From contig JAJZVZ010000001.1 of NCBI GenBank assembly GCA_021846945.1, forward strand, positions 1 through 64,000: a stretch of DNA of 64,000 bases. Reading direction: 5' to 3'. A program made the translations under genes and the position numbers. Below the pieces are notes generated by a model. The model had not been told where the DNA came from. It made no database searches and was given only the letters and a program-made list of their open reading frames with translations. The stretch is from Acidobacteriota bacterium (GTDB lineage: Bacteria > Acidobacteriota > Terriglobia > Terriglobales > Acidobacteriaceae). Below, piece by piece: positions 1 through 64,000 of this stretch; position 1 is the stretch's first letter, and the number at the start of each line of letters is the position of its first letter.

Positions 1-205
1 CGATCTGGTTGGGCGAGGTGAATCGGAAGGGCATGTGCTCGCGCACCTTGCCGGCGAAGTTCAGCTTTTCAAGAAAAGCCACAAACACGGCCGCGCCGCC
101 CAGCGGCGTCACCGCGCGAGAAGTCTCGCGCAAGAACAAGCGCTGACCCGAGAACAGCGCCCTGACCTCACGCGGGACTGGATTGTTCGCAGTCTTTGGT
201 GCCAT
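1..205 (-). CDS. Probable transposase, N-terminal part (cut by window edge)
   Basis: On the minus strand an ATG at 205 opens a frame without stop up to the left edge (68 codons). The peptide contains the segments VTPLGGAAVFVAFLEK and HMPFRFTSPNQI, which resemble from memory the start of IS1380/DDE-type transposases. The catalytic domain lies outside the window, so the family cannot be proved. The Shine-Dalgarno signal is weak (GAGG directly before ATG). Terminal inverted repeats could not be identified in the upstream 206-696 stretch. It could also be another unknown protein. Confidence 0.45.
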   Translation of the reverse strand, partial: MAPKTANNPVPREVRALFSGQRLFLRETSRAVTPLGGAAVFVAFLEKLNFAGKVREHMPFRFTSPNQI

Positions 206-696
206 CCTCTAGTTTTCTCAGGTCTTGCTCGAAACTGAAAACGGAACTTCGGGATTCGGGATTATACGAACGGCGAACGCTACCTGTCCCCAAAAGCTTG
301 CCGAATAGCCCATATCAACGGAGTCTTTGAGGGACCTCGGTTTGCTGACTCGAGGCGTGATAGGTCGTATGAACGGGCTTCTCGCAGAACGGCGTCCCGC
401 ACCCAGCCCGCCGTTCAGAATCCGGCAAGGGGCCGTACGACCGGCCACTCTTACCCTTGACGAGTTTTCGCCCGGTCCGGTAACGAGGCTGACGCAGAAG
501 GAAGAGTAGCGACAACCAACAGCCATCTCGAATCGACCACTTCGCCCTCCCCGCAGGTTGTCCTTCTGCGTAACGAAGGATCTGCGGTTGCCTTTCAGCA
601 ATCGATGCGGTCGAGCGCGCGACGATAGCCGGCGGGCTCATATTCGTACCAGTCACGGCTGAGGTCGCCCCCGGGCGGGTGGGAGGGTACGAGCCT
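206..696. other. Intergenic stretch without a supported gene
   Basis: About 490 bases lie between the putative transposase start and the end of glpD. Frames open on both strands here are arginine/serine-rich and overlap each other, have no recognisable motif and no good ribosome binding site. I see no RNA gene or clear terminator. If the left gene is a transposase, one end of its insertion sequence should fall here, but I could not define it. Confidence 0.6.
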
Positions 697-2259
697 TTAT
701 CCCACCCGATACTGCTCCGCCAGCGCGTTAAAGATCTTCACCTGCGCCGCGGCCCAGTGCTCATCGCGCCCCAATTCGGCGGCCAGCAGGTTCGCTACTG
801 GCTCGGCCATCACCATCGCCGCCTTCGCATTCAGGAAGAGCGCCCGCATGCGCCGCGCCAGCACATCTTCCACTGTCCGCGCCATCTCCTCGCGCACCGC
901 CCAAACCGCCTCAGCCGCGGTATAGGGCAGCGCCGGATGCAGTCGTGTGTCCAGAACCGGGTCGGCGGTCAGCCCGCGAATCGCCTCCGCATCCGTGCCG
1001 TAAACCTCCAGGCTGCCCAGCTCGGCCGCATTCTCCATATATCCATGGATGTGCAGATTCTTCGTTGCGCACGGCATATCCGGCAGCCGGCCCAGCGTGA
1101 TGGCATGGTCCACGCAGTCCTCGGCCATGTGCCGGTAGGTGGTCCACTTGCCACCGGTTATTGACACCAGACCCGATTTGTCTACATGAATTACATGGTC
1201 CCGCGACAGCGCCGAGGTTTTGCCTTCGCCTTTTACCAGCGGCCGCAGTCCCGCAAAGGTCGCCAGCACATCCTTGCGGCCGGGCGGCCGCGTCAGGTAG
1301 CGCCCCGCCGTCTCCAGGATGAATTCGACCTCCTCGGCCATCGGCCGCGGCTCCAGGCTGGGCCCTTCCACCGGCGTGTCGGTTGTTCCGGCCACCGCAT
1401 GTCCGTGCCACGGAATGACGAAGAGCACACGCCCGTCGCTGGTGCGCGGAACCATCAGCGCCGTGTCGCCTTTCAGGAATGTGCGGTCAAAAACCAGGTG
1501 AATTCCCTGACTAGTCACCATCAGCGGCTCTGCGTCCGGATCGTCCAGGCGCCGAACCTGATCCGTGAACACTCCCGTCGCATTCACCACCACCCTTGCC
1601 GGAAGCTTCAACTCCTCTCTGGTCTCTTCGTCGCGCGCGGTCACGCCGTTCACATACCCATCGGCATCGCGCAGAAAGCCGGTCGCCGGGCAATAGTTCA
1701 CCAGCGCCGCTCCGTGATCGGCCGCCGTCATGGCCAGGTGGATAAGCAGCCGCGCATCATCGAACTGCCCGTCGTAGTACACCACGCCGCCCAGCAACCC
1801 TTCCGGCTCCAGTCCCGGCAGTCGCTCCAGCGTCTCCTGCCGGTTCAGCAGCTTCGACGCGCCAAAGCCGTACTTGCCCGCCAGCAGGTCATAGAGCTTG
1901 AGCCCGATGCCGTAGAAAGGCGCTTCCCACCACGAGTAGTTCGGCACCACAAAGGCCAGGTCGTGCACCAGGTGCGGCGCGTTCTGCCGCAGCAGACCCC
2001 GCTCCTTCAGCGCCGACATCACCAGCGAGATATTCCCCTGCTCCAAATAGCGAACGCCGCCATGCACCAGCTTTGTGCTGCGGCTGCTGGTCCCTTTGCC
2101 GAAGTCATGGGCCTCTACCAGCGCCACGCTGAATCCGCGCGCCGCCGCATCCACGGCCACGCCCATTCCGGTAGCTCCTCCGCCGACGACCGCGATATCC
2201 CACGGAACCCCGGATGCAGCCCGTTCGCGCAACTGCTGCAACATCGCTTCCCTGCGCAT
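697..2259 (-). CDS. glpD: Aerobic glycerol-3-phosphate dehydrogenase
   Basis: A 520-aa FAD-dependent dehydrogenase that oxidises sn-glycerol-3-phosphate to dihydroxyacetone phosphate at the inner face of the cytoplasmic membrane and feeds electrons to quinone. The N-terminal dinucleotide fold (GGGATGMGVAVDAAARG, about residues 27-43), the GTSSRSTKLVHGGVRYLE block and the ITGGKWTTYR motif are typical of GlpD. The length fits the family (about 500-570). ATG at 2259 is preferred over an in-frame TTG one codon earlier, with a G-rich stretch upstream as ribosome binding site. It lies 88 bases downstream of glpK on the same strand, so the pair forms a glycerol catabolic unit. No glpF transporter gene is adjacent. 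Confidence 0.96.
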   Translation of the reverse strand: MRREAMLQQLRERAASGVPWDIAVVGGGATGMGVAVDAAARGFSVALVEAHDFGKGTSSRSTKLVHGGVRYLEQGNISLVMSALKERGLLRQNAPHLVHDLAFVVPNYSWWEAPFYGIGLKLYDLLAGKYGFGASKLLNRQETLERLPGLEPEGLLGGVVYYDGQFDDARLLIHLAMTAADHGAALVNYCPATGFLRDADGYVNGVTARDEETREELKLPARVVVNATGVFTDQVRRLDDPDAEPLMVTSQGIHLVFDRTFLKGDTALMVPRTSDGRVLFVIPWHGHAVAGTTDTPVEGPSLEPRPMAEEVEFILETAGRYLTRPPGRKDVLATFAGLRPLVKGEGKTSALSRDHVIHVDKSGLVSITGGKWTTYRHMAEDCVDHAITLGRLPDMPCATKNLHIHGYMENAAELGSLEVYGTDAEAIRGLTADPVLDTRLHPALPYTAAEAVWAVREEMARTVEDVLARRMRALFLNAKAAMVMAEPVANLLAAELGRDEHWAAAQVKIFNALAEQYRVG

Positions 2260-2347
2260 CAATCGCCCCCCGTTCCTTTCGATGAACCCTATGAACGAAC
2301 CTACATCATCAACTCAACTGACAACTGATAGCAGCCCCAAAAACCCT

Positions 2348-3835
2348 TCAAGCCGTCCACCCCTTGGCCCGCTCCACGGCCCGTTGCCAGAGTTGCCGCC
2401 GCTCCGTCCGTTCGTTCACGTCCATTCGCGGCTCAAACCGTTTGTCCCCCTGCCGCCGGGCGCGCAACTCTTCCGGTCCTGCCCAGAACCCTGTTGCCAG
2501 CCCCGCCAGGTAAGCCGCGCCCAGCGCCGTCGTCTCCGTCACCTGCGGCCGTACCACCGGAACACCCAGCACGTCTGCCTGGAACTGCATCAGTAAATCA
2601 TTCACCGCCGCGCCGCCATCCACGCGCAGCGCTTCAAGCGGCATTCCGGTCTCGCTATGTACAGCTTCCAGCACGTCCGCCACCTGGTAGGCGATGCTTT
2701 CCAGAGCCGCCCGCGCAATATGTCCCGGTCCAGTGTCGCGCCGGAGTCCGATCAGCATTCCCGCCGCGTGCGCGTCCCAATGTGGCGCTCCCAGCCCTAC
2801 AAACGCCGGCACAAACACCACGCCATTCGTATTCGGCACGCTTGCGGCAAGCGCCTCCACGTCTGGCGACGAGCCGATGAGCCGCAAATTATCGCGCAGC
2901 CACTGCACCACCGCCCCACCGATAAAGATGCTCCCTTCCAGCGCGTACTCGCGTCGCTTTTGCGCGCTCGCCGCAATCGTCGTAATCAGCCGGTGCTCGG
3001 AGCGCACAAACTCTGTCCCGATATTCTGCAGCAGAAAACATCCGGTCCCGTAAGTATTCTTGGTCTCGCCCGCCTGCCAGCATAACTGCCCGAAGAGTGC
3101 CGCCTGCTGGTCCCCGGCGATCCCGGCAATCGGAATGCCGCCCAAACCCAGCGTCGTGGTCACTTCGCCCACCCGCTCGCTCGACCACACCACCTCCGGA
3201 AGCATGCTCGCCGGCACGCCGAACAGGCGCAGCATTTCAGCGTCCCATTCTCCCTTAACAATGTTGTAGAGCAGCGTCCGCGATGCATTCGTAACGTCCG
3301 TCACATGCCTGCGCCCGCTCGTCAGGTGCCAGATCAGCCAGCTATCCACGGTCCCAAAGGCCAACTCGCCGCGCTCAGCCCGCGCCCGCGCTCCCGGCAC
3401 ATTGTCCAGAATCCATGCCACCTTGGTCGCCGAAAAATACGGGTCCAGCACAAGCCCAGTGCGGTTCGAGACATCGTCCCCCGCCCCACTTCTTTCCAAA
3501 TGTTCACAGAGCGGAGCCGTGCGCCGGTCCTGCCACACAATGGCCGGATGAATCGGCTTGCCCGTCGCCCGCTCCCATACAATCGCCGTCTCGCGCTGGT
3601 TGGTGATTCCGATCGCGGCCACGTCGCGCGGCCGCGCGCCCGCCTTGCCCAATGCTTCAACAGCGCAGGAAAGCTGGCTGGTGAGAATCTCCATCGGATC
3701 GTGCTCCACCCAGCCTGCCTGCGGGAAGAACTGCTCAAATTCATGCTGCGCTACGGCGGCAATCGTTCCCGCCTCATCAAACAAAATCGCCCGCGAACTG
3801 GTAGTTCCCTGATCCAGCGCCAGAACGTATCCCAT
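2348..3835 (-). CDS. glpK: Glycerol kinase
   Basis: A 495-aa FGGY-family kinase that phosphorylates glycerol to glycerol-3-phosphate with ATP; enzymes of this family also accept dihydroxyacetone. The N-terminal ATP-binding motif [16 protein letters not shown], the segment [29 protein letters not shown] and the C-terminal [17 protein letters not shown] are hallmarks of GlpK. The ATG at 3835 is chosen over an upstream in-frame start because the conserved domain begins at once and GGCGGAAAG precedes it at a suitable distance. glpD follows downstream. The dihydroxyacetone-accepting activity could matter for the cyclitol pathway proposed at 39250-46091, but the two loci are 35 kb apart. Confidence 0.97.
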
Positions 3836-4092
3836 AGATGCTTTCCGCCTTTGGACACCAGTCAAACACGCGCGGCGGCGCAGGAGCAAGGTGCGTCCGT
3901 AAAAGCGCCATTCCTCGCCAAACCAGTGCGGGAAGCCATCGGCGACCAGCCCGGCCTGGGCCTCGGCCTCGAACCCAATCGCGAAGCCCTGCCGACATCA
4001 ACTGCAAGCGCCGATTGCCGCTTGTCGCTCTCGCTCCGGTGAAGAGTGCATCTGCGAGCCGGCAAGGTATTGCGGTGTGTCCAATTTAGGAT

Positions 4093-4953
4093 TCAGTGCC
4101 TTTCAGTTTCAGCAAGGAGCTTGCGGTGGCGATGCGCGACGTAGTGCCCCACCAGCCAGCCGGCGACGCTGCCGACCAGCACATCCGAGGGAAAGTGCTG
4201 CTGGCCCATCACGCGCGTAAGGCTTACGCCCGCAGCCGCGGAGTAAACCGCGAGCTGCGTCCAGGGGGAGGGATATTCGCCGGCAACGGTAGCGGCCGTG
4301 GCCCAGGCCACCACGCTGTGCGACGAAGGAAACGACGAATCCACTCCCGCGCTCGACTGGAAGAACCGTCCGCGCGCGCTGTCCACGGCGGGCCGCTCGC
4401 GCCAGAAGACCAGCTTCATGCCCTGCTCCACGGCCACGGCATCCACCATCGCCTCGCCGCCCAGGATGCCCGCCACGCGGGCGTGATTGTCCTGCTCAAA
4501 ATGGCCGTAACCGTAGATGGCGACCGGCAACGCGATGAAGCCTCCGATCACTGCGTTGGAAGCGTTGACGCTGGCATTGTTGAAGCTGGGGTCGCGCGAA
4601 ACCACCTGCGACATGGCGCGGTGGTCCGTGGCGATGGCGGCGCCGGTTGCCAGAGCGAACGGAACAAGCCACTTCAGATCGTGCGGCCGCAGGCGCAGAG
4701 GACTGGTCCAGATCACTTTCTGATCGTGCAGAATATCCCGCGGCGAGCCTAAAACGGTCACCTCATCGTGGCTTTGCGCTTGAGGCTGGGGCGCGTTCGG
4801 CAGGGAAGCGCTCGCAGGCTGGGCCGGCGCCACCTGTTCCGCCAGCATCCGGCAGGAAAGGCTAAGAGCAACCATCAGCACGCAGACAATCTGACCCCTG
4901 CGGCGGACACGGAATCGAGGCTTTGAAGAATAGAACGGCAGGCTCTTGGGCAT
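4093..4953 (-). CDS. PAP2-family membrane-associated phosphatase
   Basis: A 286-aa type 2 phosphatidic acid phosphatase family protein. All three parts of the catalytic signature are visible in the C-terminal half: KLVFWRERP (motif 1), SFPSSHSVVAWA (motif 2, PSSH in place of the usual PSGH) and SLTRVMGQQHFPSD (motif 3 with its His and Asp). The N-terminus has basic residues followed by a hydrophobic stretch, consistent with a signal peptide or anchor, so the active site probably faces the periplasm. Likely substrates are lipid phosphates such as undecaprenyl pyrophosphate or phosphatidic acid; the sequence does not decide. The gene stands alone between glpK and the gamma-carbonic anhydrase-like gene; its ribosome binding site is weak. 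Confidence 0.88.
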   Translation of the reverse strand: MPKSLPFYSSKPRFRVRRRGQIVCVLMVALSLSCRMLAEQVAPAQPASASLPNAPQPQAQSHDEVTVLGSPRDILHDQKVIWTSPLRLRPHDLKWLVPFALATGAAIATDHRAMSQVVSRDPSFNNASVNASNAVIGGFIALPVAIYGYGHFEQDNHARVAGILGGEAMVDAVAVEQGMKLVFWRERPAVDSARGRFFQSSAGVDSSFPSSHSVVAWATAATVAGEYPSPWTQLAVYSAAAGVSLTRVMGQQHFPSDVLVGSVAGWLVGHYVAHRHRKLLAETERH

Positions 4954-4988
4954 GGCAAGTTCAGCGATCGTGGCTACTTTCCATTTCG

Positions 4989-5504
4989 TTACTTGGTTTC
5001 GGCCAGGTAAATGTCAACGTAATCCAGGTAGTTCTGGGCATATTCGAGAATGAGCGCACGATCCTTGTCCCCAAGTTCCCGGCGAAGCTTGGCGGGAACG
5101 CCAGCCCAGAGCGTCCGGGGCGGCACGACGGTATGTTCGGGAACCACGGATCCTGCCGCGATAATACATCCTTCGCCGATGCGGCAGTCGTTCAGTACTC
5201 GCGCGCCCATGCCGATGACCACGGCATCTTCCACCAGGCAGCCGTGCACTGTGGCGTTGTGGCCGATCGTGACCCAGTCGCCCACAATGGCCGGGTAGAG
5301 GTTGCGTTGCCCGTGGAGCACTGCGCAATCCTGCACGTTGGAACAGGAGCCTACGCGGATCGAGTTGACGTCTCCCCGCAGCACGGCATTCATCCAGACC
5401 GAGGAGCGCTCGCCCAGCGTCACGTCGCCGATAATCTGCGCTGAAACATCAACATAACAACTGTCTGGGATCCTGGGCAGTTTTCCCTGATGGGCGCGGA
5501 TCAT
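4989..5504 (-). CDS. Gamma-carbonic anhydrase family protein (left-handed beta helix)
   Basis: A 171-aa hexapeptide-repeat protein of the YrdA/CaiE/gamma-CA family. The segments SSVWMNAVLRGDVNSIRVG and NVQDCAVLHG, then TIGHNATVHGC and GMGARVLNDC, give the three His expected to bind a metal between subunits of a trimer. Actual carbonic anhydrase activity varies in this family and is not shown by sequence. The start at 5504 is preferred over one 20 codons upstream because a perfect AGGAGG lies at 5515-5520. The C-terminus (ELGDKDRALILEYAQNYLDY) is a family-typical helix. Cytoplasmic, apparently monocistronic. Confidence 0.9.
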   Translation of the reverse strand: MIRAHQGKLPRIPDSCYVDVSAQIIGDVTLGERSSVWMNAVLRGDVNSIRVGSCSNVQDCAVLHGQRNLYPAIVGDWVTIGHNATVHGCLVEDAVVIGMGARVLNDCRIGEGCIIAAGSVVPEHTVVPPRTLWAGVPAKLRRELGDKDRALILEYAQNYLDYVDIYLAETK

Positions 5505-5715
5505 AGATTTGGAACCTCCTGGGGCCGCAAATGCATCCCTCTGCGAGTGTAAAGGATGTGCCAAAACGGGAAGTTTGAATCAGCGATTCAACTTGGATGC
5601 AAAAAAAAGAAGAAGAGTTGCTACTGATTTTGCCTGAAAGATGTCAATGGTATACGCCACCTTGCTTTCTAGGGTATCCTTAAGATGCCCATTGGCAGGC
5701 TGGGAGGTGGGATTT

Positions 5716-5913
5716 TTGGCTGAAGTTCGTGTTCAAGAAGGTGAGCCGCTCGAGAATGCGCTACGCCGGTTCAAGCGGAAGGTTCAGCAGGAGGACATCA
5801 TCAAGGAAGTGAAGCGTCACTCCTACTACCTGAAGCCAGGCGAGAAGCGCCGGGTGAAGGCAGCCTTGGCGCGCAAGCGGAATCGCAAGAAGGCGCGTAA
5901 GGAGCAAGACTGA
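5716..5913 (+). CDS. rpsU: 30S ribosomal protein S21
   Basis: A 65-aa basic protein matching S21: AEVRVQEGEPLENALRRFKR at the N-terminus and a C-terminal tail rich in Lys/Arg (KRRVKAALARKRNRKKARK). It binds the small subunit near the Shine-Dalgarno/anti-Shine-Dalgarno helix. The start is a TTG at 5716 with GGGAGGTGG at 5702-5710; the in-frame ATG further upstream would add about 25 unrelated residues. A strong hairpin follows at 5953-5993. The gene stands alone, as is common for rpsU outside enterobacteria. Confidence 0.95.
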   Translation: MAEVRVQEGEPLENALRRFKRKVQQEDIIKEVKRHSYYLKPGEKRRVKAALARKRNRKKARKEQD

Positions 5914-6249
5914 TCAACGTATGCTGCAAGACCGAATCGTGACAGAAGCCGCCCGGGTTTCTTTCACCTGCTTTGAGCAGTGAAAGAAGCCGGAAAGACC
6001 TGAAAGTGCGGGGTGGCCTGTCGCGATTCTTTGTTGTTTGTTGTTGTTGCTGGAATGCCACGCGGGGTAGCGTGGTACCGTAAGACTACATTCACGATCA
6101 ATCGTGGATGTGTGATCGTTACCGCTGCACTTTTTTGCGGTCCGGGCCCTAGTTATCGAAAGGCATACGAAGACAGGGGTACGGGACCGGCAAGCTGATA
6201 AATGCCATGGCCGTTATCGACGTATGACCCTGCCTCGGGGAAACCGGTC
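5914..6249. other. Intergenic stretch after rpsU with two hairpins
   Basis: No gene is supported here. Besides the long hairpin at 5953-5993, there is a shorter inverted repeat, CCACGC/GCGTGG, near 6058-6075. A further A/T-poor stretch leads up to the zinc-ribbon gene. The promoter of the latter must lie here but no convincing -35/-10 pair was picked. Confidence 0.5.
5953..5993 (+). terminator. Hairpin downstream of rpsU, candidate terminator
   Basis: The arms TTCTTTCA (5959-5966) and TGAAAGAA (5981-5988) pair perfectly; the inner CTGC/GCAG adds four pairs after one bulged C, and outer CCGG-type pairs extend the stem. No U-run follows on either strand, so termination is likely but not proven; it may instead protect the rpsU mRNA 3' end. 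Confidence 0.5.
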
Positions 6250-6567
6250 ATGGAATTCACAGATCGAGTATTGAAGTGCATAGACTGCGGAGCCGACTTC
6301 GTGTTCACAGCTGGCGAGCAGTTGTTCTTTCACGATAAACAGTTCAAGAACGACCCGAAGCGTTGCAAGCAGTGTAAGGCGAAGCGCGCCAGCGGAGATC
6401 AGCGAGTCCGCCCTGAGACGCGGACCGTTTGTTCGGAATGCGGCGCGGAAACCACGGTTCCTTTCAAACCTACGCAGGGCAGGCCTGTATTGTGCCGGGC
6501 ATGCTTCCAGAAGCAGCAGGCCAAGCCCCCGATGGCGCAGGAACCTACTGGCACAGCGTCAAAATAG
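6250..6567 (+). CDS. Small zinc-ribbon protein (CxxC motifs)
   Basis: A 105-aa protein with four CxxC pairs: CIDCG near residue 10, CKQCK near 40, CSECG near 63 and CRAC near 82. These should form two zinc ribbons. The N-terminal half (DRVLKCIDCGADFVFTAGEQ, then FFHDKQFKNDPKRC) belongs to a family of uncharacterised zinc-ribbon proteins common in Acidobacteriota and other soil bacteria. The start at 6250 is chosen because the conserved MEFTDRVLKC begins there; an ATG 16 codons upstream is possible. The function is unknown; nucleic-acid or ribosome binding is a guess from the fold and the nearby rpsU. Confidence 0.8.
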   Translation: MEFTDRVLKCIDCGADFVFTAGEQLFFHDKQFKNDPKRCKQCKAKRASGDQRVRPETRTVCSECGAETTVPFKPTQGRPVLCRACFQKQQAKPPMAQEPTGTASK

Positions 6568-6722
6568 ACACAGCCTCGTTTCTTGAAGTTGGCGGATGAT
6601 TCCGCCACGCGGCGGCCAAAGGTTGAAGTGTGTCCAATCGCGCAGACTTGTGAAAGCGGACTTTGGCACATCTCTGCGGCGCGTAGTACGGGCATGCCGG
6701 GCGGAAGCTGCAGTGTGTGCGC

Positions 6723-8000
6723 TTACTGCTTTTTCTTCAGGGCGCGATGGCCGATGTCGCGGCGGAAGTAGATGCCGTTGTAATGGATTTCGGCCATTGC
6801 CTGGTAGGCGCGGGCCAGAGCCTCTTCCAGCGAGGAAGCGGCGGCGGTTACGCCCAGCACACGGCCACCGGCGGTGACAATCTGCCCGTTCGCCTCCGCG
6901 GAGCCAGCATGGAAGATCTGCACTCCCGGCACCTGAGCGGCGGCGGCAAGGCCGGTGATGGGGAAGCCCGTTTGGTAATTGCCAGGGTAGCCGGCGGAGC
7001 TGGCCACCACGCAGGCCGATGCGCCGGGCATCCAGCGCAGTTGCGTGTCAGAGAGTTTCCCGTCGATTGCGGCCTCGAGTGCCTCCACTAAGTCGCTTTC
7101 CAGGCGCAGCAAAATGGCCTGGGTCTCCGGATCACCAAAGCGTACGTTGAACTCGAGCACCTGCGGGCCGCGCGCGGTCATCATCAGGCCGCAATAGAGC
7201 ACGCCCTTGAAGGGAGTGCCCTCTTCCGCCATGCCGTGGACCGTCGGTTCGGCGATGTGGTGCAGAATCCACTCCGTCATGCCCGAATCGAGCAGACGGT
7301 CGGTGGAGTAAACTCCCATGCCGCCGGTGTTGGGGCCGGTGTCACCTTCACCCACCCGCTTATGGTCCTGCGCGGGAACGAGCGGCGCCACATGGGTGCC
7401 GTCGCTCAAGCAGAGAAAACTGATTTCGTCGCCCTGCAGGCACTCCTCGATGACGACTTGCTGCTCCGCCTGTCCCAGCAGAGCGCCCGAGAAGAGATCC
7501 CGAGCGGCTTCCATGGCCGTATGGCGCGAAGGGCAGATGATTACACCCTTGCCTGCGGCCAGCCCATCGGCTTTCACCACAATGGGCGGATGAAAGATGT
7601 CGACAGCCTTTTGCAACTCGGCGGCGCTGGAGCAGACGGCATAGTTGGCCGTCGGAATATTGTGCCGGCGCAGGAACTGTTTGGCAAAACCTTTGCTGGT
7701 CTCCAGCATGGCTGCGGCCCGCGTGGGCCCAAAGACGCGCAGCCCCCGCTCCTCGAGGGCATCCACAATGCCTAGTGAGAGCGGCAGTTCAGGACCCACC
7801 ACGGTGAGGTCAGGCCGCTCGGCCTCGGCCAGGCGGCTCATTGCCTCCAGGCTTTTCAGGTCCACAGGTACGCAGCGCGCAATTTGCGCGATTCCGCCGT
7901 TGCCTGGCGCGCAAACCACCTCCGTGACGCGCGTGCTTTGCTTTATCGCCCAGGCCAGCGCATGTTCTCGCCCCCCAGAACCCAGGATCAAAACCTTCAT
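6723..8000 (-). CDS. purD: Phosphoribosylamine-glycine ligase
   Basis: A 425-aa ATP-grasp enzyme that joins 5-phosphoribosylamine and glycine to GAR, the second step of purine synthesis. The N-terminal GSGGREHALAW, the ATP-grasp loop PIVVKADGLAAGKGVIIC (about residues 140-157) and the metal-binding EFNVRFGDPETQ (about 285-296) are diagnostic. The length is normal. No other pur genes are adjacent; the gene is divergent from the small membrane protein/miaA pair. Confidence 0.97.
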   Translation of the reverse strand: MKVLILGSGGREHALAWAIKQSTRVTEVVCAPGNGGIAQIARCVPVDLKSLEAMSRLAEAERPDLTVVGPELPLSLGIVDALEERGLRVFGPTRAAAMLETSKGFAKQFLRRHNIPTANYAVCSSAAELQKAVDIFHPPIVVKADGLAAGKGVIICPSRHTAMEAARDLFSGALLGQAEQQVVIEECLQGDEISFLCLSDGTHVAPLVPAQDHKRVGEGDTGPNTGGMGVYSTDRLLDSGMTEWILHHIAEPTVHGMAEEGTPFKGVLYCGLMMTARGPQVLEFNVRFGDPETQAILLRLESDLVEALEAAIDGKLSDTQLRWMPGASACVVASSAGYPGNYQTGFPITGLAAAAQVPGVQIFHAGSAEANGQIVTAGGRVLGVTAAASSLEEALARAYQAMAEIHYNGIYFRRDIGHRALKKKQ

Positions 8001-8170
8001 GGCGCCTTACCTTCCGCCCCGGCCTTACCAGGGCCCGAAAGGTTATGGTCTGCAATGCGGGGCAGGGAAGTCAAACCCGGAGGCAGGAATCGGTTTCCGC
8101 AGCCGCTCAACCTATACTGATGCGTGGTGAGGCAGGCAAAGCTGCATCCGGGAATATTGCAGAGATAGCC

Positions 8171-8359
8171 ATGGTGGAAACCCGCATCAAGCCCTATTCC
8201 GAAGAGGTCGCCGAGAAGGCGCGGCGCGGTGAGCAGCAGCGCCACTACCGCCGCAACCAGGTCTTCGGCCTGCTACTGATAGCGGTAGCCATCTGCATCT
8301 GGTGGCTCTTCCATACCAATCCCAGGTGGATCTTTCCGCCCGGCTGGTGGCGGCCATGA
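8171..8359 (+). CDS. Small single-span membrane protein, coupled to miaA
   Basis: A 62-aa protein: a charged N-terminal half (VETRIKPYSEEVAEKARRGE), one hydrophobic segment VFGLLLIAVAICIWWLF (about residues 32-49), and a short Trp/Pro-rich tail. The stop TGA overlaps the ATG of miaA (ATGA at 8356-8359), a layout typical of translational coupling. I do not recognise the family; the overlap and the clean membrane segment are the evidence for a real gene. An in-frame upstream ATG would add 42 residues without character. Confidence 0.65.
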   Translation: MVETRIKPYSEEVAEKARRGEQQRHYRRNQVFGLLLIAVAICIWWLFHTNPRWIFPPGWWRP

Positions 8360-9327
8360 GCCCGGAGCGGACTTTAGCCCCTGACGAGTTATCTTCCGAA
8401 AGCCGTCTGCCTCTCGCTGTCCTGCTCCTCGGTCCCACGGGCAGCGGCAAGACCGCGCTTTCGCTCGCGCTGGGTGAGCGCTTCGGCGGCGAGATCGTCA
8501 GTTGCGACTCCGTTGCCGTCTATCGTGGCATGGACCTGGGCACAGCCAAGCCTGCCGCCGAAGCGCGGACGCGGCTGCCGCATCACCTGATCGACGTGGT
8601 TGAGCCGGATCACCCCTTCACCGCGGGCGAGTACAGCCGCCGGGCACGGGAGGCACTCAAGGAAATTATCGGGCGCGGCCGCCTACCGATCGTAACCGGC
8701 GGAACCGGCCTCTACCTGCGCGCGCTGACCGAGGGGCTCTTTGCCGGGCCACCGCGCCAGGAGGATCTTCGCGAGCGGCTGCGCTTGAGCGCGCAGAAGC
8801 GCGGCAGCGCCTGGCTGCACCGTCTGCTTATGCGGCTCGATCCCGCCTCGGCCGCGCGCATCCACGCCAACGACACGCCCAAACTCATTCGCGCCATTGA
8901 GGTTTGCCTGGCAGCCCGCATGCCCATGTCGGAGGTGCTGAGCCGCGACCCCCTCACCGGCTTCCGCCTGCTTCGTATCGGCCTGAACCCGCCCCGCAAA
9001 GAACTTTATGAGCGGCTCAACCGCCGCTGTGCCGAAATGTTCGCCGCCGGCCTCGTCGAGGAGACGCGCGTGTTGCTGGCGCGTTACGGGCCGGTCAAGG
9101 CACTGGACTCACTTGGCTACAAGCAGGCGCGCGCACTGCTCGCAGGTGAGATGAGCGAGCCTCAAGCCATCGCCGCCGCGCAGCAGGGCCATCGCAACTA
9201 CGCCAAGCGCCAGTTAACGTGGTTCCGGCGCGAGCCGGACGTGCATTGGATTGCCGCCTTCGGCGACGAGCTGGAAGCGGTCTCCTCGGCGGTCAAACTG
9301 GTACAGGGTGCGATACTCTGCCGTTAA
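8356..9327 (+). CDS. miaA: tRNA dimethylallyltransferase
   Basis: A 323-aa enzyme that adds a dimethylallyl group to N6 of A37 in tRNAs reading UNN codons. The P-loop LLGPTGSGKTALSLAL, the DSVAVYRGMDLGTAKP motif, HHLIDVVEP, IVTGGTGLYLRAL and the C-terminal RNYAKRQLTWFRRE are family signatures. In most MiaA proteins the second motif reads DSxQVY; here an Ala replaces the Gln. The start at 8356 overlaps the upstream gene by four bases. No hfq gene follows. Confidence 0.95.
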   Translation: MSPERTLAPDELSSESRLPLAVLLLGPTGSGKTALSLALGERFGGEIVSCDSVAVYRGMDLGTAKPAAEARTRLPHHLIDVVEPDHPFTAGEYSRRAREALKEIIGRGRLPIVTGGTGLYLRALTEGLFAGPPRQEDLRERLRLSAQKRGSAWLHRLLMRLDPASAARIHANDTPKLIRAIEVCLAARMPMSEVLSRDPLTGFRLLRIGLNPPRKELYERLNRRCAEMFAAGLVEETRVLLARYGPVKALDSLGYKQARALLAGEMSEPQAIAAAQQGHRNYAKRQLTWFRREPDVHWIAAFGDELEAVSSAVKLVQGAILCR

Positions 9328-9467
9328 AATAGGCTTTGCAAAGCGGATCGGCTTTGTGTCGGTACACGGTTCGCAATCAGCGGCAGCAGCAAAGAGATTC
9401 CTGAAGCTTTAGCAGCTGAAAGCCAGCAAGTGATTCTACGCCGCTGCTCACCAAAACGGAGGTTCCC

Positions 9468-10889
9468 TTGGCAGAGACGATTTATGACGTAGCGATCATC
9501 GGCGGTGGGCCGGCCGGCTATACGGCAGCCATTCGCGGCGCGGAATACGGCCTGAAAGTAGCGCTCATCGATGCCAGCCCCAAGCTGGGTGGAACCTGCC
9601 TGCACGTGGGCTGCATCCCCACCAAGGCGCTGCTCTTCAACGCCGAGATATGGGACCACTTGAAACACGCCGCCGAGTACGGCATCGCCGGCATCGGCAC
9701 GCCCACGCTCGATTGGCCCGCTGTTCTCAAGCGCAAGAACGCCATCATCACCAAGCACGTCAAGGGCCTCGAATTCCTGATGAAGAAGCACAAGATCACG
9801 GTCATCGCCGGCTTCGGCCGCCTGACCGGCCCGGCAAGCGGCGGCGTGCACACTGTCGAGGTAGCTGCGGCTGCGGGTGAAACCAGCCGGGTGAAGGCGA
9901 AGAATATCATCCTTGCCACCGGCTCCGAGGCGAAGACACTCTTCGGCATGGAACCCGACGACCGCATCCTCACCAATATCGAAATCCTGTCACTGCCCGA
10001 GCCGCCCAAGTCGCTCATCGTCATTGGCGCCGGCGCGGTAGGCATCGAGTTCGCATCGATCTTCCGCAGCTTCGGCGCGGAGGTCACCATCGTCGAGTTC
10101 CTGCCGCGCATCGTTCCTGTCGAAGACGAAGAGATCTCCAAAGAGCTCACGCGCCTCTTCAAAAAACGCGGTATCGATGTGAATACCGGAGCCAAAGTCG
10201 AGAGAATTGAGAAGACCGAGTCGGGTGTCAAAGCGACATTCACCGACGCGAACGGCAAGACCCAGGCGAAGGAGGCCGACAAGGTGCTCATTGCCGTTGG
10301 CCGCTCTCCGAACACCGGGGGCATCGGCCTGGAAAAGACCCGCATCCAGCCTGATCGCGGATTCATCCCGGTGAACGAAGCGCAGGAGACCACCGAGCCC
10401 GGCGTCTTCGCCATTGGCGACATCGTGGCCGGACTGCCGCAACTGGCGCATGTCGGCTCCATGAGCGGCATGGTCGCCGTGGCCAAAATCGCTGGCCGCA
10501 AATTCCGTCCCGTGCGCCGCGACCGCATCCCCGGATGCACCTACGCCGAGCCGCAGATCGGGTCAGCGGGCCTGACCGAGGCACAGGCGAAAGAGAAGGG
10601 CTACACCGTCAAGGTCGGCAAGTTCCCCTTCGCGGGCAACTCCAAGGCCACCATCGTGGGCAACCATGACGGCTTTGTGAAGATCGTCTCCGACGCAAAG
10701 TATGGCGAGATCCTCGGCGTGCACATCATCGGTCCGCAAGCCACGGAGATCATTGCCGAGGCCGTCCCCGTCATGGAACTGGAAGGCACGGTCGACGAGT
10801 TGATGTTCACCATCCATGCGCATCCCACGCTGGCTGAGTCGATGCTCGACGCGTACGGATCCGTGCAGGGCATGGCGATTAATGCGTAG
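9468..10889 (+). CDS. lpdA: Dihydrolipoyl dehydrogenase
   Basis: A 473-aa FAD disulfide oxidoreductase, the E3 component of 2-oxoacid dehydrogenase complexes and/or the glycine cleavage system. The FAD fold IIGGGPAGYTAAIRGAEYG, the redox-active GGTCLHVGCIPTK (CxxxxC), the NAD fold VIGAGAVGIEFASIF and the C-terminal HAHPTLAES catalytic dyad are all present. The start is TTG at 9468, preceded by GGAGG at 9458-9462; no ATG fits the conserved N-terminus. E1/E2 genes are not in the window. A terminator-like hairpin follows at 11031-11058. Confidence 0.96.
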   Translation: MAETIYDVAIIGGGPAGYTAAIRGAEYGLKVALIDASPKLGGTCLHVGCIPTKALLFNAEIWDHLKHAAEYGIAGIGTPTLDWPAVLKRKNAIITKHVKGLEFLMKKHKITVIAGFGRLTGPASGGVHTVEVAAAAGETSRVKAKNIILATGSEAKTLFGMEPDDRILTNIEILSLPEPPKSLIVIGAGAVGIEFASIFRSFGAEVTIVEFLPRIVPVEDEEISKELTRLFKKRGIDVNTGAKVERIEKTESGVKATFTDANGKTQAKEADKVLIAVGRSPNTGGIGLEKTRIQPDRGFIPVNEAQETTEPGVFAIGDIVAGLPQLAHVGSMSGMVAVAKIAGRKFRPVRRDRIPGCTYAEPQIGSAGLTEAQAKEKGYTVKVGKFPFAGNSKATIVGNHDGFVKIVSDAKYGEILGVHIIGPQATEIIAEAVPVMELEGTVDELMFTIHAHPTLAESMLDAYGSVQGMAINA

Positions 10890-10966
10890 AGCAAGAAGCC
10901 ACCGGAATGCACGCCGGCAGCTACCTGGGCTTTGTCTGTCAGCCCGATTGCGCAATTTTTGCTTCT

Positions 10967-11083
10967 ATGGATTTTCAGGTCGTGCAGGGTCTGAGAAGCT
11001 GCTTCGAATGTCGCGTCTCCACGTGTCAGGCTGCCGCCGCAGCTGCGGCAGAATTTTTGCGCGCGGCAGCAGCAGCAGCTTGA
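10967..11083 (+). CDS. Possible 38-aa Ala-rich ORF between lpdA and the thi operon (doubtful)
   Basis: An ATG at 10967 opens a 38-codon frame with SCFECRVSTC (three Cys) followed by two runs of Ala, ending TGA at 11081-11083. It overlaps the hairpin at 11031-11058, and the poly-Ala could simply be a by-product of GC-rich inverted repeats. No good ribosome binding site was seen. Listed so it is not lost; more likely non-coding than coding. Confidence 0.15.
   Translation: MDFQVVQGLRSCFECRVSTCQAAAAAAAEFLRAAAAAA
11031..11058 (+). terminator. Rho-independent terminator after lpdA
   Basis: CTGCCGC (11031-11037) and GCGGCAG (11045-11051) form a 7-bp GC-rich stem with a 7-base loop, followed by AA and TTTTT (11054-11058). 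The position, about 140 bases past the lpdA stop and before the thi riboswitch, fits a transcription terminator separating the two units. Confidence 0.7.
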
Positions 11084-11115
11084 CCCTGACTCGCATGCGT
11101 GCTTAAATGAGCGCA

Positions 11116-13112
<1,997 letters not shown>

Positions 13113-13113
<1 letters not shown>

Positions 13114-14204
13114 TGGAACCCGATATCGCCATTGTCGGCGGTGGGCTGCTGGGGCGCTTGCTGGCCTGGCGCTCTGCCATCGGTGGTCTTCGCGTCGTCC
13201 TGTACGACGCCAATGACCGGCTCGGCAGCGAAGCCACAGCGTGGGTCGCCGGAGGCATGGTGACCCCGCAGGCCGAAGCCGTGGACGCGGAACCGGAACT
13301 GGTAGCCATGGGCCGGCGCAGCCTAGCGCTGTGGCCTGAGTGGCTGCCTGCTCTGCCTGCGCCGGTGCACTACAGCAACAGCGGTACTTTGCTGCTATGG
13401 CAGCGCGCCGACGCCGGCGAGGCAAGCAGGTTTGAGTCGCTCCTCAAAGCGCGCGACCCGGAGGCACATTATCGGCGTCTCAATCGCGCGGAGCTTGCAG
13501 AGCGTGAGCCCGCCTTGGGCAATCGATTTCAGGAGGCGCTGTATCTGCCCGCGGAGGCGCATGTTGACAATCGCCAGCTTCTTCCGGCACTGGCGGATGC
13601 TCTTGATGAGCTTGGCGTGGAGTGCCACTGGAACCGGCGCGTTGAAGACACAGAGCGGCCTGACGCGCGCATCGTGATCGATTGCCGCGGCAAGAGCGCG
13701 AAGAGCCGGTGGAAGCAACTGCGGGGTGTGCGCGGCGAGCTGGTGCGCCTGCATGCGCCCGGAGTCGAGCTGCGGCACATGATCCGCCTTCTGCATCCGC
13801 GCTACTCGATCTATCTCATCTCGCGCCCGGGCGGCAATCTCGTTGTGGGAGCTACGGCGATTGAGAGCGACGACTGCTCGCCTGTTTCCGTGCGGGGCGC
13901 GCTGGAATTGCTCTCGGCGGCCTACGCGGTGCTGCCGGAACTCGGCGAAGCCAGAATCATCGAGCTTGATTGCGATTGCCGTCCCGCCCTCCCGGACAAT
14001 CGCCCTGCAATCCGTTACACACCCCAGGCCGGCCTGATGGAAGTCAACGGCCTTTACCGGCACGGCTTTCTGTTGTCGCCAGCCGTGGTGGAAGAGGTGC
14101 TCGCCATTCTGCCGCGGCTTCTTTCAAATCCTGGCTCTGAGCTGGCCGAGTCGCCGCGCTGGCCTTCGCTTGGAGCGCGCGACGAGGTGCTCGCATGCCA
14201 CTGA
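13113..14204 (+). CDS. thiO: FAD-dependent glycine oxidase
   Basis: A 363-aa D-amino-acid-oxidase-type flavoprotein. The N-terminal dinucleotide fold IAIVGGGLLGRLLAWRSA and the C-terminal NGLYRHGFLLSPAVVEEV fit ThiO. The enzyme makes dehydroglycine (iminoacetate) for thiazole formation, in place of the radical SAM enzyme ThiH. It implies an oxygen-dependent thiazole branch. The start overlaps the thiC stop (TAATG) and the end overlaps thiS by ten bases, so translation is likely coupled. Confidence 0.9.
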
Positions 14205-14392
14205 CCGTGAATGGACAGCCAACCCCGATTCCTGATCCGCCCACACTGGAGCGATTGCTGGCTGTGCTGCGTCCACCGCTGCCCTGCGCGGTGGCGCGGA
14301 ATGAGGAGTTCGTTCCGGCATCCGTATATGCCAAGTGTGAATTGACAGACAGCGACCGCATCGAGATTGTGTATCCCTCAGCAGGAGGTTAG
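14195..14392 (+). CDS. thiS: Sulfur carrier protein ThiS
   Basis: A 65-aa ubiquitin-like protein ending in Gly-Gly (VYPSAGG), the tail that is adenylated and turned into a thiocarboxylate for thiazole synthesis. The N-terminal LTVNGQPTPIPD and the RIEIVYP segment before the tail match the family. No thiF is in the operon, so the activating enzyme must come from elsewhere (for example a MoeB homologue). The thiG ribosome binding site lies inside its last codons. Confidence 0.95.
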   Translation: MPLTVNGQPTPIPDPPTLERLLAVLRPPLPCAVARNEEFVPASVYAKCELTDSDRIEIVYPSAGG

Positions 14393-14395
14393 AAG

Positions 14396-15214
14396 GTGTT
14401 AGACTCGCTTACTTTGTATGGACGCGCTTTCTCAAGCCGTATACTTCTGGGAACCGCCCGCTACGAATCGCCTACGCAGTTGCTTGCGTCCATTAGGGCA
14501 GCCGATCCCGCCATGTTGACGGTGGCGCTTCGCAAGCAGGTCCAGGGCGGCACACAGGCGGGGCAGTCCTTCTGGAATATCCTGCGCGCCGCCAATCGCG
14601 CTCTGCTTCCGAACACGGCCGGGTGCAACACAGTGAAGGAAGCCGTGAATACAGCGCTGATGGCGCGCGAAGTTTTTGAAACGGATTTCATCAAACTCGA
14701 AGTCATTGGCGACGACGTGAACCTGCAGCCTGATCCCTTTGGACTGGTAGATGCAGCCACCGAACTGGTCAGGCAGCGCTTTCGCGTTCTGCCCTATTGC
14801 ACGGACGACCTGGTGCTGTGCAAACGTCTGCTGGACGCGGGCTGCGAAGTGCTGATGCCCTGGGCCGCCCCCATCGGAACAGGACAGGGGCCGCGCAATC
14901 CCAGGGCGCTCCGCGAGCTGCGCGAACGCCTGCCGGATGTGCCGCTGATCGTCGATGCGGGCCTGGGACTGCCTTCGCATGCCTGTCAGGTCATGGAGTG
15001 GGGCTTCGATGCTGTGCTCATCAACACGGCTGTCTCCCGCGCTGTTGATCCGGTGCGCATGGCAAGGGCATTCGCAGACGCAGTGCATGCCGGACGCTCC
15101 GGCTATCTGGCAGGCCCCATGCCCGTGCAGGAATTGGCCGTAGCCAGCACGCCAGAGATGGGCAGGCCGTTCTGGAATGAAGCACCCCGCTTCACGGCGC
15201 AGGAGAGCGCATGA
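14396..15214 (+). CDS. thiG: Thiazole synthase
   Basis: A 272-aa TIM-barrel enzyme that condenses deoxyxylulose-5-phosphate, dehydroglycine and ThiS-thiocarboxylate to the thiazole phosphate. The Schiff-base lysine lies in FIKLEVIGDD; NTAGCNTVKEAV and VDAGLGLPSHACQVMEWGFD are family motifs. The start is GTG at 14396 with AGGAGG at 14383-14388. It overlaps thiE by four bases (ATGA). Confidence 0.97.
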   Translation: MLDSLTLYGRAFSSRILLGTARYESPTQLLASIRAADPAMLTVALRKQVQGGTQAGQSFWNILRAANRALLPNTAGCNTVKEAVNTALMAREVFETDFIKLEVIGDDVNLQPDPFGLVDAATELVRQRFRVLPYCTDDLVLCKRLLDAGCEVLMPWAAPIGTGQGPRNPRALRELRERLPDVPLIVDAGLGLPSHACQVMEWGFDAVLINTAVSRAVDPVRMARAFADAVHAGRSGYLAGPMPVQELAVASTPEMGRPFWNEAPRFTAQESA

Positions 15215-16305
15215 GCGTCACCGTTTTCATCGACGGCCAATCAGCCGCGCACTTCGCGGGCTACCTCGACGCGCTCGCACAGCTCGGTCCAGTTCCGGAT
15301 GAGTCGCAGCAGAGCGCTTTCATCTGGACCAGGCAGCCTCAGCAGCGCGCCACATCGCACTGTGTCTGGCTCAATCCACCGGCGGACACAGCGCAAGAAG
15401 ACTGGTTGCAGGCGGGAGGGTCCATCCTCAGCTCACGCCGTGTTGCAGCCGGAATCGAAGATTGCCTGTTCCAGGGCAGGTCCAGCACCAGAGTACGCAG
15501 CAGGCCGCGGGCGCCAATCGATCCCGCAATCCTTGCGGCTTTTCTGGCGCATGATTTCCCGCTGGTGGATGCGCTGATGCTGGCGCGCGCCTATCGCGGG
15601 GGTGGCTGGCCCAACGACCTTTCTCACTATCCGGAGCCGGTTGGCGGTCCTCAATCGCCGGTACGGTTCGCGCAGTTCCCGCGCCATGCGGGGCTCTATG
15701 CCGTAGTGCCTGCAAGCGAATGGGTGCGGCGGCTTGCTGAGGCCGCGGTTCCGGTTTTACAACTGCGCAACAAGTGCAACGACGCGGCGCAACGCGCAGC
15801 GGAGATGCGTCGGGCCATCGACGCAGTCGCCAGGACAGGCGCTCTGCTCTTCATCAACGATGACTGGCAGCTTGCCATCGAGCACAATGCGTACGGCGTA
15901 CATCTCGGCCAGCAAGATATTCAGACCGCCGATCTGCGCGCTGTGCAGCAGTCAGGACTGCGGCTGGGCATCTCCACGCATGGAATCTACGAAATGCTGC
16001 GCGCGCACGCCTGCAAGCCCAGCTACATAGCTCTGGGGGCAATTTACGTCACTTCGACTAAGTCAATGCCGACAGCTCCGCAGGGACTTCGCCGGCTGCG
16101 GCACTACGTTCATCTCATGTCGCCGCATTATCCGCTGGTTGCCATTGGTGGGATCGATTTATCGCGGATTGCCGGCATCTGGGCTACTGGTGTGGATTGC
16201 GCGGCAGTCCTGCGCGCCATTGTGGACGCCCCTGATTATCGTCAGGCAGCCGCAAGCCTGCTCGCAATGACTCCGCGCGTGGCCTGCGGGAGCGATGCGG
16301 CATGA
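15211..16305 (+). CDS. thiE: Thiamine-phosphate synthase with long N-terminal extension
   Basis: A 364-aa protein; the ThiE barrel occupies about residues 155-355 and a 150-residue extension precedes it. The barrel shows LYAVVPASEWVRRL, VPVLQLRNK, LFINDDWQLAIEHNAYGVHL, GISTHGIYEML, YIALGAIYVTSTKSMP and VAIGGIDLSR. These resemble the enterobacterial/betaproteobacterial form of ThiE more than the Bacillus form. The enzyme joins HMP-PP and thiazole phosphate to thiamin phosphate. The extension has no motif I know; from memory, long ThiE proteins in similar thi operons occur in Burkholderiales. Overlaps thiG and thiD by four bases each. Confidence 0.88.
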   Translation: MSVTVFIDGQSAAHFAGYLDALAQLGPVPDESQQSAFIWTRQPQQRATSHCVWLNPPADTAQEDWLQAGGSILSSRRVAAGIEDCLFQGRSSTRVRSRPRAPIDPAILAAFLAHDFPLVDALMLARAYRGGGWPNDLSHYPEPVGGPQSPVRFAQFPRHAGLYAVVPASEWVRRLAEAAVPVLQLRNKCNDAAQRAAEMRRAIDAVARTGALLFINDDWQLAIEHNAYGVHLGQQDIQTADLRAVQQSGLRLGISTHGIYEMLRAHACKPSYIALGAIYVTSTKSMPTAPQGLRRLRHYVHLMSPHYPLVAIGGIDLSRIAGIWATGVDCAAVLRAIVDAPDYRQAAASLLAMTPRVACGSDAA

Positions 16306-17117
16306 GCCAGCATGCTGAACTGCGCCGCCTTCTCGTCATCGGCGGTTCCGATTCCAGTGGCGGCGCGGGGATACAGGCAGACATCAAGACCGGCGCCGCT
16401 CTGGGTGTCGACGTTGCAACGGCTATCGCGGCCATTACCGCGCAGAACAGCCTGGGTGTGCACGCCATTGATCCGGTTACCCCTGCAATGCTCCGCGCGC
16501 AAATCGCGAGCGTATGTTCAGATATCCCTCCGCATGCCGTCAAGCTGGGTATGCTTTGCGATGCGGCGCGAGTCAGCGTCGTTGCCGACGCGATCCGGAG
16601 CTATGAGTTACGCAATGTCGTCTGCGATCCGGCGCTTGTGTCCACAAGCGGCGCTCCGCTGCTTGATGCGCGAGGAAGCAGGCTTCTGCTCACGCTGTTG
16701 CCCTTCTTCACTCTCATCACTCCCAATCTCATGGAGGCGGCTGCACTCACCGGAATGTGCGTCCGCGACTCCGCAAGCCTTTTAGAAGCGGGACGAACCC
16801 TGCTTGATCGCGGCGCAAACGCCGTGCTTCTCAAAGGCGGTCACCTCGACGGCGATGAGTGCGTGGACGTGCTTCTTCAAAAACGATGCATCGATCCAAT
16901 CTACCTGCCTTCCCCACGCGTTGAAACGCGCAACGACCATGGCACTGGATGCGTCCTGGCAAGTGCGATTGCCTCGGGGTTAGCCCGCGGTCTCGAGCTC
17001 GTTGCGGCTGTCAAATCCGGTTGCGCATTCGTGCAGGCTGCATTGCAGCGCTCGGCAAGTCTTTGGACCGGCGCTGGCAGAGGTTCAATGAACCTGCTCG
17101 ATGAGAAGCTGGAATAG
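16302..17117 (+). CDS. thiD: Hydroxymethylpyrimidine/phosphomethylpyrimidine kinase
   Basis: A 271-aa ribokinase-superfamily enzyme that phosphorylates HMP and HMP-P to HMP-PP. N-terminal IGGSDSSGGAGIQADIKT, the SVCSDIPPHAVKLGML segment and the C-terminal NDHGTGCVLASAIASGLA (anion hole and catalytic Asp region) are diagnostic. Last gene of the thiCOSGED operon, starting on the thiE stop (ATGA). No clear U-run terminator was found after it. Confidence 0.96.
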   Translation: MSQHAELRRLLVIGGSDSSGGAGIQADIKTGAALGVDVATAIAAITAQNSLGVHAIDPVTPAMLRAQIASVCSDIPPHAVKLGMLCDAARVSVVADAIRSYELRNVVCDPALVSTSGAPLLDARGSRLLLTLLPFFTLITPNLMEAAALTGMCVRDSASLLEAGRTLLDRGANAVLLKGGHLDGDECVDVLLQKRCIDPIYLPSPRVETRNDHGTGCVLASAIASGLARGLELVAAVKSGCAFVQAALQRSASLWTGAGRGSMNLLDEKLE

Positions 17118-17351
17118 TTGAAGACTCAGAAATGGGAAGTGAACAACTGGAATTCGGCGCGTCGCTCGAAGAACGCGCAATTCAGCTTTCAACTTACAGG
17201 TCAGGCGGAAGAACTGTCCGGAGCACGAACCATGCATCGAAGATCAGCGCACATTTGCCCGTTACATTGCTACGGCAGCAATCGCGAACTGCACCGCGCC
17301 GCCCTGAATCGCGCCGCTGCTCCGTGGAACAACGATGCCGAGGGCCATCCT

Positions 17352-18740
17352 TTAACTGAAAAGCGCATCGTCCCACGACTGCACATCGTTCCACTGCGGC
17401 GTGGGCGCGAAGTATTCAGTGCCGGGCTTCAGATGCCGCTTCAGTTCGTCGTCGTTGAGCGCAACTCCAAGGCCCGGCGCATCGGGAACCTTGATGAAGC
17501 CTTTGTTGACGATGGGTTTCTCGATTCCGGTGACCAGGTTCTGCCACCAGGGCACGTCGAGTGAGTGGTTTTCGAGCGCGAGGAAGTTGCGCGTGGCCGC
17601 GGCGCAGTGAACGCTGGCCATGCAACTTACCGGCGTTCCCGCAAAGTGCATAGCCATGGGCACGCCGTAGCCGAAGGCCATGTCGCCGATGCGGTGCGTT
17701 TGCAGGATGCCGCCCGAGGTGGCAAGGTCGGGATGGATCTTGTCGACGGCGTGCTCGCTGCAGAGCTTCTCAAAGTCCTCGATCCGGTAAATATCCTCGC
17801 CGGTCAGCGTCGGGGTTGGGCTTGCCAGCGTGATCTCCTTCAGGAGTTCCGTGTAGAACCACGGAATCACATCCTCCATCCACTCCAGGTTGTACTTTTC
17901 ATATGCCTTGCCAAGGCGGATGACCGACTTCACGCCGATATGTCCTAGATGATCCATTGAGAGCGGCATGTCATAACCGATGTTGTCGCGCACGGCGGCC
18001 ACATATTCGCACAGGCGGTCGATGCCTTTGTCGGTCACTTCAGTCGCGATGAATAGGTTCGGCTGCACGCGCTGCTCCCACGGGGTCAATCCGGCGGGCT
18101 GCATCACTGTGCCGGGAATGCCTTTCAGGACGTTGATGCCCAGATCCATCTTCATCCAGGTCAGGCCCATCTCCTTGCGCTCTTTGGCGCGGCGGCCATA
18201 TTCCTGCGGATCCATGGATTCGGTGGTGTCTGCATAGACGCGGATCGAATCGCGCCACTTGCCGCCGAGCATTTGATAAATGGGTATGTTATAGACCTTG
18301 CCCGCAATGTCCCACAGGGCCATCTCGACTGCGCAGACACCGCCGGCCTGGCGCGCGTTGCCGCCGAATTGCTTGATCTTCTGGAAGAGATAGTCGATGC
18401 GCAGCGGATTCTCGCCCAGCAGGCGGCTCTTGAGTACCAGGGCGTATTGCGGCCCCGCGATGTCGCGCACCTCACCCAGCCCGTAGACGCCCTGGTTGGT
18501 GTCAATGCGGATCAGCACGCACGGGCTCGGCCCCGGCTTCACAATCACCGCGTAGCGCATGTCGGTAATCTTCAAAGTAGAAGGACTGGAGTGGGTATTC
18601 ACATTCCTGATAGCGGGTTCTGTCTCAGCTGCGGCGGCCTCGGCAGCGCGGGTGAACGCTCCTCCCGCCAGCACCGCTATAGAAGATTTGAGAACGGCGC
18701 GGCGATTGAAATGCGATTTCTTCTCCTGTGATATCTCCAT
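17352..18740 (-). CDS. Exported enolase-superfamily (mandelate racemase/muconate lactonizing) protein
   Basis: A 462-aa protein. The start FNRRAVLKSSIAVLAGG is a twin-arginine-like signal, so export in folded state is likely. The enolase-type barrel follows: TWMKMDLGIN (general base region), LSMDHLGH, LEWMEDVIPW and LTGEDIYR supply candidate metal ligands Asp/Glu/Glu, and KIHPDLATSGG plus AMHFAGTP give the Asp-His part. Acid-sugar dehydratase activity (galactonate/mannonate type) is likely, but the substrate cannot be read. It lies next to a run of secreted glycoside hydrolases and may process released sugar acids. A 111-bp palindromic repeat sits 84 bases upstream. Confidence 0.82.
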   Translation of the reverse strand: MEISQEKKSHFNRRAVLKSSIAVLAGGAFTRAAEAAAAETEPAIRNVNTHSSPSTLKITDMRYAVIVKPGPSPCVLIRIDTNQGVYGLGEVRDIAGPQYALVLKSRLLGENPLRIDYLFQKIKQFGGNARQAGGVCAVEMALWDIAGKVYNIPIYQMLGGKWRDSIRVYADTTESMDPQEYGRRAKERKEMGLTWMKMDLGINVLKGIPGTVMQPAGLTPWEQRVQPNLFIATEVTDKGIDRLCEYVAAVRDNIGYDMPLSMDHLGHIGVKSVIRLGKAYEKYNLEWMEDVIPWFYTELLKEITLASPTPTLTGEDIYRIEDFEKLCSEHAVDKIHPDLATSGGILQTHRIGDMAFGYGVPMAMHFAGTPVSCMASVHCAAATRNFLALENHSLDVPWWQNLVTGIEKPIVNKGFIKVPDAPGLGVALNDDELKRHLKPGTEYFAPTPQWNDVQSWDDALFS

Positions 18741-19136
18741 GGATTCCTCTCCAATTTAGGCCCCACTCAGGCCCAATTCAGAAATTGGTCACAACATGCC
18801 CGCAGACATTCAGACAACCCTTCGAGCGCTTTCGGTTCGCTTGTTGACATCTCTGGCATCGTGCAAGGTGGCTTTTTCTTAAGGAAAAAGCCACTTGGCA
18901 TCCTGCATTCTGTAAACAGCAGAATCGAAAACGCTGTGGCTGCTGAATCGCGCTTGCCGAAAAGCCCGGATCATGCGGTTTGCGCCGAGATGGTCTGTTG
19001 GATTCGCGCGCATTTCATCGATCACCGGGCGGATGGTTGGTTGTAACTCCACGAGGGCACACTGCGCAAGCGACATTTTTCAGACATATGCAACGGGGTT
19101 GCAATCGCCGCATGGCCCGGCGGTTTCCGGGCTGCG
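18741..19136. other. Intergenic stretch holding a 111-bp palindromic repeat
   Basis: No gene is supported. The stretch holds the palindromic repeat at 18825-18935; the rest shows nothing clear. Open frames that run through the repeat are by-products of it, since the same peptide appears at the second copy near 39103. Confidence 0.6.
18825..18935 (+). repeat. 111-bp imperfect palindromic repeat, copy 1
   Basis: Begins AGCGCTTTCGGTTC and ends GAATCGAAAACGCT, so its ends are near-perfect inverted repeats. The centre is a strong hairpin, GTGGCTTTTTC/GAAAAAGCCAC. Copy 2 at 39067-39177 has the same length and orientation and differs at four positions by my count. Neither copy encodes a credible protein. 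It resembles a small non-autonomous mobile element (MITE/REP type). Confidence 0.9.
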
Positions 19137-19904
19137 TTATTGCGCCTGCGAAGCTCCGGCGATCTCTTCAATCCAGCGGTGCATGCGCCGGCAGTGCGAG
19201 CCGTACCAATAGACGCGGCGGCAGATGGGGCACTCGCGGAACTCATCGCACCACCCCAGCGCCCCGGGCGGAACGCGACCGCTGACCTCGGCCTTCGCAA
19301 CCGCCCGCAGAGGCTCGTTGCAGACCATGCAGAGGGTAAGGGGACGCAACAGCCGCGCCAGGTCGAAGCGATTTACAATCTCTACGGCCTGGCGGCGGCT
19401 GTCGGTCTCGCGCAGCCAGTACCCATGCGTTACAGCGGAGTGCTTCAGTACGCCGCGGTCTCGCGTGAGCAGGATGCGCCGTTGTTCCGAGGAGATGCGG
19501 ACCAGTTCGGGATCGCTGGCGCGATTGCTGTAGACCGCGTCGAAGCCGAGCATGCGCAGGTAGCCCGCAAGCCTGCCCAGGTGGACATCGAGCACAAACC
19601 TCGGCTCGCGCAGCGGCTGGGGCCGCAGGCGCAGGACCGGTGTGATGTCAATTGACTCGAAGACCGGATAGACAGCCACGCGGTCGCCGTTGCGAATCAG
19701 GCGCGTGAACTCTGATGACTCGCCGTTGACCAGGATCAGGTCCACTTCAGTATGAGGAACGCCAAAGCTTTCAATCATGTCTTTGACGGAGGCGGGCACG
19801 AAGAAATGCTTCTCCACCGCCTTGAACTGCTGGCCGGGCGGCAGATGATCGTTCAATTCGGCATAGAAGCGAAAGCAGGCGCGAGCTGGTGCGGAATTCA
19901 TCAT
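19137..19904 (-). CDS. Mut7-C RNase-domain protein with ubiquitin-like N-terminus
   Basis: A 255-aa protein of the Mut7-C family. The N-terminal 85 residues (ACFRFYAELNDHLPPG to NGDRVAVYPVFES) look like a beta-grasp/ubiquitin-like domain. Then come FVLDVHLGRLAGYLRMLGFD and ILLTRDRGVLK, the PIN-like nuclease core with Asp residues. A C-terminal zinc ribbon (CMVC, CPIC) follows. RNA cleavage is inferred from the family; its role in bacteria is poorly known. The start at 19904 has GGAGCTGAGG upstream; an alternative ATG lies one codon later. It follows the sialidase-like gene by 46 bases, perhaps only by chance in the same transcript. Confidence 0.85.
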   Translation of the reverse strand: MMNSAPARACFRFYAELNDHLPPGQQFKAVEKHFFVPASVKDMIESFGVPHTEVDLILVNGESSEFTRLIRNGDRVAVYPVFESIDITPVLRLRPQPLREPRFVLDVHLGRLAGYLRMLGFDAVYSNRASDPELVRISSEQRRILLTRDRGVLKHSAVTHGYWLRETDSRRQAVEIVNRFDLARLLRPLTLCMVCNEPLRAVAKAEVSGRVPPGALGWCDEFRECPICRRVYWYGSHCRRMHRWIEEIAGASQAQ

Positions 19905-19950
19905 GCACGCCTCAGCTCCAGTGTAGGCCCATTTGCGGCGAACCGGCGTT

Positions 19951-21120
19951 TCAAGGACGCTGAGCCGAAGCATTCTGCGCCGAAATCGCCCGAACATCGC
20001 GCAGAGGAAGGCGTACAAACTTGATGGCCTCGCGCCGCCACGTGTAAGTCACCAACAGATCGCCGTTGGCAGCCTGGATAATGGCCGGATAGGAGTACTG
20101 GCCGGGACCGTTCTCCAAGGTCCTGAAGATGCGGAAATGTTTACCATCGGCGCTGACCGCCAGATTGAGCGGCGTGCGCTTGTTGTAACTGTCGTTGAAA
20201 GCGAGAACGATGCGCCCGTCGCGAAGGCGCACAGCGTCAATGCCGGAGTTTGGATTGGGCAGGTCAATGAAGCGTGCCTGCGTCCACGTCCTGCCGTCAT
20301 CCATGGAGTCGGCGATGGCGATGCGCGCGGCCCTGCTCCGGCTGCGCGCAAAGAAGCGCAGATGATGCCTGCCCATCCACACGACCGAAGGCTGAATGAT
20401 TCCGATCGTCGTTTTTGATGGCGGATAGATCTTGGTGTACACACCGCCCGTCTCCGATGCCGGCAGAGGCTTCTCCTGGCCCGCCGCGATGGCGGCCGCA
20501 TTGGGAATGTCCAGGCTGTCGGGCACGGTGATGGGCCCGAATTTCGTCCATGTCTTCCCGTTATCGGTGGAGCGCTCGATCCACGCATTCCATTTGCCGT
20601 TCTCCACCGAGGAGCCGCTGACGATGGTGCCATCCGGGAGCACCAGCGGCTTGTCCTTGATCGGCCCTAGAATTCCCGTGGGCAAATTTTCTTCCTTGCT
20701 CCAGGTGTGGCCTTCATCGCCGCTCCACTTGCGCGCTCCCAGCCATGTGCTTGGCCTGGTGCCGTACTTGTAATAGAGCCACAGGCGGCCGTCATGCGTA
20801 TGGAAGAGAACAGGATTCCAGCAGGCGACCTTATTGGCGCGGGCCAGTTCAACCGGCGCGCTCCATAGGCCGTCGTGCAGGCGGGCGCCATAGATAGCTA
20901 CATCAGGAGCGCCCTCTCTTGTTCCGGCAAACCACGCAACCAGAATGTCGCCGTTCTTCAACTCGACGACGGTTGATGCGTGATTGTTGCGCTGTGTGCC
21001 GGGCAGTGCCTTGCCGCTCGAAAGCGGCGGAAAGATAAATTCCGCTACCGGCTTTTGCGCCTGCGCAGACGCAAAGGCGCTGGCCAGCAAGAAAATCATC
21101 ATCCACCGAAGTACACGCAT
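19951..21120 (-). CDS. Secreted sialidase-like BNR-repeat protein
   Basis: A 389-aa protein with a signal peptide (MIFLLASAFASAQA) and a six-bladed beta-propeller of the sialidase/BNR_2 type. Three Asp-boxes are visible: GDEGHTWS, STDNGKTWT and SMDDGRTWT. RNNHASTVVELKNGDILVAWFAG near the N-terminus is typical of bacterial proteins annotated as exo-alpha-sialidase, many of which act on other sugars. Sialic acid specificity is therefore not proven. The ATG overlaps the stop of the GH78 gene by one base (TAATG), so both are one operon. Confidence 0.85.
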   Translation of the reverse strand: MRVLRWMMIFLLASAFASAQAQKPVAEFIFPPLSSGKALPGTQRNNHASTVVELKNGDILVAWFAGTREGAPDVAIYGARLHDGLWSAPVELARANKVACWNPVLFHTHDGRLWLYYKYGTRPSTWLGARKWSGDEGHTWSKEENLPTGILGPIKDKPLVLPDGTIVSGSSVENGKWNAWIERSTDNGKTWTKFGPITVPDSLDIPNAAAIAAGQEKPLPASETGGVYTKIYPPSKTTIGIIQPSVVWMGRHHLRFFARSRSRAARIAIADSMDDGRTWTQARFIDLPNPNSGIDAVRLRDGRIVLAFNDSYNKRTPLNLAVSADGKHFRIFRTLENGPGQYSYPAIIQAANGDLLVTYTWRREAIKFVRLPLRDVRAISAQNASAQRP

Positions 21121-23516
21121 TATGGTTGCCTCACAAATTCAAAGTTGCCGGATGCGCGCAGAACCAGGCGAGCGCGGGCACCGGACTCCGCGGATTCCGT
21201 CTTTACTGCCGAGCCGTTCTCAAGCCACTTGCCCGCAGGCAACAGAATATCGGCTGTCACTCCCGGCGGAAGGCTGACAACGACCTGTCGATCGCTTGCC
21301 TTCACGCGGACCGGCCCGAGTGGTGTTGCCACCGCGCCGCGAATCCATTTGAGACCGGCGAGGTCAGGCCGAACCTGCACCTTCCGGTAACCTGGCTCGA
21401 TCGGCGTGACTCCCAGAAGTTCTTCCATCACCCAGGCGGTCGGCCCACTTGACCATCCATGCGAAAGGCTTGCGTTGTAGCCCACCTTGCCGTCGGCCTC
21501 AAGATGTGCATGCGGATCGGGGCCGGCCCATGCCGGATCCCATGCCTCCCAAAAGCTGGTTGCACCCTCGTCGAGCATTCCGCCCCAGTAAGTACGCATC
21601 CAGGCCAGGGCCTCGCGCTTGTGCCCCAGCTTTGCCATCGCGGCCAGCAGGTAGCTACCGTAATACGGCGTGATGATATCTTCCTCCGGCTTGCGCCCAT
21701 TGATGGTCCGCGCAAGCACGCGCCAAACTGTTTCGCGCTGCGCGGCGGTCTTCACGGCGCCGGCCAGCACAGCGATGGCATTCGTTTGCCAGCGATCTCC
21801 GAATGCGCCATTGGCGCTGTGCAAATACTCTTGCGCCGCCTGGGCCATGGCGTCGGCACGCGCGTTGTACTTTGCGGCGTCCGCCTTGTCTCCCGCCAGA
21901 CACAGCAGCCATGCGGCCCGGCGAAATGCGAGCAGATACTCAAAGTGAACGGCGCGGCGCGCTTCCGGCGAGTCTCCGCTGAGGCCTGGCGCCCAATCGA
22001 CAAAGGGCTTGCCGCCGCCGGCGCCGGTGTACAGGCTTTGAGCGTTCAACTCGCCCTCCATCAGCCGGAGCAGCTCCAGCATCCTGCCCTTCACTTCACG
22101 AAATTGGCGCAGATCGCCCCCGCGGCGCACGTATTCGGCTTCGCTGATCACCCACCAGGCCGAGTATCCAGGCAGCCCGTTCACCTGCTCCATAACCGGC
22201 GCGGGGCCGATGGCATCTTCGAGTCCGGCCCTGACCAGCCGACGATCACCATAAACGTCCGCAATCACGCGATCGATGACTTCGTCGTCGCCTATCCAGC
22301 GGCCGCGGTCACGCTTGATGCCATCCAGGATGGAATCCTGCATGGAAAGATGTGCCGTGTACGCAGCCGTCTGCCAGATCCGGTTCACCCTTGCATCGCT
22401 CGACTCGAAGTAGCCGGCCGGAGTCACCGGATCGTAGATGGCTTCGGCGTAAATGCCTGCTCCACTGCTGTCGCTGCTGAAGGAAATGAGCGCATAGCGA
22501 AATCCCGACTTGGGACCACGGGCCTCGTGACCGGCAGGCACCAGCAAAGGCACATCTCCCAGATAGGGAGCGTGAAGCAACTCGCCCGTTGATTCGCCGT
22601 AGCGGATGTGCGCATGCAGGTCATGCGCGCCCGCTGTGAGCAGAATCCGGCCATTGAACTCGCGGCCAAAGTCGAGGAGCAAACCATCGGGCTGATGCGT
22701 GATTGTTGCCGGATTCAGGCGGCAGTTCGCCATGAATGGCGCTTCTCCCAGATAACCCGGCCACGCGTACATGCCCGCATCGGCATTCCACTGGAAGAAG
22801 TCAACATTGCTCTCAATGCTGCCAAGGCTTGTCACCGGCTTCCACGCTGAGTCGTTGAAGCCCGGCACTTGCCAGCCCTGCGTAAAGACCGCTGCGCTCT
22901 TCCAGGCGCTGTCGCTCATCACCAGCGGTGGCGCGACGACTCCATCGGGAGCGGACAAGATCTTCACCGCGAGCACTTCGCCGGAGTTGAGCCAGCTTGT
23001 CATGAGTGAGTTGGTGTGATGGTGGCTTCCGTAGCCGCGGACGGCTTCAATGGCGATGGTATTTGTGCCGGAGCGCAACACACCGCTTACGTCGGCGCTC
23101 ATCACAGCGAAGCCAAAGTGATGCCCGCCGGAGAAGTGCAACTGCGCGGCGAGGACGCCGTTGATCCACACGCGGGCACTGCGTGGTCCTGCAATATAGA
23201 GCGTTGCTTTCGGCGGCTTTTTCGCAATCGTGAACGCCCTGCGGAAGAAGTGAGGCTCAACCTTCCAATCGCTGCGCTTCAGCCTGCCCAGAGGCTCGTC
23301 GTGCATGGCAACGGCGGCATCGTTCGCGGTCCAGATGTATGCCTCAGGCAGCGGCGCATGAATGCTGCCGACGCTGCGAATGGTGTTGTCCGCGCAGGGC
23401 GGATTGAGAGCGCTTGTGTAACCTGCCGGTTGAGCCGGAGTATCCTGTTGCGCAGTGCCTGTGCGCATCACGGCCGCGCACAGCGCGAGGAGCAGGATGT
23501 TCCGGAAAAGCTGCAT
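21120..23516 (-). CDS. Secreted alpha-L-rhamnosidase (GH78)
   Basis: A 798-aa protein: signal peptide (LFRNILLLALCAAVMRTGTA), a beta-sandwich region with a lectin-like fold (ATLYIAGPRSARVWINGVL), then an (alpha/alpha)6 barrel. DGIKRDRGRWIGDDEV (about residues 400-415) is the GH78 signature with its acidic residues, and a C-terminal beta domain follows. It should remove terminal rhamnose from plant polysaccharides, saponins or flavonoid glycosides in the periplasm or outside. The start at 23516 is chosen since the signal peptide begins there; an ORF extension of 98 codons upstream has no signal character. Confidence 0.88.
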   Translation of the reverse strand: MQLFRNILLLALCAAVMRTGTAQQDTPAQPAGYTSALNPPCADNTIRSVGSIHAPLPEAYIWTANDAAVAMHDEPLGRLKRSDWKVEPHFFRRAFTIAKKPPKATLYIAGPRSARVWINGVLAAQLHFSGGHHFGFAVMSADVSGVLRSGTNTIAIEAVRGYGSHHHTNSLMTSWLNSGEVLAVKILSAPDGVVAPPLVMSDSAWKSAAVFTQGWQVPGFNDSAWKPVTSLGSIESNVDFFQWNADAGMYAWPGYLGEAPFMANCRLNPATITHQPDGLLLDFGREFNGRILLTAGAHDLHAHIRYGESTGELLHAPYLGDVPLLVPAGHEARGPKSGFRYALISFSSDSSGAGIYAEAIYDPVTPAGYFESSDARVNRIWQTAAYTAHLSMQDSILDGIKRDRGRWIGDDEVIDRVIADVYGDRRLVRAGLEDAIGPAPVMEQVNGLPGYSAWWVISEAEYVRRGGDLRQFREVKGRMLELLRLMEGELNAQSLYTGAGGGKPFVDWAPGLSGDSPEARRAVHFEYLLAFRRAAWLLCLAGDKADAAKYNARADAMAQAAQEYLHSANGAFGDRWQTNAIAVLAGAVKTAAQRETVWRVLARTINGRKPEEDIITPYYGSYLLAAMAKLGHKREALAWMRTYWGGMLDEGATSFWEAWDPAWAGPDPHAHLEADGKVGYNASLSHGWSSGPTAWVMEELLGVTPIEPGYRKVQVRPDLAGLKWIRGAVATPLGPVRVKASDRQVVVSLPPGVTADILLPAGKWLENGSAVKTESAESGARARLVLRASGNFEFVRQP

Positions 23517-23931
23517 GCTGACTTCATTTGTACACGCGGCGGCCTGCCTGCCGGCGTGCATGCGGGCGCTCTGTTCCGATGAGCGGAACTTTTCTACCAG
23601 GCGAAAAATCAAATCATCTGGAAGAGCGAGACATCTGGGCAGCCCAGATCCTGGAATATGTGTCCATTGATCACTGTGAGCACGCAAAGGGTAGGATGAG
23701 TGCGATCTGAAAAGCTTAAGCCACGCGCCTCGATGAACATCCTCGGTTGTTCTGCCACTCGCGGAACTCCCGCATCTGCCTGCTTCAGCACCAGACAGCC
23801 TGCTTAACATTAACTGCCTCGTTGTTGGCCAATCCCGTTGCCTTCTTCGGCCGCTCCTGAGTGATCGCCAAACGGAGAATTGTCTTCTCTTTTGGGGAAC
23901 TGATCAGAGGCTAATCGTCTTTATGGTACAG
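23517..23931. other. Intergenic stretch between two glycoside hydrolase genes
   Basis: About 415 bases without a supported gene. A TGTACACG half-site near 23528 resembles half of the LacI-type operator described at 32080-40593, but the second half is missing, so I do not call it an operator. No hairpin with U-run was seen. Confidence 0.5.
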
Positions 23932-25977
23932 CTACCTGGTACCGACAGTCTTTCCATCAGCCTTACTTTGTTCCAGATACTCCACGTAGCCCAGCAGAGC
24001 GCCCCAATGGTAGAAGCGGTCGCTGTTGGTCACATCGTCGCCGGTTCCGGTGATGGCGTTGTAGTTCTCGTGCACGTGGCCGTTTTCGCGCCACTCCTTC
24101 AGAAAAAGGTTGTAAGACTTCTGCGCGAAGGCGCTGCGCGTGGTGGCACCATCATAGTTGCGGAGACCGAGATAGACGAGATAGTTCATGGGGCCCCAGA
24201 TGCGGCCGCGCCAGTAATTCTGATCGTGGAAGGCCGGATCGTCGCGCTCAATGGAGGGAATAACCCACTCGCCCCAAAACTCATTCGGGTTGAGCAGATG
24301 TCTCTGGATCATCATCCTGGCTTGATCGGGAGTGGCCGCATGAGCCAGCATGGGATAGAAGTTCGTTGGCGAAAGCCGTGTATTGAATTTGCCGGTATGC
24401 AGATCTTTGTTGAGGAAGATGCCGGCGGCCGGATTCCAGAGCGTGGCGAGCCTGGCTCGATAACGCGTGGCTCGGTCTTTTAGCTCTCTGGCTTCGGAAG
24501 TCTTGTCGAGGATCTCTGCGATTTGAGCCAGAGCGTTGCAGTCGGCAATGTACATGCTCATGAGACCAACGTCGGCATACTCCAACAGGTGCGTCTGCGG
24601 GTCGTAGACAGACGAGTCGTACATTGGGCTGTTATCCAACCCCGATTCGAGAATGGCGCCGGCCCGGGTGCCTCGCGAGCGATCGTCCAGATTCTCCGGC
24701 CGGTTTTCGCCGTAGCTGCCCCAGGCGAGATATCCCCGGATATCGCGATGCTCCGCCCACCAGCGGTTCCAGCTCAGCAGGGGCTGGAACGCGTCATCAA
24801 GAAACCAGCGGTCATGAAACTTGTTGTAGAGGCCGAGTACGGTGATGGCGCCAACAGGTGGCTCAGAGCGATCAGAGCTTTTCCAACCGCCGGCTCGCGC
24901 ATAGTTGGGGACAAAACCTTCAGCGGTCTCCTCGCGCAGCGTCTCAAGCGCGTCGGCGTACGCAAGGTCCCGGTCACCGATTCCCGCCATCGTGGCAGCG
25001 AAGAAGGTATCCCAGTCGAAGATGACGTAGCCGCCCCAGCGAACGCTCCAGACACGGCTGACGGGAGAGACAACTCTTCGCTTTTCGGGTTCGTAGATGG
25101 TGTCCCAGCCGAGCGTGGTTTCAATGGCATCGACGATCGGACCATTCTTTCCTGCCGCTGCAATGGAGCGCTCATAAGCAAATCGCTGGCGGTCGATTAC
25201 GGTTTGAATTTCGGAGACAGAGCGCGGCGTGCCGGTGCTCACGCCGACTGGTTGCGTCAGATCGGCGGCGAAATAGGGACTGCCAATGGGAAGGTTCAGG
25301 TACGAGTTGGAGGATTTGGTCTGTGCCGTTAAGCAAGTGCAGTAGACGGAAACCGCGCCGAGTTCGCTGTGGGCCTGAACAGAGCCTGCCTGCTGCAGGA
25401 TGCTTCCCGGCCGACTCCAAAGAAAGTTGACCGTGAAGACAACCGTGGGCGGTAGTGCAGAGATGGGTTTAGACGGCAGCGGCGTAACCAATAGGACAAG
25501 ATCGCTTCCAGCATGCGCGCTCTGGATTCGCCACATATGTCCTTTCCAGGAGATGCGCAGGTCTGTATAGCTTCCATCCCACGAATGCGGACCAGGGTTG
25601 ACGACCTCCGCGCCCGGATTAAGGCGGCCAATTAGAGCATTCTCCAGAAACGCATCACCGCCTACGGTAGTGTTGTGCTTGAGGCCAACGTGAATTGCTA
25701 GGCCTTCAGGAAGCAACACACTTGTCGCAACACTGTTTACGTCCCACGTATTCCAGCCTTGCGCAAGGTGCTGTTGAACCCGGCTGTAGTTTGGGGACCA
25801 CGGCCCAGCGTAACCATTTGCGCCCGACATCCGCGATTGGGCCTGAGACGAAGCGACAGGTCTCGCTTGAGCTTCAGCGAGACAATCACAATATGTGAGC
25901 AAAATGGCTGCGATGAGGCATCCGATGGTAACGAGAATTGCTTTGCGGCAGGTATGCACGTTGATCCTTACATGCAT
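23932..25977 (-). CDS. Secreted MGH1/GH63-like glycoside hydrolase
   Basis: A 681-aa protein with a signal sequence (AILVTIGCLIAAILLTYCDC) that may be a signal peptide or a lipobox-like cleavage site (LTYC). The C-terminal two thirds form an (alpha/alpha)6 barrel of the MGH1/GH63/trehalase type. Signatures are GYVIFDWDTFFAATMAG, SGLDNSPMYD, YWRGRIWGPMNYLVYLGL and ENYNAITGTGDD. Known relatives act on mannosylglycerate, glucosylglycerate or N-glycan glucose; the substrate here is open. ATG at 25977 is preferred over a GTG 26 codons upstream because the signal sequence begins there. It lies 205 bases downstream of the GH38 gene. Confidence 0.83.
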   Translation of the reverse strand: MHVRINVHTCRKAILVTIGCLIAAILLTYCDCLAEAQARPVASSQAQSRMSGANGYAGPWSPNYSRVQQHLAQGWNTWDVNSVATSVLLPEGLAIHVGLKHNTTVGGDAFLENALIGRLNPGAEVVNPGPHSWDGSYTDLRISWKGHMWRIQSAHAGSDLVLLVTPLPSKPISALPPTVVFTVNFLWSRPGSILQQAGSVQAHSELGAVSVYCTCLTAQTKSSNSYLNLPIGSPYFAADLTQPVGVSTGTPRSVSEIQTVIDRQRFAYERSIAAAGKNGPIVDAIETTLGWDTIYEPEKRRVVSPVSRVWSVRWGGYVIFDWDTFFAATMAGIGDRDLAYADALETLREETAEGFVPNYARAGGWKSSDRSEPPVGAITVLGLYNKFHDRWFLDDAFQPLLSWNRWWAEHRDIRGYLAWGSYGENRPENLDDRSRGTRAGAILESGLDNSPMYDSSVYDPQTHLLEYADVGLMSMYIADCNALAQIAEILDKTSEARELKDRATRYRARLATLWNPAAGIFLNKDLHTGKFNTRLSPTNFYPMLAHAATPDQARMMIQRHLLNPNEFWGEWVIPSIERDDPAFHDQNYWRGRIWGPMNYLVYLGLRNYDGATTRSAFAQKSYNLFLKEWRENGHVHENYNAITGTGDDVTNSDRFYHWGALLGYVEYLEQSKADGKTVGTR

Positions 25978-26182
25978 TTTAGATGGCTTCCATATCCAGT
26001 CGCCCTCTGCCTTGTTGCCCTGGTTGTCGAAGGTGCCGTGGTTAACGATAGTCACGATCCACTCCAGCCTCGCTGTGGCAGCTTTGATTCCGCCAATTTT
26101 GCGCCTTGGTTATTTCTACCCGTCTGAAAATTCAACCATCCATCGAAAGCAAAACAGCATGAGCTCACTACGGCAGCCAGCT

Positions 26183-29100
26183 TCAAACCGCAACTTTCAG
26201 CGTCACAATCTCCCAGGGCCCGACATCCAGTGCGATAGAGCCATCGCCGTTCGTTGGAATCGGCATCTCTTCTTCCTCGATCAGATTCGCTTTCCACGCC
26301 TGGCGAACAGGAAGATGAAACTTGATCCGGGCTGTGGTCTTATTTCCTTCGCCCTCATAAAATCTGAGGATAATGCCATCGCCGTCTTCGGCCTTTTTCA
26401 TGGCGGTAAGGACAAGGTTATGCGGCCTGAGCCTGAGGAACGACTGAGCGCCTGGCAACTGAGGCTCCACGACCGACGTAGCCTTACCGGCGGCAAACGC
26501 CATCAGCCTGTAGTTGAAGCCGATCGCATCGCGATAGCGCAGCCGCCAATCGCCGCCGTGCGGGAGCAGTGACATCCGGTAACTGTGATTTCCCTTCTGC
26601 GTGTACCAGTACTCGGGGTTCCACGCCAGGCTCTTTCTCGCTGACAGCAGCACATGTTGCAAGACTGGGTAGGAGACCGGCTCATCCGTTTCATCGCGAA
26701 AGACATGCACTGTCGAATCGGATGCCGCGAGGCATCCCGCTTCGGAGTAATTCGGCGATGATGCGTCGATCCAGTTGATGGCCTCTCTGAAGGGAAGCGG
26801 GTGCGATCCGCCGTAGGTTTTCGGATTGAATTGCGAATCGATATTCGATGGCAGCAGAGTAAAGTCCAGCTCATCCTTGCCTATCTCCACAGTGCCGAAT
26901 GGAACTTCGTAGCTCAGGCGGGCCTCGTCAAGATTGATGGGAAACGCAACGCGTAACTCGCGTGCCTTCTCACCTGTCCACTGGATAATCTCAATGTCGA
27001 TATCGACCCGATCCACTTTTGTGTACAGATGAAAGCTCTCTCTTAGTGTGCAATTCTCCAAGTGCGCTTCACGAACCGCCGTCTTGCGTACAGGACTTTC
27101 GCTCACGCTCACAAACCGGAAATCGTGATTCGCGGCTCTGTCAAAGTCCTGCATGCCGACGGATTCCGTATCCTCCCAGGCATTTCCCGGGGCTGAAAAA
27201 TCCAGCACTTCGCCGCCGTCGAACTTGCCAGTACGCAAAACCTCCCACTTCTGCCGCTTGTCGTAGAGGCTCTTGATGCCGCCGCGGCCAAATGTAACGC
27301 GGTAGAAATCGTTCTCCAGCACTTCATTTACCAGGGGCGCCGGTGCGCTGGGTCTATTCTCAGCCATCTTCAGATAGAAACATCTGTACCCAACCGATGG
27401 AATCTCCTCAGCGACAAAGATAATCCTGCCGGAGCCAGGGCGAGTTGTATCTTCAAGAAACTCGCTTGGTATCTCCTGCCCCTTCTCATCCGCCAGCACC
27501 CATCCATGCCAATCTCTCGGAACTTCAACGGTGCATGTCACGACGTCAGTGCGCACCCAGGAAAGAGGGTTGTACACAACAACAGGAATCTGCGAGGTAT
27601 GCTCGCGAGGAACGCTCGCCGCAAGCTTGGACGCGACCCCCGCCACAATCTCTTCAGCCAATCGCTTCGATTTAGCGTAGGAGTCTGCATACACCTTGTC
27701 AGTCACCGTGCCGCGATTTCCGCCCCATCCATGATCCGGCCAGATGTTGGCCTGCCAGGCATCCGCAAATTCCTGCGTTGGATAATTCCTGAAGCCATCG
27801 CCTGCATCCAGTCCTGCGTAGAGGCGCTCAGCCGCCAGCAGCATATTGTGCGCCAGGCGGCCATTCAGCAGAGCCTCCCGGTTGCTCGGTTCGTCATAGT
27901 ATGCCCACGCGCACGGCCAGTCACCATAGAGAGAAGTGATATTCAGCGGCTCGGCAGTGAATTCGTCAAGAAACTTCTCAGGAGTTGTAAAGCTCAATTT
28001 AGGCGGGCTGATGCGACGACTATTCTCGCCGACAAAATGGGAGTTCCAGGCCGTGGCAAATGCAGCCATCCGCTGGTTCTCCCGTCGTGCGTAGGGAACC
28101 AGATCGGGCTGGGGAGGAAGATAGTCTGCCGTGTAATCATAAACAAACTTGCGGGGAAGATCGTGCGACGCATAATATTCCGTTCGCTCATCGGCGCAAA
28201 CCAGCCAGCCGGCATTGCCCTTGGGGTCGAGGAGAGTGCTTGCATCCACGTAACGAAATCCTCGGGTTACGACCGAAGACCCATCGGGACTCTGCCAGTT
28301 ATAAAAACCAAAGGGCAGCCGCCCCAGCAAGCAGTATTTGATGCCGGCTTTGGCGAGCACTTGTGGCATCTGCAGCGTCATGGATGGCGGATCGGACTGA
28401 ATGTAGAATCGCGTGTCAACGCCCGGAAATGTCTTCATGAGCCAACGGCGGCCCAGGTAAAATTCGCGCACCAGCTTTTCCGGGCCCACACTGAGCTGCA
28501 GTAACTGCACATAACTTGCGCCCCAGGTGAACCGCTTCTCCCGCATCCTGGCCGCCATCTCGTCCTTCTTTTCCGGATACCGCTCCAGAAACTCCATCAG
28601 ATAAGTCGTGCTTTCCATCGAGTACATGAACTCGGGATATTTCTGCATCAGTTCAAGCGCGGGCAAAATTAATACGGACGAGCGATAATCCGCGGTGAGT
28701 GCAGGCGTATTCAACCAGCCCAGATCGTTGTGGTTTGTGCAAAGAAATTCAAAGCTCCCGCTGTCAAAGTAAGAGCGATAACTCGGGACCTGGATATCCG
28801 CCTGCTTGTTCAATACGCCCGACTTCGTGACGATCTCGAACTGCATCAAAGAATCTTCAAAAGGAGACGGAATCCAAACGTCCTGGTGCGAACTCGCGCG
28901 GGCAGGGACAGATTGCAAAGGAGCCTTCATCGTGGCCGCATCTCTGGAGGAAACCCGCAGTTCACTTGTGGGGATTGCATCTCCGGGATTGACAACGTGC
29001 AGTGTGGCGGCCTGAATCAGCCGCCCATCGCGCACATCGTACATTTTGTGCGCAGTCAAATAGAATCCGAGAGGATGACGCTGGGGGAAGATGCACACCT

Positions 29101-29680
29101 TGCCAATGCCGGTCTCCGACGCTCCTGGTTTAGGCCAGATCGCTTCGACTGTCAGGCGTACAAATGACGTTACCTCGCTCCTGGGAAGCGAGAAAATCTG
29201 AAAGTAGCCTGCTTCCAACAGCGTTACCGGATAGCTCGCGCCGCCCGAAAGACTTACGCGAAGGCTTCGCGGAGTGGCCAGCAACTGCGTGCGTGGGTAG
29301 GTCATCAAATACACATCCTGACCGAGCACGTCGGCTGAAAGCGGCTCTGCAAGCAGCCATATCTCCTGAACCTCTCTTGGCTTGTCAAAACGAATCTCGA
29401 TCCAGGCTCCCAGTGTTTCTGCGTCGGATTGCCAGCCGACAATATTGTTGCCGCCAAAGACGTTCTCAGGAAGATAACCCCACGGCGGATTCTTCACGTG
29501 GCTCGAAGCGACCGCAGTTGCACCCATACGAGGATCAGCCCAATTGGGATTTGCAGAGCCTGGATCTTCCGCTGTATCCGCGTCAACGGGGGTGAGCGGA
29601 ATACTCTGCAGCAGCCGCGAAGACGATAGAGATAACAAACCGGAGCCGGCGCATCTCAAAAAATCTCTGCGGTTAAGCAT
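26183..29680 (-). CDS. Tat-exported GH38 alpha-mannosidase-like protein
   Basis: A 1165-aa protein. NRRDFLRCAGSGLLSL is a Tat signal. Residues about 70-190 look like a discoidin/F5-8C carbohydrate-binding domain (AWIEIRFDKPREVQEIWLL). The GH38 catalytic part starts near residue 312: TNHNDLGWLN holds the metal-binding His and Asp, YIQSDPPSMTLQMPQVL (about 425-440) the presumed nucleophile Asp, and PDHGWGGNRGT (about 646-656) the third metal His. The last two motifs deviate from the usual DxFG and HHD forms, so this is a divergent GH38 member. AAGGAGG at 29691-29697 sets the start. Likely first gene of the secreted-hydrolase run. Confidence 0.85.
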   Translation of the reverse strand: MLNRRDFLRCAGSGLLSLSSSRLLQSIPLTPVDADTAEDPGSANPNWADPRMGATAVASSHVKNPPWGYLPENVFGGNNIVGWQSDAETLGAWIEIRFDKPREVQEIWLLAEPLSADVLGQDVYLMTYPRTQLLATPRSLRVSLSGGASYPVTLLEAGYFQIFSLPRSEVTSFVRLTVEAIWPKPGASETGIGKVCIFPQRHPLGFYLTAHKMYDVRDGRLIQAATLHVVNPGDAIPTSELRVSSRDAATMKAPLQSVPARASSHQDVWIPSPFEDSLMQFEIVTKSGVLNKQADIQVPSYRSYFDSGSFEFLCTNHNDLGWLNTPALTADYRSSVLILPALELMQKYPEFMYSMESTTYLMEFLERYPEKKDEMAARMREKRFTWGASYVQLLQLSVGPEKLVREFYLGRRWLMKTFPGVDTRFYIQSDPPSMTLQMPQVLAKAGIKYCLLGRLPFGFYNWQSPDGSSVVTRGFRYVDASTLLDPKGNAGWLVCADERTEYYASHDLPRKFVYDYTADYLPPQPDLVPYARRENQRMAAFATAWNSHFVGENSRRISPPKLSFTTPEKFLDEFTAEPLNITSLYGDWPCAWAYYDEPSNREALLNGRLAHNMLLAAERLYAGLDAGDGFRNYPTQEFADAWQANIWPDHGWGGNRGTVTDKVYADSYAKSKRLAEEIVAGVASKLAASVPREHTSQIPVVVYNPLSWVRTDVVTCTVEVPRDWHGWVLADEKGQEIPSEFLEDTTRPGSGRIIFVAEEIPSVGYRCFYLKMAENRPSAPAPLVNEVLENDFYRVTFGRGGIKSLYDKRQKWEVLRTGKFDGGEVLDFSAPGNAWEDTESVGMQDFDRAANHDFRFVSVSESPVRKTAVREAHLENCTLRESFHLYTKVDRVDIDIEIIQWTGEKARELRVAFPINLDEARLSYEVPFGTVEIGKDELDFTLLPSNIDSQFNPKTYGGSHPLPFREAINWIDASSPNYSEAGCLAASDSTVHVFRDETDEPVSYPVLQHVLLSARKSLAWNPEYWYTQKGNHSYRMSLLPHGGDWRLRYRDAIGFNYRLMAFAAGKATSVVEPQLPGAQSFLRLRPHNLVLTAMKKAEDGDGIILRFYEGEGNKTTARIKFHLPVRQAWKANLIEEEEMPIPTNGDGSIALDVGPWEIVTLKVAV

Positions 29681-30136
29681 CTTAAGAATCCCTCCTTATC
29701 CGGACGTTCCTTGCATGCATCTGTACAGTAAAGCCAGGAGTGGTTCCTGGATCGAATTCCACGTCGCTCTGCCAAGTCGCGCGGAGGGCGGCCATTTGCG
29801 ATTTGGGCCGTAGAGATAGAGGGCCCTTGCTCTTGTGGCCACAGGCAATCTGCCGTCGAGATTGCCGGGGCGCTTTTTTGCGCACTTGCACAATGAATCC
29901 ACCACCCAGATTCTCTCTCATCAAGCGAACACCATTCTGTGGACACGATTCTATTTGAAAGGAGAGCCGGTCGCGTGACAAATTCTCGTTGTCGTGATGC
30001 CGCGGAATTCGAGTTTGCTCCAACGGGAAGCAGTCAGGTCGAGGAGAAATGGTGCGAGCCCTCTCTTCGGTATAGCGAGCATGAAATTTGGCAGACCAGC
30101 CTGTTGAAACTGCCAGGACGGTGGCGACAGGCGGAC
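29681..30136. other. Intergenic stretch upstream of the GH38 gene
   Basis: No gene is supported; small frames on both strands lack motifs. A short inverted repeat CCAGGA/TCCTGG with a 5-base loop lies at 29734-29750, 54 bases upstream of the GH38 start codon. It could be a regulator site or leader hairpin. The promoter of the hydrolase run should be in this stretch. Confidence 0.5.
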
Positions 30137-31501
30137 TCAGTAGATTCTGCTTGCGATGACCCGGGTTTCCATGGCGCTTGAACCGATGCTCGTTGCGCCC
30201 AGCAACACCTCAAAATTGCGCAGGCTGCCGTCGGGGCGTGCTGCGCGCTGCAAAATCGGATCGATGGCAGATGGATGCAGAAGCATCTCTGCTGCGGCCT
30301 GCGTCCCGGCAGCATCCAGACCTTCCAGAACGAGCAGGTGGCCGTTGCCGCTGAGGTTGGGGAGAAATCCGATCAGGGCGAAGGTTTCGTGCGCGGGTTC
30401 GTTCCAGTGGCTTTCGTAAGACGCTGCCTCGCCCGCCTGAGGTTTCAGATTGAGGATCGTGGCACTTTGCATGCCCGGCCGGTCAACGATCCGGAAGTTG
30501 GCGTTAAATTCGGCGATAGACGCCCAGGGATTGCTGCTCACCGAGCCGATGATAATGGCGTTCGCGCGTTTCAGATCGTCAAGCCGGAGATCGCGCGGGA
30601 AGCGGACGGAGACGCGCTGCTGGCTTTCTTCCGGCAAATGCGCAAGCTCCGCGGCAATCTCTAGATCGACGAACGGAGTCAGTTCCTGTGTCCGCAGATC
30701 CTGCGCGCTGTGCGCGTCAATCCCTGCAAGAGGCGCATCCTGGTAACCGCCTCCCACATATTCGGCGAGTGGCACGGGGCGGTGCGAGAGGTCTTCAAGA
30801 AGATTGAAGCCTGCATCAGACGGGATAATGTAGCAGTTGGCCGGGCCTCCGAAAAGTGCCGCCCACAAGCGATGCGCCGGCGTCTGTGCCGCGCCGGATG
30901 CACGGGCGCGGACCGCGGTGTGCCAGGTGAGGCCGATGATCCCTGCGCTGTAAGCAACGGCCAGTGCTGCGCCAAGCGCAATGACCTTCCACTTCCATCG
31001 AAAGCGCATGCCCGCCTTCGCGCTGCGAGCGGAGACCAACTGCGGCTGCGCGGGTCCGTCTGCTGCGCCGGCCTCTGCCCAGGTCTCTTCATCCTGGCAG
31101 CTTTCTGAAGCCGGAATGAAGACCGGGACATATCCGCCGAGCGGGATCTCAATACGAACCGGTTCGTTCTTGCCCTGATTCGCAAAATGCTCCGCCAGAC
31201 GTTTGCGCAGCAGACGCGCATAGCTGCGGACAATATTGTCCTCAAGCGTGCGATAGTCCGGCGGCCGGTCAAAGACCTGTACGCCAATTTGATGCTCGGT
31301 GATCTCACTGGCGCGTCCGGCAAGGGTCTCCGCCACAACGAAGAGAAGAAATTTTGACAGCAATGGAGAGTGGACGAAATGTGGTCCGGCAACCACACGT
31401 TGTGCAAGCTCCCCGTGCGGATTATTTTCGAGATAGCGAGGCGAGTCCTGGCGGAGCATCGCCACTTTCTTCGCGGGTTTGATCGCAGTGAAACGCACCA
31501 T
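30137..31501 (-). CDS. ToxR-like membrane-anchored winged-helix regulator (Acidobacteriota type)
   Basis: A 454-aa one-component regulator candidate. Residues about 40-130 form a winged helix-turn-helix: EITEHQIGVQVFDR, NIVRSYARLLRKRLAEHF (recognition helix region) and the wing IEIPLGGYVPVF, comparable in layout to OmpR/ToxR-type DNA-binding domains. A basic stretch and one transmembrane helix (VIALGAALAVAYSAGIIGL, about 173-192) follow. The C-terminal 250 residues would then be periplasmic, of unknown fold. The start at 31501 has GGGGAG nine bases upstream. The gene is divergent from the TonB receptor and co-directional with the glycoside hydrolases, so it may control either. Such proteins are frequent in Acidobacteriota but little studied. 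Confidence 0.72.
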   Translation of the reverse strand: MVRFTAIKPAKKVAMLRQDSPRYLENNPHGELAQRVVAGPHFVHSPLLSKFLLFVVAETLAGRASEITEHQIGVQVFDRPPDYRTLEDNIVRSYARLLRKRLAEHFANQGKNEPVRIEIPLGGYVPVFIPASESCQDEETWAEAGAADGPAQPQLVSARSAKAGMRFRWKWKVIALGAALAVAYSAGIIGLTWHTAVRARASGAAQTPAHRLWAALFGGPANCYIIPSDAGFNLLEDLSHRPVPLAEYVGGGYQDAPLAGIDAHSAQDLRTQELTPFVDLEIAAELAHLPEESQQRVSVRFPRDLRLDDLKRANAIIIGSVSSNPWASIAEFNANFRIVDRPGMQSATILNLKPQAGEAASYESHWNEPAHETFALIGFLPNLSGNGHLLVLEGLDAAGTQAAAEMLLHPSAIDPILQRAARPDGSLRNFEVLLGATSIGSSAMETRVIASRIY

Positions 31502-32204
31502 GAGGGTCATCTCCCCGCGGCGATCGAGATGCGGAAGTCACCTTCCATCAAATCTGCGGAACTGCAGGGGCATGTAACCCGATCATGGATACGTCTTGCC
31601 CTTAAAGCCGGCCCACAGAGCTGTGCCTTCTGGAGCCCCGGCTTCTGCCCTGGCCCCATGCGCGGCCACGCCTCCTCTACCCGTCATGAATATCCTGCAA
31701 GTAGACCAAGGCCCGCATGCCGGTCATCGAAGATCATCCTTCCCTTTCGGAACCGGCTCAGCCACAGCGGTTTTTCCCGCCGCCGCATCGGTCGTGTTTT
31801 AACTGCCCGGTTTATCCCCGCCGCCAGCACCGGAGGGCGTAACGCTTCGTCTGGAGCTTTTACCAGGCATTTGTTCGCCCTCTTCGTCTTGCCTGCGCGC
31901 CAAGTGACGGTTGATTGCCACAACAACCCTTCCGTTTTGGGCTCGCCAGTCTGACTTTGATTCAGGCAACCGCGTGAAACCGCCGACTAAACGCGACCAT
32001 CTTTTACTGCATTTAGATAGCAATCTATCACTATTTCAAACAGCCTGCAAGCTTCTTCTGATCAATAAGTTGAGGGAATTGCACACATGTGCATACACCC
32101 CTAACCCCCTCCGTGCTAACACTTGCGCTCGCATAAAGATGTGGACTACTTTGCCTTTGCTCGCAAAAAAGCAACCGAGCGACTTAGAAATTTTGGAGGG
32201 CAAT
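31502..32204. other. Divergent regulatory region between wHTH regulator and TonB receptor
   Basis: About 700 bases without a supported gene. It must contain the promoters of both divergent genes. It holds an operator-like palindrome at 32080-32093. A -35/-10-like pair TTTACT (31994-31999) and TATCAC (32017-32022), 17 bases apart, is a weak promoter candidate for the TonB receptor. Confidence 0.5.
32080..32093 (+). promoter_or_regulatory. LacI-type operator-like site 1 (TonB receptor)
   Basis: TGCACACATGTGCA, 111 bases upstream of the TonB receptor start codon. The half-sites TGCACA/TGTGCA are intact; only the central CG of the perfect site 4 is CA here. See sites at 37943, 40365 and 40580. 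Confidence 0.75.
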
Positions 32205-35200
32205 ATGGAAGCGCAAACTCGTTCCAGGTTTGCAGGCTCGTGTCTGATAATTTTGGGCTTGCTGATCTTTGCGTGCCTGCCTGGCCAGCTGACGGCTCAG
32301 ATGGACCGCGGATCGATTACCGGCACGGTCTTGGACCCGACAGGCGCAGTGGTTCCAAACGTAAAGATCGTGCTGACCAACAATGCAACCAACGTCGGCA
32401 TCACGACCGAGTCCACGCAGACGGGCACATACGTTTTCGACCGCCTGCTTCCCGGCATATACACAATCGAAGCCGAGCAAAGCGGATTTCAGAAATTTGT
32501 CGCGAAAGATCTCAGTGTCCATGTGCAGATGGTGCTGACACAAGATATCCATCTGGTCACAGGCAGTGTGCAGGAGACTGTTACTGTGACCGGGGCCTCA
32601 CCGCTCCTTGAAGCTGCCAATGCCGCGGTTGGCCAGACCATCACCGATCAGGCCGTGGCCAATCTGCCGCTGGTAACCCGCGACTGGGGTTCGCTGGCCC
32701 AGCTCTCCGCAGGTGTTGCCACAGCCGCGCCCAATAGTGTCACCCCCAATTCCGGGACCACCGCCAGTTCCTACTTCTCCGTAAATGGGGTGAACCTGTG
32801 GCAGAACGACTTCCGTTTGAACGGCATCAACGATAACATCGAGATCTACGGCGGAAACTATACGGGCACCAACGCTGCCATCGTGCCGCCGCCGGATGCC
32901 ATCCAGGAGTTCAAGGTCCAAAGCGGGGATTTCAACGCAGAGTTCGGCCACTCGACGGGCGCCGTTGTCAACGTGGCCATCAAATCCGGCACCAATGCAC
33001 TCCATGGCAACCTGTGGGAGTATCTTCGCAATGACGTCTTCAACGCGAACTACTTCTTCAACAGAACGTGCACATCTTCCGGTTGCACGAGCAAGCCGAT
33101 TCCGGAGTACCGCCAGAACATCTTCGGTGGGACCGTCGGTGGCCCGGTGATCATTCCCGGGGTCTACAACGGCAAGGACAAGACATTCTGGTTCTTTGAC
33201 TACCAGGGGCAGAGGTATGTGCAACCCGTGCCTTACACCGCAACCGTGCCCACGGCCGGAATGATCAGCAGCGGTTTTACCAACCTTCAAGACAACATCA
33301 CATATAACAGCGGCTCAGGTACAGATGCCCTGGGGCGTAAATTTCCGCACGGCACCATTCTCGATCCCGCGACGACACGCTCTTTGGCTGCGGGCGCGCG
33401 AGATCCGATTAGCGGCTTGGTGAACTCCTCGGCGAATACCATCTATGTCCGCGATCCCTTTTACCATTGCACGACTGGCGGGTGCAATGCAGCCAATTAC
33501 GCGGCCGGTGGCCCGCTGACCGGGATCACGGACTTCACCACCGCCGGCCAGATGGCGCTCCTTAACATCATTCCCACGGGGCGGATCGACCCGAACGCGG
33601 TGAAGCTGCTCGGTCTCTATCCGGCGCCAACCCTTTCCGGAGCGCTCGCCAATAACTTCACCTGGGTGCCCAAGCAGAGCCAGAACAACGACACCTGGGA
33701 CATCCGTATCGACGAGAACATCAACGCCAAGAACATCCTGTTCGGAGTCTTCGATCGAAGCCTGTTTACAAGAAACGTTCCGGGCAACCTGCCGGGTCTG
33801 GCCGTAGGACAAGGCGGCGCCCGCACCGATAGTCTCCCTGCCTATGCGTGGGCGGTCGGCTATACGCGCATCTTCACGCCGACATTGACCAATGAGATGC
33901 ACGTCGGCATGGTCCACAGCGACAAGATCCAGCGCTCCATTTATGGCAATACCTTTGGAATTCCTGCCCAGTACGGCATCCAGGGAGTTCAACAAGTGGC
34001 CAACAACGGCGGCATACCGCCTTTCTACATTAACGGGTTCAGTAACCTCGGCGTGGGCAACTACACGCCGACGTTGCAGTACGTCTACAGCCTTGAAGGC
34101 GCCGATAGCGTAACCAAACTGTACCGCAACCACGCCTTCAAAATGGGGATCCAGATCGACGACCTGGTCGGCGATATCTCGCAGCCGCCACAAGGGCGTG
34201 GCAACTTCAACTTTAACGGCCAATTTACCGACATTCCGAACATAAATAGCAACCTGGTGGGTGTCGGGCAAATGCTCCTGAGCCCGATCACGTCGCTGGT
34301 CAGCCCCAACGGCATGGCCGGCGTCAATTATGTCGGCGGTATGAATCAGTTTTCCGGTTCCAACATTGCGGCTACTGACGATCAGCGCTGGTACTGGGGC
34401 GCCTACGCCCAGGATGACTGGAAGATCACCCCGAAGCTGACTCTAAATCTCGGCCTGCGTTGGGATTACTTCACGCCTTATGCGGAGACGAAGGGCCGCC
34501 AGGCAAACTTCATCGCCAAGGGTGGGAACGGCAACACCGGCATCTACTACATGTCAACCAAGGGATGCGCGGTAGCCCGATCCACTTCGTTCAATAATCT
34601 GCTGGCATCGAGCGGCATTGCGCTGAACTGCGTGCCCGATCTGGCATTGGGAAATGCGCAAAAGACCAACTTTTCGCCACGCGTAGGGTTTGCTTATCGC
34701 CTGACTCCAACGATGGTCGTGCGCGGAGGATTTGGCACGGCGTACGGAGCGTTAGGCAATCTTGGGTATGGCGGAACGCTCGGCACCAACTATCCATTTG
34801 TGTATGTGGCACAATTCCCAGCCCCCGACTCCCAGCATCCGCTCCTGCTCAGCAATGGGCATCCGGCCACCTTGGAGGAGTCGTTCACCACGGTCAACTT
34901 CCAGGATCCGACGGTTAACAGCGGGCAGGGACTCAACCTCTATGGCCGTCAATTCAACTTCCAGACACCCTATGTTCAGACCGAGAATTTCACGATTCAG
35001 AAACAATTCACGTCGCACGATGCTCTTGAAGTCGGCTACGTGGGTAGCCAGGGCCGTCACCTGGACAACCTGGGATACAGCAACTCCAACACGCAATTTC
35101 TTAGGCTGGGAGCAAACCCCCAGAATTACATTCCATTTCCGAGTTTTGGTCGCAATGCAACCTACGAATCGACCAATGCGACAAGCAATTACAACTCGTT

Positions 35201-36002
35201 GCAAACAACCTATGAGCATCGGCTGAGCGCCGGGCTGTATCTGCTCACTAACTACACCTGGAGCAAGTGCATGACCGATCAGCGCACTCAGGCGGGGCAG
35301 TACCAAGGCGGGTACCGAGCCGAGTGGCTCCCCGGCTTCGGGATCAAGGGTGACTACGGCCTTTGCGACGCTGACGCGACCAACATTTTTCACCTCTCAG
35401 GCTCGTGGAACTTGCCATTCGGCCGCGGGGAGAGATTCCTGAGCAACATTAATAAAGCCGCAGATCTCGCCGTGGGCGGATGGGTCTTCAACTTCATCTA
35501 CAGCTTCCAGAGCGGCCAACCGACCACTGTCACCTGCGCAACTGCAACCTCAGCCAGCTTTGGTTGCTATGCCAACGTGGTGTCGGGGCAGAGCCTCTAT
35601 TCCGGCCCGCACAACTACACGCAATGGCTTAATCCCAAGGCTTTTGCTCAACCCCCGAACGCGGTCGCGATCGGGACAACCGATTATGCCGCGCAATCCG
35701 ATTTCTCACCGCTGGGCGGCATTCCGCAACAGGTGCGCGGGCCGCACTATAACGATCTCGACTCGTCCATCCTGAAGAACTTCACGGTTACGGAGACAGT
35801 TTACTTCCAGTTCCGGGCAGAGGCCTTCAATACCTTCAACACGCCGCCATTCGGACAACCAGGCAACCTGAACCAGTACAACAACATCAACCCGACAACC
35901 GGCCAGGTCCAGGGCGGATTCAGCGCCATCACCAGCACCAAGAACAGCAACGGAAACAACGGAGCCCGCTCGCTCCAGCTAGCGCTGAAGATGTTCTTCT
36001 AA
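32205..36002 (+). CDS. Oar-like TonB-dependent outer-membrane receptor
   Basis: A 1265-aa outer-membrane receptor. A signal peptide (about residues 1-31, ending PGQLTAQ) is followed by a carboxypeptidase-regulatory-like beta-sandwich (RGSITGTVLDPTGAVVPNVK, about 33-115). Then come a plug domain (QTITDQAVANLPL, FRLNGINDNIEIYGG) and a large beta-barrel ending in the aromatic LQLALKMFF. This architecture is the typical TonB receptor of Acidobacteriota, used for large or scarce carbon sources. ATG at 32205 has GGAGGG at 32195-32200; the open frame extends 98 codons upstream without sense. The operator at 32080 and its place beside the iol-like genes suggest uptake of a cyclitol or cyclitol-containing compound (inference). 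Confidence 0.93.
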   Translation: MEAQTRSRFAGSCLIILGLLIFACLPGQLTAQMDRGSITGTVLDPTGAVVPNVKIVLTNNATNVGITTESTQTGTYVFDRLLPGIYTIEAEQSGFQKFVAKDLSVHVQMVLTQDIHLVTGSVQETVTVTGASPLLEAANAAVGQTITDQAVANLPLVTRDWGSLAQLSAGVATAAPNSVTPNSGTTASSYFSVNGVNLWQNDFRLNGINDNIEIYGGNYTGTNAAIVPPPDAIQEFKVQSGDFNAEFGHSTGAVVNVAIKSGTNALHGNLWEYLRNDVFNANYFFNRTCTSSGCTSKPIPEYRQNIFGGTVGGPVIIPGVYNGKDKTFWFFDYQGQRYVQPVPYTATVPTAGMISSGFTNLQDNITYNSGSGTDALGRKFPHGTILDPATTRSLAAGARDPISGLVNSSANTIYVRDPFYHCTTGGCNAANYAAGGPLTGITDFTTAGQMALLNIIPTGRIDPNAVKLLGLYPAPTLSGALANNFTWVPKQSQNNDTWDIRIDENINAKNILFGVFDRSLFTRNVPGNLPGLAVGQGGARTDSLPAYAWAVGYTRIFTPTLTNEMHVGMVHSDKIQRSIYGNTFGIPAQYGIQGVQQVANNGGIPPFYINGFSNLGVGNYTPTLQYVYSLEGADSVTKLYRNHAFKMGIQIDDLVGDISQPPQGRGNFNFNGQFTDIPNINSNLVGVGQMLLSPITSLVSPNGMAGVNYVGGMNQFSGSNIAATDDQRWYWGAYAQDDWKITPKLTLNLGLRWDYFTPYAETKGRQANFIAKGGNGNTGIYYMSTKGCAVARSTSFNNLLASSGIALNCVPDLALGNAQKTNFSPRVGFAYRLTPTMVVRGGFGTAYGALGNLGYGGTLGTNYPFVYVAQFPAPDSQHPLLLSNGHPATLEESFTTVNFQDPTVNSGQGLNLYGRQFNFQTPYVQTENFTIQKQFTSHDALEVGYVGSQGRHLDNLGYSNSNTQFLRLGANPQNYIPFPSFGRNATYESTNATSNYNSLQTTYEHRLSAGLYLLTNYTWSKCMTDQRTQAGQYQGGYRAEWLPGFGIKGDYGLCDADATNIFHLSGSWNLPFGRGERFLSNINKAADLAVGGWVFNFIYSFQSGQPTTVTCATATSASFGCYANVVSGQSLYSGPHNYTQWLNPKAFAQPPNAVAIGTTDYAAQSDFSPLGGIPQQVRGPHYNDLDSSILKNFTVTETVYFQFRAEAFNTFNTPPFGQPGNLNQYNNINPTTGQVQGGFSAITSTKNSNGNNGARSLQLALKMFF

Positions 36003-36039
36003 CAAGAGAATGCAGGCTCCTTCTGCTGGTCACTCAACC

Positions 36040-36072
36040 CCCGTATCCGGCGCAGCAAACGCCGGATACGGG
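36040..36072 (+). terminator. Perfect 13-bp hairpin after the TonB receptor gene
   Basis: CCCGTATCCGGCG (36040-36052) and CGCCGGATACGGG (36060-36072) pair over 13 bp around the loop CAGCAAA, 38 bases after the stop codon. No U-run follows, but the stability is very high; it should end or attenuate transcription or protect the mRNA end. A second, 7-bp hairpin (CAGGCGC/GCGCCTG) lies at 36094-36114. Confidence 0.7.
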
Positions 36073-36241
36073 ATTCCAATGTTTGGAGATGCTCAGGCGC
36101 TTCAAGCGCGCCTGCGGCAAAGTCTTCCTTGGTATTCTCGGAGCCGTATTGCAGCCCTACCATCGTTCCCGATGGACACGTAGAAGAGAAACACCACATC
36201 GCTCCGGTCTTATAACAGTGCACCAGGAGCAGGGAGAAGCT

Positions 36242-37810
36242 ATGAACCGGCGGGGCTGGTTGGTTGTGCGATCGATCCTTTACGCCACATTTTTTATCTG
36301 TCTGTTGTTCATTGTTCCCGCAGCATTCGCTGTGCAGGGCGGCGGGCAGACGTCTCCGTCGATGCACGCCTCACCCGCGGAGATTGTTCTTGAGGGAGTC
36401 GTGCGCGGGTCGCAGAATCACACCTACGTGAAGGTTCCGTTCCGCGTGCCTGCCGGTACCGAGCGCGTCACCCTCAGCTTTGCCTACACCGGCAGGGAGC
36501 AGCATACCGCGCTCGATCTGGGCTTGCTCGATCCCGCGGAGTTGCGCTGCTGGAGCGGCGGCAATAAATCTGTCCTTACTGTCGGACTGTCGGACGCAAC
36601 CCCTTCGTGTCTACCGGGCGCGATTCCGGAGGGAACGTGGAATGTGTTGATTGGCGTCCCGAACATTCGCGCCGGTGTCGAGTCGCATTACACCATTCAC
36701 ATCTATCTTTCGGACTCGGGCGCGGTTGCGCAGCAGCCGGCGATCTTGCGCGCGCCGCTCCGCGCGGGGCCGGCGTGGTTTCGCGGCGATCTCCACATGC
36801 ACACTGCGCACAGCGATGGCCAATGCCCGAGCCAATCGGGCAAGATGGTTCCCTGCCCGGTCTTTTTCACCGTCGATGCCGCCGCGCGGCGCGGTCTCGA
36901 CTTCATCGCAGTGACCGACCACAATGCATCGTCGCAGTACGATGCCATGCGGGAGTTACAGCCTTATTTCGACAAAGTGCTGCTGATCCCGGGGCGCGAA
37001 ATCACGACCTTTCAGGGGCACATCAATTTTCTCGGCTCAACCGATTTTCTTGATTTCAGGCTCGATGGCAAGACCGTGCCCGACGTCAATACGCTCCTGC
37101 GCAATGCCGATCGCCTTGGCGGGATCACGTCCATCAATCACCCGGCATCGCCGACAGGCGAGATCTGCATGGGCTGCGGGTGGACGCCGGCTACTCCTGT
37201 AGATATGCATTTACTTACCGCTATCGAAGCCGTCAACGGTGGCGACGAGCAGCACGGCATCTCCGAGCTTGCATTCTGGAACAGGCACCTGAACGAGGGC
37301 TGCCGGCTCGCCGGCATCGGAGGCAGTGACAACCACCGGCCTGTGCAGCCTTTGAACCAGGTTGGCTCCATCGGAAGCCCGACGACCGTGATCTATGCCG
37401 CGGAGCTTTCAACCCCCGCAATTCTTAATGCCGTCCGCGCGGGGCATGTGTTTATTGATCTGGCAGGTACGCGGGACCGGCTCCTTGAGGTAGCCGCGCA
37501 GGCCGGGGGACAGGTTGCCCACGCGGGTGACCTTCTGGCGGCGGTGCAGGATGAGAAAGTGACCTTCGAGCTGCATATCGTTGCTGCCGCCGGCGGAACC
37601 ATCCGCTGGATTGAAGACGGCCAGGATATACCTCTTAAGGAGGGCGCCAGCATCTCATCGGCGGACCAGAAGTTGCCGCTGCTCTGGACAAGCGATGGCC
37701 GCCGTCATTGGTTCCGCGCTGAAGTGGCGGGCCCGGATGGAAAGCTCTGGCTGCTGGGCAACCCCATCTACCTGAACTGGACGCTCGACAATCACTGCGC
37801 AGACCGCTGA
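36242..37810 (+). CDS. Secreted PHP-domain metallohydrolase (CehA/McbA family)
   Basis: A 522-aa protein with a signal peptide (RSILYATFFICLLFIVPAAFA). An N-terminal beta-sandwich (about 40-165) precedes a PHP metal-dependent phosphoesterase-type domain. Metal ligands appear in FRGDLHMHTAHSDG (about 179-192), FIAVTDHNAS, LLIPGREITTFQGHINFLG, SINHPASP and IGGSDNH. CehA/McbA relatives hydrolyse carbamate or phosphoesters; the substrate here is unknown. RBS GGGAGAAG precedes the ATG at 36242. Placed between the TonB receptor and lacI, it could release the catabolised ring compound from an ester or phosphate in the periplasm (inference). Confidence 0.83.
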   Translation: MNRRGWLVVRSILYATFFICLLFIVPAAFAVQGGGQTSPSMHASPAEIVLEGVVRGSQNHTYVKVPFRVPAGTERVTLSFAYTGREQHTALDLGLLDPAELRCWSGGNKSVLTVGLSDATPSCLPGAIPEGTWNVLIGVPNIRAGVESHYTIHIYLSDSGAVAQQPAILRAPLRAGPAWFRGDLHMHTAHSDGQCPSQSGKMVPCPVFFTVDAAARRGLDFIAVTDHNASSQYDAMRELQPYFDKVLLIPGREITTFQGHINFLGSTDFLDFRLDGKTVPDVNTLLRNADRLGGITSINHPASPTGEICMGCGWTPATPVDMHLLTAIEAVNGGDEQHGISELAFWNRHLNEGCRLAGIGGSDNHRPVQPLNQVGSIGSPTTVIYAAELSTPAILNAVRAGHVFIDLAGTRDRLLEVAAQAGGQVAHAGDLLAAVQDEKVTFELHIVAAAGGTIRWIEDGQDIPLKEGASISSADQKLPLLWTSDGRRHWFRAEVAGPDGKLWLLGNPIYLNWTLDNHCADR

Positions 37811-37942
37811 CCGGACGACTTTGCCGGATCGCCTGTCCATCTGGCCGCGATATGCCCGCGCACTGCAAGCTTCTCGACGATCGTCGTTCCTTCGGCGAGG
37901 GCATTGACTTCGAGCTATACGCTGCGACAGACTGAGGTGGCG

Positions 37943-37956
37943 TGTACACGTGTGCA
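37943..37956 (+). promoter_or_regulatory. LacI-type operator-like site 2 (lacI itself)
   Basis: TGTACACGTGTGCA, one mismatch to the perfect palindrome TGCACACGTGTGCA, with the central CG usual for LacI-family operators. It ends 15 bases before the lacI start codon, which suggests autoregulation. Confidence 0.78.
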
Positions 37957-37971
37957 TAAGGCGAGGGCGTC

Positions 37972-39066
37972 ATGGCGAACAAAGAAGGCGGCAAAAGCGG
38001 GGGAATGGCTCATCCGGGCGGCTCCAGGCGCAATCTTCGTCAACCCTCGATCAAAGACATCGCGCGTCTCGCCCGCGTCTCGCACCCCACGGTCTCCCGC
38101 GCGCTGCAGAACAGCCCGCTGGTGAATGCGAAGACCGCCGCAAAGATCCGCAAGATCGCGGACGAAGCGGGCTATCGAGCCAGCGCCGTCGCGCGCGGCC
38201 TTGTTACCCGGCGGACACGCACCATCGGACTCGTGGTGACAACTGTTGCCGATCCATTTGCGAGCGAGGTCGTCTGCGGAGTTGAACAGACGGCAAACGA
38301 CCATGGCTACAGCGTGTTTCTTGCCGACTCGAACGCCGATCCGGAGCGCGAACGGAAGGTGGTTCAGGCATTCGCCGAGCGGCGCGTCGATGGCATTATC
38401 GTGACCTCTTCGCGGGTAGGCGCACTGTACCTTCCGCGGCTGACCGAGATGATGGTGCCGATCGTGCTGGTGAACGACCAGTATCCGGGGGCGTTCGTGC
38501 ATTCGGTCATGATCCGCAATCTGGAAGGAATCCGCGCGGCGGTCAGGCACCTGATCGGGCTGGGACATCGGCGCATTGCCTACCTGGGCGATCAATTCGG
38601 CTATCAATCAGATGCCGAGCGATTCGCTGGCTATCGCGAGGCGCTGGACGCGACCGGAATCCCATTTCATCCCGAGCTTGTGGTGCATGGCGACGGCAAA
38701 CCCGAGGCTGCCGTGCGCGCCATGGAAACGCTGCTGTCTCTAGCTATTCCGCCTACCGCGGTGTGCTGCTATAACGACATGTCCGCACTCGGGGCCATGC
38801 AATCCATCCGGGCACGCGGAAAGCGCGTGCCGGAGGACATCTCGGTGACAGGCTTTGATGATCTGTTTTTTGCTTCATACACTGATCCCCCGCTGACCAC
38901 GGTTCGCCAGCCGATGCGGCGGATGGGCCAGTTGGCGATGGAGGGTCTGCTGAAGTTGATGGCCGGCGAAGAATCGGTGGTCAAGATCGAAGTGGAAGCG
39001 GAGTTGATTGTACGGGGCTCAACCGCCAAGGTCAGCCGAAACGCAAACGGCAATCGCCGAAGTTAG
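37972..39066 (+). CDS. LacI-family transcriptional regulator of the cyclitol cluster
   Basis: A 364-aa repressor-type regulator. The DNA-binding part (about residues 24-80) reads SIKDIARLARVSHPTVSRAL and ends with the hinge helix YRASAVARGLVTRR. A periplasmic-binding-protein-like effector domain follows (TIGLVVTTVADPFASEVV, VDGIIVTSSR, VTGFDDLFFASYTDPPLTTV). It likely binds the palindrome TGCACACGTGTGCA found near four genes of this cluster and responds to a cyclitol or a breakdown product (inference). RBS GGCGAGGG precedes the ATG. The stop codon abuts copy 2 of the 111-bp repeat. Confidence 0.93.
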   Translation: MANKEGGKSGGMAHPGGSRRNLRQPSIKDIARLARVSHPTVSRALQNSPLVNAKTAAKIRKIADEAGYRASAVARGLVTRRTRTIGLVVTTVADPFASEVVCGVEQTANDHGYSVFLADSNADPERERKVVQAFAERRVDGIIVTSSRVGALYLPRLTEMMVPIVLVNDQYPGAFVHSVMIRNLEGIRAAVRHLIGLGHRRIAYLGDQFGYQSDAERFAGYREALDATGIPFHPELVVHGDGKPEAAVRAMETLLSLAIPPTAVCCYNDMSALGAMQSIRARGKRVPEDISVTGFDDLFFASYTDPPLTTVRQPMRRMGQLAMEGLLKLMAGEESVVKIEVEAELIVRGSTAKVSRNANGNRRS

Positions 39067-39177
39067 AGCGCTTTCGATTCACTTGTTGACATCTCTGGCA
39101 TCGTGCAAGGTGGCTTTTCCTTAAGGAAGAAGCCACTTGGCATCCTGCATTCTGTAAACAGCAGAATCGAAAACGCT
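39067..39177 (+). repeat. 111-bp imperfect palindromic repeat, copy 2
   Basis: Same length and orientation as copy 1 at 18825-18935, with four differences by my count. It starts at the base after the lacI stop codon and lies between the convergent lacI and transaldolase-family genes, where its long hairpin may also serve as a bidirectional terminator. Ends AGCGCTTTCGATTC and GAATCGAAAACGCT are inverted repeats. Confidence 0.9.
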
Positions 39178-39249
39178 GTAGCGGTTGCCCGCATGCGGCC
39201 CAACTGCTGGCGCAGGCAACAGGCGAGCACCTTTCCGGCGCGTGACCGG

Positions 39250-40350
39250 CTATTCCGTATCGGGATTGGGAAGGATGATATCCCGCACGATGGAATTCAT
39301 CTCTGCGCAGCCTCCGATGAATTGCCGCAAGGTTCTCCGCGTGGGACCAAAGGTGTCGAATTCCTCAGGGGATAGCCCGTTCTCCATATAGGCGCGCTCA
39401 AAGTCGGGAAACTTGCTGAGCAGCGTCTCCACCATCTTCGGGTCGACCGGCTTGTCTATTCTCGGAATCACTTCGATGTCGCTGGCATTATAGCGGCGCT
39501 GCCAGGAATACGGTGGTGAAATCACGACATCGCCGCCGATGAATTCGCTCCAGTGCATGTGATTGCGGAACGCGGCGGAAAGCAGCCGCAAACGGTATCC
39601 GCGCTCGCGGTAGATTTTGTAAGCCTTCTTGAAGACTGCAACTCCGGCCCACTCCAGGTAACCGGGGTCAACGGAAAGGTTATTTTTGTCCAGCAGAACC
39701 TTGAGCCAATCATCCAGCCGCCCCACCATGATGGTGCAGACCGGCCCCATGGTGGAGATATCCAATCCCTCCATTTCTCTGCGCCGCAACCCTCGCTCCA
39801 CGGCCTCGGCAACTGCAATTGCCTGTGGGACCGTAAAGCTGACCGTCGCATTGATGCTGATTCCGCGATAGGTGGCCTCTTCAATGGCGGAGAGCCCCGT
39901 GCGTGTGACCGCGATCTTGACGATCATGTTGGGGGCAAGCTGGCTGAACCTTGTAGCCTGCGCCAGCACCGCATCGGCATTGCGGTAGTTGCGCGGATCG
40001 GTCTGAATGGAGAGTCGGCCGTTGCGCCCTTTCTCGCGATCGAAGATCGGCTTAAGCAGCTTCGCGGCATTCGTGGAGATTTCTTCGATGATTCTCCAGG
40101 AGATTTCGTCTTCGGTAGCCTGCGGAAGGCTCGCTGCAATCTCACGGATGCGGCTCTTCCAAGCCGGCATTTCCTTCTTGAGTACGGAGACAACGATGAC
40201 CGGGTTGCATGTGGCTCCCACGGCCCCATGCTCGATCGAATAGGTAAGCTCTTCGATGGAAGCCGAATCGTTCCAGAGACATGTAGGCGTGGCCTGGGTC
40301 ATCTGATGGAGAGGGCTTTTGTATTGAAGATGCGATTCCGCCGGGGTCAT
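39250..40350 (-). CDS. Transaldolase-family protein with fructose-6-phosphate-aldolase-like active site
   Basis: A 366-aa class I aldolase of the transaldolase family. Aligned by eye: Asp28 in LWNDSAS corresponds to the conserved N-terminal Asp, and ATCNPVIV to the TTNPS/T motif. Lys145 in NMIVKIAVT is the Schiff-base lysine, and SINATVSFT gives the conserved Thr. Gln116 (LSIQTDP) stands where transaldolases have the catalytic Glu; fructose-6-phosphate aldolases have Gln there. In AAFRN the phosphate-site Ser of transaldolase (ASFRN) is Ala, while Arg is kept. This hints at an unphosphorylated donor substrate and dihydroxyacetone release. The start at 40350 has GGAGGAG at once upstream, and an operator 14 bases upstream ties it to the LacI regulon. 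Longer than usual (about 220-320 aa). Confidence 0.85.
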   Translation of the reverse strand: MTPAESHLQYKSPLHQMTQATPTCLWNDSASIEELTYSIEHGAVGATCNPVIVVSVLKKEMPAWKSRIREIAASLPQATEDEISWRIIEEISTNAAKLLKPIFDREKGRNGRLSIQTDPRNYRNADAVLAQATRFSQLAPNMIVKIAVTRTGLSAIEEATYRGISINATVSFTVPQAIAVAEAVERGLRRREMEGLDISTMGPVCTIMVGRLDDWLKVLLDKNNLSVDPGYLEWAGVAVFKKAYKIYRERGYRLRLLSAAFRNHMHWSEFIGGDVVISPPYSWQRRYNASDIEVIPRIDKPVDPKMVETLLSKFPDFERAYMENGLSPEEFDTFGPTRRTLRQFIGGCAEMNSIVRDIILPNPDTE

Positions 40351-40364
40351 TTCTCCTCCGCGCC

Positions 40365-40378
40365 TGCAAACGTGTGCA
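40365..40378 (-). promoter_or_regulatory. LacI-type operator-like site 3 (transaldolase-family gene)
   Basis: TGCAAACGTGTGCA, one mismatch to the perfect palindrome, with central CG. It lies 14 bases upstream of the start codon at 40350, the same spacing as site 2 to lacI. Confidence 0.78.
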
Positions 40379-40538
40379 GTCAAACCGTACCACTCCCGCC
40401 TTCTCCGGTCAAGCAGCGCAGCGCGCGCGTGTTCAGATCCCATGCGCGTTCACTCTTACCAGCCCGAGTAATTTTTAAAAGCAGGTTAAAGGGAAAGACC
40501 CTATCCGCACGATTCATCACCGTTTTTATCCCTGATGG

Positions 40539-40568
40539 TTGACAGAGATGGCTGCGCGGGAGGATGAT
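40539..40568 (+). promoter_or_regulatory. Candidate sigma-70 promoter of the iol-like operon
   Basis: TTGACA (40539-40544) is a perfect -35 box; GATGAT (40563-40568) is a moderate -10 box, 18 bases apart. Operator site 4 starts 11 bases further on, where transcription would begin, so a bound repressor would block it. The -10 match is weak; transcription start mapping would decide. Confidence 0.45.
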
Positions 40569-40579
40569 TCTCTTGCATG

Positions 40580-40593
40580 TGCACACGTGTGCA
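40580..40593 (+). promoter_or_regulatory. LacI-type operator-like site 4, perfect palindrome (iol-like operon)
   Basis: TGCACACGTGTGCA is a perfect 14-bp palindrome with central CG, directly downstream of a -35/-10-like pair and 138 bases upstream of the iolD start codon. It is the best of four related sites in the cluster. Confidence 0.85.
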
Positions 40594-40731
40594 TATGCGG
40601 AGGCCTTTGAAAGCAAAGTTACGCCAGGCTTCCTCCGGGCTTTCAGGAAAGGCCGGTTGTCCGCCGCCACGCGGCACGAAATGCGCGGGTTCACCCGGTT
40701 TCTTTCAAGCGGCTGATTGAGGAGACTCCAT

Positions 40732-42594
40732 ATGAAAACGCGCCGCATGACCATGGCACAGGCTCTGATTGGATTCCTGAAGAATCAGTATGTCGAGCGC
40801 GATGGGCACGAACACGCCTTCTTTACCGGGGTGCTGGGCATCTTCGGACACGGCAATGTAGCCGGCATCGGGCAGGCTCTGCAGCAGAATCCCGACCTCC
40901 CGTATATTCCGGTGCGCAATGAGCAATCCGCCGTGCATCTTGCTTCGGGCTTCGCCAAGGCTAGCAACCGGCTACGCGCCTTTGCCTGCACCTCCTCGAT
41001 CGGCCCCGGCGCAACCAACATGATCACCGGCGCGGCGCTGGCCACCATCAATCGCCTGCCGGTGCTGCTCCTGCCCGGCGACATCTTTGCGCGGCGCAAT
41101 GTGGCTCCGGTGCTGCAACAGTTGGAGTCGCCCAACACGCAGGATATCGGCGTCAACGATTGCTTCAAGCCCGTCTCCCGTTATTGGGACCGCATCTACC
41201 GCCCCGAACAGCTCATTACCGCGCTGCCTGAAGTGATGCGTGTGCTCACATCGCCCTCCGATTGCGGCGCCGTTACGCTGGCTCTGCCGCAGGACGTCCA
41301 GACCGAAGCCTGCGATTATCCCGAAGAACTCTTCCGCAAGCGCGTGTGGCTGATCCGCCGCGGCCAGCCGGACGAGGTCTCCCTTGAGCGCGCGGCGCAG
41401 GTCATCCGCGCCAGCCGCAAACCGCTGATCGTCGCAGGAGGTGGCGTGCTGATGAGCGAAGCTTCGCAGGCGCTCGCCGCTTTTGTCGCGAAGACCGGTA
41501 TACCTGTGGCGGAGACCCAGGCGGGCAAAGGCGCGCTGGCATGGGACCATCCGCAAGTGATGGGCGCCATGGGTGCGACCGGCTCCCTGGCCGCCAATCG
41601 CCTTGCGCGCCAAGCCGATCTCATCATCGGCATCGGCACGCGCTACTCCGACTTCACATCAGCTTCCATGACGGCGTTTCAAAACCCGCAAGTGCGCTTT
41701 GTCAACATCAACACGGCGGAGCTCGACGCATTCAAGGTCGGAGCTATCCCTGTGGTTTCCGATGCGCGCGTCGCGCTGGAGCAATTGACCGCGGCGCTTG
41801 CGGACTATCACGTACCCGCTGAATACCAGTCCGAAGCCGGTGCTCTCAAGACGCAGTGGGACGCCGAGGTCGATCGCCTCTTCCATCTCAACAATCCCGG
41901 CCACCCCGCACAGAGCGAAGTGATTGGCGCAATGTGGGAGGCCTCGGGACCGCGGGACGTTCTGCTCTCCGCTGCCGGCAGTCATCCCGGCGACCTGCAC
42001 AAGCTGTGGCGCACGCGCACGCCCAACGGCTATCACATGGAATACGGCTACTCCTGCATGGGTTATGAAATTCCCGGCGCGCTGGGCGCAAAGCTCGCGG
42101 ATCCCAGCCGCGAAGTCTTTGTCTTCCTCGGGGACGGTACCTATTTGATGATGCCTACAGAGATTGCCACGTCGGTGCAGGAAGGCGTAAAAATCATCGT
42201 CGTACTGGTCGACAATCACGGTTTTGGAAGCATCGGAGGGCTGAGCCGTTCGCTAGGCCAAGGCGGCTTCGGAACGCGCTACCGCCTGCGGAATGCTGCT
42301 TCCGGCCAACTGGACGGCGACGGGCTCACCTTCGACTTTGTCGCCAATGCGCGCAGCCTGGGCGCGCATGCCATGAAAGTCGAGACCATTGGAGAACTGA
42401 AGCAGGCTCTGGAACAAGCGAAATCGCTGGACCGGACGACGGTCATTGTCATCGAGACAGATCCCTCGGTGAGCGTGCCGGGGTACGAATCCTGGTGGGA
42501 TGTTGCGGTTGCCGAGACATCTGAGATGGAGAGCGTGCGCGAGTCCCGTGCCCGCTATGATGAGGCGCGAAAACTCGAGCGCCATCACCTCTGA
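40732..42594 (+). CDS. iolD: 3D-(3,5/4)-trihydroxycyclohexane-1,2-dione hydrolase (IolD-like)
   Basis: A 620-aa thiamin-diphosphate enzyme that opens the cyclohexanedione ring in myo-inositol breakdown, giving 5-deoxy-glucuronate. N-terminal [16 protein letters not shown] carries the catalytic Glu; the C-terminal [20 protein letters not shown] binds the cofactor. [20 protein letters not shown] with GTRYRLR is the stretch that marks IolD among acetolactate-synthase-like enzymes. The length fits the family. GAGGAG lies at 40719-40724 before the ATG at 40732. First gene of the iolD-iolA-iolE-iolG run under operator site 4. Confidence 0.93.
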
Positions 42595-42607
42595 GGAGGA
42601 AACAGAG

Positions 42608-44080
42608 ATGAACGAACGCCTGCAGAACTTTATCAATGGCGGGTGGATTGCATCCAGCGCCGATGTCGCGCTCAACGTTATCAATCCTGCGTCGGCCGCG
42701 GTGCTGGCTGAGGTTCCGCTCTCGCCTGCTGCCGATGTGCACCAGGCCGTGGAGGCGGCCGAGCGCGCCTTCGTTCAATGGCGGCGCACGCCCGTCGTAG
42801 ACCGCGTCCAGCCGCTCTTCAAGCTCAAGTCGCTGCTTGAGCAGCACCGCGACGACCTCGCGCTTTCCATTACGGATGAGTGCGGGAAAACTCTGGCTGA
42901 GAGCAAAGGCGAGATCCAGCGCGCCATTGAAAACGTAGAGACTGCCTGCGGCATGCCCATGCTCATGCAGGGGACGAACTGTGAAGATATCGCAACCGGC
43001 ATCGATGAGCACATGATCCGCCAGCCTCTGGGCGTGGTCGCCGCGATTACGCCGTTCAATTTCCCCGGCATGATCCCGTTCTGGTTCCTGCCCTACGCGG
43101 TTGCGGCGGGAAACTGCTTCATCCTCAAGCCCTCCGAGCGAGTGCCCATCACCTCGCAGAAGATCTTTGGCCTTATCCAGACGGCGGGCTTTCCGGCCGG
43201 CGTCGTCCAGCTTGTGAATGGCGGGCGCGATACGGTCAACGCCATTCTCGACCATCGCGGAATCCGAGCCATCAGCTTTGTCGGATCTACGGCAACGGCG
43301 CGCTATATCTACAGCCGCGCTGCCGCCAACGGCAAGCGCGCGCAGTGCCAGGGCGGCGCCAAGAATCCCGTGATCATCATGCCGGACGCGGAGATGGAGA
43401 TGACGACGCGCATTCTTGCCGACTCCGCTTTCGGTTGCGCCGGGCAGCGCTGCCTAGCGGTGTCGGTGGCCATTACCGTGGGTGAAGCGCGCAACAGCTT
43501 TACTGAGCAGATTGCCGCCGCTGCTGCAAGCCGCAAGGTCGGCTACGGCGCCGCTCCCGGCGTCGAGATGGGGCCGGTGATCTCCGCAGAAAGCAAGGCC
43601 CGCGTTGAGGGGCTTATCGCGAAAGGCGAGCAGGAGGGAGCACGCATCCTCGTGGATGGCCGCGGGCGCAAGGTTACTGGTTATGAAGACGGCTATTTTA
43701 TTTTGCCGACGGTTCTCGACAGCCTTCCGCCACGCGCCGAAACTGCGCGGACTGAGATCTTCGGGCCGGTGCTCAGCCTGATGCACGCGAGCACCATTGA
43801 AGAAGCCATCGCTCTGGTCAATGACCGCAGTTATGGCAACATGGCGTGCATTTTCACCGGGAGTGGCGCTGACGCGCGCCGCTTCCGTTATGAAGTGAAT
43901 GCCGGCAACGTAGGCATCAACATCGGTGTCGCCGCTCCCATGTCCACCTTTCCGTTCAGCGGATGGGGAGAGAGCTTCTTTGGCGACCTGCATGCGCAGG
44001 CGCATCACGCGGTGGAATTCTATACGCAGACCAAGGTGGTCATCGAGCGCTGGCCGAAAGACTGGAGCCGAAAATTCTAA
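42608..44080 (+). CDS. iolA: CoA-acylating (methyl)malonate-semialdehyde dehydrogenase
   Basis: A 490-aa aldehyde dehydrogenase that turns malonic semialdehyde (or methylmalonic semialdehyde) into acetyl-CoA (propionyl-CoA) with CoA and [49 protein letters not shown] (catalytic Cys near residue 282) and [16 protein letters not shown] are hallmarks of MmsA/IolA. The final step of inositol catabolism needs this enzyme. GAGGAGG precedes the ATG at 42608, 13 bases after iolD. In a different context it could serve valine degradation; the neighbours favour IolA. Confidence 0.94.
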
Positions 44081-44089
44081 GGAGTGCGC

Positions 44090-45022
44090 ATGAAAAAGCT
44101 ATTGGTCGGCAATGCTCCCTGTTCCTGGGGCACGCTGGAACATCAGGACAAGAGCAAGCAGATTCCGTTTGGCCGCATGCTGGACGAGCTCGCCGAAACC
44201 GGCTATACCGGGACTGAACTGGGCGATTGGGGCTACATGCCCACCGATCCCGCCGCCTTGCAGGAAGAACTCGGCAAGCGCAACAGCCTGGTGATGCTCG
44301 GCGCATTTGTTCCGGTCGCGCTCAAATACTCATCGACACACGCCGAAGGAGTAGCGACGGCCGTCAAGACGGCGCGTCTGCTGGCCGCCGTGGCAACGTC
44401 GCCATCGCCCTACCTGGTGCTGGCCGATGATAACGGCACGGATCCGGGGCGAACCCGCCTGGCCGGTCGTGTTCCTGCCGGAGCTGGACTCAGCGCTGCT
44501 GAGTGGAAGACCTTCGCCAGCGGCGCCGATCAGATCGCGCATGCTGTGTTCGAGGAAACCGGCCTGCGCACGGTCTTCCACCATCACTGCGCGGGCTACG
44601 TTGAAACGCCCGACGAGATCGCCACTCTGCTTGATCTCACCAACCCGGACCGGCTCGGCCTTGTCTTCGATACCGGCCACTATTATCGCGGCGCCGGCAT
44701 TGAAGAGTGCGATCTCACCGCGGTCCTCAATCGCTTCGCCGGCCGCATCTGGTACATCCATCTGAAGGATCTGGATCCAGGGCTTGCCCGTCGCGCGCGC
44801 CAGCAAGAGTGGGACTATTTCAACGGCGTGTGGCACGGCATCTTCTGCGAGCTGGGCAAGGGATGCGTGGACTTTCCTGCCTTGCTGCGCTGGCTCGCCG
44901 CACGCGACTACAAGGGATATGTCCTCGTCGAGCAGGACGTTCTACCCGGCATGGGAACACCGCGGGAAAGCGCGCTGCGCAACCGCGAATACCTGCGCTC
45001 CATCGAGACGAACTTTGCTTAA
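44090..45022 (+). CDS. iolE: Inosose dehydratase-like TIM-barrel protein (IolE-like)
   Basis: A 310-aa sugar-phosphate isomerase/epimerase-type TIM barrel. [10 protein letters not shown] at the N-terminus, [60 protein letters not shown] and [15 protein letters not shown] match 2-keto-myo-inositol dehydratase and supply metal-binding His/Asp/Glu residues. The expected product is the trihydroxycyclohexanedione used by IolD. An IolI-type inosose isomerase is the main alternative. AAGGAG precedes the ATG at 44090, nine bases after iolA. Confidence 0.87.
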
Positions 45023-45044
45023 GCTGTTCTTAGTGAGGAGCATC

Positions 45045-46091
45045 ATGAACGGAAAGAAGCTTCACTGCGGAATCATCGGCGCCGGGCGTATCGGGCGGGT
45101 GCATGCGGAAACACTGGCGTTCCGGATGCCCGAGTCGCAGCTTGTGGCGATTGCCGACCCCAACTGCGAGGCAGCGCGAGCGGTGGCGGCGCGCTGCAAT
45201 ATTCCCAAGGTTGCCGCTTCGCCCAGCGAGATCATTGCCGATCCGGAAATCGATGCGGTCCTCATCTGCTCTCCCACGGGTACGCATGCCGATCTCATTG
45301 TGCAGGCAGCGCGCGCCGGCAAGCACATCTTCTGCGAGAAGCCGATCTCCTTCAGCCTTGCGGCAATTGACGCCGCACTTGCCGCAGTGAAAGAGGCAGG
45401 TGTGCTGCTTCAGATCGGCTTCAATCGCCGCTTCGACGCCAACTTCATGCGCGTCCGTCATGCCATCGCGAGCGGCGAAATTGGGACTCCGAACCTGCTT
45501 CATATCATCAGTCGCGATCCCGCGCCGCCGCCTCTCTCTTACATCCGCGCCTCTGGCGGCATCTTTCTCGACATGACTATCCACGACTTCGATATGGTGC
45601 GTTTTCTTGTCGGCGATGAAGTGGAGGAGATCTACACCGCGGGCGGCGTGATGGTTGATCCCGCCATCGGCGAGGCCGGCGATCTGGATACCGCGCTCAT
45701 CCTGCTTCGCTTCCGCAATGGCGTCATCGGCACCATCGACAACAGCCGCAAGGCCGTCTACGGCTACGATCAGCGCGTCGAGGTTTTTGGCAGCAAAGGC
45801 AAGATTGCAACAGAAAATATCTATCCCAATCGAGCTGTTGTCAGCACCGGGCAAGCCATTTACACGGATCTTCCGCTGAATTTTTTCATGGAGCGCTATA
45901 CCGAGAGCTTCGTTCTCGAACTGCAATCCTTCATTCAGGCCGTCATCGACCAGAGGCCCGCGCCGGTCAGCGGCATTGACGGACGTATTCCCGTGGCAAT
46001 GGCACTGGCAGCGCGTAAATCCTACGACGAACACCGCCCCGTCCTACTCGAAGAAATATCCGGCGAAAAATCCCTGACAGACCATAGTTAG
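45045..46091 (+). CDS. iolG: Inositol 2-dehydrogenase-like oxidoreductase (Gfo/Idh/MocA)
   Basis: A 348-aa NAD(P)-dependent dehydrogenase. The N-terminal Rossmann fold GIIGAGRIGRVHAETL, the catalytic-lysine motif FCEKPISFSL and GGIFLDMTIHDFDMVRFLVG (Asp and His of the active site) are characteristic of inositol dehydrogenases. It would oxidise myo-inositol or another cyclitol to an inosose. GAGGAG lies before ATG 45045; the open frame reaches 87 codons further up, inside iolE, and that part is rejected. Last gene of the run; a short CCGGC/GCCGG hairpin follows at 46124-46136. Confidence 0.9.
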   Translation: MNGKKLHCGIIGAGRIGRVHAETLAFRMPESQLVAIADPNCEAARAVAARCNIPKVAASPSEIIADPEIDAVLICSPTGTHADLIVQAARAGKHIFCEKPISFSLAAIDAALAAVKEAGVLLQIGFNRRFDANFMRVRHAIASGEIGTPNLLHIISRDPAPPPLSYIRASGGIFLDMTIHDFDMVRFLVGDEVEEIYTAGGVMVDPAIGEAGDLDTALILLRFRNGVIGTIDNSRKAVYGYDQRVEVFGSKGKIATENIYPNRAVVSTGQAIYTDLPLNFFMERYTESFVLELQSFIQAVIDQRPAPVSGIDGRIPVAMALAARKSYDEHRPVLLEEISGEKSLTDHS

Positions 46092-46462
46092 GCGCTAGGC
46101 ACTGCAGAGCCACAGGAGTATCTCCGGCGTTGCCGGGTTGGTTTCACGAGACTGACAACTCCGGCGATCATCCCATAGCGCGGTGTGAATCATCGCTGTC
46201 TAATCCGGTGGTTATACCTTGGGTAGACCCAGACCCTCAGATTGCGGGTTTCGGTGCGACAAGGGCACTTTTTCTTCCGCCGTAAAGCAAAGCTGGGAGT
46301 CCGCTGCGGGGGACGGCGGCTCTCTCAAGGAGGCGCTGCCTTCCATTGAAATGGCAAACGTTACAAATAAAATTGAGGCGTTCTATGCACAGCGCCATAA
46401 AGGAATGCGTATGTTCGCATTCCACAGGTGCTAAAGCCCGGTCTTTGTTTTGTTGCAGTTGT

Positions 46463-46491
46463 GGCACGACTGAAGTTGTACCCTGTTACAA
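46463..46491 (+). repeat. Dispersed repeat motif, intergenic copy
   Basis: GGCACGACTGAAGTTGTACC with CTGTTACAA following. The same block with four changes (GGCACGACTGAAGTCGCGCC, CTGATACAA) lies at 59965-59993 inside the UvrC-like gene. The motif contains an inverted repeat around CGACTGAAGT and, from memory, is typical of short repeats scattered in Acidobacteriota genomes. Confidence 0.6.
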
Positions 46492-46531
46492 GACCCTGAC
46501 CGCGATGGGTTTCTCCGCCGCCTCTAAAGTC

Positions 46532-46550
46532 ATGCCCTGACACAGGGCAC
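46532..46550 (-). terminator. Hairpin downstream of comEC, weak terminator candidate
   Basis: TGCCCTG (46533-46539) and CAGGGCA (46543-46549) form a 7-bp stem with a 3-base loop, about 30 bases past the comEC stop on the minus strand. After the hairpin the minus strand reads TGACTTT, a poor U-run. Confidence 0.35.
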
Positions 46551-46578
46551 TAATCTCAACAAGACTTTCAGCAGTCTC

Positions 46579-49308
46579 TTAAGGTGATTGCGGCCAGGCG
46601 CATTCTGGGTCGGGAGTAGTGGCCTTTCCGTCAAGGCGGAAGCATGTGGCGCCGCCGAAGGCGGTGACGAAGGTGTGGACGTGGGCCGATTCCAGTTCCT
46701 CCAGAACCTCTTCGCGGGGATGGCCGTAGCGGTTATGAAGGCCGCAGGAGATGATAGCGCACTGCGGGGCTACGCGCGCCAGGAACGGAGGGCGCGTGGA
46801 TGTGATGCTGCCGTGATGGGCGACTTTGAGCAGGGTGCTGGCAAGGCCGCGTTCGGCCAGCATGGCGCGCTCGATGGGCTCCTCGGAATCGCCTTCCAGA
46901 AGCACTGAAGTAGCGCCATAGGCTACGTGCAGGACGAGCGAGTCGTCGTTCGCGGGTTCGCTTCCCGGCCGATAGCCAGGCAGGGGCGCCAGTACGTTGA
47001 TCTGAGTCTTGCCAAAACCGAGGGTCTCGCCAGAGCGGAGCGAGCGCACGCGGATGTGCAGGCCGGCAGCCTCTTCGAGGAGCGCTTTGTAGGCGGGGAT
47101 GGGTGGATTGTTGCCCACCCAGAGCTCAGCTGGCCCGAAGTTGGCAAGAACGGCGGGCAGACCGCCCATGTGGTCGGAGTGGGCGTGGCTAAGGGCGACA
47201 GCGTCAAGACGGCGGATGCCGCGCGACCAGAGAACCGGGGAGACAACCTCCTCGCCGATGTCGAAATTCTGCGGAGCGTAACGCGGACCGCCACCGAAAC
47301 CGCCGCCATCGACCAGGAGAGTCTTGCCATCCGGAGTGATGAGCAGCAGCGAGTCACCCTGGCCCACGTCAATGGCCTCGACCAGCAGGGCGTTGTAGGG
47401 GTGCTGGAGGGGGCGAGGCGCCACCGCTGCCAGGGCGGAAGCCAGCAGCGCCGCCCAGGCGCCTTTGCGCGCCCCGCGGGCATCGCCGGACAGGCCCTTG
47501 TGAGCCAGCACAATGGCTGCCGCGAGCAACACACAAAAGACTGCTGACTGCCAGAGCAGCGGAGTGGGAACGCGGAGGTCGCCGAGGGCCAGCGCCCCGA
47601 AGAGATGCACCAGAGCCACACCGGCATGAAGCGCCAGCGCCACCGCCATGGCGGGTATCACGGCTGACGGAGGCCAGACGAGCAGGGCCAGAAGCACGAT
47701 CAGCGCGGCAGGCAGCAGCACGGCGAGCAGCGGCAGAATAAGAAGATTCACCGGCAGCGCGAAGAGGGTGATGCGGTGAAAGTAGACGGCCATGGGAAGG
47801 GTCATGGCCAGTTCCACCACGCAAGCGACGGCCAGCATATCAATGATGCCGAGCACGAAGCGCACGGTCCAGGGGAAAATGCGCCAGGCAAGGCGGCTGC
47901 GCCCCATTGCCTGCAGGCGCGCGGCAACCATGCGCAGTGCCACGCGAAACTGCGCGAGTTTGGGCGCGAGCTTGACGTCAATGGCGATAAGCCGCAGGTC
48001 CCGCGTGGCGGTCAGGTAGGGGTGGATGGTGGCCTGGAGCAGCGGAGCGGAGACGCCGGCGATGGCGACAACCGCCAGCAACGTCATCTGAAAGCTTGCG
48101 TCGAAGAGGCTGCGGGGACTCACGGCCAGCAGGCACAGCGCGGCAAAGCCGATGGTGTTCAGCGGGCTGCGCTCGCGGTAGACGAGCCGGCCCAGCAGAT
48201 AGAGCGTGATCATCGACAGCGAGCGCTGCACGGGCGTGGCGAAGCCGGTAAAGAGTGCGTAGCCATAGGAGGCAAGAATGGTGATGAACGTGGCGGGCAC
48301 GCGCGGAAGGCGCAGGCGGCGCGTGATCCAGAAGATGCAGCCGGCAACGATGGAGAGATGGAGGCCGGAGACTACCAACATGTGAAAGGAACCGGTCCGC
48401 TCAAAGCCCACACGAAGGGTATGGGTGAGATAGGTGCGGTCGCCCGCAACCATGGCGGCGAGCATGGCGGTGTCGTCCGGCGTGAGACGCAGGAACGGCG
48501 GCAGGCGGCGCATAGCCACGGGCAGAGCCAGCAGGCGCGCTGCGGTGGCGTGCTGCCAGGAGCCGAGAACGCAGGAGATAGATGATCCCGGTGAAGACCC
48601 AAGCCGCTCCACCTGATCGGCGGCTACGGCAGCTGTCGAAGTGATGCCCTGATCGAGGAGGTAATCCGCGCGGCTCCAGACGCCGGGGTCGTGATAGACC
48701 TGCGGCGGCAGCAGGCGGACTACGGCACGGATGCGCTCGCCGCAGGGAAAGATCTGCGTGGCGGACGAGCTGGCCGCACCGACCGGCCAGCGAATGGTGA
48801 GACGGACCCCGCCGGTGATGGGAGCCTGCGTGTCCTCGGTATCGGTGACGACTTCAAGGCTGGAGACACGCAGGTCGATGATCTCCGCGACAAATGAGGG
48901 CAATTGTGCCGTGACGGCAGGGCGGTCCGCATCGGGCGCGCTCTCGGTGCGGATGGGTCCGGTGGCAACGACGGTTCCCTCGACGGTGCGTAGAAGGCCG
49001 TCAGAGAGCGCGGCCAGCGCAGGCGCGGGTGCGGGCTGCGGCTCCATCTCGGCGCACCAGGTGCCCAGCAGCAGCCACAGAACCGCAAGCGGCAGCCATG
49101 CGAGGCGCTGCGCGCGCAAGGCAGCGATGACGACGAGCACGGCCACGGGAGCCAGTGCGATCAACACCAGGCCGGGCCGCAGCCAAAGCGCTTTGGCAAG
49201 TACGATTCCGGCGGCGAAGAGCCACGCGGCATGGAAGATCGGGACGGCACTGAGTCCTGCATTGAGGCCCGCCACGCGCTGCCCGGGATGGGATGATTCG
49301 GCTTGCAT
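46579..49308 (-). CDS. comEC: ComEC/Rec2-family DNA uptake channel
   Basis: A 909-aa inner-membrane protein for transport of single-stranded DNA during transformation. An N-terminal membrane/OB-like region (about 25-230) is followed by the Competence domain (SFHMLVVSGLHLSIVAGCIF, about 310-330, and many transmembrane helices to about 610). The C-terminal metallo-beta-lactamase domain contains GQGDSLLLITPDGKTLLVDG and LSHAHSDHMGGLPAVL (about 706-721). All three parts are present in one uninterrupted frame, so the gene looks functional. Last gene of a minus-strand run starting with the RNA methyltransferase genes. Confidence 0.94.
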   Translation of the reverse strand: MQAESSHPGQRVAGLNAGLSAVPIFHAAWLFAAGIVLAKALWLRPGLVLIALAPVAVLVVIAALRAQRLAWLPLAVLWLLLGTWCAEMEPQPAPAPALAALSDGLLRTVEGTVVATGPIRTESAPDADRPAVTAQLPSFVAEIIDLRVSSLEVVTDTEDTQAPITGGVRLTIRWPVGAASSSATQIFPCGERIRAVVRLLPPQVYHDPGVWSRADYLLDQGITSTAAVAADQVERLGSSPGSSISCVLGSWQHATAARLLALPVAMRRLPPFLRLTPDDTAMLAAMVAGDRTYLTHTLRVGFERTGSFHMLVVSGLHLSIVAGCIFWITRRLRLPRVPATFITILASYGYALFTGFATPVQRSLSMITLYLLGRLVYRERSPLNTIGFAALCLLAVSPRSLFDASFQMTLLAVVAIAGVSAPLLQATIHPYLTATRDLRLIAIDVKLAPKLAQFRVALRMVAARLQAMGRSRLAWRIFPWTVRFVLGIIDMLAVACVVELAMTLPMAVYFHRITLFALPVNLLILPLLAVLLPAALIVLLALLVWPPSAVIPAMAVALALHAGVALVHLFGALALGDLRVPTPLLWQSAVFCVLLAAAIVLAHKGLSGDARGARKGAWAALLASALAAVAPRPLQHPYNALLVEAIDVGQGDSLLLITPDGKTLLVDGGGFGGGPRYAPQNFDIGEEVVSPVLWSRGIRRLDAVALSHAHSDHMGGLPAVLANFGPAELWVGNNPPIPAYKALLEEAAGLHIRVRSLRSGETLGFGKTQINVLAPLPGYRPGSEPANDDSLVLHVAYGATSVLLEGDSEEPIERAMLAERGLASTLLKVAHHGSITSTRPPFLARVAPQCAIISCGLHNRYGHPREEVLEELESAHVHTFVTAFGGATCFRLDGKATTPDPECAWPQSP

Positions 49309-49350
49309 CGCGCCTGAAAAATGAAATTGGGACTATGGTCAACAAGCCTA

Positions 49351-50655
49351 TCAGGAGCGCCGCAATTGGACCACTGTCTCCAGATGGAAGGTCTGTGGAA
49401 AGAGGTCGGCGAGGGCGAGGCTTTCGATGGCGTAGCCGGAGGCGAGAAGCGCGCGCAGATCGCGCGTGAGGGTGGCCGGATCGCAGGAGACGTAAACCAA
49501 CATGGGCGCGGCGATCTCCGCGAGCAGCGTGGTGATCTCCGGGCCGAGGCCGGTGCGCGGGGGATCGACCACAATGACGCCGGGACGCTCAGCTTTGCGG
49601 CGACGAAGGAAGGCAAGCGTATCGGAAGCAACGGCCTCGCCGGTTGTGCCGCTCAGATTGTGCGCAAGCGAAGCGGTTGCGGCTGGGGCGGACTCGACGG
49701 CGACGACGCTGGCGAAGCTGGCCGCAAGGCGCCGCGCGAAGAGGCCGACTCCGGCGAAAAGGTCCCAGGCGAGCGCGCCGCGGTGACCGGCCGTTACGCG
49801 CTCGATCAGAGCGTCGACGAGCCAGCGATTGACCTGGAAGAATGCTCCGTGGCCAACGCGGTAGTCGAAGCCAGCGGCGCGATAGTTGAGCGCGGGTTGG
49901 CCCCACTGCGCGACGGTGCGCGGCTGCCGTTTGGCGCGGTCTTCGGTGGCCAGTTCAGCACCCTGGAGAGCCGGGATGCGTTCGCAGAACTCCTGGATGA
50001 ATGGATCGAAGCGGGCCCTGGCCGGGCTGGTTGTGACGATGCTGGCCAGCAAGGCGGTCTCCGCGGCATCGCAAAAGAGCGAGATCTCCGCTGGACGCAA
50101 TGTGCCATGCCGGGCGATCTCCGCCGCGGCCCATGCGGCTTGAACCAGCAGCGGCGCAGCAATGGGGCACTCGGCGATGGGGACAATGGCATGGGAGCGG
50201 CGGCTGCGATAGCCGGGATTTCCCGCCGCATCGAAGGCGAGACGAATGCGATTGCGGTAGGCCCAGGGCGAAGCGTCCAGTACGGCAATCTCCTCAGGCG
50301 CGCGCACGCCGCCGCGCTCCAGCGTTTCACGCAGGATGGCCTGCTTGAAGGCAAGCTGGGTTACGTAATCCGCGTGCTGGTAGTCGCAGCCGCCGCACAC
50401 GCCAAAGTGGCGGCACGCGGGCTCAATACGCTCCGGCACTGAGATGATGATCTCTTCCAGCTCCGCGGTTGCGTAGGCGCGCTTTTCCTCGACGATGCGC
50501 ACACGAACCTGTTCACCGGGCAGCGCGAAAGGCACAAAGACGGCTTTGCCCTCAGGACGAGCCAAGAACGCACCGCCATAGATCGGCTTCTCGATGCGCG
50601 CGGACTGTGGCTCGCCGCCCTTCTTTTGCGCAGGTTGATGTGCGGAAGGTTTCAT
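49351..50655 (-). CDS. Class I SAM-dependent RNA (uracil-5) methyltransferase, RlmD/TrmA type
   Basis: A 434-aa m5U methyltransferase. An N-terminal TRAM-like domain (about 20-72) precedes Cys81, Cys87 and Cys90 in CRHFGVCGGC, which with a later Cys (AECPIAAPL) should bind a 4Fe-4S cluster as in RlmD. The SAM fold appears at WDLFAGVGLFARRLA, and VVDPPRTGL and YVSCDPATLTRDL carry the catalytic residues including the nucleophilic Cys (about 390). Target (23S rRNA or tRNA) is not decided by sequence. The start overlaps the stop of the upstream unknown gene by four bases. Confidence 0.92.
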   Translation of the reverse strand: MKPSAHQPAQKKGGEPQSARIEKPIYGGAFLARPEGKAVFVPFALPGEQVRVRIVEEKRAYATAELEEIIISVPERIEPACRHFGVCGGCDYQHADYVTQLAFKQAILRETLERGGVRAPEEIAVLDASPWAYRNRIRLAFDAAGNPGYRSRRSHAIVPIAECPIAAPLLVQAAWAAAEIARHGTLRPAEISLFCDAAETALLASIVTTSPARARFDPFIQEFCERIPALQGAELATEDRAKRQPRTVAQWGQPALNYRAAGFDYRVGHGAFFQVNRWLVDALIERVTAGHRGALAWDLFAGVGLFARRLAASFASVVAVESAPAATASLAHNLSGTTGEAVASDTLAFLRRRKAERPGVIVVDPPRTGLGPEITTLLAEIAAPMLVYVSCDPATLTRDLRALLASGYAIESLALADLFPQTFHLETVVQLRRS

Positions 50656-51368
50656 TGCTGGCTCATGTAAAAGAGGCTCAAGCGCGGCAGGTTGTAGTGA
50701 ACGAGCAGTTGCTTCTGCACAAACTGGCGCTCGACCTGGCGCAATTGCACGGCGCCCATGCGGCTGCGGTAGGGCGCCAGCTCATGCGCCGCGTGTTCCC
50801 TGAGGCCGACCAGAAGGGACTCGGGAGCGGCTGCCGTGAGAGCGGCAAAGAGCTTCTCTTCGAGCACGGTGAGCGAGCGCTCCAGGGCTTCGAGATCGAC
50901 GGCGGGGGGCTGTGTGGGATCGGCGGCTCGCAGTTCCGCGGACAGTTCACGAAGGCGGGCAGCGGTGGCGTGGCATGCCTCCGGAGCGACGGCGGCGGCA
51001 TTGAGAGCGTCGGCGGTGGCTTCAAGATGGCCGGCCACGCGCTCCCGCTCGAAGCCCGAATCGCGATCGGCTGTCACCGGGGCGCTGCCGACGGATGCCT
51101 CGTTGAGTTCTTCAGCCGCTTCCATCACCGCCTGCGCGCACCAGGCAAGGCCGTTGATGCGCCGCCCGCCGCGGCGGAGTCGCGCTTTGCGCGCCTCGTA
51201 CTTGTCAAAGGCCGCGTCGATGCCGCGCAGCGCCGCTTCCAGCGGGATGCCGGCCTCACGCCAGGTTTCGATGAGCGCCCAGTCGAGCGTGGAGAGCAGC
51301 AGGATGGAGCCGCGGCGCTGCTGGAAGCGTTCTTCGATCTCAGTGAAGTAGTTGAAATAGTTGCGCAC
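50652..51368 (-). CDS. Conserved hypothetical protein upstream of the RNA methyltransferase gene
   Basis: A 238-aa protein I do not recognise. It begins NYFNYFTEIEERFQQRRGS and TLDWALIETWREAGIPLEAA, reminiscent of short helical segments in proteins that handle replication or phage-type regulators, but without a firm match. The middle is Ala/Glu-rich and probably helical, and the C-terminus ends LFYMSQQ. No catalytic motif, signal or membrane segment is seen. ATGA overlap with the methyltransferase and codon use like its neighbours support a real gene. Confidence 0.75.
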   Translation of the reverse strand: MRNYFNYFTEIEERFQQRRGSILLLSTLDWALIETWREAGIPLEAALRGIDAAFDKYEARKARLRRGGRRINGLAWCAQAVMEAAEELNEASVGSAPVTADRDSGFERERVAGHLEATADALNAAAVAPEACHATAARLRELSAELRAADPTQPPAVDLEALERSLTVLEEKLFAALTAAAPESLLVGLREHAAHELAPYRSRMGAVQLRQVERQFVQKQLLVHYNLPRLSLFYMSQQ

Positions 51369-51418
51369 GTCGGCACCTCACAACGAGACCGGAGCCGGGG
51401 CGTCCTGGACAACGTGAG

Positions 51419-52312
51419 TCAAGACCGGCGTCCCCTGTCGGTGGCGTCGACTGGACCGCTCTGGCTGCGGGATGCCTCGGCGCCAGCCTTATTCTCATGC
51501 GAGCGGCCTCGCGGGCGCGCGGCACGATTGCGTTCAAAGAGGATGCTCAGGCCATCGATGGTGAGTAGTTCGTCGATCTCTTTGATGTAGCGGGAGTCGC
51601 CGGCGATCATGCGGGCCAGGCCGCCAGTGGCGACGATGCGTGGCTGCTGGCCAGGCTCCGCCTCATTCAGCTCTGCCAGGATGCGCTCCAGAATGCCGTC
51701 TACCAGGCCGATGTAGCCGTAGTAGAGGCCGCTCTGCAGATGCGTGACGGTGTTGGTGCCGATGACTTTAGCGGGACGCCGGATGTCTACGCGGCTTAGC
51801 TTGGCGGCGCGCGAGAAGAGCGCTTCCGCGCTCAGGCCCAGGCCCGGTGCAATGGCGCCGCCCAGGTATTCGCCGCGCGCCGAGATGACCTCAAACTTGG
51901 TTGCGGTGCCGAAATCCACTACAACGCACGGACCGCCATAGCGATCATAGGCGCCGATGCAGTCGGCAAGCCGGTCCGCGCCCAGTTCAGTAGGATTGTC
52001 GATCAGCATGGGCATGCCGGTCTTGATGCCCGGCTCAACAAAGAGCGGCTCGATGTGGAAGTACTTTTCGCAAACCTGGCGCAGCGTGGAATCGACCGGC
52101 GGCACCACCGATGCGATGATGATGTGCGTTACCTGGCCGGGCGAAATACCGTTCATCTCGAAGAGATTCACGAAGAAGACGCCGTATTCATCCACGGTTT
52201 GTGCGCGATGGGTGGTGACCCGCCAGTGCGCGGCCAGTTCGGGCTTTTCCCGATCGAGGCGGTAGAGGCCCAGCACCGTGTTCGTATTGCCTACGTCCAG
52301 CGCAAGCAGCAT
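51419..52312 (-). CDS. coaX: Type III pantothenate kinase
   Basis: A 297-aa ASKHA-fold kinase for the first step of coenzyme A synthesis. LALDVGNTNTVLGLY (phosphate-binding loop), NPTELGADRLADCIGAY and VVDFGTATKFEVISARG are diagnostic. The usual length is about 255-270; here about 30 charged residues (RPRGRSHENKAG onwards) extend the C-terminus. The ribosome binding site AGAAGG lies next to a tandem repeat at 52319-52353. Runs with birA, nadC and valS. Confidence 0.95.
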   Translation of the reverse strand: MLLALDVGNTNTVLGLYRLDREKPELAAHWRVTTHRAQTVDEYGVFFVNLFEMNGISPGQVTHIIIASVVPPVDSTLRQVCEKYFHIEPLFVEPGIKTGMPMLIDNPTELGADRLADCIGAYDRYGGPCVVVDFGTATKFEVISARGEYLGGAIAPGLGLSAEALFSRAAKLSRVDIRRPAKVIGTNTVTHLQSGLYYGYIGLVDGILERILAELNEAEPGQQPRIVATGGLARMIAGDSRYIKEIDELLTIDGLSILFERNRAARPRGRSHENKAGAEASRSQSGPVDATDRGRRS

Positions 52313-52318
52313 TGCCTT

Positions 52319-52353
52319 CTAGCTCCTAGCTCCTAGCTTCCAGCTTCCAGCTT
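52319..52353. repeat. Five 7-bp tandem repeats upstream of coaX
   Basis: CTAGCTC, CTAGCTC, CTAGCTT, CCAGCTT, CCAGCTT in a row, starting seven bases before the coaX ATG (minus strand). On the coaX mRNA side the units read AAGCTGG/GAGCTAG. It looks like slippage-made DNA and could vary in copy number; its closeness to the ribosome binding site could affect translation. Confidence 0.85.
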
Positions 52354-52421
52354 TTCCTGCGGGAACCGGGAACGTCGGTTCACCACGCGATTGTTAAAGC
52401 CAGGGGCTAAAGGATGGAAGC

Positions 52422-53207
52422 TCAGTCATTCTCCGCGGCGCGGATGCCACCGGTTTGCACCGTGACCAGGCCGGCATCGGTGCTTACCAGAAGGAATCCG
52501 TGCTCGTTCAGTCCCACTGTAACTCCGGTGCAGGCCTGCGGACCATGCACGTGAACCTGCCGCCCGCGCACCCATGTGGATGTCTGCCCCACGCGCAAGG
52601 GTATCGGAGCGCAGTTCGCTCCATCTTCGAGCGTGAGTACTTCGTGCTCCAGCGATTTTAGCAGGGAGACGAGCAAAGGCTGGCGTTCGATGCGGCATGC
52701 GGCTTCGAGGTCCAGCGAGGTTGCGGGGGTGCTGAGGTTGGCTGCAAACTCGTGCTGATGAACGTTGATGCCGATGCCTGCTACGGCAAAGGCAGCCGCC
52801 CCGGCCTCTATCTTCGATTCCACCAGGATGCCGCCTGTCTTGCGCGCGCCGAGAAAAAGATCGTTGGGCCAGCGCAGATCGACGGCCAACCCGGAGACGG
52901 CGCGGATGGCCTCGGCTGCGGCGAGGCCTGCGGCCAGCGGCAGCAGCGGCAGGCGCGCGGCAGGAATCGGCGCGCGCAGCAGGATGCTCGTGTAGAGGCC
53001 CGCGCCGGCGGGCGAGTGCCAGCCATGATCGCCTCGTCCCCGGCCAGCCAATTGCTCGTCGGTAAAGTAGACCGAGCCGTGTGGCGCACCGGCGCGCGCG
53101 GCGTGGAGAGCGTCAGTGTTGGTGGAACCGGTGGACGGAGAGAAATGCAGATTGCCCGCAAAGATGGTGCCGGCCAGCGCGATTTCAAGCTCGGCAAGGT
53201 TATACAT
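52422..53207 (-). CDS. birA: Biotin-[acetyl-CoA-carboxylase] ligase, without DNA-binding domain
   Basis: A 261-aa biotin protein ligase. STGSTNTDALHAARAGAPHG and the GRGRGDHGWHSPAGAGLY motif bind biotinyl-AMP; LRWPNDLFLGARKTGGILVE holds the catalytic lysine region. A short C-terminal SH3-like domain follows. The N-terminal helix-turn-helix of bifunctional BirA is absent, so it is an enzyme only (class I). The ATG lies three bases after the nadC stop codon. Confidence 0.94.
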   Translation of the reverse strand: MYNLAELEIALAGTIFAGNLHFSPSTGSTNTDALHAARAGAPHGSVYFTDEQLAGRGRGDHGWHSPAGAGLYTSILLRAPIPAARLPLLPLAAGLAAAEAIRAVSGLAVDLRWPNDLFLGARKTGGILVESKIEAGAAAFAVAGIGINVHQHEFAANLSTPATSLDLEAACRIERQPLLVSLLKSLEHEVLTLEDGANCAPIPLRVGQTSTWVRGRQVHVHGPQACTGVTVGLNEHGFLLVSTDAGLVTVQTGGIRAAEND

Positions 53208-53210
53208 CGC

Positions 53211-54116
53211 CTATCCGGGCTCCGCGGTGATGCGCATCGAGATGTCGGCGGCTTTGGCTGAATGGGTAAGCGCGCCGACGCTGATGAAGTCCACGCCGGC
53301 CTCGGCATAGGCGCGGATGTTCTCAAGCGTGATGCCGCCGGAAGCTTCCGTGGGAATCCAGCGGCCGGGCTGGCCCTCTGTTTCCCGGTGGATGCGCTCC
53401 ACCGATTGACGCACCTCTTCCGGCGTCATGTTGTCGAGCAGAATGGCTTCAGCGCCGAACTTGAGGGCCTCTTCGATCTCATGCGGCGTGCGCACCTCAA
53501 CCTGGACGCGCTGGCCCTGCTTGCGTTGTTGAAGGGCGCGGGTCAACACCACAGGCACCCCGCCGCCCAGAGCGATGTGGTTGTTCTTGATGAGAATGCC
53601 GGAGGCGAGATCGAGACGGTGATTGGTGCCGCCACCGCAGAGCACGGCGTATTTCTCAAGGACGCGAAGGCCGGGGACAGTCTTGCGGGTGTCGAGTACG
53701 TGCGCATGCGTGCCTTGAATGGCGTCCACATATTTGCGGGTGAGGGTGGCGATGCCGCTGAGGTGTTGCAGCAGGTTCAGGATCACACGCTCGCAACTGA
53801 GGAGCACGCGGGCATTGTGGCGCACGACGGCCAGCACCTGTCCGCTGCGCACACGGACGCCGTCGAAGATTTCGGGATGGCTCACGACGTCGAAGCGGGT
53901 CTGCGCCTGCGGGCGGGCATCGAGGCGAGCAAAGATCTCAAGGAAACGAGGAACCGCGCCGAGGCCGGCCACCACCATCTCCTCGCGGGCAAGAATCGCG
54001 GCTGAGGCGCGCAGGTCGGGATCGATGGTGAGGTTGGTAGTGGCGTCGCCGGCGGCCTTGTCTTCAAGCAGGGCCTGCTCCAGCAATGCGTCGATGCGGT
54101 GGCTCTTCCAGTCCAT
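53211..54116 (-). CDS. nadC: Nicotinate-nucleotide pyrophosphorylase (quinolinate phosphoribosyltransferase)
   Basis: A 301-aa enzyme converting quinolinate and PRPP into nicotinate mononucleotide in de novo NAD synthesis. Motifs: LSCERVILNLLQHLSGIAT, LDTRKTVPGLRVLEKYAV, GGTNHRLDLASGILIKNNH and EASGGITLENIRAYAEAGVD. The length is normal. nadA and nadB are not in the window. Lies between valS and birA on the same strand. Confidence 0.96.
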   Translation of the reverse strand: MDWKSHRIDALLEQALLEDKAAGDATTNLTIDPDLRASAAILAREEMVVAGLGAVPRFLEIFARLDARPQAQTRFDVVSHPEIFDGVRVRSGQVLAVVRHNARVLLSCERVILNLLQHLSGIATLTRKYVDAIQGTHAHVLDTRKTVPGLRVLEKYAVLCGGGTNHRLDLASGILIKNNHIALGGGVPVVLTRALQQRKQGQRVQVEVRTPHEIEEALKFGAEAILLDNMTPEEVRQSVERIHRETEGQPGRWIPTEASGGITLENIRAYAEAGVDFISVGALTHSAKAADISMRITAEPG

Positions 54117-54161
54117 TTGTTTCCCTTTGGAAAACAGTTCACAACTTACAGTTCGCAGTTG

Positions 54162-57017
54162 TCAGTCCCTTGGCAGCGAGGCAAGAGCGGCGCAGGCTTT
54201 TTCGAGGAGCGTGCGCGTCTCGGATGCCTGCTTCTTGAGTCCCTCGATGACGTGCGACGGCGCTTTAGCCAGGAAGCTTTCATTGCTTAACTGGCGGTCG
54301 GCGGCGGCCACACCTTTTTCGTATTTGGCGATATCTTTTGTCAGGCGCTCGCGCTCGGCGGCGACGTCGATGGTGCGTTCATAGACGACCGCAGCGTCGA
54401 AAGCCGCTACACGATGCTTCGGCAAGCCGTCAGTGATTTGCGGGACGAAGCGGACCTCGCTTACACGTGCAAGACGTTCGACAACGTCGTGGTTTTCCTT
54501 AAAAGCAGTTTGCAGCTGCAGGTCTGCCAAAACTTCAATCGGGACCGTAGCCTTTTCTTCTACACCAATTTCCTTGCGCAGGGCTCGCACTTCGACAACG
54601 AGGGCCTGGAGCATATCCATGGCGAATCTTGCATCGTGGTCAGAGACAGACTCACCCCCCTGTGGGAAGCGAGTCAACGCGATTGACTTCGCAGGTGGAT
54701 TGCCATCATAGACTGCGTGCCATAGTTCTTCAGTCAGGAAGGGCATGAAGGGCGAAAGCAGCCTGAGCGCTGCTTCAAAAACACCAACCAGCGTGGTGAG
54801 AGCGGCCTTTGTCTTTGCCTTGTCCGCCGACTCGGAAAAATCGAGGCGGAGCTTGACGATCTCGATATACCAGTCGCAGAAGCTGCCCCAGAAGAACTGG
54901 TAGATGGCGTTGGCTGCGTCGTCATAGCGGTAGTTCTCGAGCGATTGGTTGACCTTGGCCGCGGTTGCATGGAGTTCGGCGACGATCCAGCGGGCTTCGA
55001 GCGGGGCATCTTTGGCAACCGCGGGCATAGAGCCGAGCGCGTCGGGATCGACCTTGATATCAACTTCCGCGGCCTTGTCCACATTCATGAAGATGAACCG
55101 CGCGGCGTTCCAGATCTTGTTGGCGAAGGCGCGGTAGCCTTCGGTTCTGGCCACATTGAAGGCGATGTCGGTACCGGGCGAGGCCATGGAGGCCAGCGTG
55201 AAGCGAACCGCGTCGGTGCCGTACTTCTTGACGATCTCGATGGGGTCGATGACGTTGCCCTTGGTTTTGGACATCTTTTCGCGGTTGGCGTCGCGGACCA
55301 GTGCGTGGATATACACCTCCCGGAACGGCACCGACTCGGCAAGAGAGCGCGGGCTCCCGTCGGGCATCGGAACGTCGGCTGCGAACCAGCAGCCGAGCAT
55401 GATCATGCGGGCGACCCAGAAGAAGAGAATGTCGAAGCCGGTGACGAGGAGGCTGGTGGGATAGAAGGCGTCGAAGTCCGCGCGATCTGTTGTTCCCTCC
55501 CAGGTCTCAGAATCGAGACATGGGGTACCCAAATTGGTTCTTTGGGTGCGCGGTTTCGTATTGGGGACGATGCCGGGCCAGCCGAAGACGGAGACGGGCA
55601 ACAGGCCGGAGGAGAACCAGGTGTCGAGAACATCGGTCTCCTGCTCGATGTTTGCCGAGCCGCAGTGGACGCAGGCCGTTGGGTCCTGGCGGGCGACAGT
55701 GATCTTGTGGCAGTTGGCGCAGTGCCATGCCGGGATGCGATGGCCCCACCAGAGCTGGCGCGAGATGCACCAGTCGTGGATATTCTCCATCCAGTTCAAA
55801 TAGGTCTTCTTGTACATCTCCGGCGTGAACTGGACGTGACCTTCCTTGACCGCGGCGATGGCTTTATCGGCCAACGGCTGAATCTTGACGAACCATTGCG
55901 TGGAGAGACGCGGCTCGACAACGGTCTTGCAGCGGTCGCAGTGGCCCACATTGTGGGTGTAGTCCTTGATGCCGGCCAACAGGCCCTGCGCTTCGAGGTC
56001 GGCGACGATTTCCTTGCGCGCTACGTAGCGATCGAGGCTGGCGTACCTGCCGCCTTCGGCGTTGATGTGGCCCGTCGAGTCCATCACGTTGATGGAAGGC
56101 AGATGATGCCGCTCGCCGAGAGCGAAGTCATTGGGATCGTGAGCGGGGGTGACCTTGACGGCACCGGTGCCGAACTCGCGGCTGACCCACTCGTCGAGAA
56201 TGATGGGGATCGGGCGATTCACGAGCGGCAGGCGCAGCTTTTTGCCGTGCAGATGCAGGTAACGCTCGTCCTCGGGATGGATGGCAACGGCCACGTCGCC
56301 GAGCATGGTTTCAGGGCGCGTGGTGGCAACGGTCAGAAACTCGCCGGTGTCGTTGCCGCCGTCATCTACGACCGGATAGCGGATCTCCCAGAGGTGGCCT
56401 TTGTGCTCGTCGTAGACGACTTCAAGGTCGCTGATGGCGGTCTGGCAGCGCGGGCACCAGTTGACGATGTATGCGCCACGGTAGATGAGCCCCTGCTCGT
56501 AGAGGCGGACGAAGGCTTCGCGAACGGCAACGGAAAGCCGCTCGTTCATGGTGAAGTACTCGCGCTGCCAGTCGACGGAGGCGCCGAGGCGCTTCATCTG
56601 GTCGAGGATGGCGCCGCCGTAATGCCGCCGCCACTCCCAGACGCGCTCGACGAAGGCTTCGCGGCCAAGCTGCTCGCGGGATGTGCCTTCGGAGACCAAC
56701 TGGCGTTCGACCATCATCTGCGTGGCGATGCCGGCGTGGTCGGTTCCAGGCACCCACAGAGCGCGGCGGCCGGTCATGCGCCGCCAGCGGGTGAGGATGT
56801 CCATCTCCGTCTGATTGAGCATGTGGCCCATGTGGAGTCGGCCGGTGACGTTGGGAGGCGGCAGCAGAATCGTGAAGGCGGACTGGCCGTCTGAACCCTG
56901 GTCTTGGATGGGCACAGTGGGGATGGGCTGGGCGAAGAGGTTCTCGCTCACCCAATAACCCGCCCAGTGATCCTCAATGGCGGTGGGGTCGTAGGCTTTC
57001 GGCAGTTCGTGAGGCAT
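54162..57017 (-). CDS. valS: Valyl-tRNA synthetase with an in-frame insertion
   Basis: A 951-aa class I synthetase. LPPPNVTGRLHMGHMLN (HIGH-type motif) and KMSKTKGNVIDP (KMSKS) are present; PGTDHAGIATQ and SLLVTGFDILFFWVARM are ValS-typical. The anticodon-binding domain and the C-terminal coiled coil (about 885-945) are complete. Between VFGWP and FYPTS about 27 extra residues occur (about 482-512). They are encoded by 55486-55570, which contains an inverted repeat and reads like a dispersed non-coding repeat. The frame stays open. A terminator-like hairpin lies upstream at 57160-57191. Confidence 0.96.
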   Translation of the reverse strand: MPHELPKAYDPTAIEDHWAGYWVSENLFAQPIPTVPIQDQGSDGQSAFTILLPPPNVTGRLHMGHMLNQTEMDILTRWRRMTGRRALWVPGTDHAGIATQMMVERQLVSEGTSREQLGREAFVERVWEWRRHYGGAILDQMKRLGASVDWQREYFTMNERLSVAVREAFVRLYEQGLIYRGAYIVNWCPRCQTAISDLEVVYDEHKGHLWEIRYPVVDDGGNDTGEFLTVATTRPETMLGDVAVAIHPEDERYLHLHGKKLRLPLVNRPIPIILDEWVSREFGTGAVKVTPAHDPNDFALGERHHLPSINVMDSTGHINAEGGRYASLDRYVARKEIVADLEAQGLLAGIKDYTHNVGHCDRCKTVVEPRLSTQWFVKIQPLADKAIAAVKEGHVQFTPEMYKKTYLNWMENIHDWCISRQLWWGHRIPAWHCANCHKITVARQDPTACVHCGSANIEQETDVLDTWFSSGLLPVSVFGWPGIVPNTKPRTQRTNLGTPCLDSETWEGTTDRADFDAFYPTSLLVTGFDILFFWVARMIMLGCWFAADVPMPDGSPRSLAESVPFREVYIHALVRDANREKMSKTKGNVIDPIEIVKKYGTDAVRFTLASMASPGTDIAFNVARTEGYRAFANKIWNAARFIFMNVDKAAEVDIKVDPDALGSMPAVAKDAPLEARWIVAELHATAAKVNQSLENYRYDDAANAIYQFFWGSFCDWYIEIVKLRLDFSESADKAKTKAALTTLVGVFEAALRLLSPFMPFLTEELWHAVYDGNPPAKSIALTRFPQGGESVSDHDARFAMDMLQALVVEVRALRKEIGVEEKATVPIEVLADLQLQTAFKENHDVVERLARVSEVRFVPQITDGLPKHRVAAFDAAVVYERTIDVAAERERLTKDIAKYEKGVAAADRQLSNESFLAKAPSHVIEGLKKQASETRTLLEKACAALASLPRD
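55486..55570 (-). repeat. Probable dispersed-repeat insertion inside valS
   Basis: The segment contains the inverted repeat CCCA-GTCTC/GAGAC-TGGG (55499-55524, one mismatch) next to GGGTACCCAAATTGG. On the other strand it reads TTTGGGTACCCCATGTCTCG, a type of sequence I associate with short repeats in Acidobacteriota intergenic DNA. It encodes residues (NTKPRTQRTNLGTPCLDSET) with no counterpart in ordinary ValS. Exact borders are estimated. Confidence 0.55.
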
Positions 57018-57159
57018 GATGGCTATTGAACGATCCCCGAGAGCGTGCGCCGGCCCTTGTTTTCCAAGGGTTTCGGTCGAAAGGGACTACCCTCACTTTA
57101 GCAGATAGCGTTCACGCGCTTCCCACTGGGTGAATGGCAATGCTTTGCGCGGCGTCATG

Positions 57160-57191
57160 AAAAAGGCCGCTCCCGGCGGGGGAACGGCCTC
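57160..57191 (-). terminator. Rho-independent terminator after the bamD-like gene
   Basis: On the minus strand AGGCCGTTCC and GGAGCGGCCT (plus-strand 57181-57190 and 57164-57173) form a stem with one mismatch-like pair, followed by TTTTT (57160-57164). It lies 24 bases after the stop of the bamD-like gene and separates it from valS. Confidence 0.85.
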
Positions 57192-57214
57192 TTCTGCCTG
57201 TATCTTCTCGGCGA

Positions 57215-58717
57215 TTAGAACGGATTGAGCTTGTCCAGTCCCTTTTTCTTCTTCTTCTTGCTGGAGGATTGACTGCTCAGATCGGGCTTGGGCGCCTTCG
57301 CCTTTTTCTTCTGACCGGTCACGATGGGCTGCACATCCGAAACCATACCGGGCTTGATCTCGTTTACCTGGACGGGCGCTTCGACGGGCTTTTGGGCGGA
57401 AGGAAGCGCAGTGTTTGTGGGACCAACCGGCTTTACCAATGCATTCGGGTCGGTCGCGGTGGTTCCGGAGGGTGCGCTTACGATGGAAACGCCCACTCCA
57501 GTTCCATCCCCGGCCACGCCTGTCGCGAGCGGCGCCTGAGAGGGTTGGTCGCTGCGCGGCGGCTCATTCGCGCCTGTCGGCTTTGCGGCAGCTTCCGTTT
57601 CCGTGGGCTTACCCGCATTAACAGCATCTTTGAAGAGGGTGATGTTTTGCTTCGTGATATCCGGAGCGAGGACGCGGGTCGGATCAGTCAGCGTCGGCTC
57701 ACCCACATGGACTGCTTCAACCACGGTCGGGCCACGCCGGATGAGACCGAGAATGTTATCGGTAAAGTGGAGGGGTTGACGGCTGCGCTCCTCAGCGTCA
57801 CTTTCAGCAATTGCGGCCTGGGTGGGTTCAGGGATGGCCCGGTTCATGGCTACAAGGCGGTCACGCGCATCCTCCACGTGCGGAGCCATCGGATAGCGGG
57901 TAATCACCTTATCGTAGGCCGCGGCAGCCTTGTCCTGGTAGACGCTGACAAGCCGCTCTCTGACCGCGCTGGGAAGATTGGGAGCGATCTGGATATTGTG
58001 GGCCTCGCCGGCGTAGCAATCGCCGATGCCGATCAGCACCTGGTCGCTTTTGGAGTAAAGCGGATAGGTGTCCGCGACGGTCTCCAACCGGGCAATTGCG
58101 GCGGGATAGTTCATGCGGCTTTCATAGTAGAAGCCAATCTGGGCCTCCCGCTCCGCCAGTACTTCCTGAACGTCGCGGAGGCGCTGCTTGGCGCGCGGCA
58201 CCAGAACGGAGTCCGGAAACTGATTGATCATCTTCCGGTACTGCGCTTCAGCCTCCTCGGCGTTGGTGGGGTCGCGGTCGGGTTTCTCCATCTGCTGGTA
58301 GTAGATGTCGGCAACCTTCATCTGCGCCTCGGCGGCTTCCGGCGCATTGGGGAAGAAAGTGATGAAGTCCTCGTACTCCGCTTCAGCCTGGGTGAGGGCG
58401 GCTGAACCGCCTTCCTTGTACCATGTATCGCCTACGGAGAGCTTGGCGCGCATCCGGTATTCCGATTCGGGATAGGTGTTGAGCAGGGTCTGCAGGTCGA
58501 GCCGGGCTTCGTCGTAGTGTCCTTTCTTGAGCGCGATCATGGCCTTGTCGTAAAGCGCCTTATCGGGCTGTTTTGAGTTCACATTGGCCAATGGGTTTGC
58601 GCTCAAGTCGAAGGGATTCTTCTGCTTGTGTTTTTTGCCCCAGGCGTTGGCCGGACCCTGGATCAGGGTCAGGACCGCTAGAGCCGCGACGGCAAATTTC
58701 AACTGCAACCGGTTCAT
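57215..58717 (-). CDS. BamD-like outer-membrane assembly protein with C-terminal extension
   Basis: A 500-aa exported protein. A signal sequence (LKFAVAALAVLTLIQGPANA) is followed by tetratricopeptide-like repeats (about 45-300), with YDKAMIALKKGHYDEARLDL, YPESEYRMRAKLSVGDTWYK and MINQFPDSVLVPRAKQRL resembling BamD/YfiO. Unlike BamD of proteobacteria there is no lipobox Cys, so it is not an obvious lipoprotein. Residues about 300-480 are Pro/Ala/Thr-rich and probably unstructured; the end is Lys-rich (SSSKKKKKKGLDKLNPF). The start at 58717 has GAGGG upstream. The function in outer-membrane protein assembly is inferred from the repeat pattern. Confidence 0.8.
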   Translation of the reverse strand: MNRLQLKFAVAALAVLTLIQGPANAWGKKHKQKNPFDLSANPLANVNSKQPDKALYDKAMIALKKGHYDEARLDLQTLLNTYPESEYRMRAKLSVGDTWYKEGGSAALTQAEAEYEDFITFFPNAPEAAEAQMKVADIYYQQMEKPDRDPTNAEEAEAQYRKMINQFPDSVLVPRAKQRLRDVQEVLAEREAQIGFYYESRMNYPAAIARLETVADTYPLYSKSDQVLIGIGDCYAGEAHNIQIAPNLPSAVRERLVSVYQDKAAAAYDKVITRYPMAPHVEDARDRLVAMNRAIPEPTQAAIAESDAEERSRQPLHFTDNILGLIRRGPTVVEAVHVGEPTLTDPTRVLAPDITKQNITLFKDAVNAGKPTETEAAAKPTGANEPPRSDQPSQAPLATGVAGDGTGVGVSIVSAPSGTTATDPNALVKPVGPTNTALPSAQKPVEAPVQVNEIKPGMVSDVQPIVTGQKKKAKAPKPDLSSQSSSKKKKKKGLDKLNPF

Positions 58718-58818
58718 ACCACCCTCGTTGTAGTGACGGCGCCCGGGTGGGGCCTTCACCTTCACCTTCACCTGTTCCGAATTCCTTGCAACAATTCTAC
58801 TCTTCCTCTTCCCACGTC

Positions 58819-59487
58819 TTACATTTTTGCGGCCGCACGGGCCGCAGTCAGCAAGGCACGCGCATCCTGCTCCGGCTGGCCAGCGCCAAAGACGGCATTT
58901 CCCGCGACCAGGAGGTCTGCACCTGCTTGGACGACCTGCTCCACCGTGTCGTGAGCCACTCCGCCGTCAACTTCGATTCTAAATGCCAGGCGCAATTCCT
59001 TGCGGATTGCGGCCAGGCGCCGGATCTTGTCGAGAGAAAAGGGGATGAACTCCTGCCCGCCGAAACCGGGGTTGACGCTCATGATTAGAACGTGATGGAC
59101 CATGGGCAGAATGTCCAGGATCAGGTCGACGCGGGTGGCCGGATTGAGTACCACTCCTGGTTTCATGCCATGGTGGGTAATCAATTCCAGTGAGCGATGC
59201 AGATGCGGACAGGCCTCATAGTGCACGCTGAGCCAGTTGGCTCCTGCATCAGCGAACGCGGGAATATACTCGTTGGGGTTCTCGATCATGAGGTGGCAAT
59301 CGAGGGGCAGGCGGGTGACCTTGCGCAGGCTGGCGACCACCGGCGGCCCAAGGGTAATGTTGGGCACGAAATGGCCGTCCATTACGTCCACGTGAATCGT
59401 GGTGCCACCGCCGCGCTCGGCTGCGGCAACCTGATCTGCCAGATGGGCAAAATCCGCCGAAAGGATGGATGGCAGCAGCTCAATCAT
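58819..59487 (-). CDS. rpe: Ribulose-phosphate 3-epimerase
   Basis: A 222-aa TIM-barrel enzyme interconverting ribulose-5-phosphate and xylulose-5-phosphate. LLPSILSADFAHLADQV, IHVDVMDGHFVPNITLGP, LDCHLMIENP, VLIMSVNPGFGGQEFIP and EVDGGVAHDTVEQVVQAGAD carry the metal-binding His and Asp residues. The length is typical. Upstream of the bamD-like gene on the same strand. Confidence 0.97.
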   Translation of the reverse strand: MIELLPSILSADFAHLADQVAAAERGGGTTIHVDVMDGHFVPNITLGPPVVASLRKVTRLPLDCHLMIENPNEYIPAFADAGANWLSVHYEACPHLHRSLELITHHGMKPGVVLNPATRVDLILDILPMVHHVLIMSVNPGFGGQEFIPFSLDKIRRLAAIRKELRLAFRIEVDGGVAHDTVEQVVQAGADLLVAGNAVFGAGQPEQDARALLTAARAAAKM

Positions 59488-59624
59488 GAAGTTTCCAGGA
59501 GAATTCCCTGCCCCGTCAGTGTATCAGCGGGAGCGCACGGGCGTCTGCGACGGACGGCCGGGTTTATTGGGTTGCGCCTGATTCGGGGTGGAGTGATTTC
59601 GGCGTCAGGGCAATGGCGATGGGA

Positions 59625-61025
59625 CTAAGATGCTTCAGGAGGTGTGCGAGGATCTGATGGCATGTTCTTGATTGCACCGGCAGCGATGCGCCCTATTCCG
59701 CGCAGGATTGCCTTGATGGGCCAGCGACCGCCGCCGGCGGGGAAAAATATTTCGCCGGTACGGCGGGCCTCAGGACGGTAATACCAGCGCTTGAGCAGGG
59801 CCAGATGGCCCTGGCGCAGGGCGGCCGACGGTGGACCGGAGGGCTCGGCCAGCGCGGCCAGTGCGGCCTCCAGGCGAGCCTCGAGCAGGCTGCGGGCGGG
59901 TGTTTTCAGCCGGGCTGAAGGTCCGTCGGGGACTGAAGCCCCGCCTTCCGCTTGAGGCGGTTGCGGCACGACTGAAGTCGCGCCCTGATACAAAGCTTCA
60001 AGGACCTCAGTTTCGCCCTTTCCAGGCTCTAACCCCAGACCCCAGATCCCAGCTTCTTCGGGCATAGGTTCCATTGCTACCGGGTGAGCGAAGAGCGAAC
60101 TGGAGCCGGACTGCTCGTTCTGGATTCTCATGCCAAGTGTCGAAAAGGCGGCGGGACCACGGAGACGGGCGTTCTCGAAGAGGAAGATCGCTACTTCGCC
60201 AGGATTGGCGGAGGCCTGAAGGATCACGGCGCGAAGCTGATTGAGCGGACGCACCAATTCAGGGGCGAGTGCGCGCACGCTTTCCATGCGGGCCACCTGC
60301 GCGTGGATCGCCGACGCGGTCTCGAATTCGAGGTTGGCGGAAGCCTCGTCGCGCTGGGCGCGCAGCATCGCCAGGCGGCTCTCTCCGCGGGTGGCCAGAA
60401 AGCTCGCAACGGCGGCGGCTTCCTGAGCGTAGCGCTCATCGGTGCAGCCTTGGTAACAGGGCGCCAGACACATCTTCATCTCGGAGTACACACAGCCGGG
60501 GTGGCTCGGATTCGGGTCCAGATCGTCGGTGCAGCGGCGAAGAAGAAAGAGTTTGAGAGCCTCGTCCACGTAACGCTCAGCCGCGGCGCGGGACGGGAAC
60601 GGCCCATAGGCCCAATCGGCCTCGCGCTGGCTGGGGCGATAGGTGACGCTGACGCGAGGGTAAGGATTGCCGCCCAGGAAGCGGACAAAGGCCGGATGCC
60701 GCAGGTGCATACGTTCCAGCGACTTCGGGCCATAGATATGGTGGAGGAGCTCGAACTGAACGAGAAGGGATTCGAATTCTGAGCCAGTAAGCCGCCAGGC
60801 GATGCGCCGGACCCTGCCGGCCAATTGCAGACGGCGGGGATGCTTCGCGGACGGCTGGAGGAGCCTTTCGAGACGGCCGCGCAAGTTGGGCGTGCGGCCG
60901 ACGTAAGGTTCGAAATGAGACTCCGCGCCGTAAAGAGCGAAGACGGCCGAGGCTTGCGGCAGTTGCGTCAACGCGGCTTTGGGATCGGCTGGATCGAAGA
61001 GCAGTGACTGGAATTCGCTCGGCAC
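59625..61025 (-). CDS. UvrC-like protein lacking the C-terminal nuclease
   Basis: A 466-aa protein related to the N-terminal half of UvrC. The GIY-YIG region is degenerate (FALYGAESHFEPYVGRTPNL); LQFE-like FELLHHIYGPKSL, YGPFPSRAAAERYVDEAL, CVYSEMKMCLAPC with CTDERY, and the UVR segment AQRDEASANLEFETASAIHA follow. The RNase H-like 5' nuclease and HhH domains of full UvrC (about 600 aa) are absent. It may be a Cho-like or regulatory repair protein. Residues about 342-376 (GATSVVPQPPQAEGGASVPD) are encoded by a dispersed repeat in frame. Twelve bases after tldE. Confidence 0.82.
   Translation of the reverse strand: MPSEFQSLLFDPADPKAALTQLPQASAVFALYGAESHFEPYVGRTPNLRGRLERLLQPSAKHPRRLQLAGRVRRIAWRLTGSEFESLLVQFELLHHIYGPKSLERMHLRHPAFVRFLGGNPYPRVSVTYRPSQREADWAYGPFPSRAAAERYVDEALKLFLLRRCTDDLDPNPSHPGCVYSEMKMCLAPCYQGCTDERYAQEAAAVASFLATRGESRLAMLRAQRDEASANLEFETASAIHAQVARMESVRALAPELVRPLNQLRAVILQASANPGEVAIFLFENARLRGPAAFSTLGMRIQNEQSGSSSLFAHPVAMEPMPEEAGIWGLGLEPGKGETEVLEALYQGATSVVPQPPQAEGGASVPDGPSARLKTPARSLLEARLEAALAALAEPSGPPSAALRQGHLALLKRWYYRPEARRTGEIFFPAGGGRWPIKAILRGIGRIAAGAIKNMPSDPRTPPEAS
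59896..59998. repeat. Dispersed repeat inside the UvrC-like gene
   Basis: The segment is a string of short hairpins: TTCAGCC/GGCTGAA, GGGG/CCCC around ACTGAAG, CCGC/GCGG, and GGCACGACT/AGTCGCGCC. The block at 59965-59993 recurs at 46463-46491 in an intergenic region. Here it is translated in frame as a Pro/Ala/Gly-rich stretch. Borders are approximate. Confidence 0.65.
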
Positions 61026-61037
61026 AGACCCCTCCGC

Positions 61038-62435
61038 TCAGGCTCCCGCAATCGTCATGCCGTCTATGCGCAGCGTCGGCGACGCTACAGCGCCGCGGAA
61101 GACCAGGTCATTGCCGATGGCGGTGACGTTGCGCAGCATCTCGGCCAGGTTGCCGGCGATGGTGATCTCTTCGACAGCATGAGTCAACTGGCCGTTCTCG
61201 ATCCACAGGCCGGTGGCGCCGCGGGAGTAGTCGCCGGTGACGATATTGACGCCAAAACCCATCAGGCTGGTGACGTAGAGGCCTGCGGAAACCTCAGCGA
61301 TGATTTGCTCCGGGGTAAGTGTGCCCGGCTGAAGAAAAAGATTGCCGCAGCCGATGCCCGGCGTACCAGCCAGACCGCGAGAGGCGTTGTGCGTGGACTT
61401 CATGCCGAGTTTGCGCGCGGTGTAGGCATTAAGCAGATAGCTGCGCAGGATGCCGTTTTCGATGACCACGGTGCGGCGCGTGGGAAGGCCCTCGCCGTCG
61501 AATGGCGAGGTGCCGAAACCGCCCACGCCGGTGGGTAGCAACATTGTGTGGTCATCGATGATGGTGATGCCAGGAACGGCAATGGCTGCGCCGAGCTTGC
61601 CGGCAAGGAAGGACGCGCTGCGCCAGATGGCATCGCCCGAGACGGCTTCAAAGATCGAGCCGACGAGCGAACGCGCCACTTCCGGTGCGAAGACGATGGG
61701 AACGCGCTGCGTGAGGACGCGCCGTGCGCCCAGACGGCGAAGGGTACGTCGCGCTGCTTCCTGGCCGACGGACTCCGGCGATTCGAGGTCTGCGAGCCGC
61801 CGTGCGCTCGACCACCAGCCGTCGCGCTGCATTTGACCGTTGGCGTCCATGGCCAGCGGGGAGGCGGAAACACCGGCGTAGCTGGTCCGGTATCCGCCCA
61901 CGAAGCCGCGCGAGTTGGCCAGAACCCTGCGTCCGGTGGCCGCATCGAAAGTGCCGCCACTGGAATTGGTGATGCGCGGGTCAGCGGCCAGGGCGGCGGC
62001 TTCGGCGCGGCGAGCCCACTCGATGCGCTCCGGGCCCGGAAGCGAGTAGACATCTTCGGAGTAGAGGTGGAGGTCGCCGCTTAAGCAACCGAATTCGTCC
62101 GGTTCCGGCAAGCCTGTGAAGGGATCGTCCTCTGTGACCTTGGCCAGAGCCAGCGCGCCGTCGACAAGCTGCCGGATGCCGTCCGACGTGAGGTCGCTGG
62201 TGGAGGACGAGGCGGAACGCTTGCCCAGAAATACCCGCAGTCCCAGGCCGCGCGAGCCGGACTCCTTCAGGGTCTCCACTTGGCCCATGCGAACATTCAC
62301 ACTGAACTCGTCGCCTTCGCGGATCGCGACCTCGGCGTCGCTGGCGCCAGCTTTTACCGCCAACGCAACTACGTCCATAGCGAGGGTTTCCAGTTCAGGG
62401 CCGGTCAGATCGGATTGGGCGGGGAAATGGGGCAT
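61038..62435 (-). CDS. pmbA: TldE/PmbA-family metalloprotease subunit
   Basis: A 465-aa partner of TldD. The N-terminal domain shows GASDAEVAIREGDEFSVNVR and SRGLGLRVFLGKRSAS; the C-terminal part has FGTSPFDGEGLPTRRTVVIE, TRKLGM-like ARKLGMKSTHNASR and GVNIVTGDYSRGATGLWIEN. It lacks the HExxxH motif, as expected for TldE. Together with TldD it forms a heterodimeric protease known from microcin B17 maturation and CcdA degradation. Located 67 bases after tldD on the same strand. Confidence 0.95.
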   Translation of the reverse strand: MPHFPAQSDLTGPELETLAMDVVALAVKAGASDAEVAIREGDEFSVNVRMGQVETLKESGSRGLGLRVFLGKRSASSSTSDLTSDGIRQLVDGALALAKVTEDDPFTGLPEPDEFGCLSGDLHLYSEDVYSLPGPERIEWARRAEAAALAADPRITNSSGGTFDAATGRRVLANSRGFVGGYRTSYAGVSASPLAMDANGQMQRDGWWSSARRLADLESPESVGQEAARRTLRRLGARRVLTQRVPIVFAPEVARSLVGSIFEAVSGDAIWRSASFLAGKLGAAIAVPGITIIDDHTMLLPTGVGGFGTSPFDGEGLPTRRTVVIENGILRSYLLNAYTARKLGMKSTHNASRGLAGTPGIGCGNLFLQPGTLTPEQIIAEVSAGLYVTSLMGFGVNIVTGDYSRGATGLWIENGQLTHAVEEITIAGNLAEMLRNVTAIGNDLVFRGAVASPTLRIDGMTIAGA

Positions 62436-62502
62436 GGGTCAACAGTAACAAAACGACGCGCAAGACCGCATTCGCAGAGTCCGATCCGGAGTTGCTTCCA
62501 GG

Positions 62503-63957
62503 CTATCTGCCCGTGCCGCCAACGGTCATCTTGTCCAGTTTGATGGTAGGCATGCCCACGCCGACGGGGACGCTTTGGCCGTTTTTGCCGCAGGTACCGA
62601 TGCCTTCGTCGAGCTTCAGGTCGTTGCCCACCATGGACACATACTTGAGCGCCTCGGGGCCGTTGCCGATCAGGGTGGCGTCGCGCACCGGGGCGGTGAC
62701 TTTGCCGTCTTCAATCAGGTACGCCTCCGATGCCGAAAACACGAACTTGCCGTTGGTGATGTCGACCTGGCCGCCCCCGAAGTTGACGGCGTAGAGGCCG
62801 CGCTTGACCGAGCGCAGGATATCTTCGGGGGCGTCTTCGCCAGCCAGCATGTAGGTGTTGGTCATGCGCGGCATGGGGATCGACTGATAGCTTTCGCGGC
62901 GGCCGGAACCGGTGTTGGGCATGTCCATGAGCCGCGCGGAGAGCTTGTCAGAAAGGTAGCCCTTGAGGATGCCGTTTTCGATCAGCACCGTCTCCTGCGT
63001 GGGCGATCCCTCGTCATCGACATTGAGCGAACCGCGGCGGCCGGCGATGGTTCCGTTGTCAACTACCGTGACTTTGGGGCTGGCTACGGGCTGGCCAATG
63101 AGCCCCGTAAACGCCGAGGTCTTCTTGCGGTTGAAGTCGGCTTCGAGGCCGTGCCCCACCGCCTCATGGAGCAGGATGCCGGGCCACCCCGGGCCGAGGA
63201 CGACCTGCATTTCGCCGGCGGGAGCGGGGATGGCGCCAAGCTGCAGGATTGCAGCGCGGGCGGCTTCATGGGCCAGGCCCTCCGGGCTCTTATTCCCGGT
63301 AAATTGTTCTAATCCCGCCCTGCCACCGCCACCGGCCGCGCCTTTAGTGGTGATGGCCTCCTGGCTGGCAATGACGAAGACATTGAGCCGGCAGAGGGGC
63401 TGGGTGTCGCTGGCAAAGGCGCCGTCGGAGGCGGCGATGAGGATGCGGCGCAGCTCTTCGGAGTAGCTGGCGCGAACCTGGACGATGCGGGGATCGAAGG
63501 CGCGGGCGGCGCGATCGGCGCGCAGAATCAGCTCCAGCCGAGCGGCAAGGTCAAGGTCGAAGCCGCCCAGCGGGATCGGATAGAGGTTGGCAGAGGGAGT
63601 CTCGATGAACCCCTGCACGGGTTGTTTCGCCGGGCCGGAGGCAATAAGGGCGGCGGTACGGGCAGCGTGGAGCACGCGCTCGGGGCTTAGACTGTCCGTA
63701 TACGCGTAACCGGTGCGCTCGCCTGAGAGAACGCGGATGCCGCAGCCGGCGCTGGTTCCCTGGCTGGCCGACTTGACGATCTGCTCGTCCACGCCGAGAG
63801 CGGTCGCGGTAACGGACTCAAAGTAAAGGTCAGCATAGTCGCCGCCAGCCGAGAGGGCTTGACCCAGACAGCGCTCAAGCAGACGCTCGGTAAGGCCGAA
63901 CTTCTCAAAAAAGTAGCGCTTGTGGTTGGGGTGCGGGGAACCAGCCGAATGAGTCAT
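62503..63957 (-). CDS. tldD: TldD metalloprotease catalytic subunit
   Basis: A 484-aa protein with the zinc-binding motif HEAVGHGLEADFNRKKTSAF (HExxxH, about residues 263-268) typical of TldD. The N-terminal GGDYADLYFESVTATALGVD and C-terminal GGGQVDITNGKFVFSASEAY with GNDLKLDEGIGTCGKNGQ fit the family. It acts with TldE/PmbA in a cytoplasmic complex that degrades unfolded peptides. First gene of the tldD-tldE-uvrC-like run. Confidence 0.96.
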   Translation of the reverse strand: MTHSAGSPHPNHKRYFFEKFGLTERLLERCLGQALSAGGDYADLYFESVTATALGVDEQIVKSASQGTSAGCGIRVLSGERTGYAYTDSLSPERVLHAARTAALIASGPAKQPVQGFIETPSANLYPIPLGGFDLDLAARLELILRADRAARAFDPRIVQVRASYSEELRRILIAASDGAFASDTQPLCRLNVFVIASQEAITTKGAAGGGGRAGLEQFTGNKSPEGLAHEAARAAILQLGAIPAPAGEMQVVLGPGWPGILLHEAVGHGLEADFNRKKTSAFTGLIGQPVASPKVTVVDNGTIAGRRGSLNVDDEGSPTQETVLIENGILKGYLSDKLSARLMDMPNTGSGRRESYQSIPMPRMTNTYMLAGEDAPEDILRSVKRGLYAVNFGGGQVDITNGKFVFSASEAYLIEDGKVTAPVRDATLIGNGPEALKYVSMVGNDLKLDEGIGTCGKNGQSVPVGVGMPTIKLDKMTVGGTGR

Positions 63958-64000
63958 CCTGGTTCCAGTGTACGCCGCTTGCAGACCAGAGATGCGGGGA

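Follow-up and report, generated by a model that had tools for sequence, protein, structure and literature searches.

Palindromic repeats that are read as part of a protein are of a kind already known, both from REPs located in open reading frames and from the palindromic elements of Rickettsia (RPEs). One survey reports REPs within open reading frames, tRNA synthetase genes among them, and describes a leaning of such copies toward proteins that act on nucleic acids (PMC3733652), which is also seen in the genome treated here. The same survey records that recB of two Xanthomonas species carries different REPs at nearly one site, and it also describes Y1 transposases flanked by inverted repeats (TIRYT) in T. 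saanensis, K. versatilis, A. capsulatum and G. mallensis (PMC3733652). Canonical REPs are defined by a GT[AG]G motif at the foot of the hairpin (PMC6006769).

Here we describe an insert in the valyl-tRNA synthetase gene (valS) of an Acidobacteriaceae bacterium, located in a window of 64,000 nucleotides, the whole stretch of DNA that was analysed. The original prediction, made from the letters of the window, was that a dispersed repeat of non-coding type is translated in frame within valS. Copies recovered by BLAST, pattern search and covariance models support this reading of what the insert is. With a probability of roughly 0.9, we consider the insert to be a REP-type palindromic element of Acidobacteriaceae, mobilised by RAYT transposases, that landed in frame in an insert-tolerant surface loop of ValRS.

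Table 1 Features of the valS insert (coordinates in the window) and further proteins of the same genome with an in-frame element
Feature	Position or locus	Strand	Basis
valS, valyl-tRNA synthetase	54162..57017	-	one open frame, 951 aa
Enlarged loop of 36 aa, residues 482-517; congeners without an insert have 12 aa	55467..55574	-	genus loop census; pLDDT
17-nt filler, GTCCCCAATACGAAACC	55552..55568	-	diverged copies in about nine other lineages' inserts
21 extra nt, GCGCACCCAAAGAACCAATTT, in this species' insert only	55531..55551	-	sequence, fold, comparison with L160
REP-type element, 33 bp, GGGTACCCCATGTCTCGATTCTGAGACCTGGGA	55498..55530	-	covariance model R1, 52.8 bits, E 3.6e-8; genome copies
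5' hairpin arm, CCCATGTCTC	55515..55524	-	fold, covariance model
3' hairpin arm, GAGACCTGGG, one mismatched pair against 5' arm	55499..55508	-	fold, covariance model
3' linker, element to host codons RADFDA	55485..55497	-	alignment; weakly conserved 3' tail of genomic copies
Element inside ArgS	L245
Element inside Era	L043
Element inside TrmD	L056
Element inside RNase R	L054
Element inside PcrA-like helicase	L050
Element inside Lhr-like helicase	L045
Element inside PriA	L252
Element inside family-4 uracil-DNA glycosylase (UDG)	L237
Element inside CopA-like P-type ATPase	L246
Element inside NagZ-like hydrolase	L249
Element at PurF N-terminus	L052

An expanded loop in valyl-tRNA synthetase

The window ValS matches the ValRS of T. 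thermophilus (1gax) with an E value of 4e-204, and its named relatives are Acidobacteriaceae MAGs. Because the remaining ValS matches in the genome reach only some 32% identity and fall on open frames of other lengths, valS appears to be the single-copy and sole ValRS gene of the cell. Weak matches to the window ValS (about 32-43% over parts, frames of 842-865 aa) were found in three congeners (L223, L224 and L225, from G005, G021 and G060), in which valS may have been replaced by a distant ValRS. Between GWP, which ends at residue 481, and the conserved FYPTSLLVTGFD block, which starts at residue 518, the loop reads GIVPNTKPRTQRTNLGTPCLDSETWEGTTDRADFDA. The corresponding loop is exactly 12 aa in 35 congeners (consensus NITAETRADFDA), against 36 aa here, which makes a net gain of 24 aa (72 nt). 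The extra residues had been correctly placed before FYPTSLLVTGFD by the original prediction, which put their number somewhat too high, at about 27. Alignment to 1gax breaks off after residue 471 of that protein and is taken up again at 474, leaving window residues 483-512 without a counterpart, and in this distant ValS the inserted residues are, as anticipated, not conserved. An AlphaFold2 model built with 43 aligned ValRS sequences (mean pLDDT 88) gave values below 50 at residues 487-509, inside the insert, with confident flanks adjoining. The model predicts a disordered loop, the disorder in turn suggests exposure on the protein surface, and these two properties are likely the reason the insert is tolerated.

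The valS element lies two substitutions away from the consensus GGGTGCCCCAGGTCTCGATTCTGAGACCTGGGA, in which the head GGGTGC precedes a hairpin with a stem of 10 bp and a loop of 6 nt; the in-frame reading of the valS copy is (L)GTPCLDSETWE. The inverted repeat noticed at the outset is real, as none of 200 dinucleotide shuffles folded as well as the hairpin (z = -3.5, plus strand). The GGGTACCC core reported alongside it also exists; it proved to be the head GGGTGCCCC altered by a single G-to-A substitution, and the palindrome is secondary. The 21 extra nucleotides hold an inverted element head, GCACCCAAA, perhaps left over from another unit that was since deleted, and they form a second small hairpin with TTTGGGT. 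The 17-nt filler is identical at 14 of 17 positions in L160. A MITE of a DDE insertion sequence would have terminal inverted repeats and a clear target duplication; the unit here is a single hairpin with a sharp 5' border, and no clear target duplication was seen in valS.

Dispersed copies of the element and its transposase

The expectation of similar DNA elsewhere in the genome was borne out. BLAST of positions 55456-55600 identified nine other places, each matched over the 33-bp core (E 9e-9 to 2e-4). The pattern GGGTGCCCCAN{8,38}TGGGA occurs 21 times in the genome, and its reversed control gave no match. Covariance models at E<=0.1 detected 38 places with R1 and 15 with R2, and we put the copies of the 33-bp unit in this genome at about 30-50; within the window, the covariance model found no second copy. 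Units measure 33-48 bp and form subfamilies of 33 and 43 nt; the stem of a second subfamily is 14 bp long (GGGTGCCCCATCCTTTCCGC...GCGGAAAGGGTGGGA). Pairing is kept through changes on both sides of the stem in both subfamilies (94% of cells paired, covariation greater than in all 500 shuffles), although relatedness among copies may inflate these values. Nearly all copies have GGGTGC as their head, and the canonical GTAG/GTGG guide is absent from the hairpin foot in this family. In 20 copies of one congener the 5' border of the unit is sharp at GGG and the 3' tail is weak.

Within the genus, the R1 model matches 25 of 25 genomes, with from at least 4 to at least 122 matches each. Restriction of the element to the genus was considered and rejected, as a scan of the family Acidobacteriaceae recovered it in 47 of 120 genomes (34 of 79 genera). 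In none of 16 genomes from other families did the same model have a match.

Seven matches to Y1_Tnp (PF01797) are present in this genome. An intact RAYT gene (C277:9712-10236) is located between inward-facing inverted copies of the element, and its product combines a PF01797 match (E 1.3e-7) with the HUH motif PEHVHLL and the catalytic YxxxNP in the form YLHRNP. A frameshifted RAYT on C92 (L180, G000:C92) is likewise enclosed by inverted elements and, together with them, is a decaying copy of the mobile unit. Relatives of the C277 RAYT occur in 72 of 79 congeners. Thirty RAYT loci were read, and 28 of them are flanked by elements (facing inward on both sides in 21, on one side in 7) while two have none; the two flanks of a locus often have the same stem subtype. 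The repeat is therefore a REP-type element accompanied by its transposase. From this arrangement we infer that the element is non-autonomous and mobilised by the RAYT (Y1/HUH) transposases that it flanks. Such a transposase would cut the hairpin in single-stranded DNA and copy it to new sites, and one copy would have landed in frame in a ValRS surface loop that tolerates extra residues. Points against this explanation are the head, which departs from the canonical guide, the filler of the ValS insert, which the unit lacks elsewhere, and the state of the host genome, a 339-contig assembly.

In-frame copies in other proteins

Copies read in context, combined with a family-model scan of open frames, revealed at least 11 further proteins of this genome with an in-frame element (Table 1). 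Including ValS, 9 of the 12 insert-bearing proteins act on nucleic acids. The inserts of Era, ArgS and TrmD are stretches without counterpart in solved structures (PDB alignments). Element-made C-terminal tails were also observed on a GNAT acetyltransferase (L046), a HypC-like protein (L057) and an XdhC-like protein (L240). We suggest that selection would purge out-of-frame and damaging insertions, and for this reason the survivors would be those sitting in disordered loops. The ValS peptide would then be translated without having a function of its own, and it is likely a tolerated selfish insertion.

Occupancy of the same loops in other species

A census of the ValS loop in 54 readable congeners gave 16 with the element, 3 with other inserts (L161, L164 and L199) and 35 with none. 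This occupancy, together with the 11 other proteins, speaks against the earlier view that such insertions are rare in core genes, as far as this organism is concerned. Hairpin subtypes at the loop differ between lineages. The ValS loop of L199 (= L072) holds another repeat, of CATCCTGAGCGAAG-type DNA (CHPER...), and that of L161 (= L069) holds one of GGGGCTTTAGCCCC type.

Repeats are often misassembled, and known ribosome bypass sites include hairpins. On this general background, to which no result obtained here adds support, it could be proposed that the insert is left untranslated through bypass or is an assembly error. However, the element is in frame and stop-free in 16 of 16 carrier congeners from separate assemblies, and likewise in other genes, making an untranslated or artefactual insert scarcely credible.

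Retention of the frame in all ValS copies, and perfect or near-perfect stems in several of them, could alternatively reflect recruitment of the hairpin or the peptide for a function, such as control of the valS mRNA or a new enzyme surface. We judge such recruitment very improbable, as sequence, length and presence of the element vary freely among close relatives, the insert is predicted to be disordered, unrelated repeats fill the same loop in L161 and L199, and Rfam gave no match at E<=0.1 over 54000-57500.

Loops of two other proteins were compared across the genus. A recognisable element was present in 9 of 30 Era loci, and its occurrence in both orientations (2 forward, 7 reverse) speaks for separate insertions there. 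Of 29 readable TrmD loops, 4 carry the element and others carry different repeats. The TrmD loop before RVILLSAQG (L316-L345) is hypervariable in the genus, containing REP hairpins as well as VLRSAQDD-type and REQGTGNREQ-type translated repeats.

History of the ValS insert

On a ValS tree built without the loop, presence of the element costs 11 changes, at least 7 of them forced by well supported branches, and sisters with and without the element alternate. Such a distribution would be expected if the loop were a true target hotspot, a preferred site that received independent RAYT insertions in many species; the variation of hairpin subtypes by lineage and the uninserted loops, which are all 12 aa, alike and free of any trace of past insertion, agree with this proposal. 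However, about nine lineages agree in the exact nucleotide at which the element starts, in its orientation and in its frame, and have it behind a related 17-nt filler, a coincidence that points to common ancestry or exchange. Different placement is limited to L151/L162, L165, L166 and the non-REP inserts of L161/L199. We accordingly regard a hotspot as rather unlikely, and the common filler weakens the case for fully independent insertions.

The filler copies are mutually more alike than shuffles (0-1 of 5000), also with codon position kept. The filler is not host-like and is absent from the mobile unit seen elsewhere, which means that the bare unit did not simply land in ValS. An assignment of the left 23 nt to host sequence up to the target site was rejected, since nucleotides 7-23 are in most lineages no more host-like than shuffles. 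The common filler and start of about nine lineages therefore suggest that there was probably one older ValS insertion, inherited and then exchanged or lost in a patchy manner. Sequences close to the insert show no clear excess of similarity among carriers (328 of 2000 permutations as high), so that a long exchanged tract is not demonstrated and short tracts would still be compatible with the result.

The hairpins behind the common filler belong to several subtypes. Although the sequences flanking the hairpin on either side are nearly the same in L154 and L155, the hairpins themselves are AGGTCTCGATTCTGAGACCTGGGA and AGGTCCCTCGCATTTGGGGACCTGGGA, respectively. The simplest reading of these alleles suggests that the ValS hairpin has at times been swapped in place by another genomic copy. 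Extending this, the ValS loop, and probably those of Era and TrmD as well, may serve as a lasting docking site whose hairpin is repeatedly overwritten by genomic REPs through RAYT or gene conversion. We offer this as a tentative possibility, with the odds somewhat against it; if true, a loop of an essential protein would track the current REP population of its genome.

Discussion

Judged from sequence comparison, the insert is best described as a member of an Acidobacteriaceae REP-type family whose head is GGGTGC and which has cognate RAYT genes; copies of this family are apparently carried in frame by many core proteins. The system amounts to a dense natural experiment in the conversion of mobile non-coding DNA to protein, in which one element family and its transposase have given at least a dozen in-frame protein inserts in one genome, with dozens of related species that have or lack each of them. 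It would allow movement of REPs by new landing to be tested against overwriting in place, and would likewise help to test what determines whether a given loop of an essential enzyme can bear a junk peptide. For annotators, the results are a warning that alignments of core acidobacterial proteins include translated repeat DNA. Nothing in the literature searched described the GGGTGC head, this group of hosts, such abundance in the core genes of a single genome or the apparent turnover of hairpins in place at one loop.

Comparison with the described systems places the element closest to REP/RAYT (TnpA-REP, REPtrons). Like these, it occurs as short dispersed single hairpins and as an inverted pair around a PF01797 gene encoding HVH and YxxxNP (PMC3733652). 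Its size and copy number are those of REPs (a palindrome of 20-65 nt in many dispersed copies), and a RAYT gene is flanked by it, usually as an inverted pair. The GGGTGC head differs from the GT[AG]G of canonical REPs (PMC6006769), and, unlike in known REPs, core genes often contain in-frame copies and many species share one occupied loop. A Y1 transposase between inverted repeats is shared with the TIRYT of Acidobacteria, although the motif printed for TIRYT, GGGGWSAS, does not fit this element (PMC3733652). Relative to the two Xanthomonas recB genes of the same source (PMC3733652), one and the same loop here holds the element in 16 species, and alleles that are otherwise nearly identical differ in their hairpins. 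Finally, the Rickettsia palindromic elements are similarly palindromic repeats read in frame in unrelated protein genes (PMC10969869). Those elements measure about 150 bp and belong to Rickettsia, whereas the present units measure 33-48 bp, belong to Acidobacteriaceae and have an identified transposase gene.
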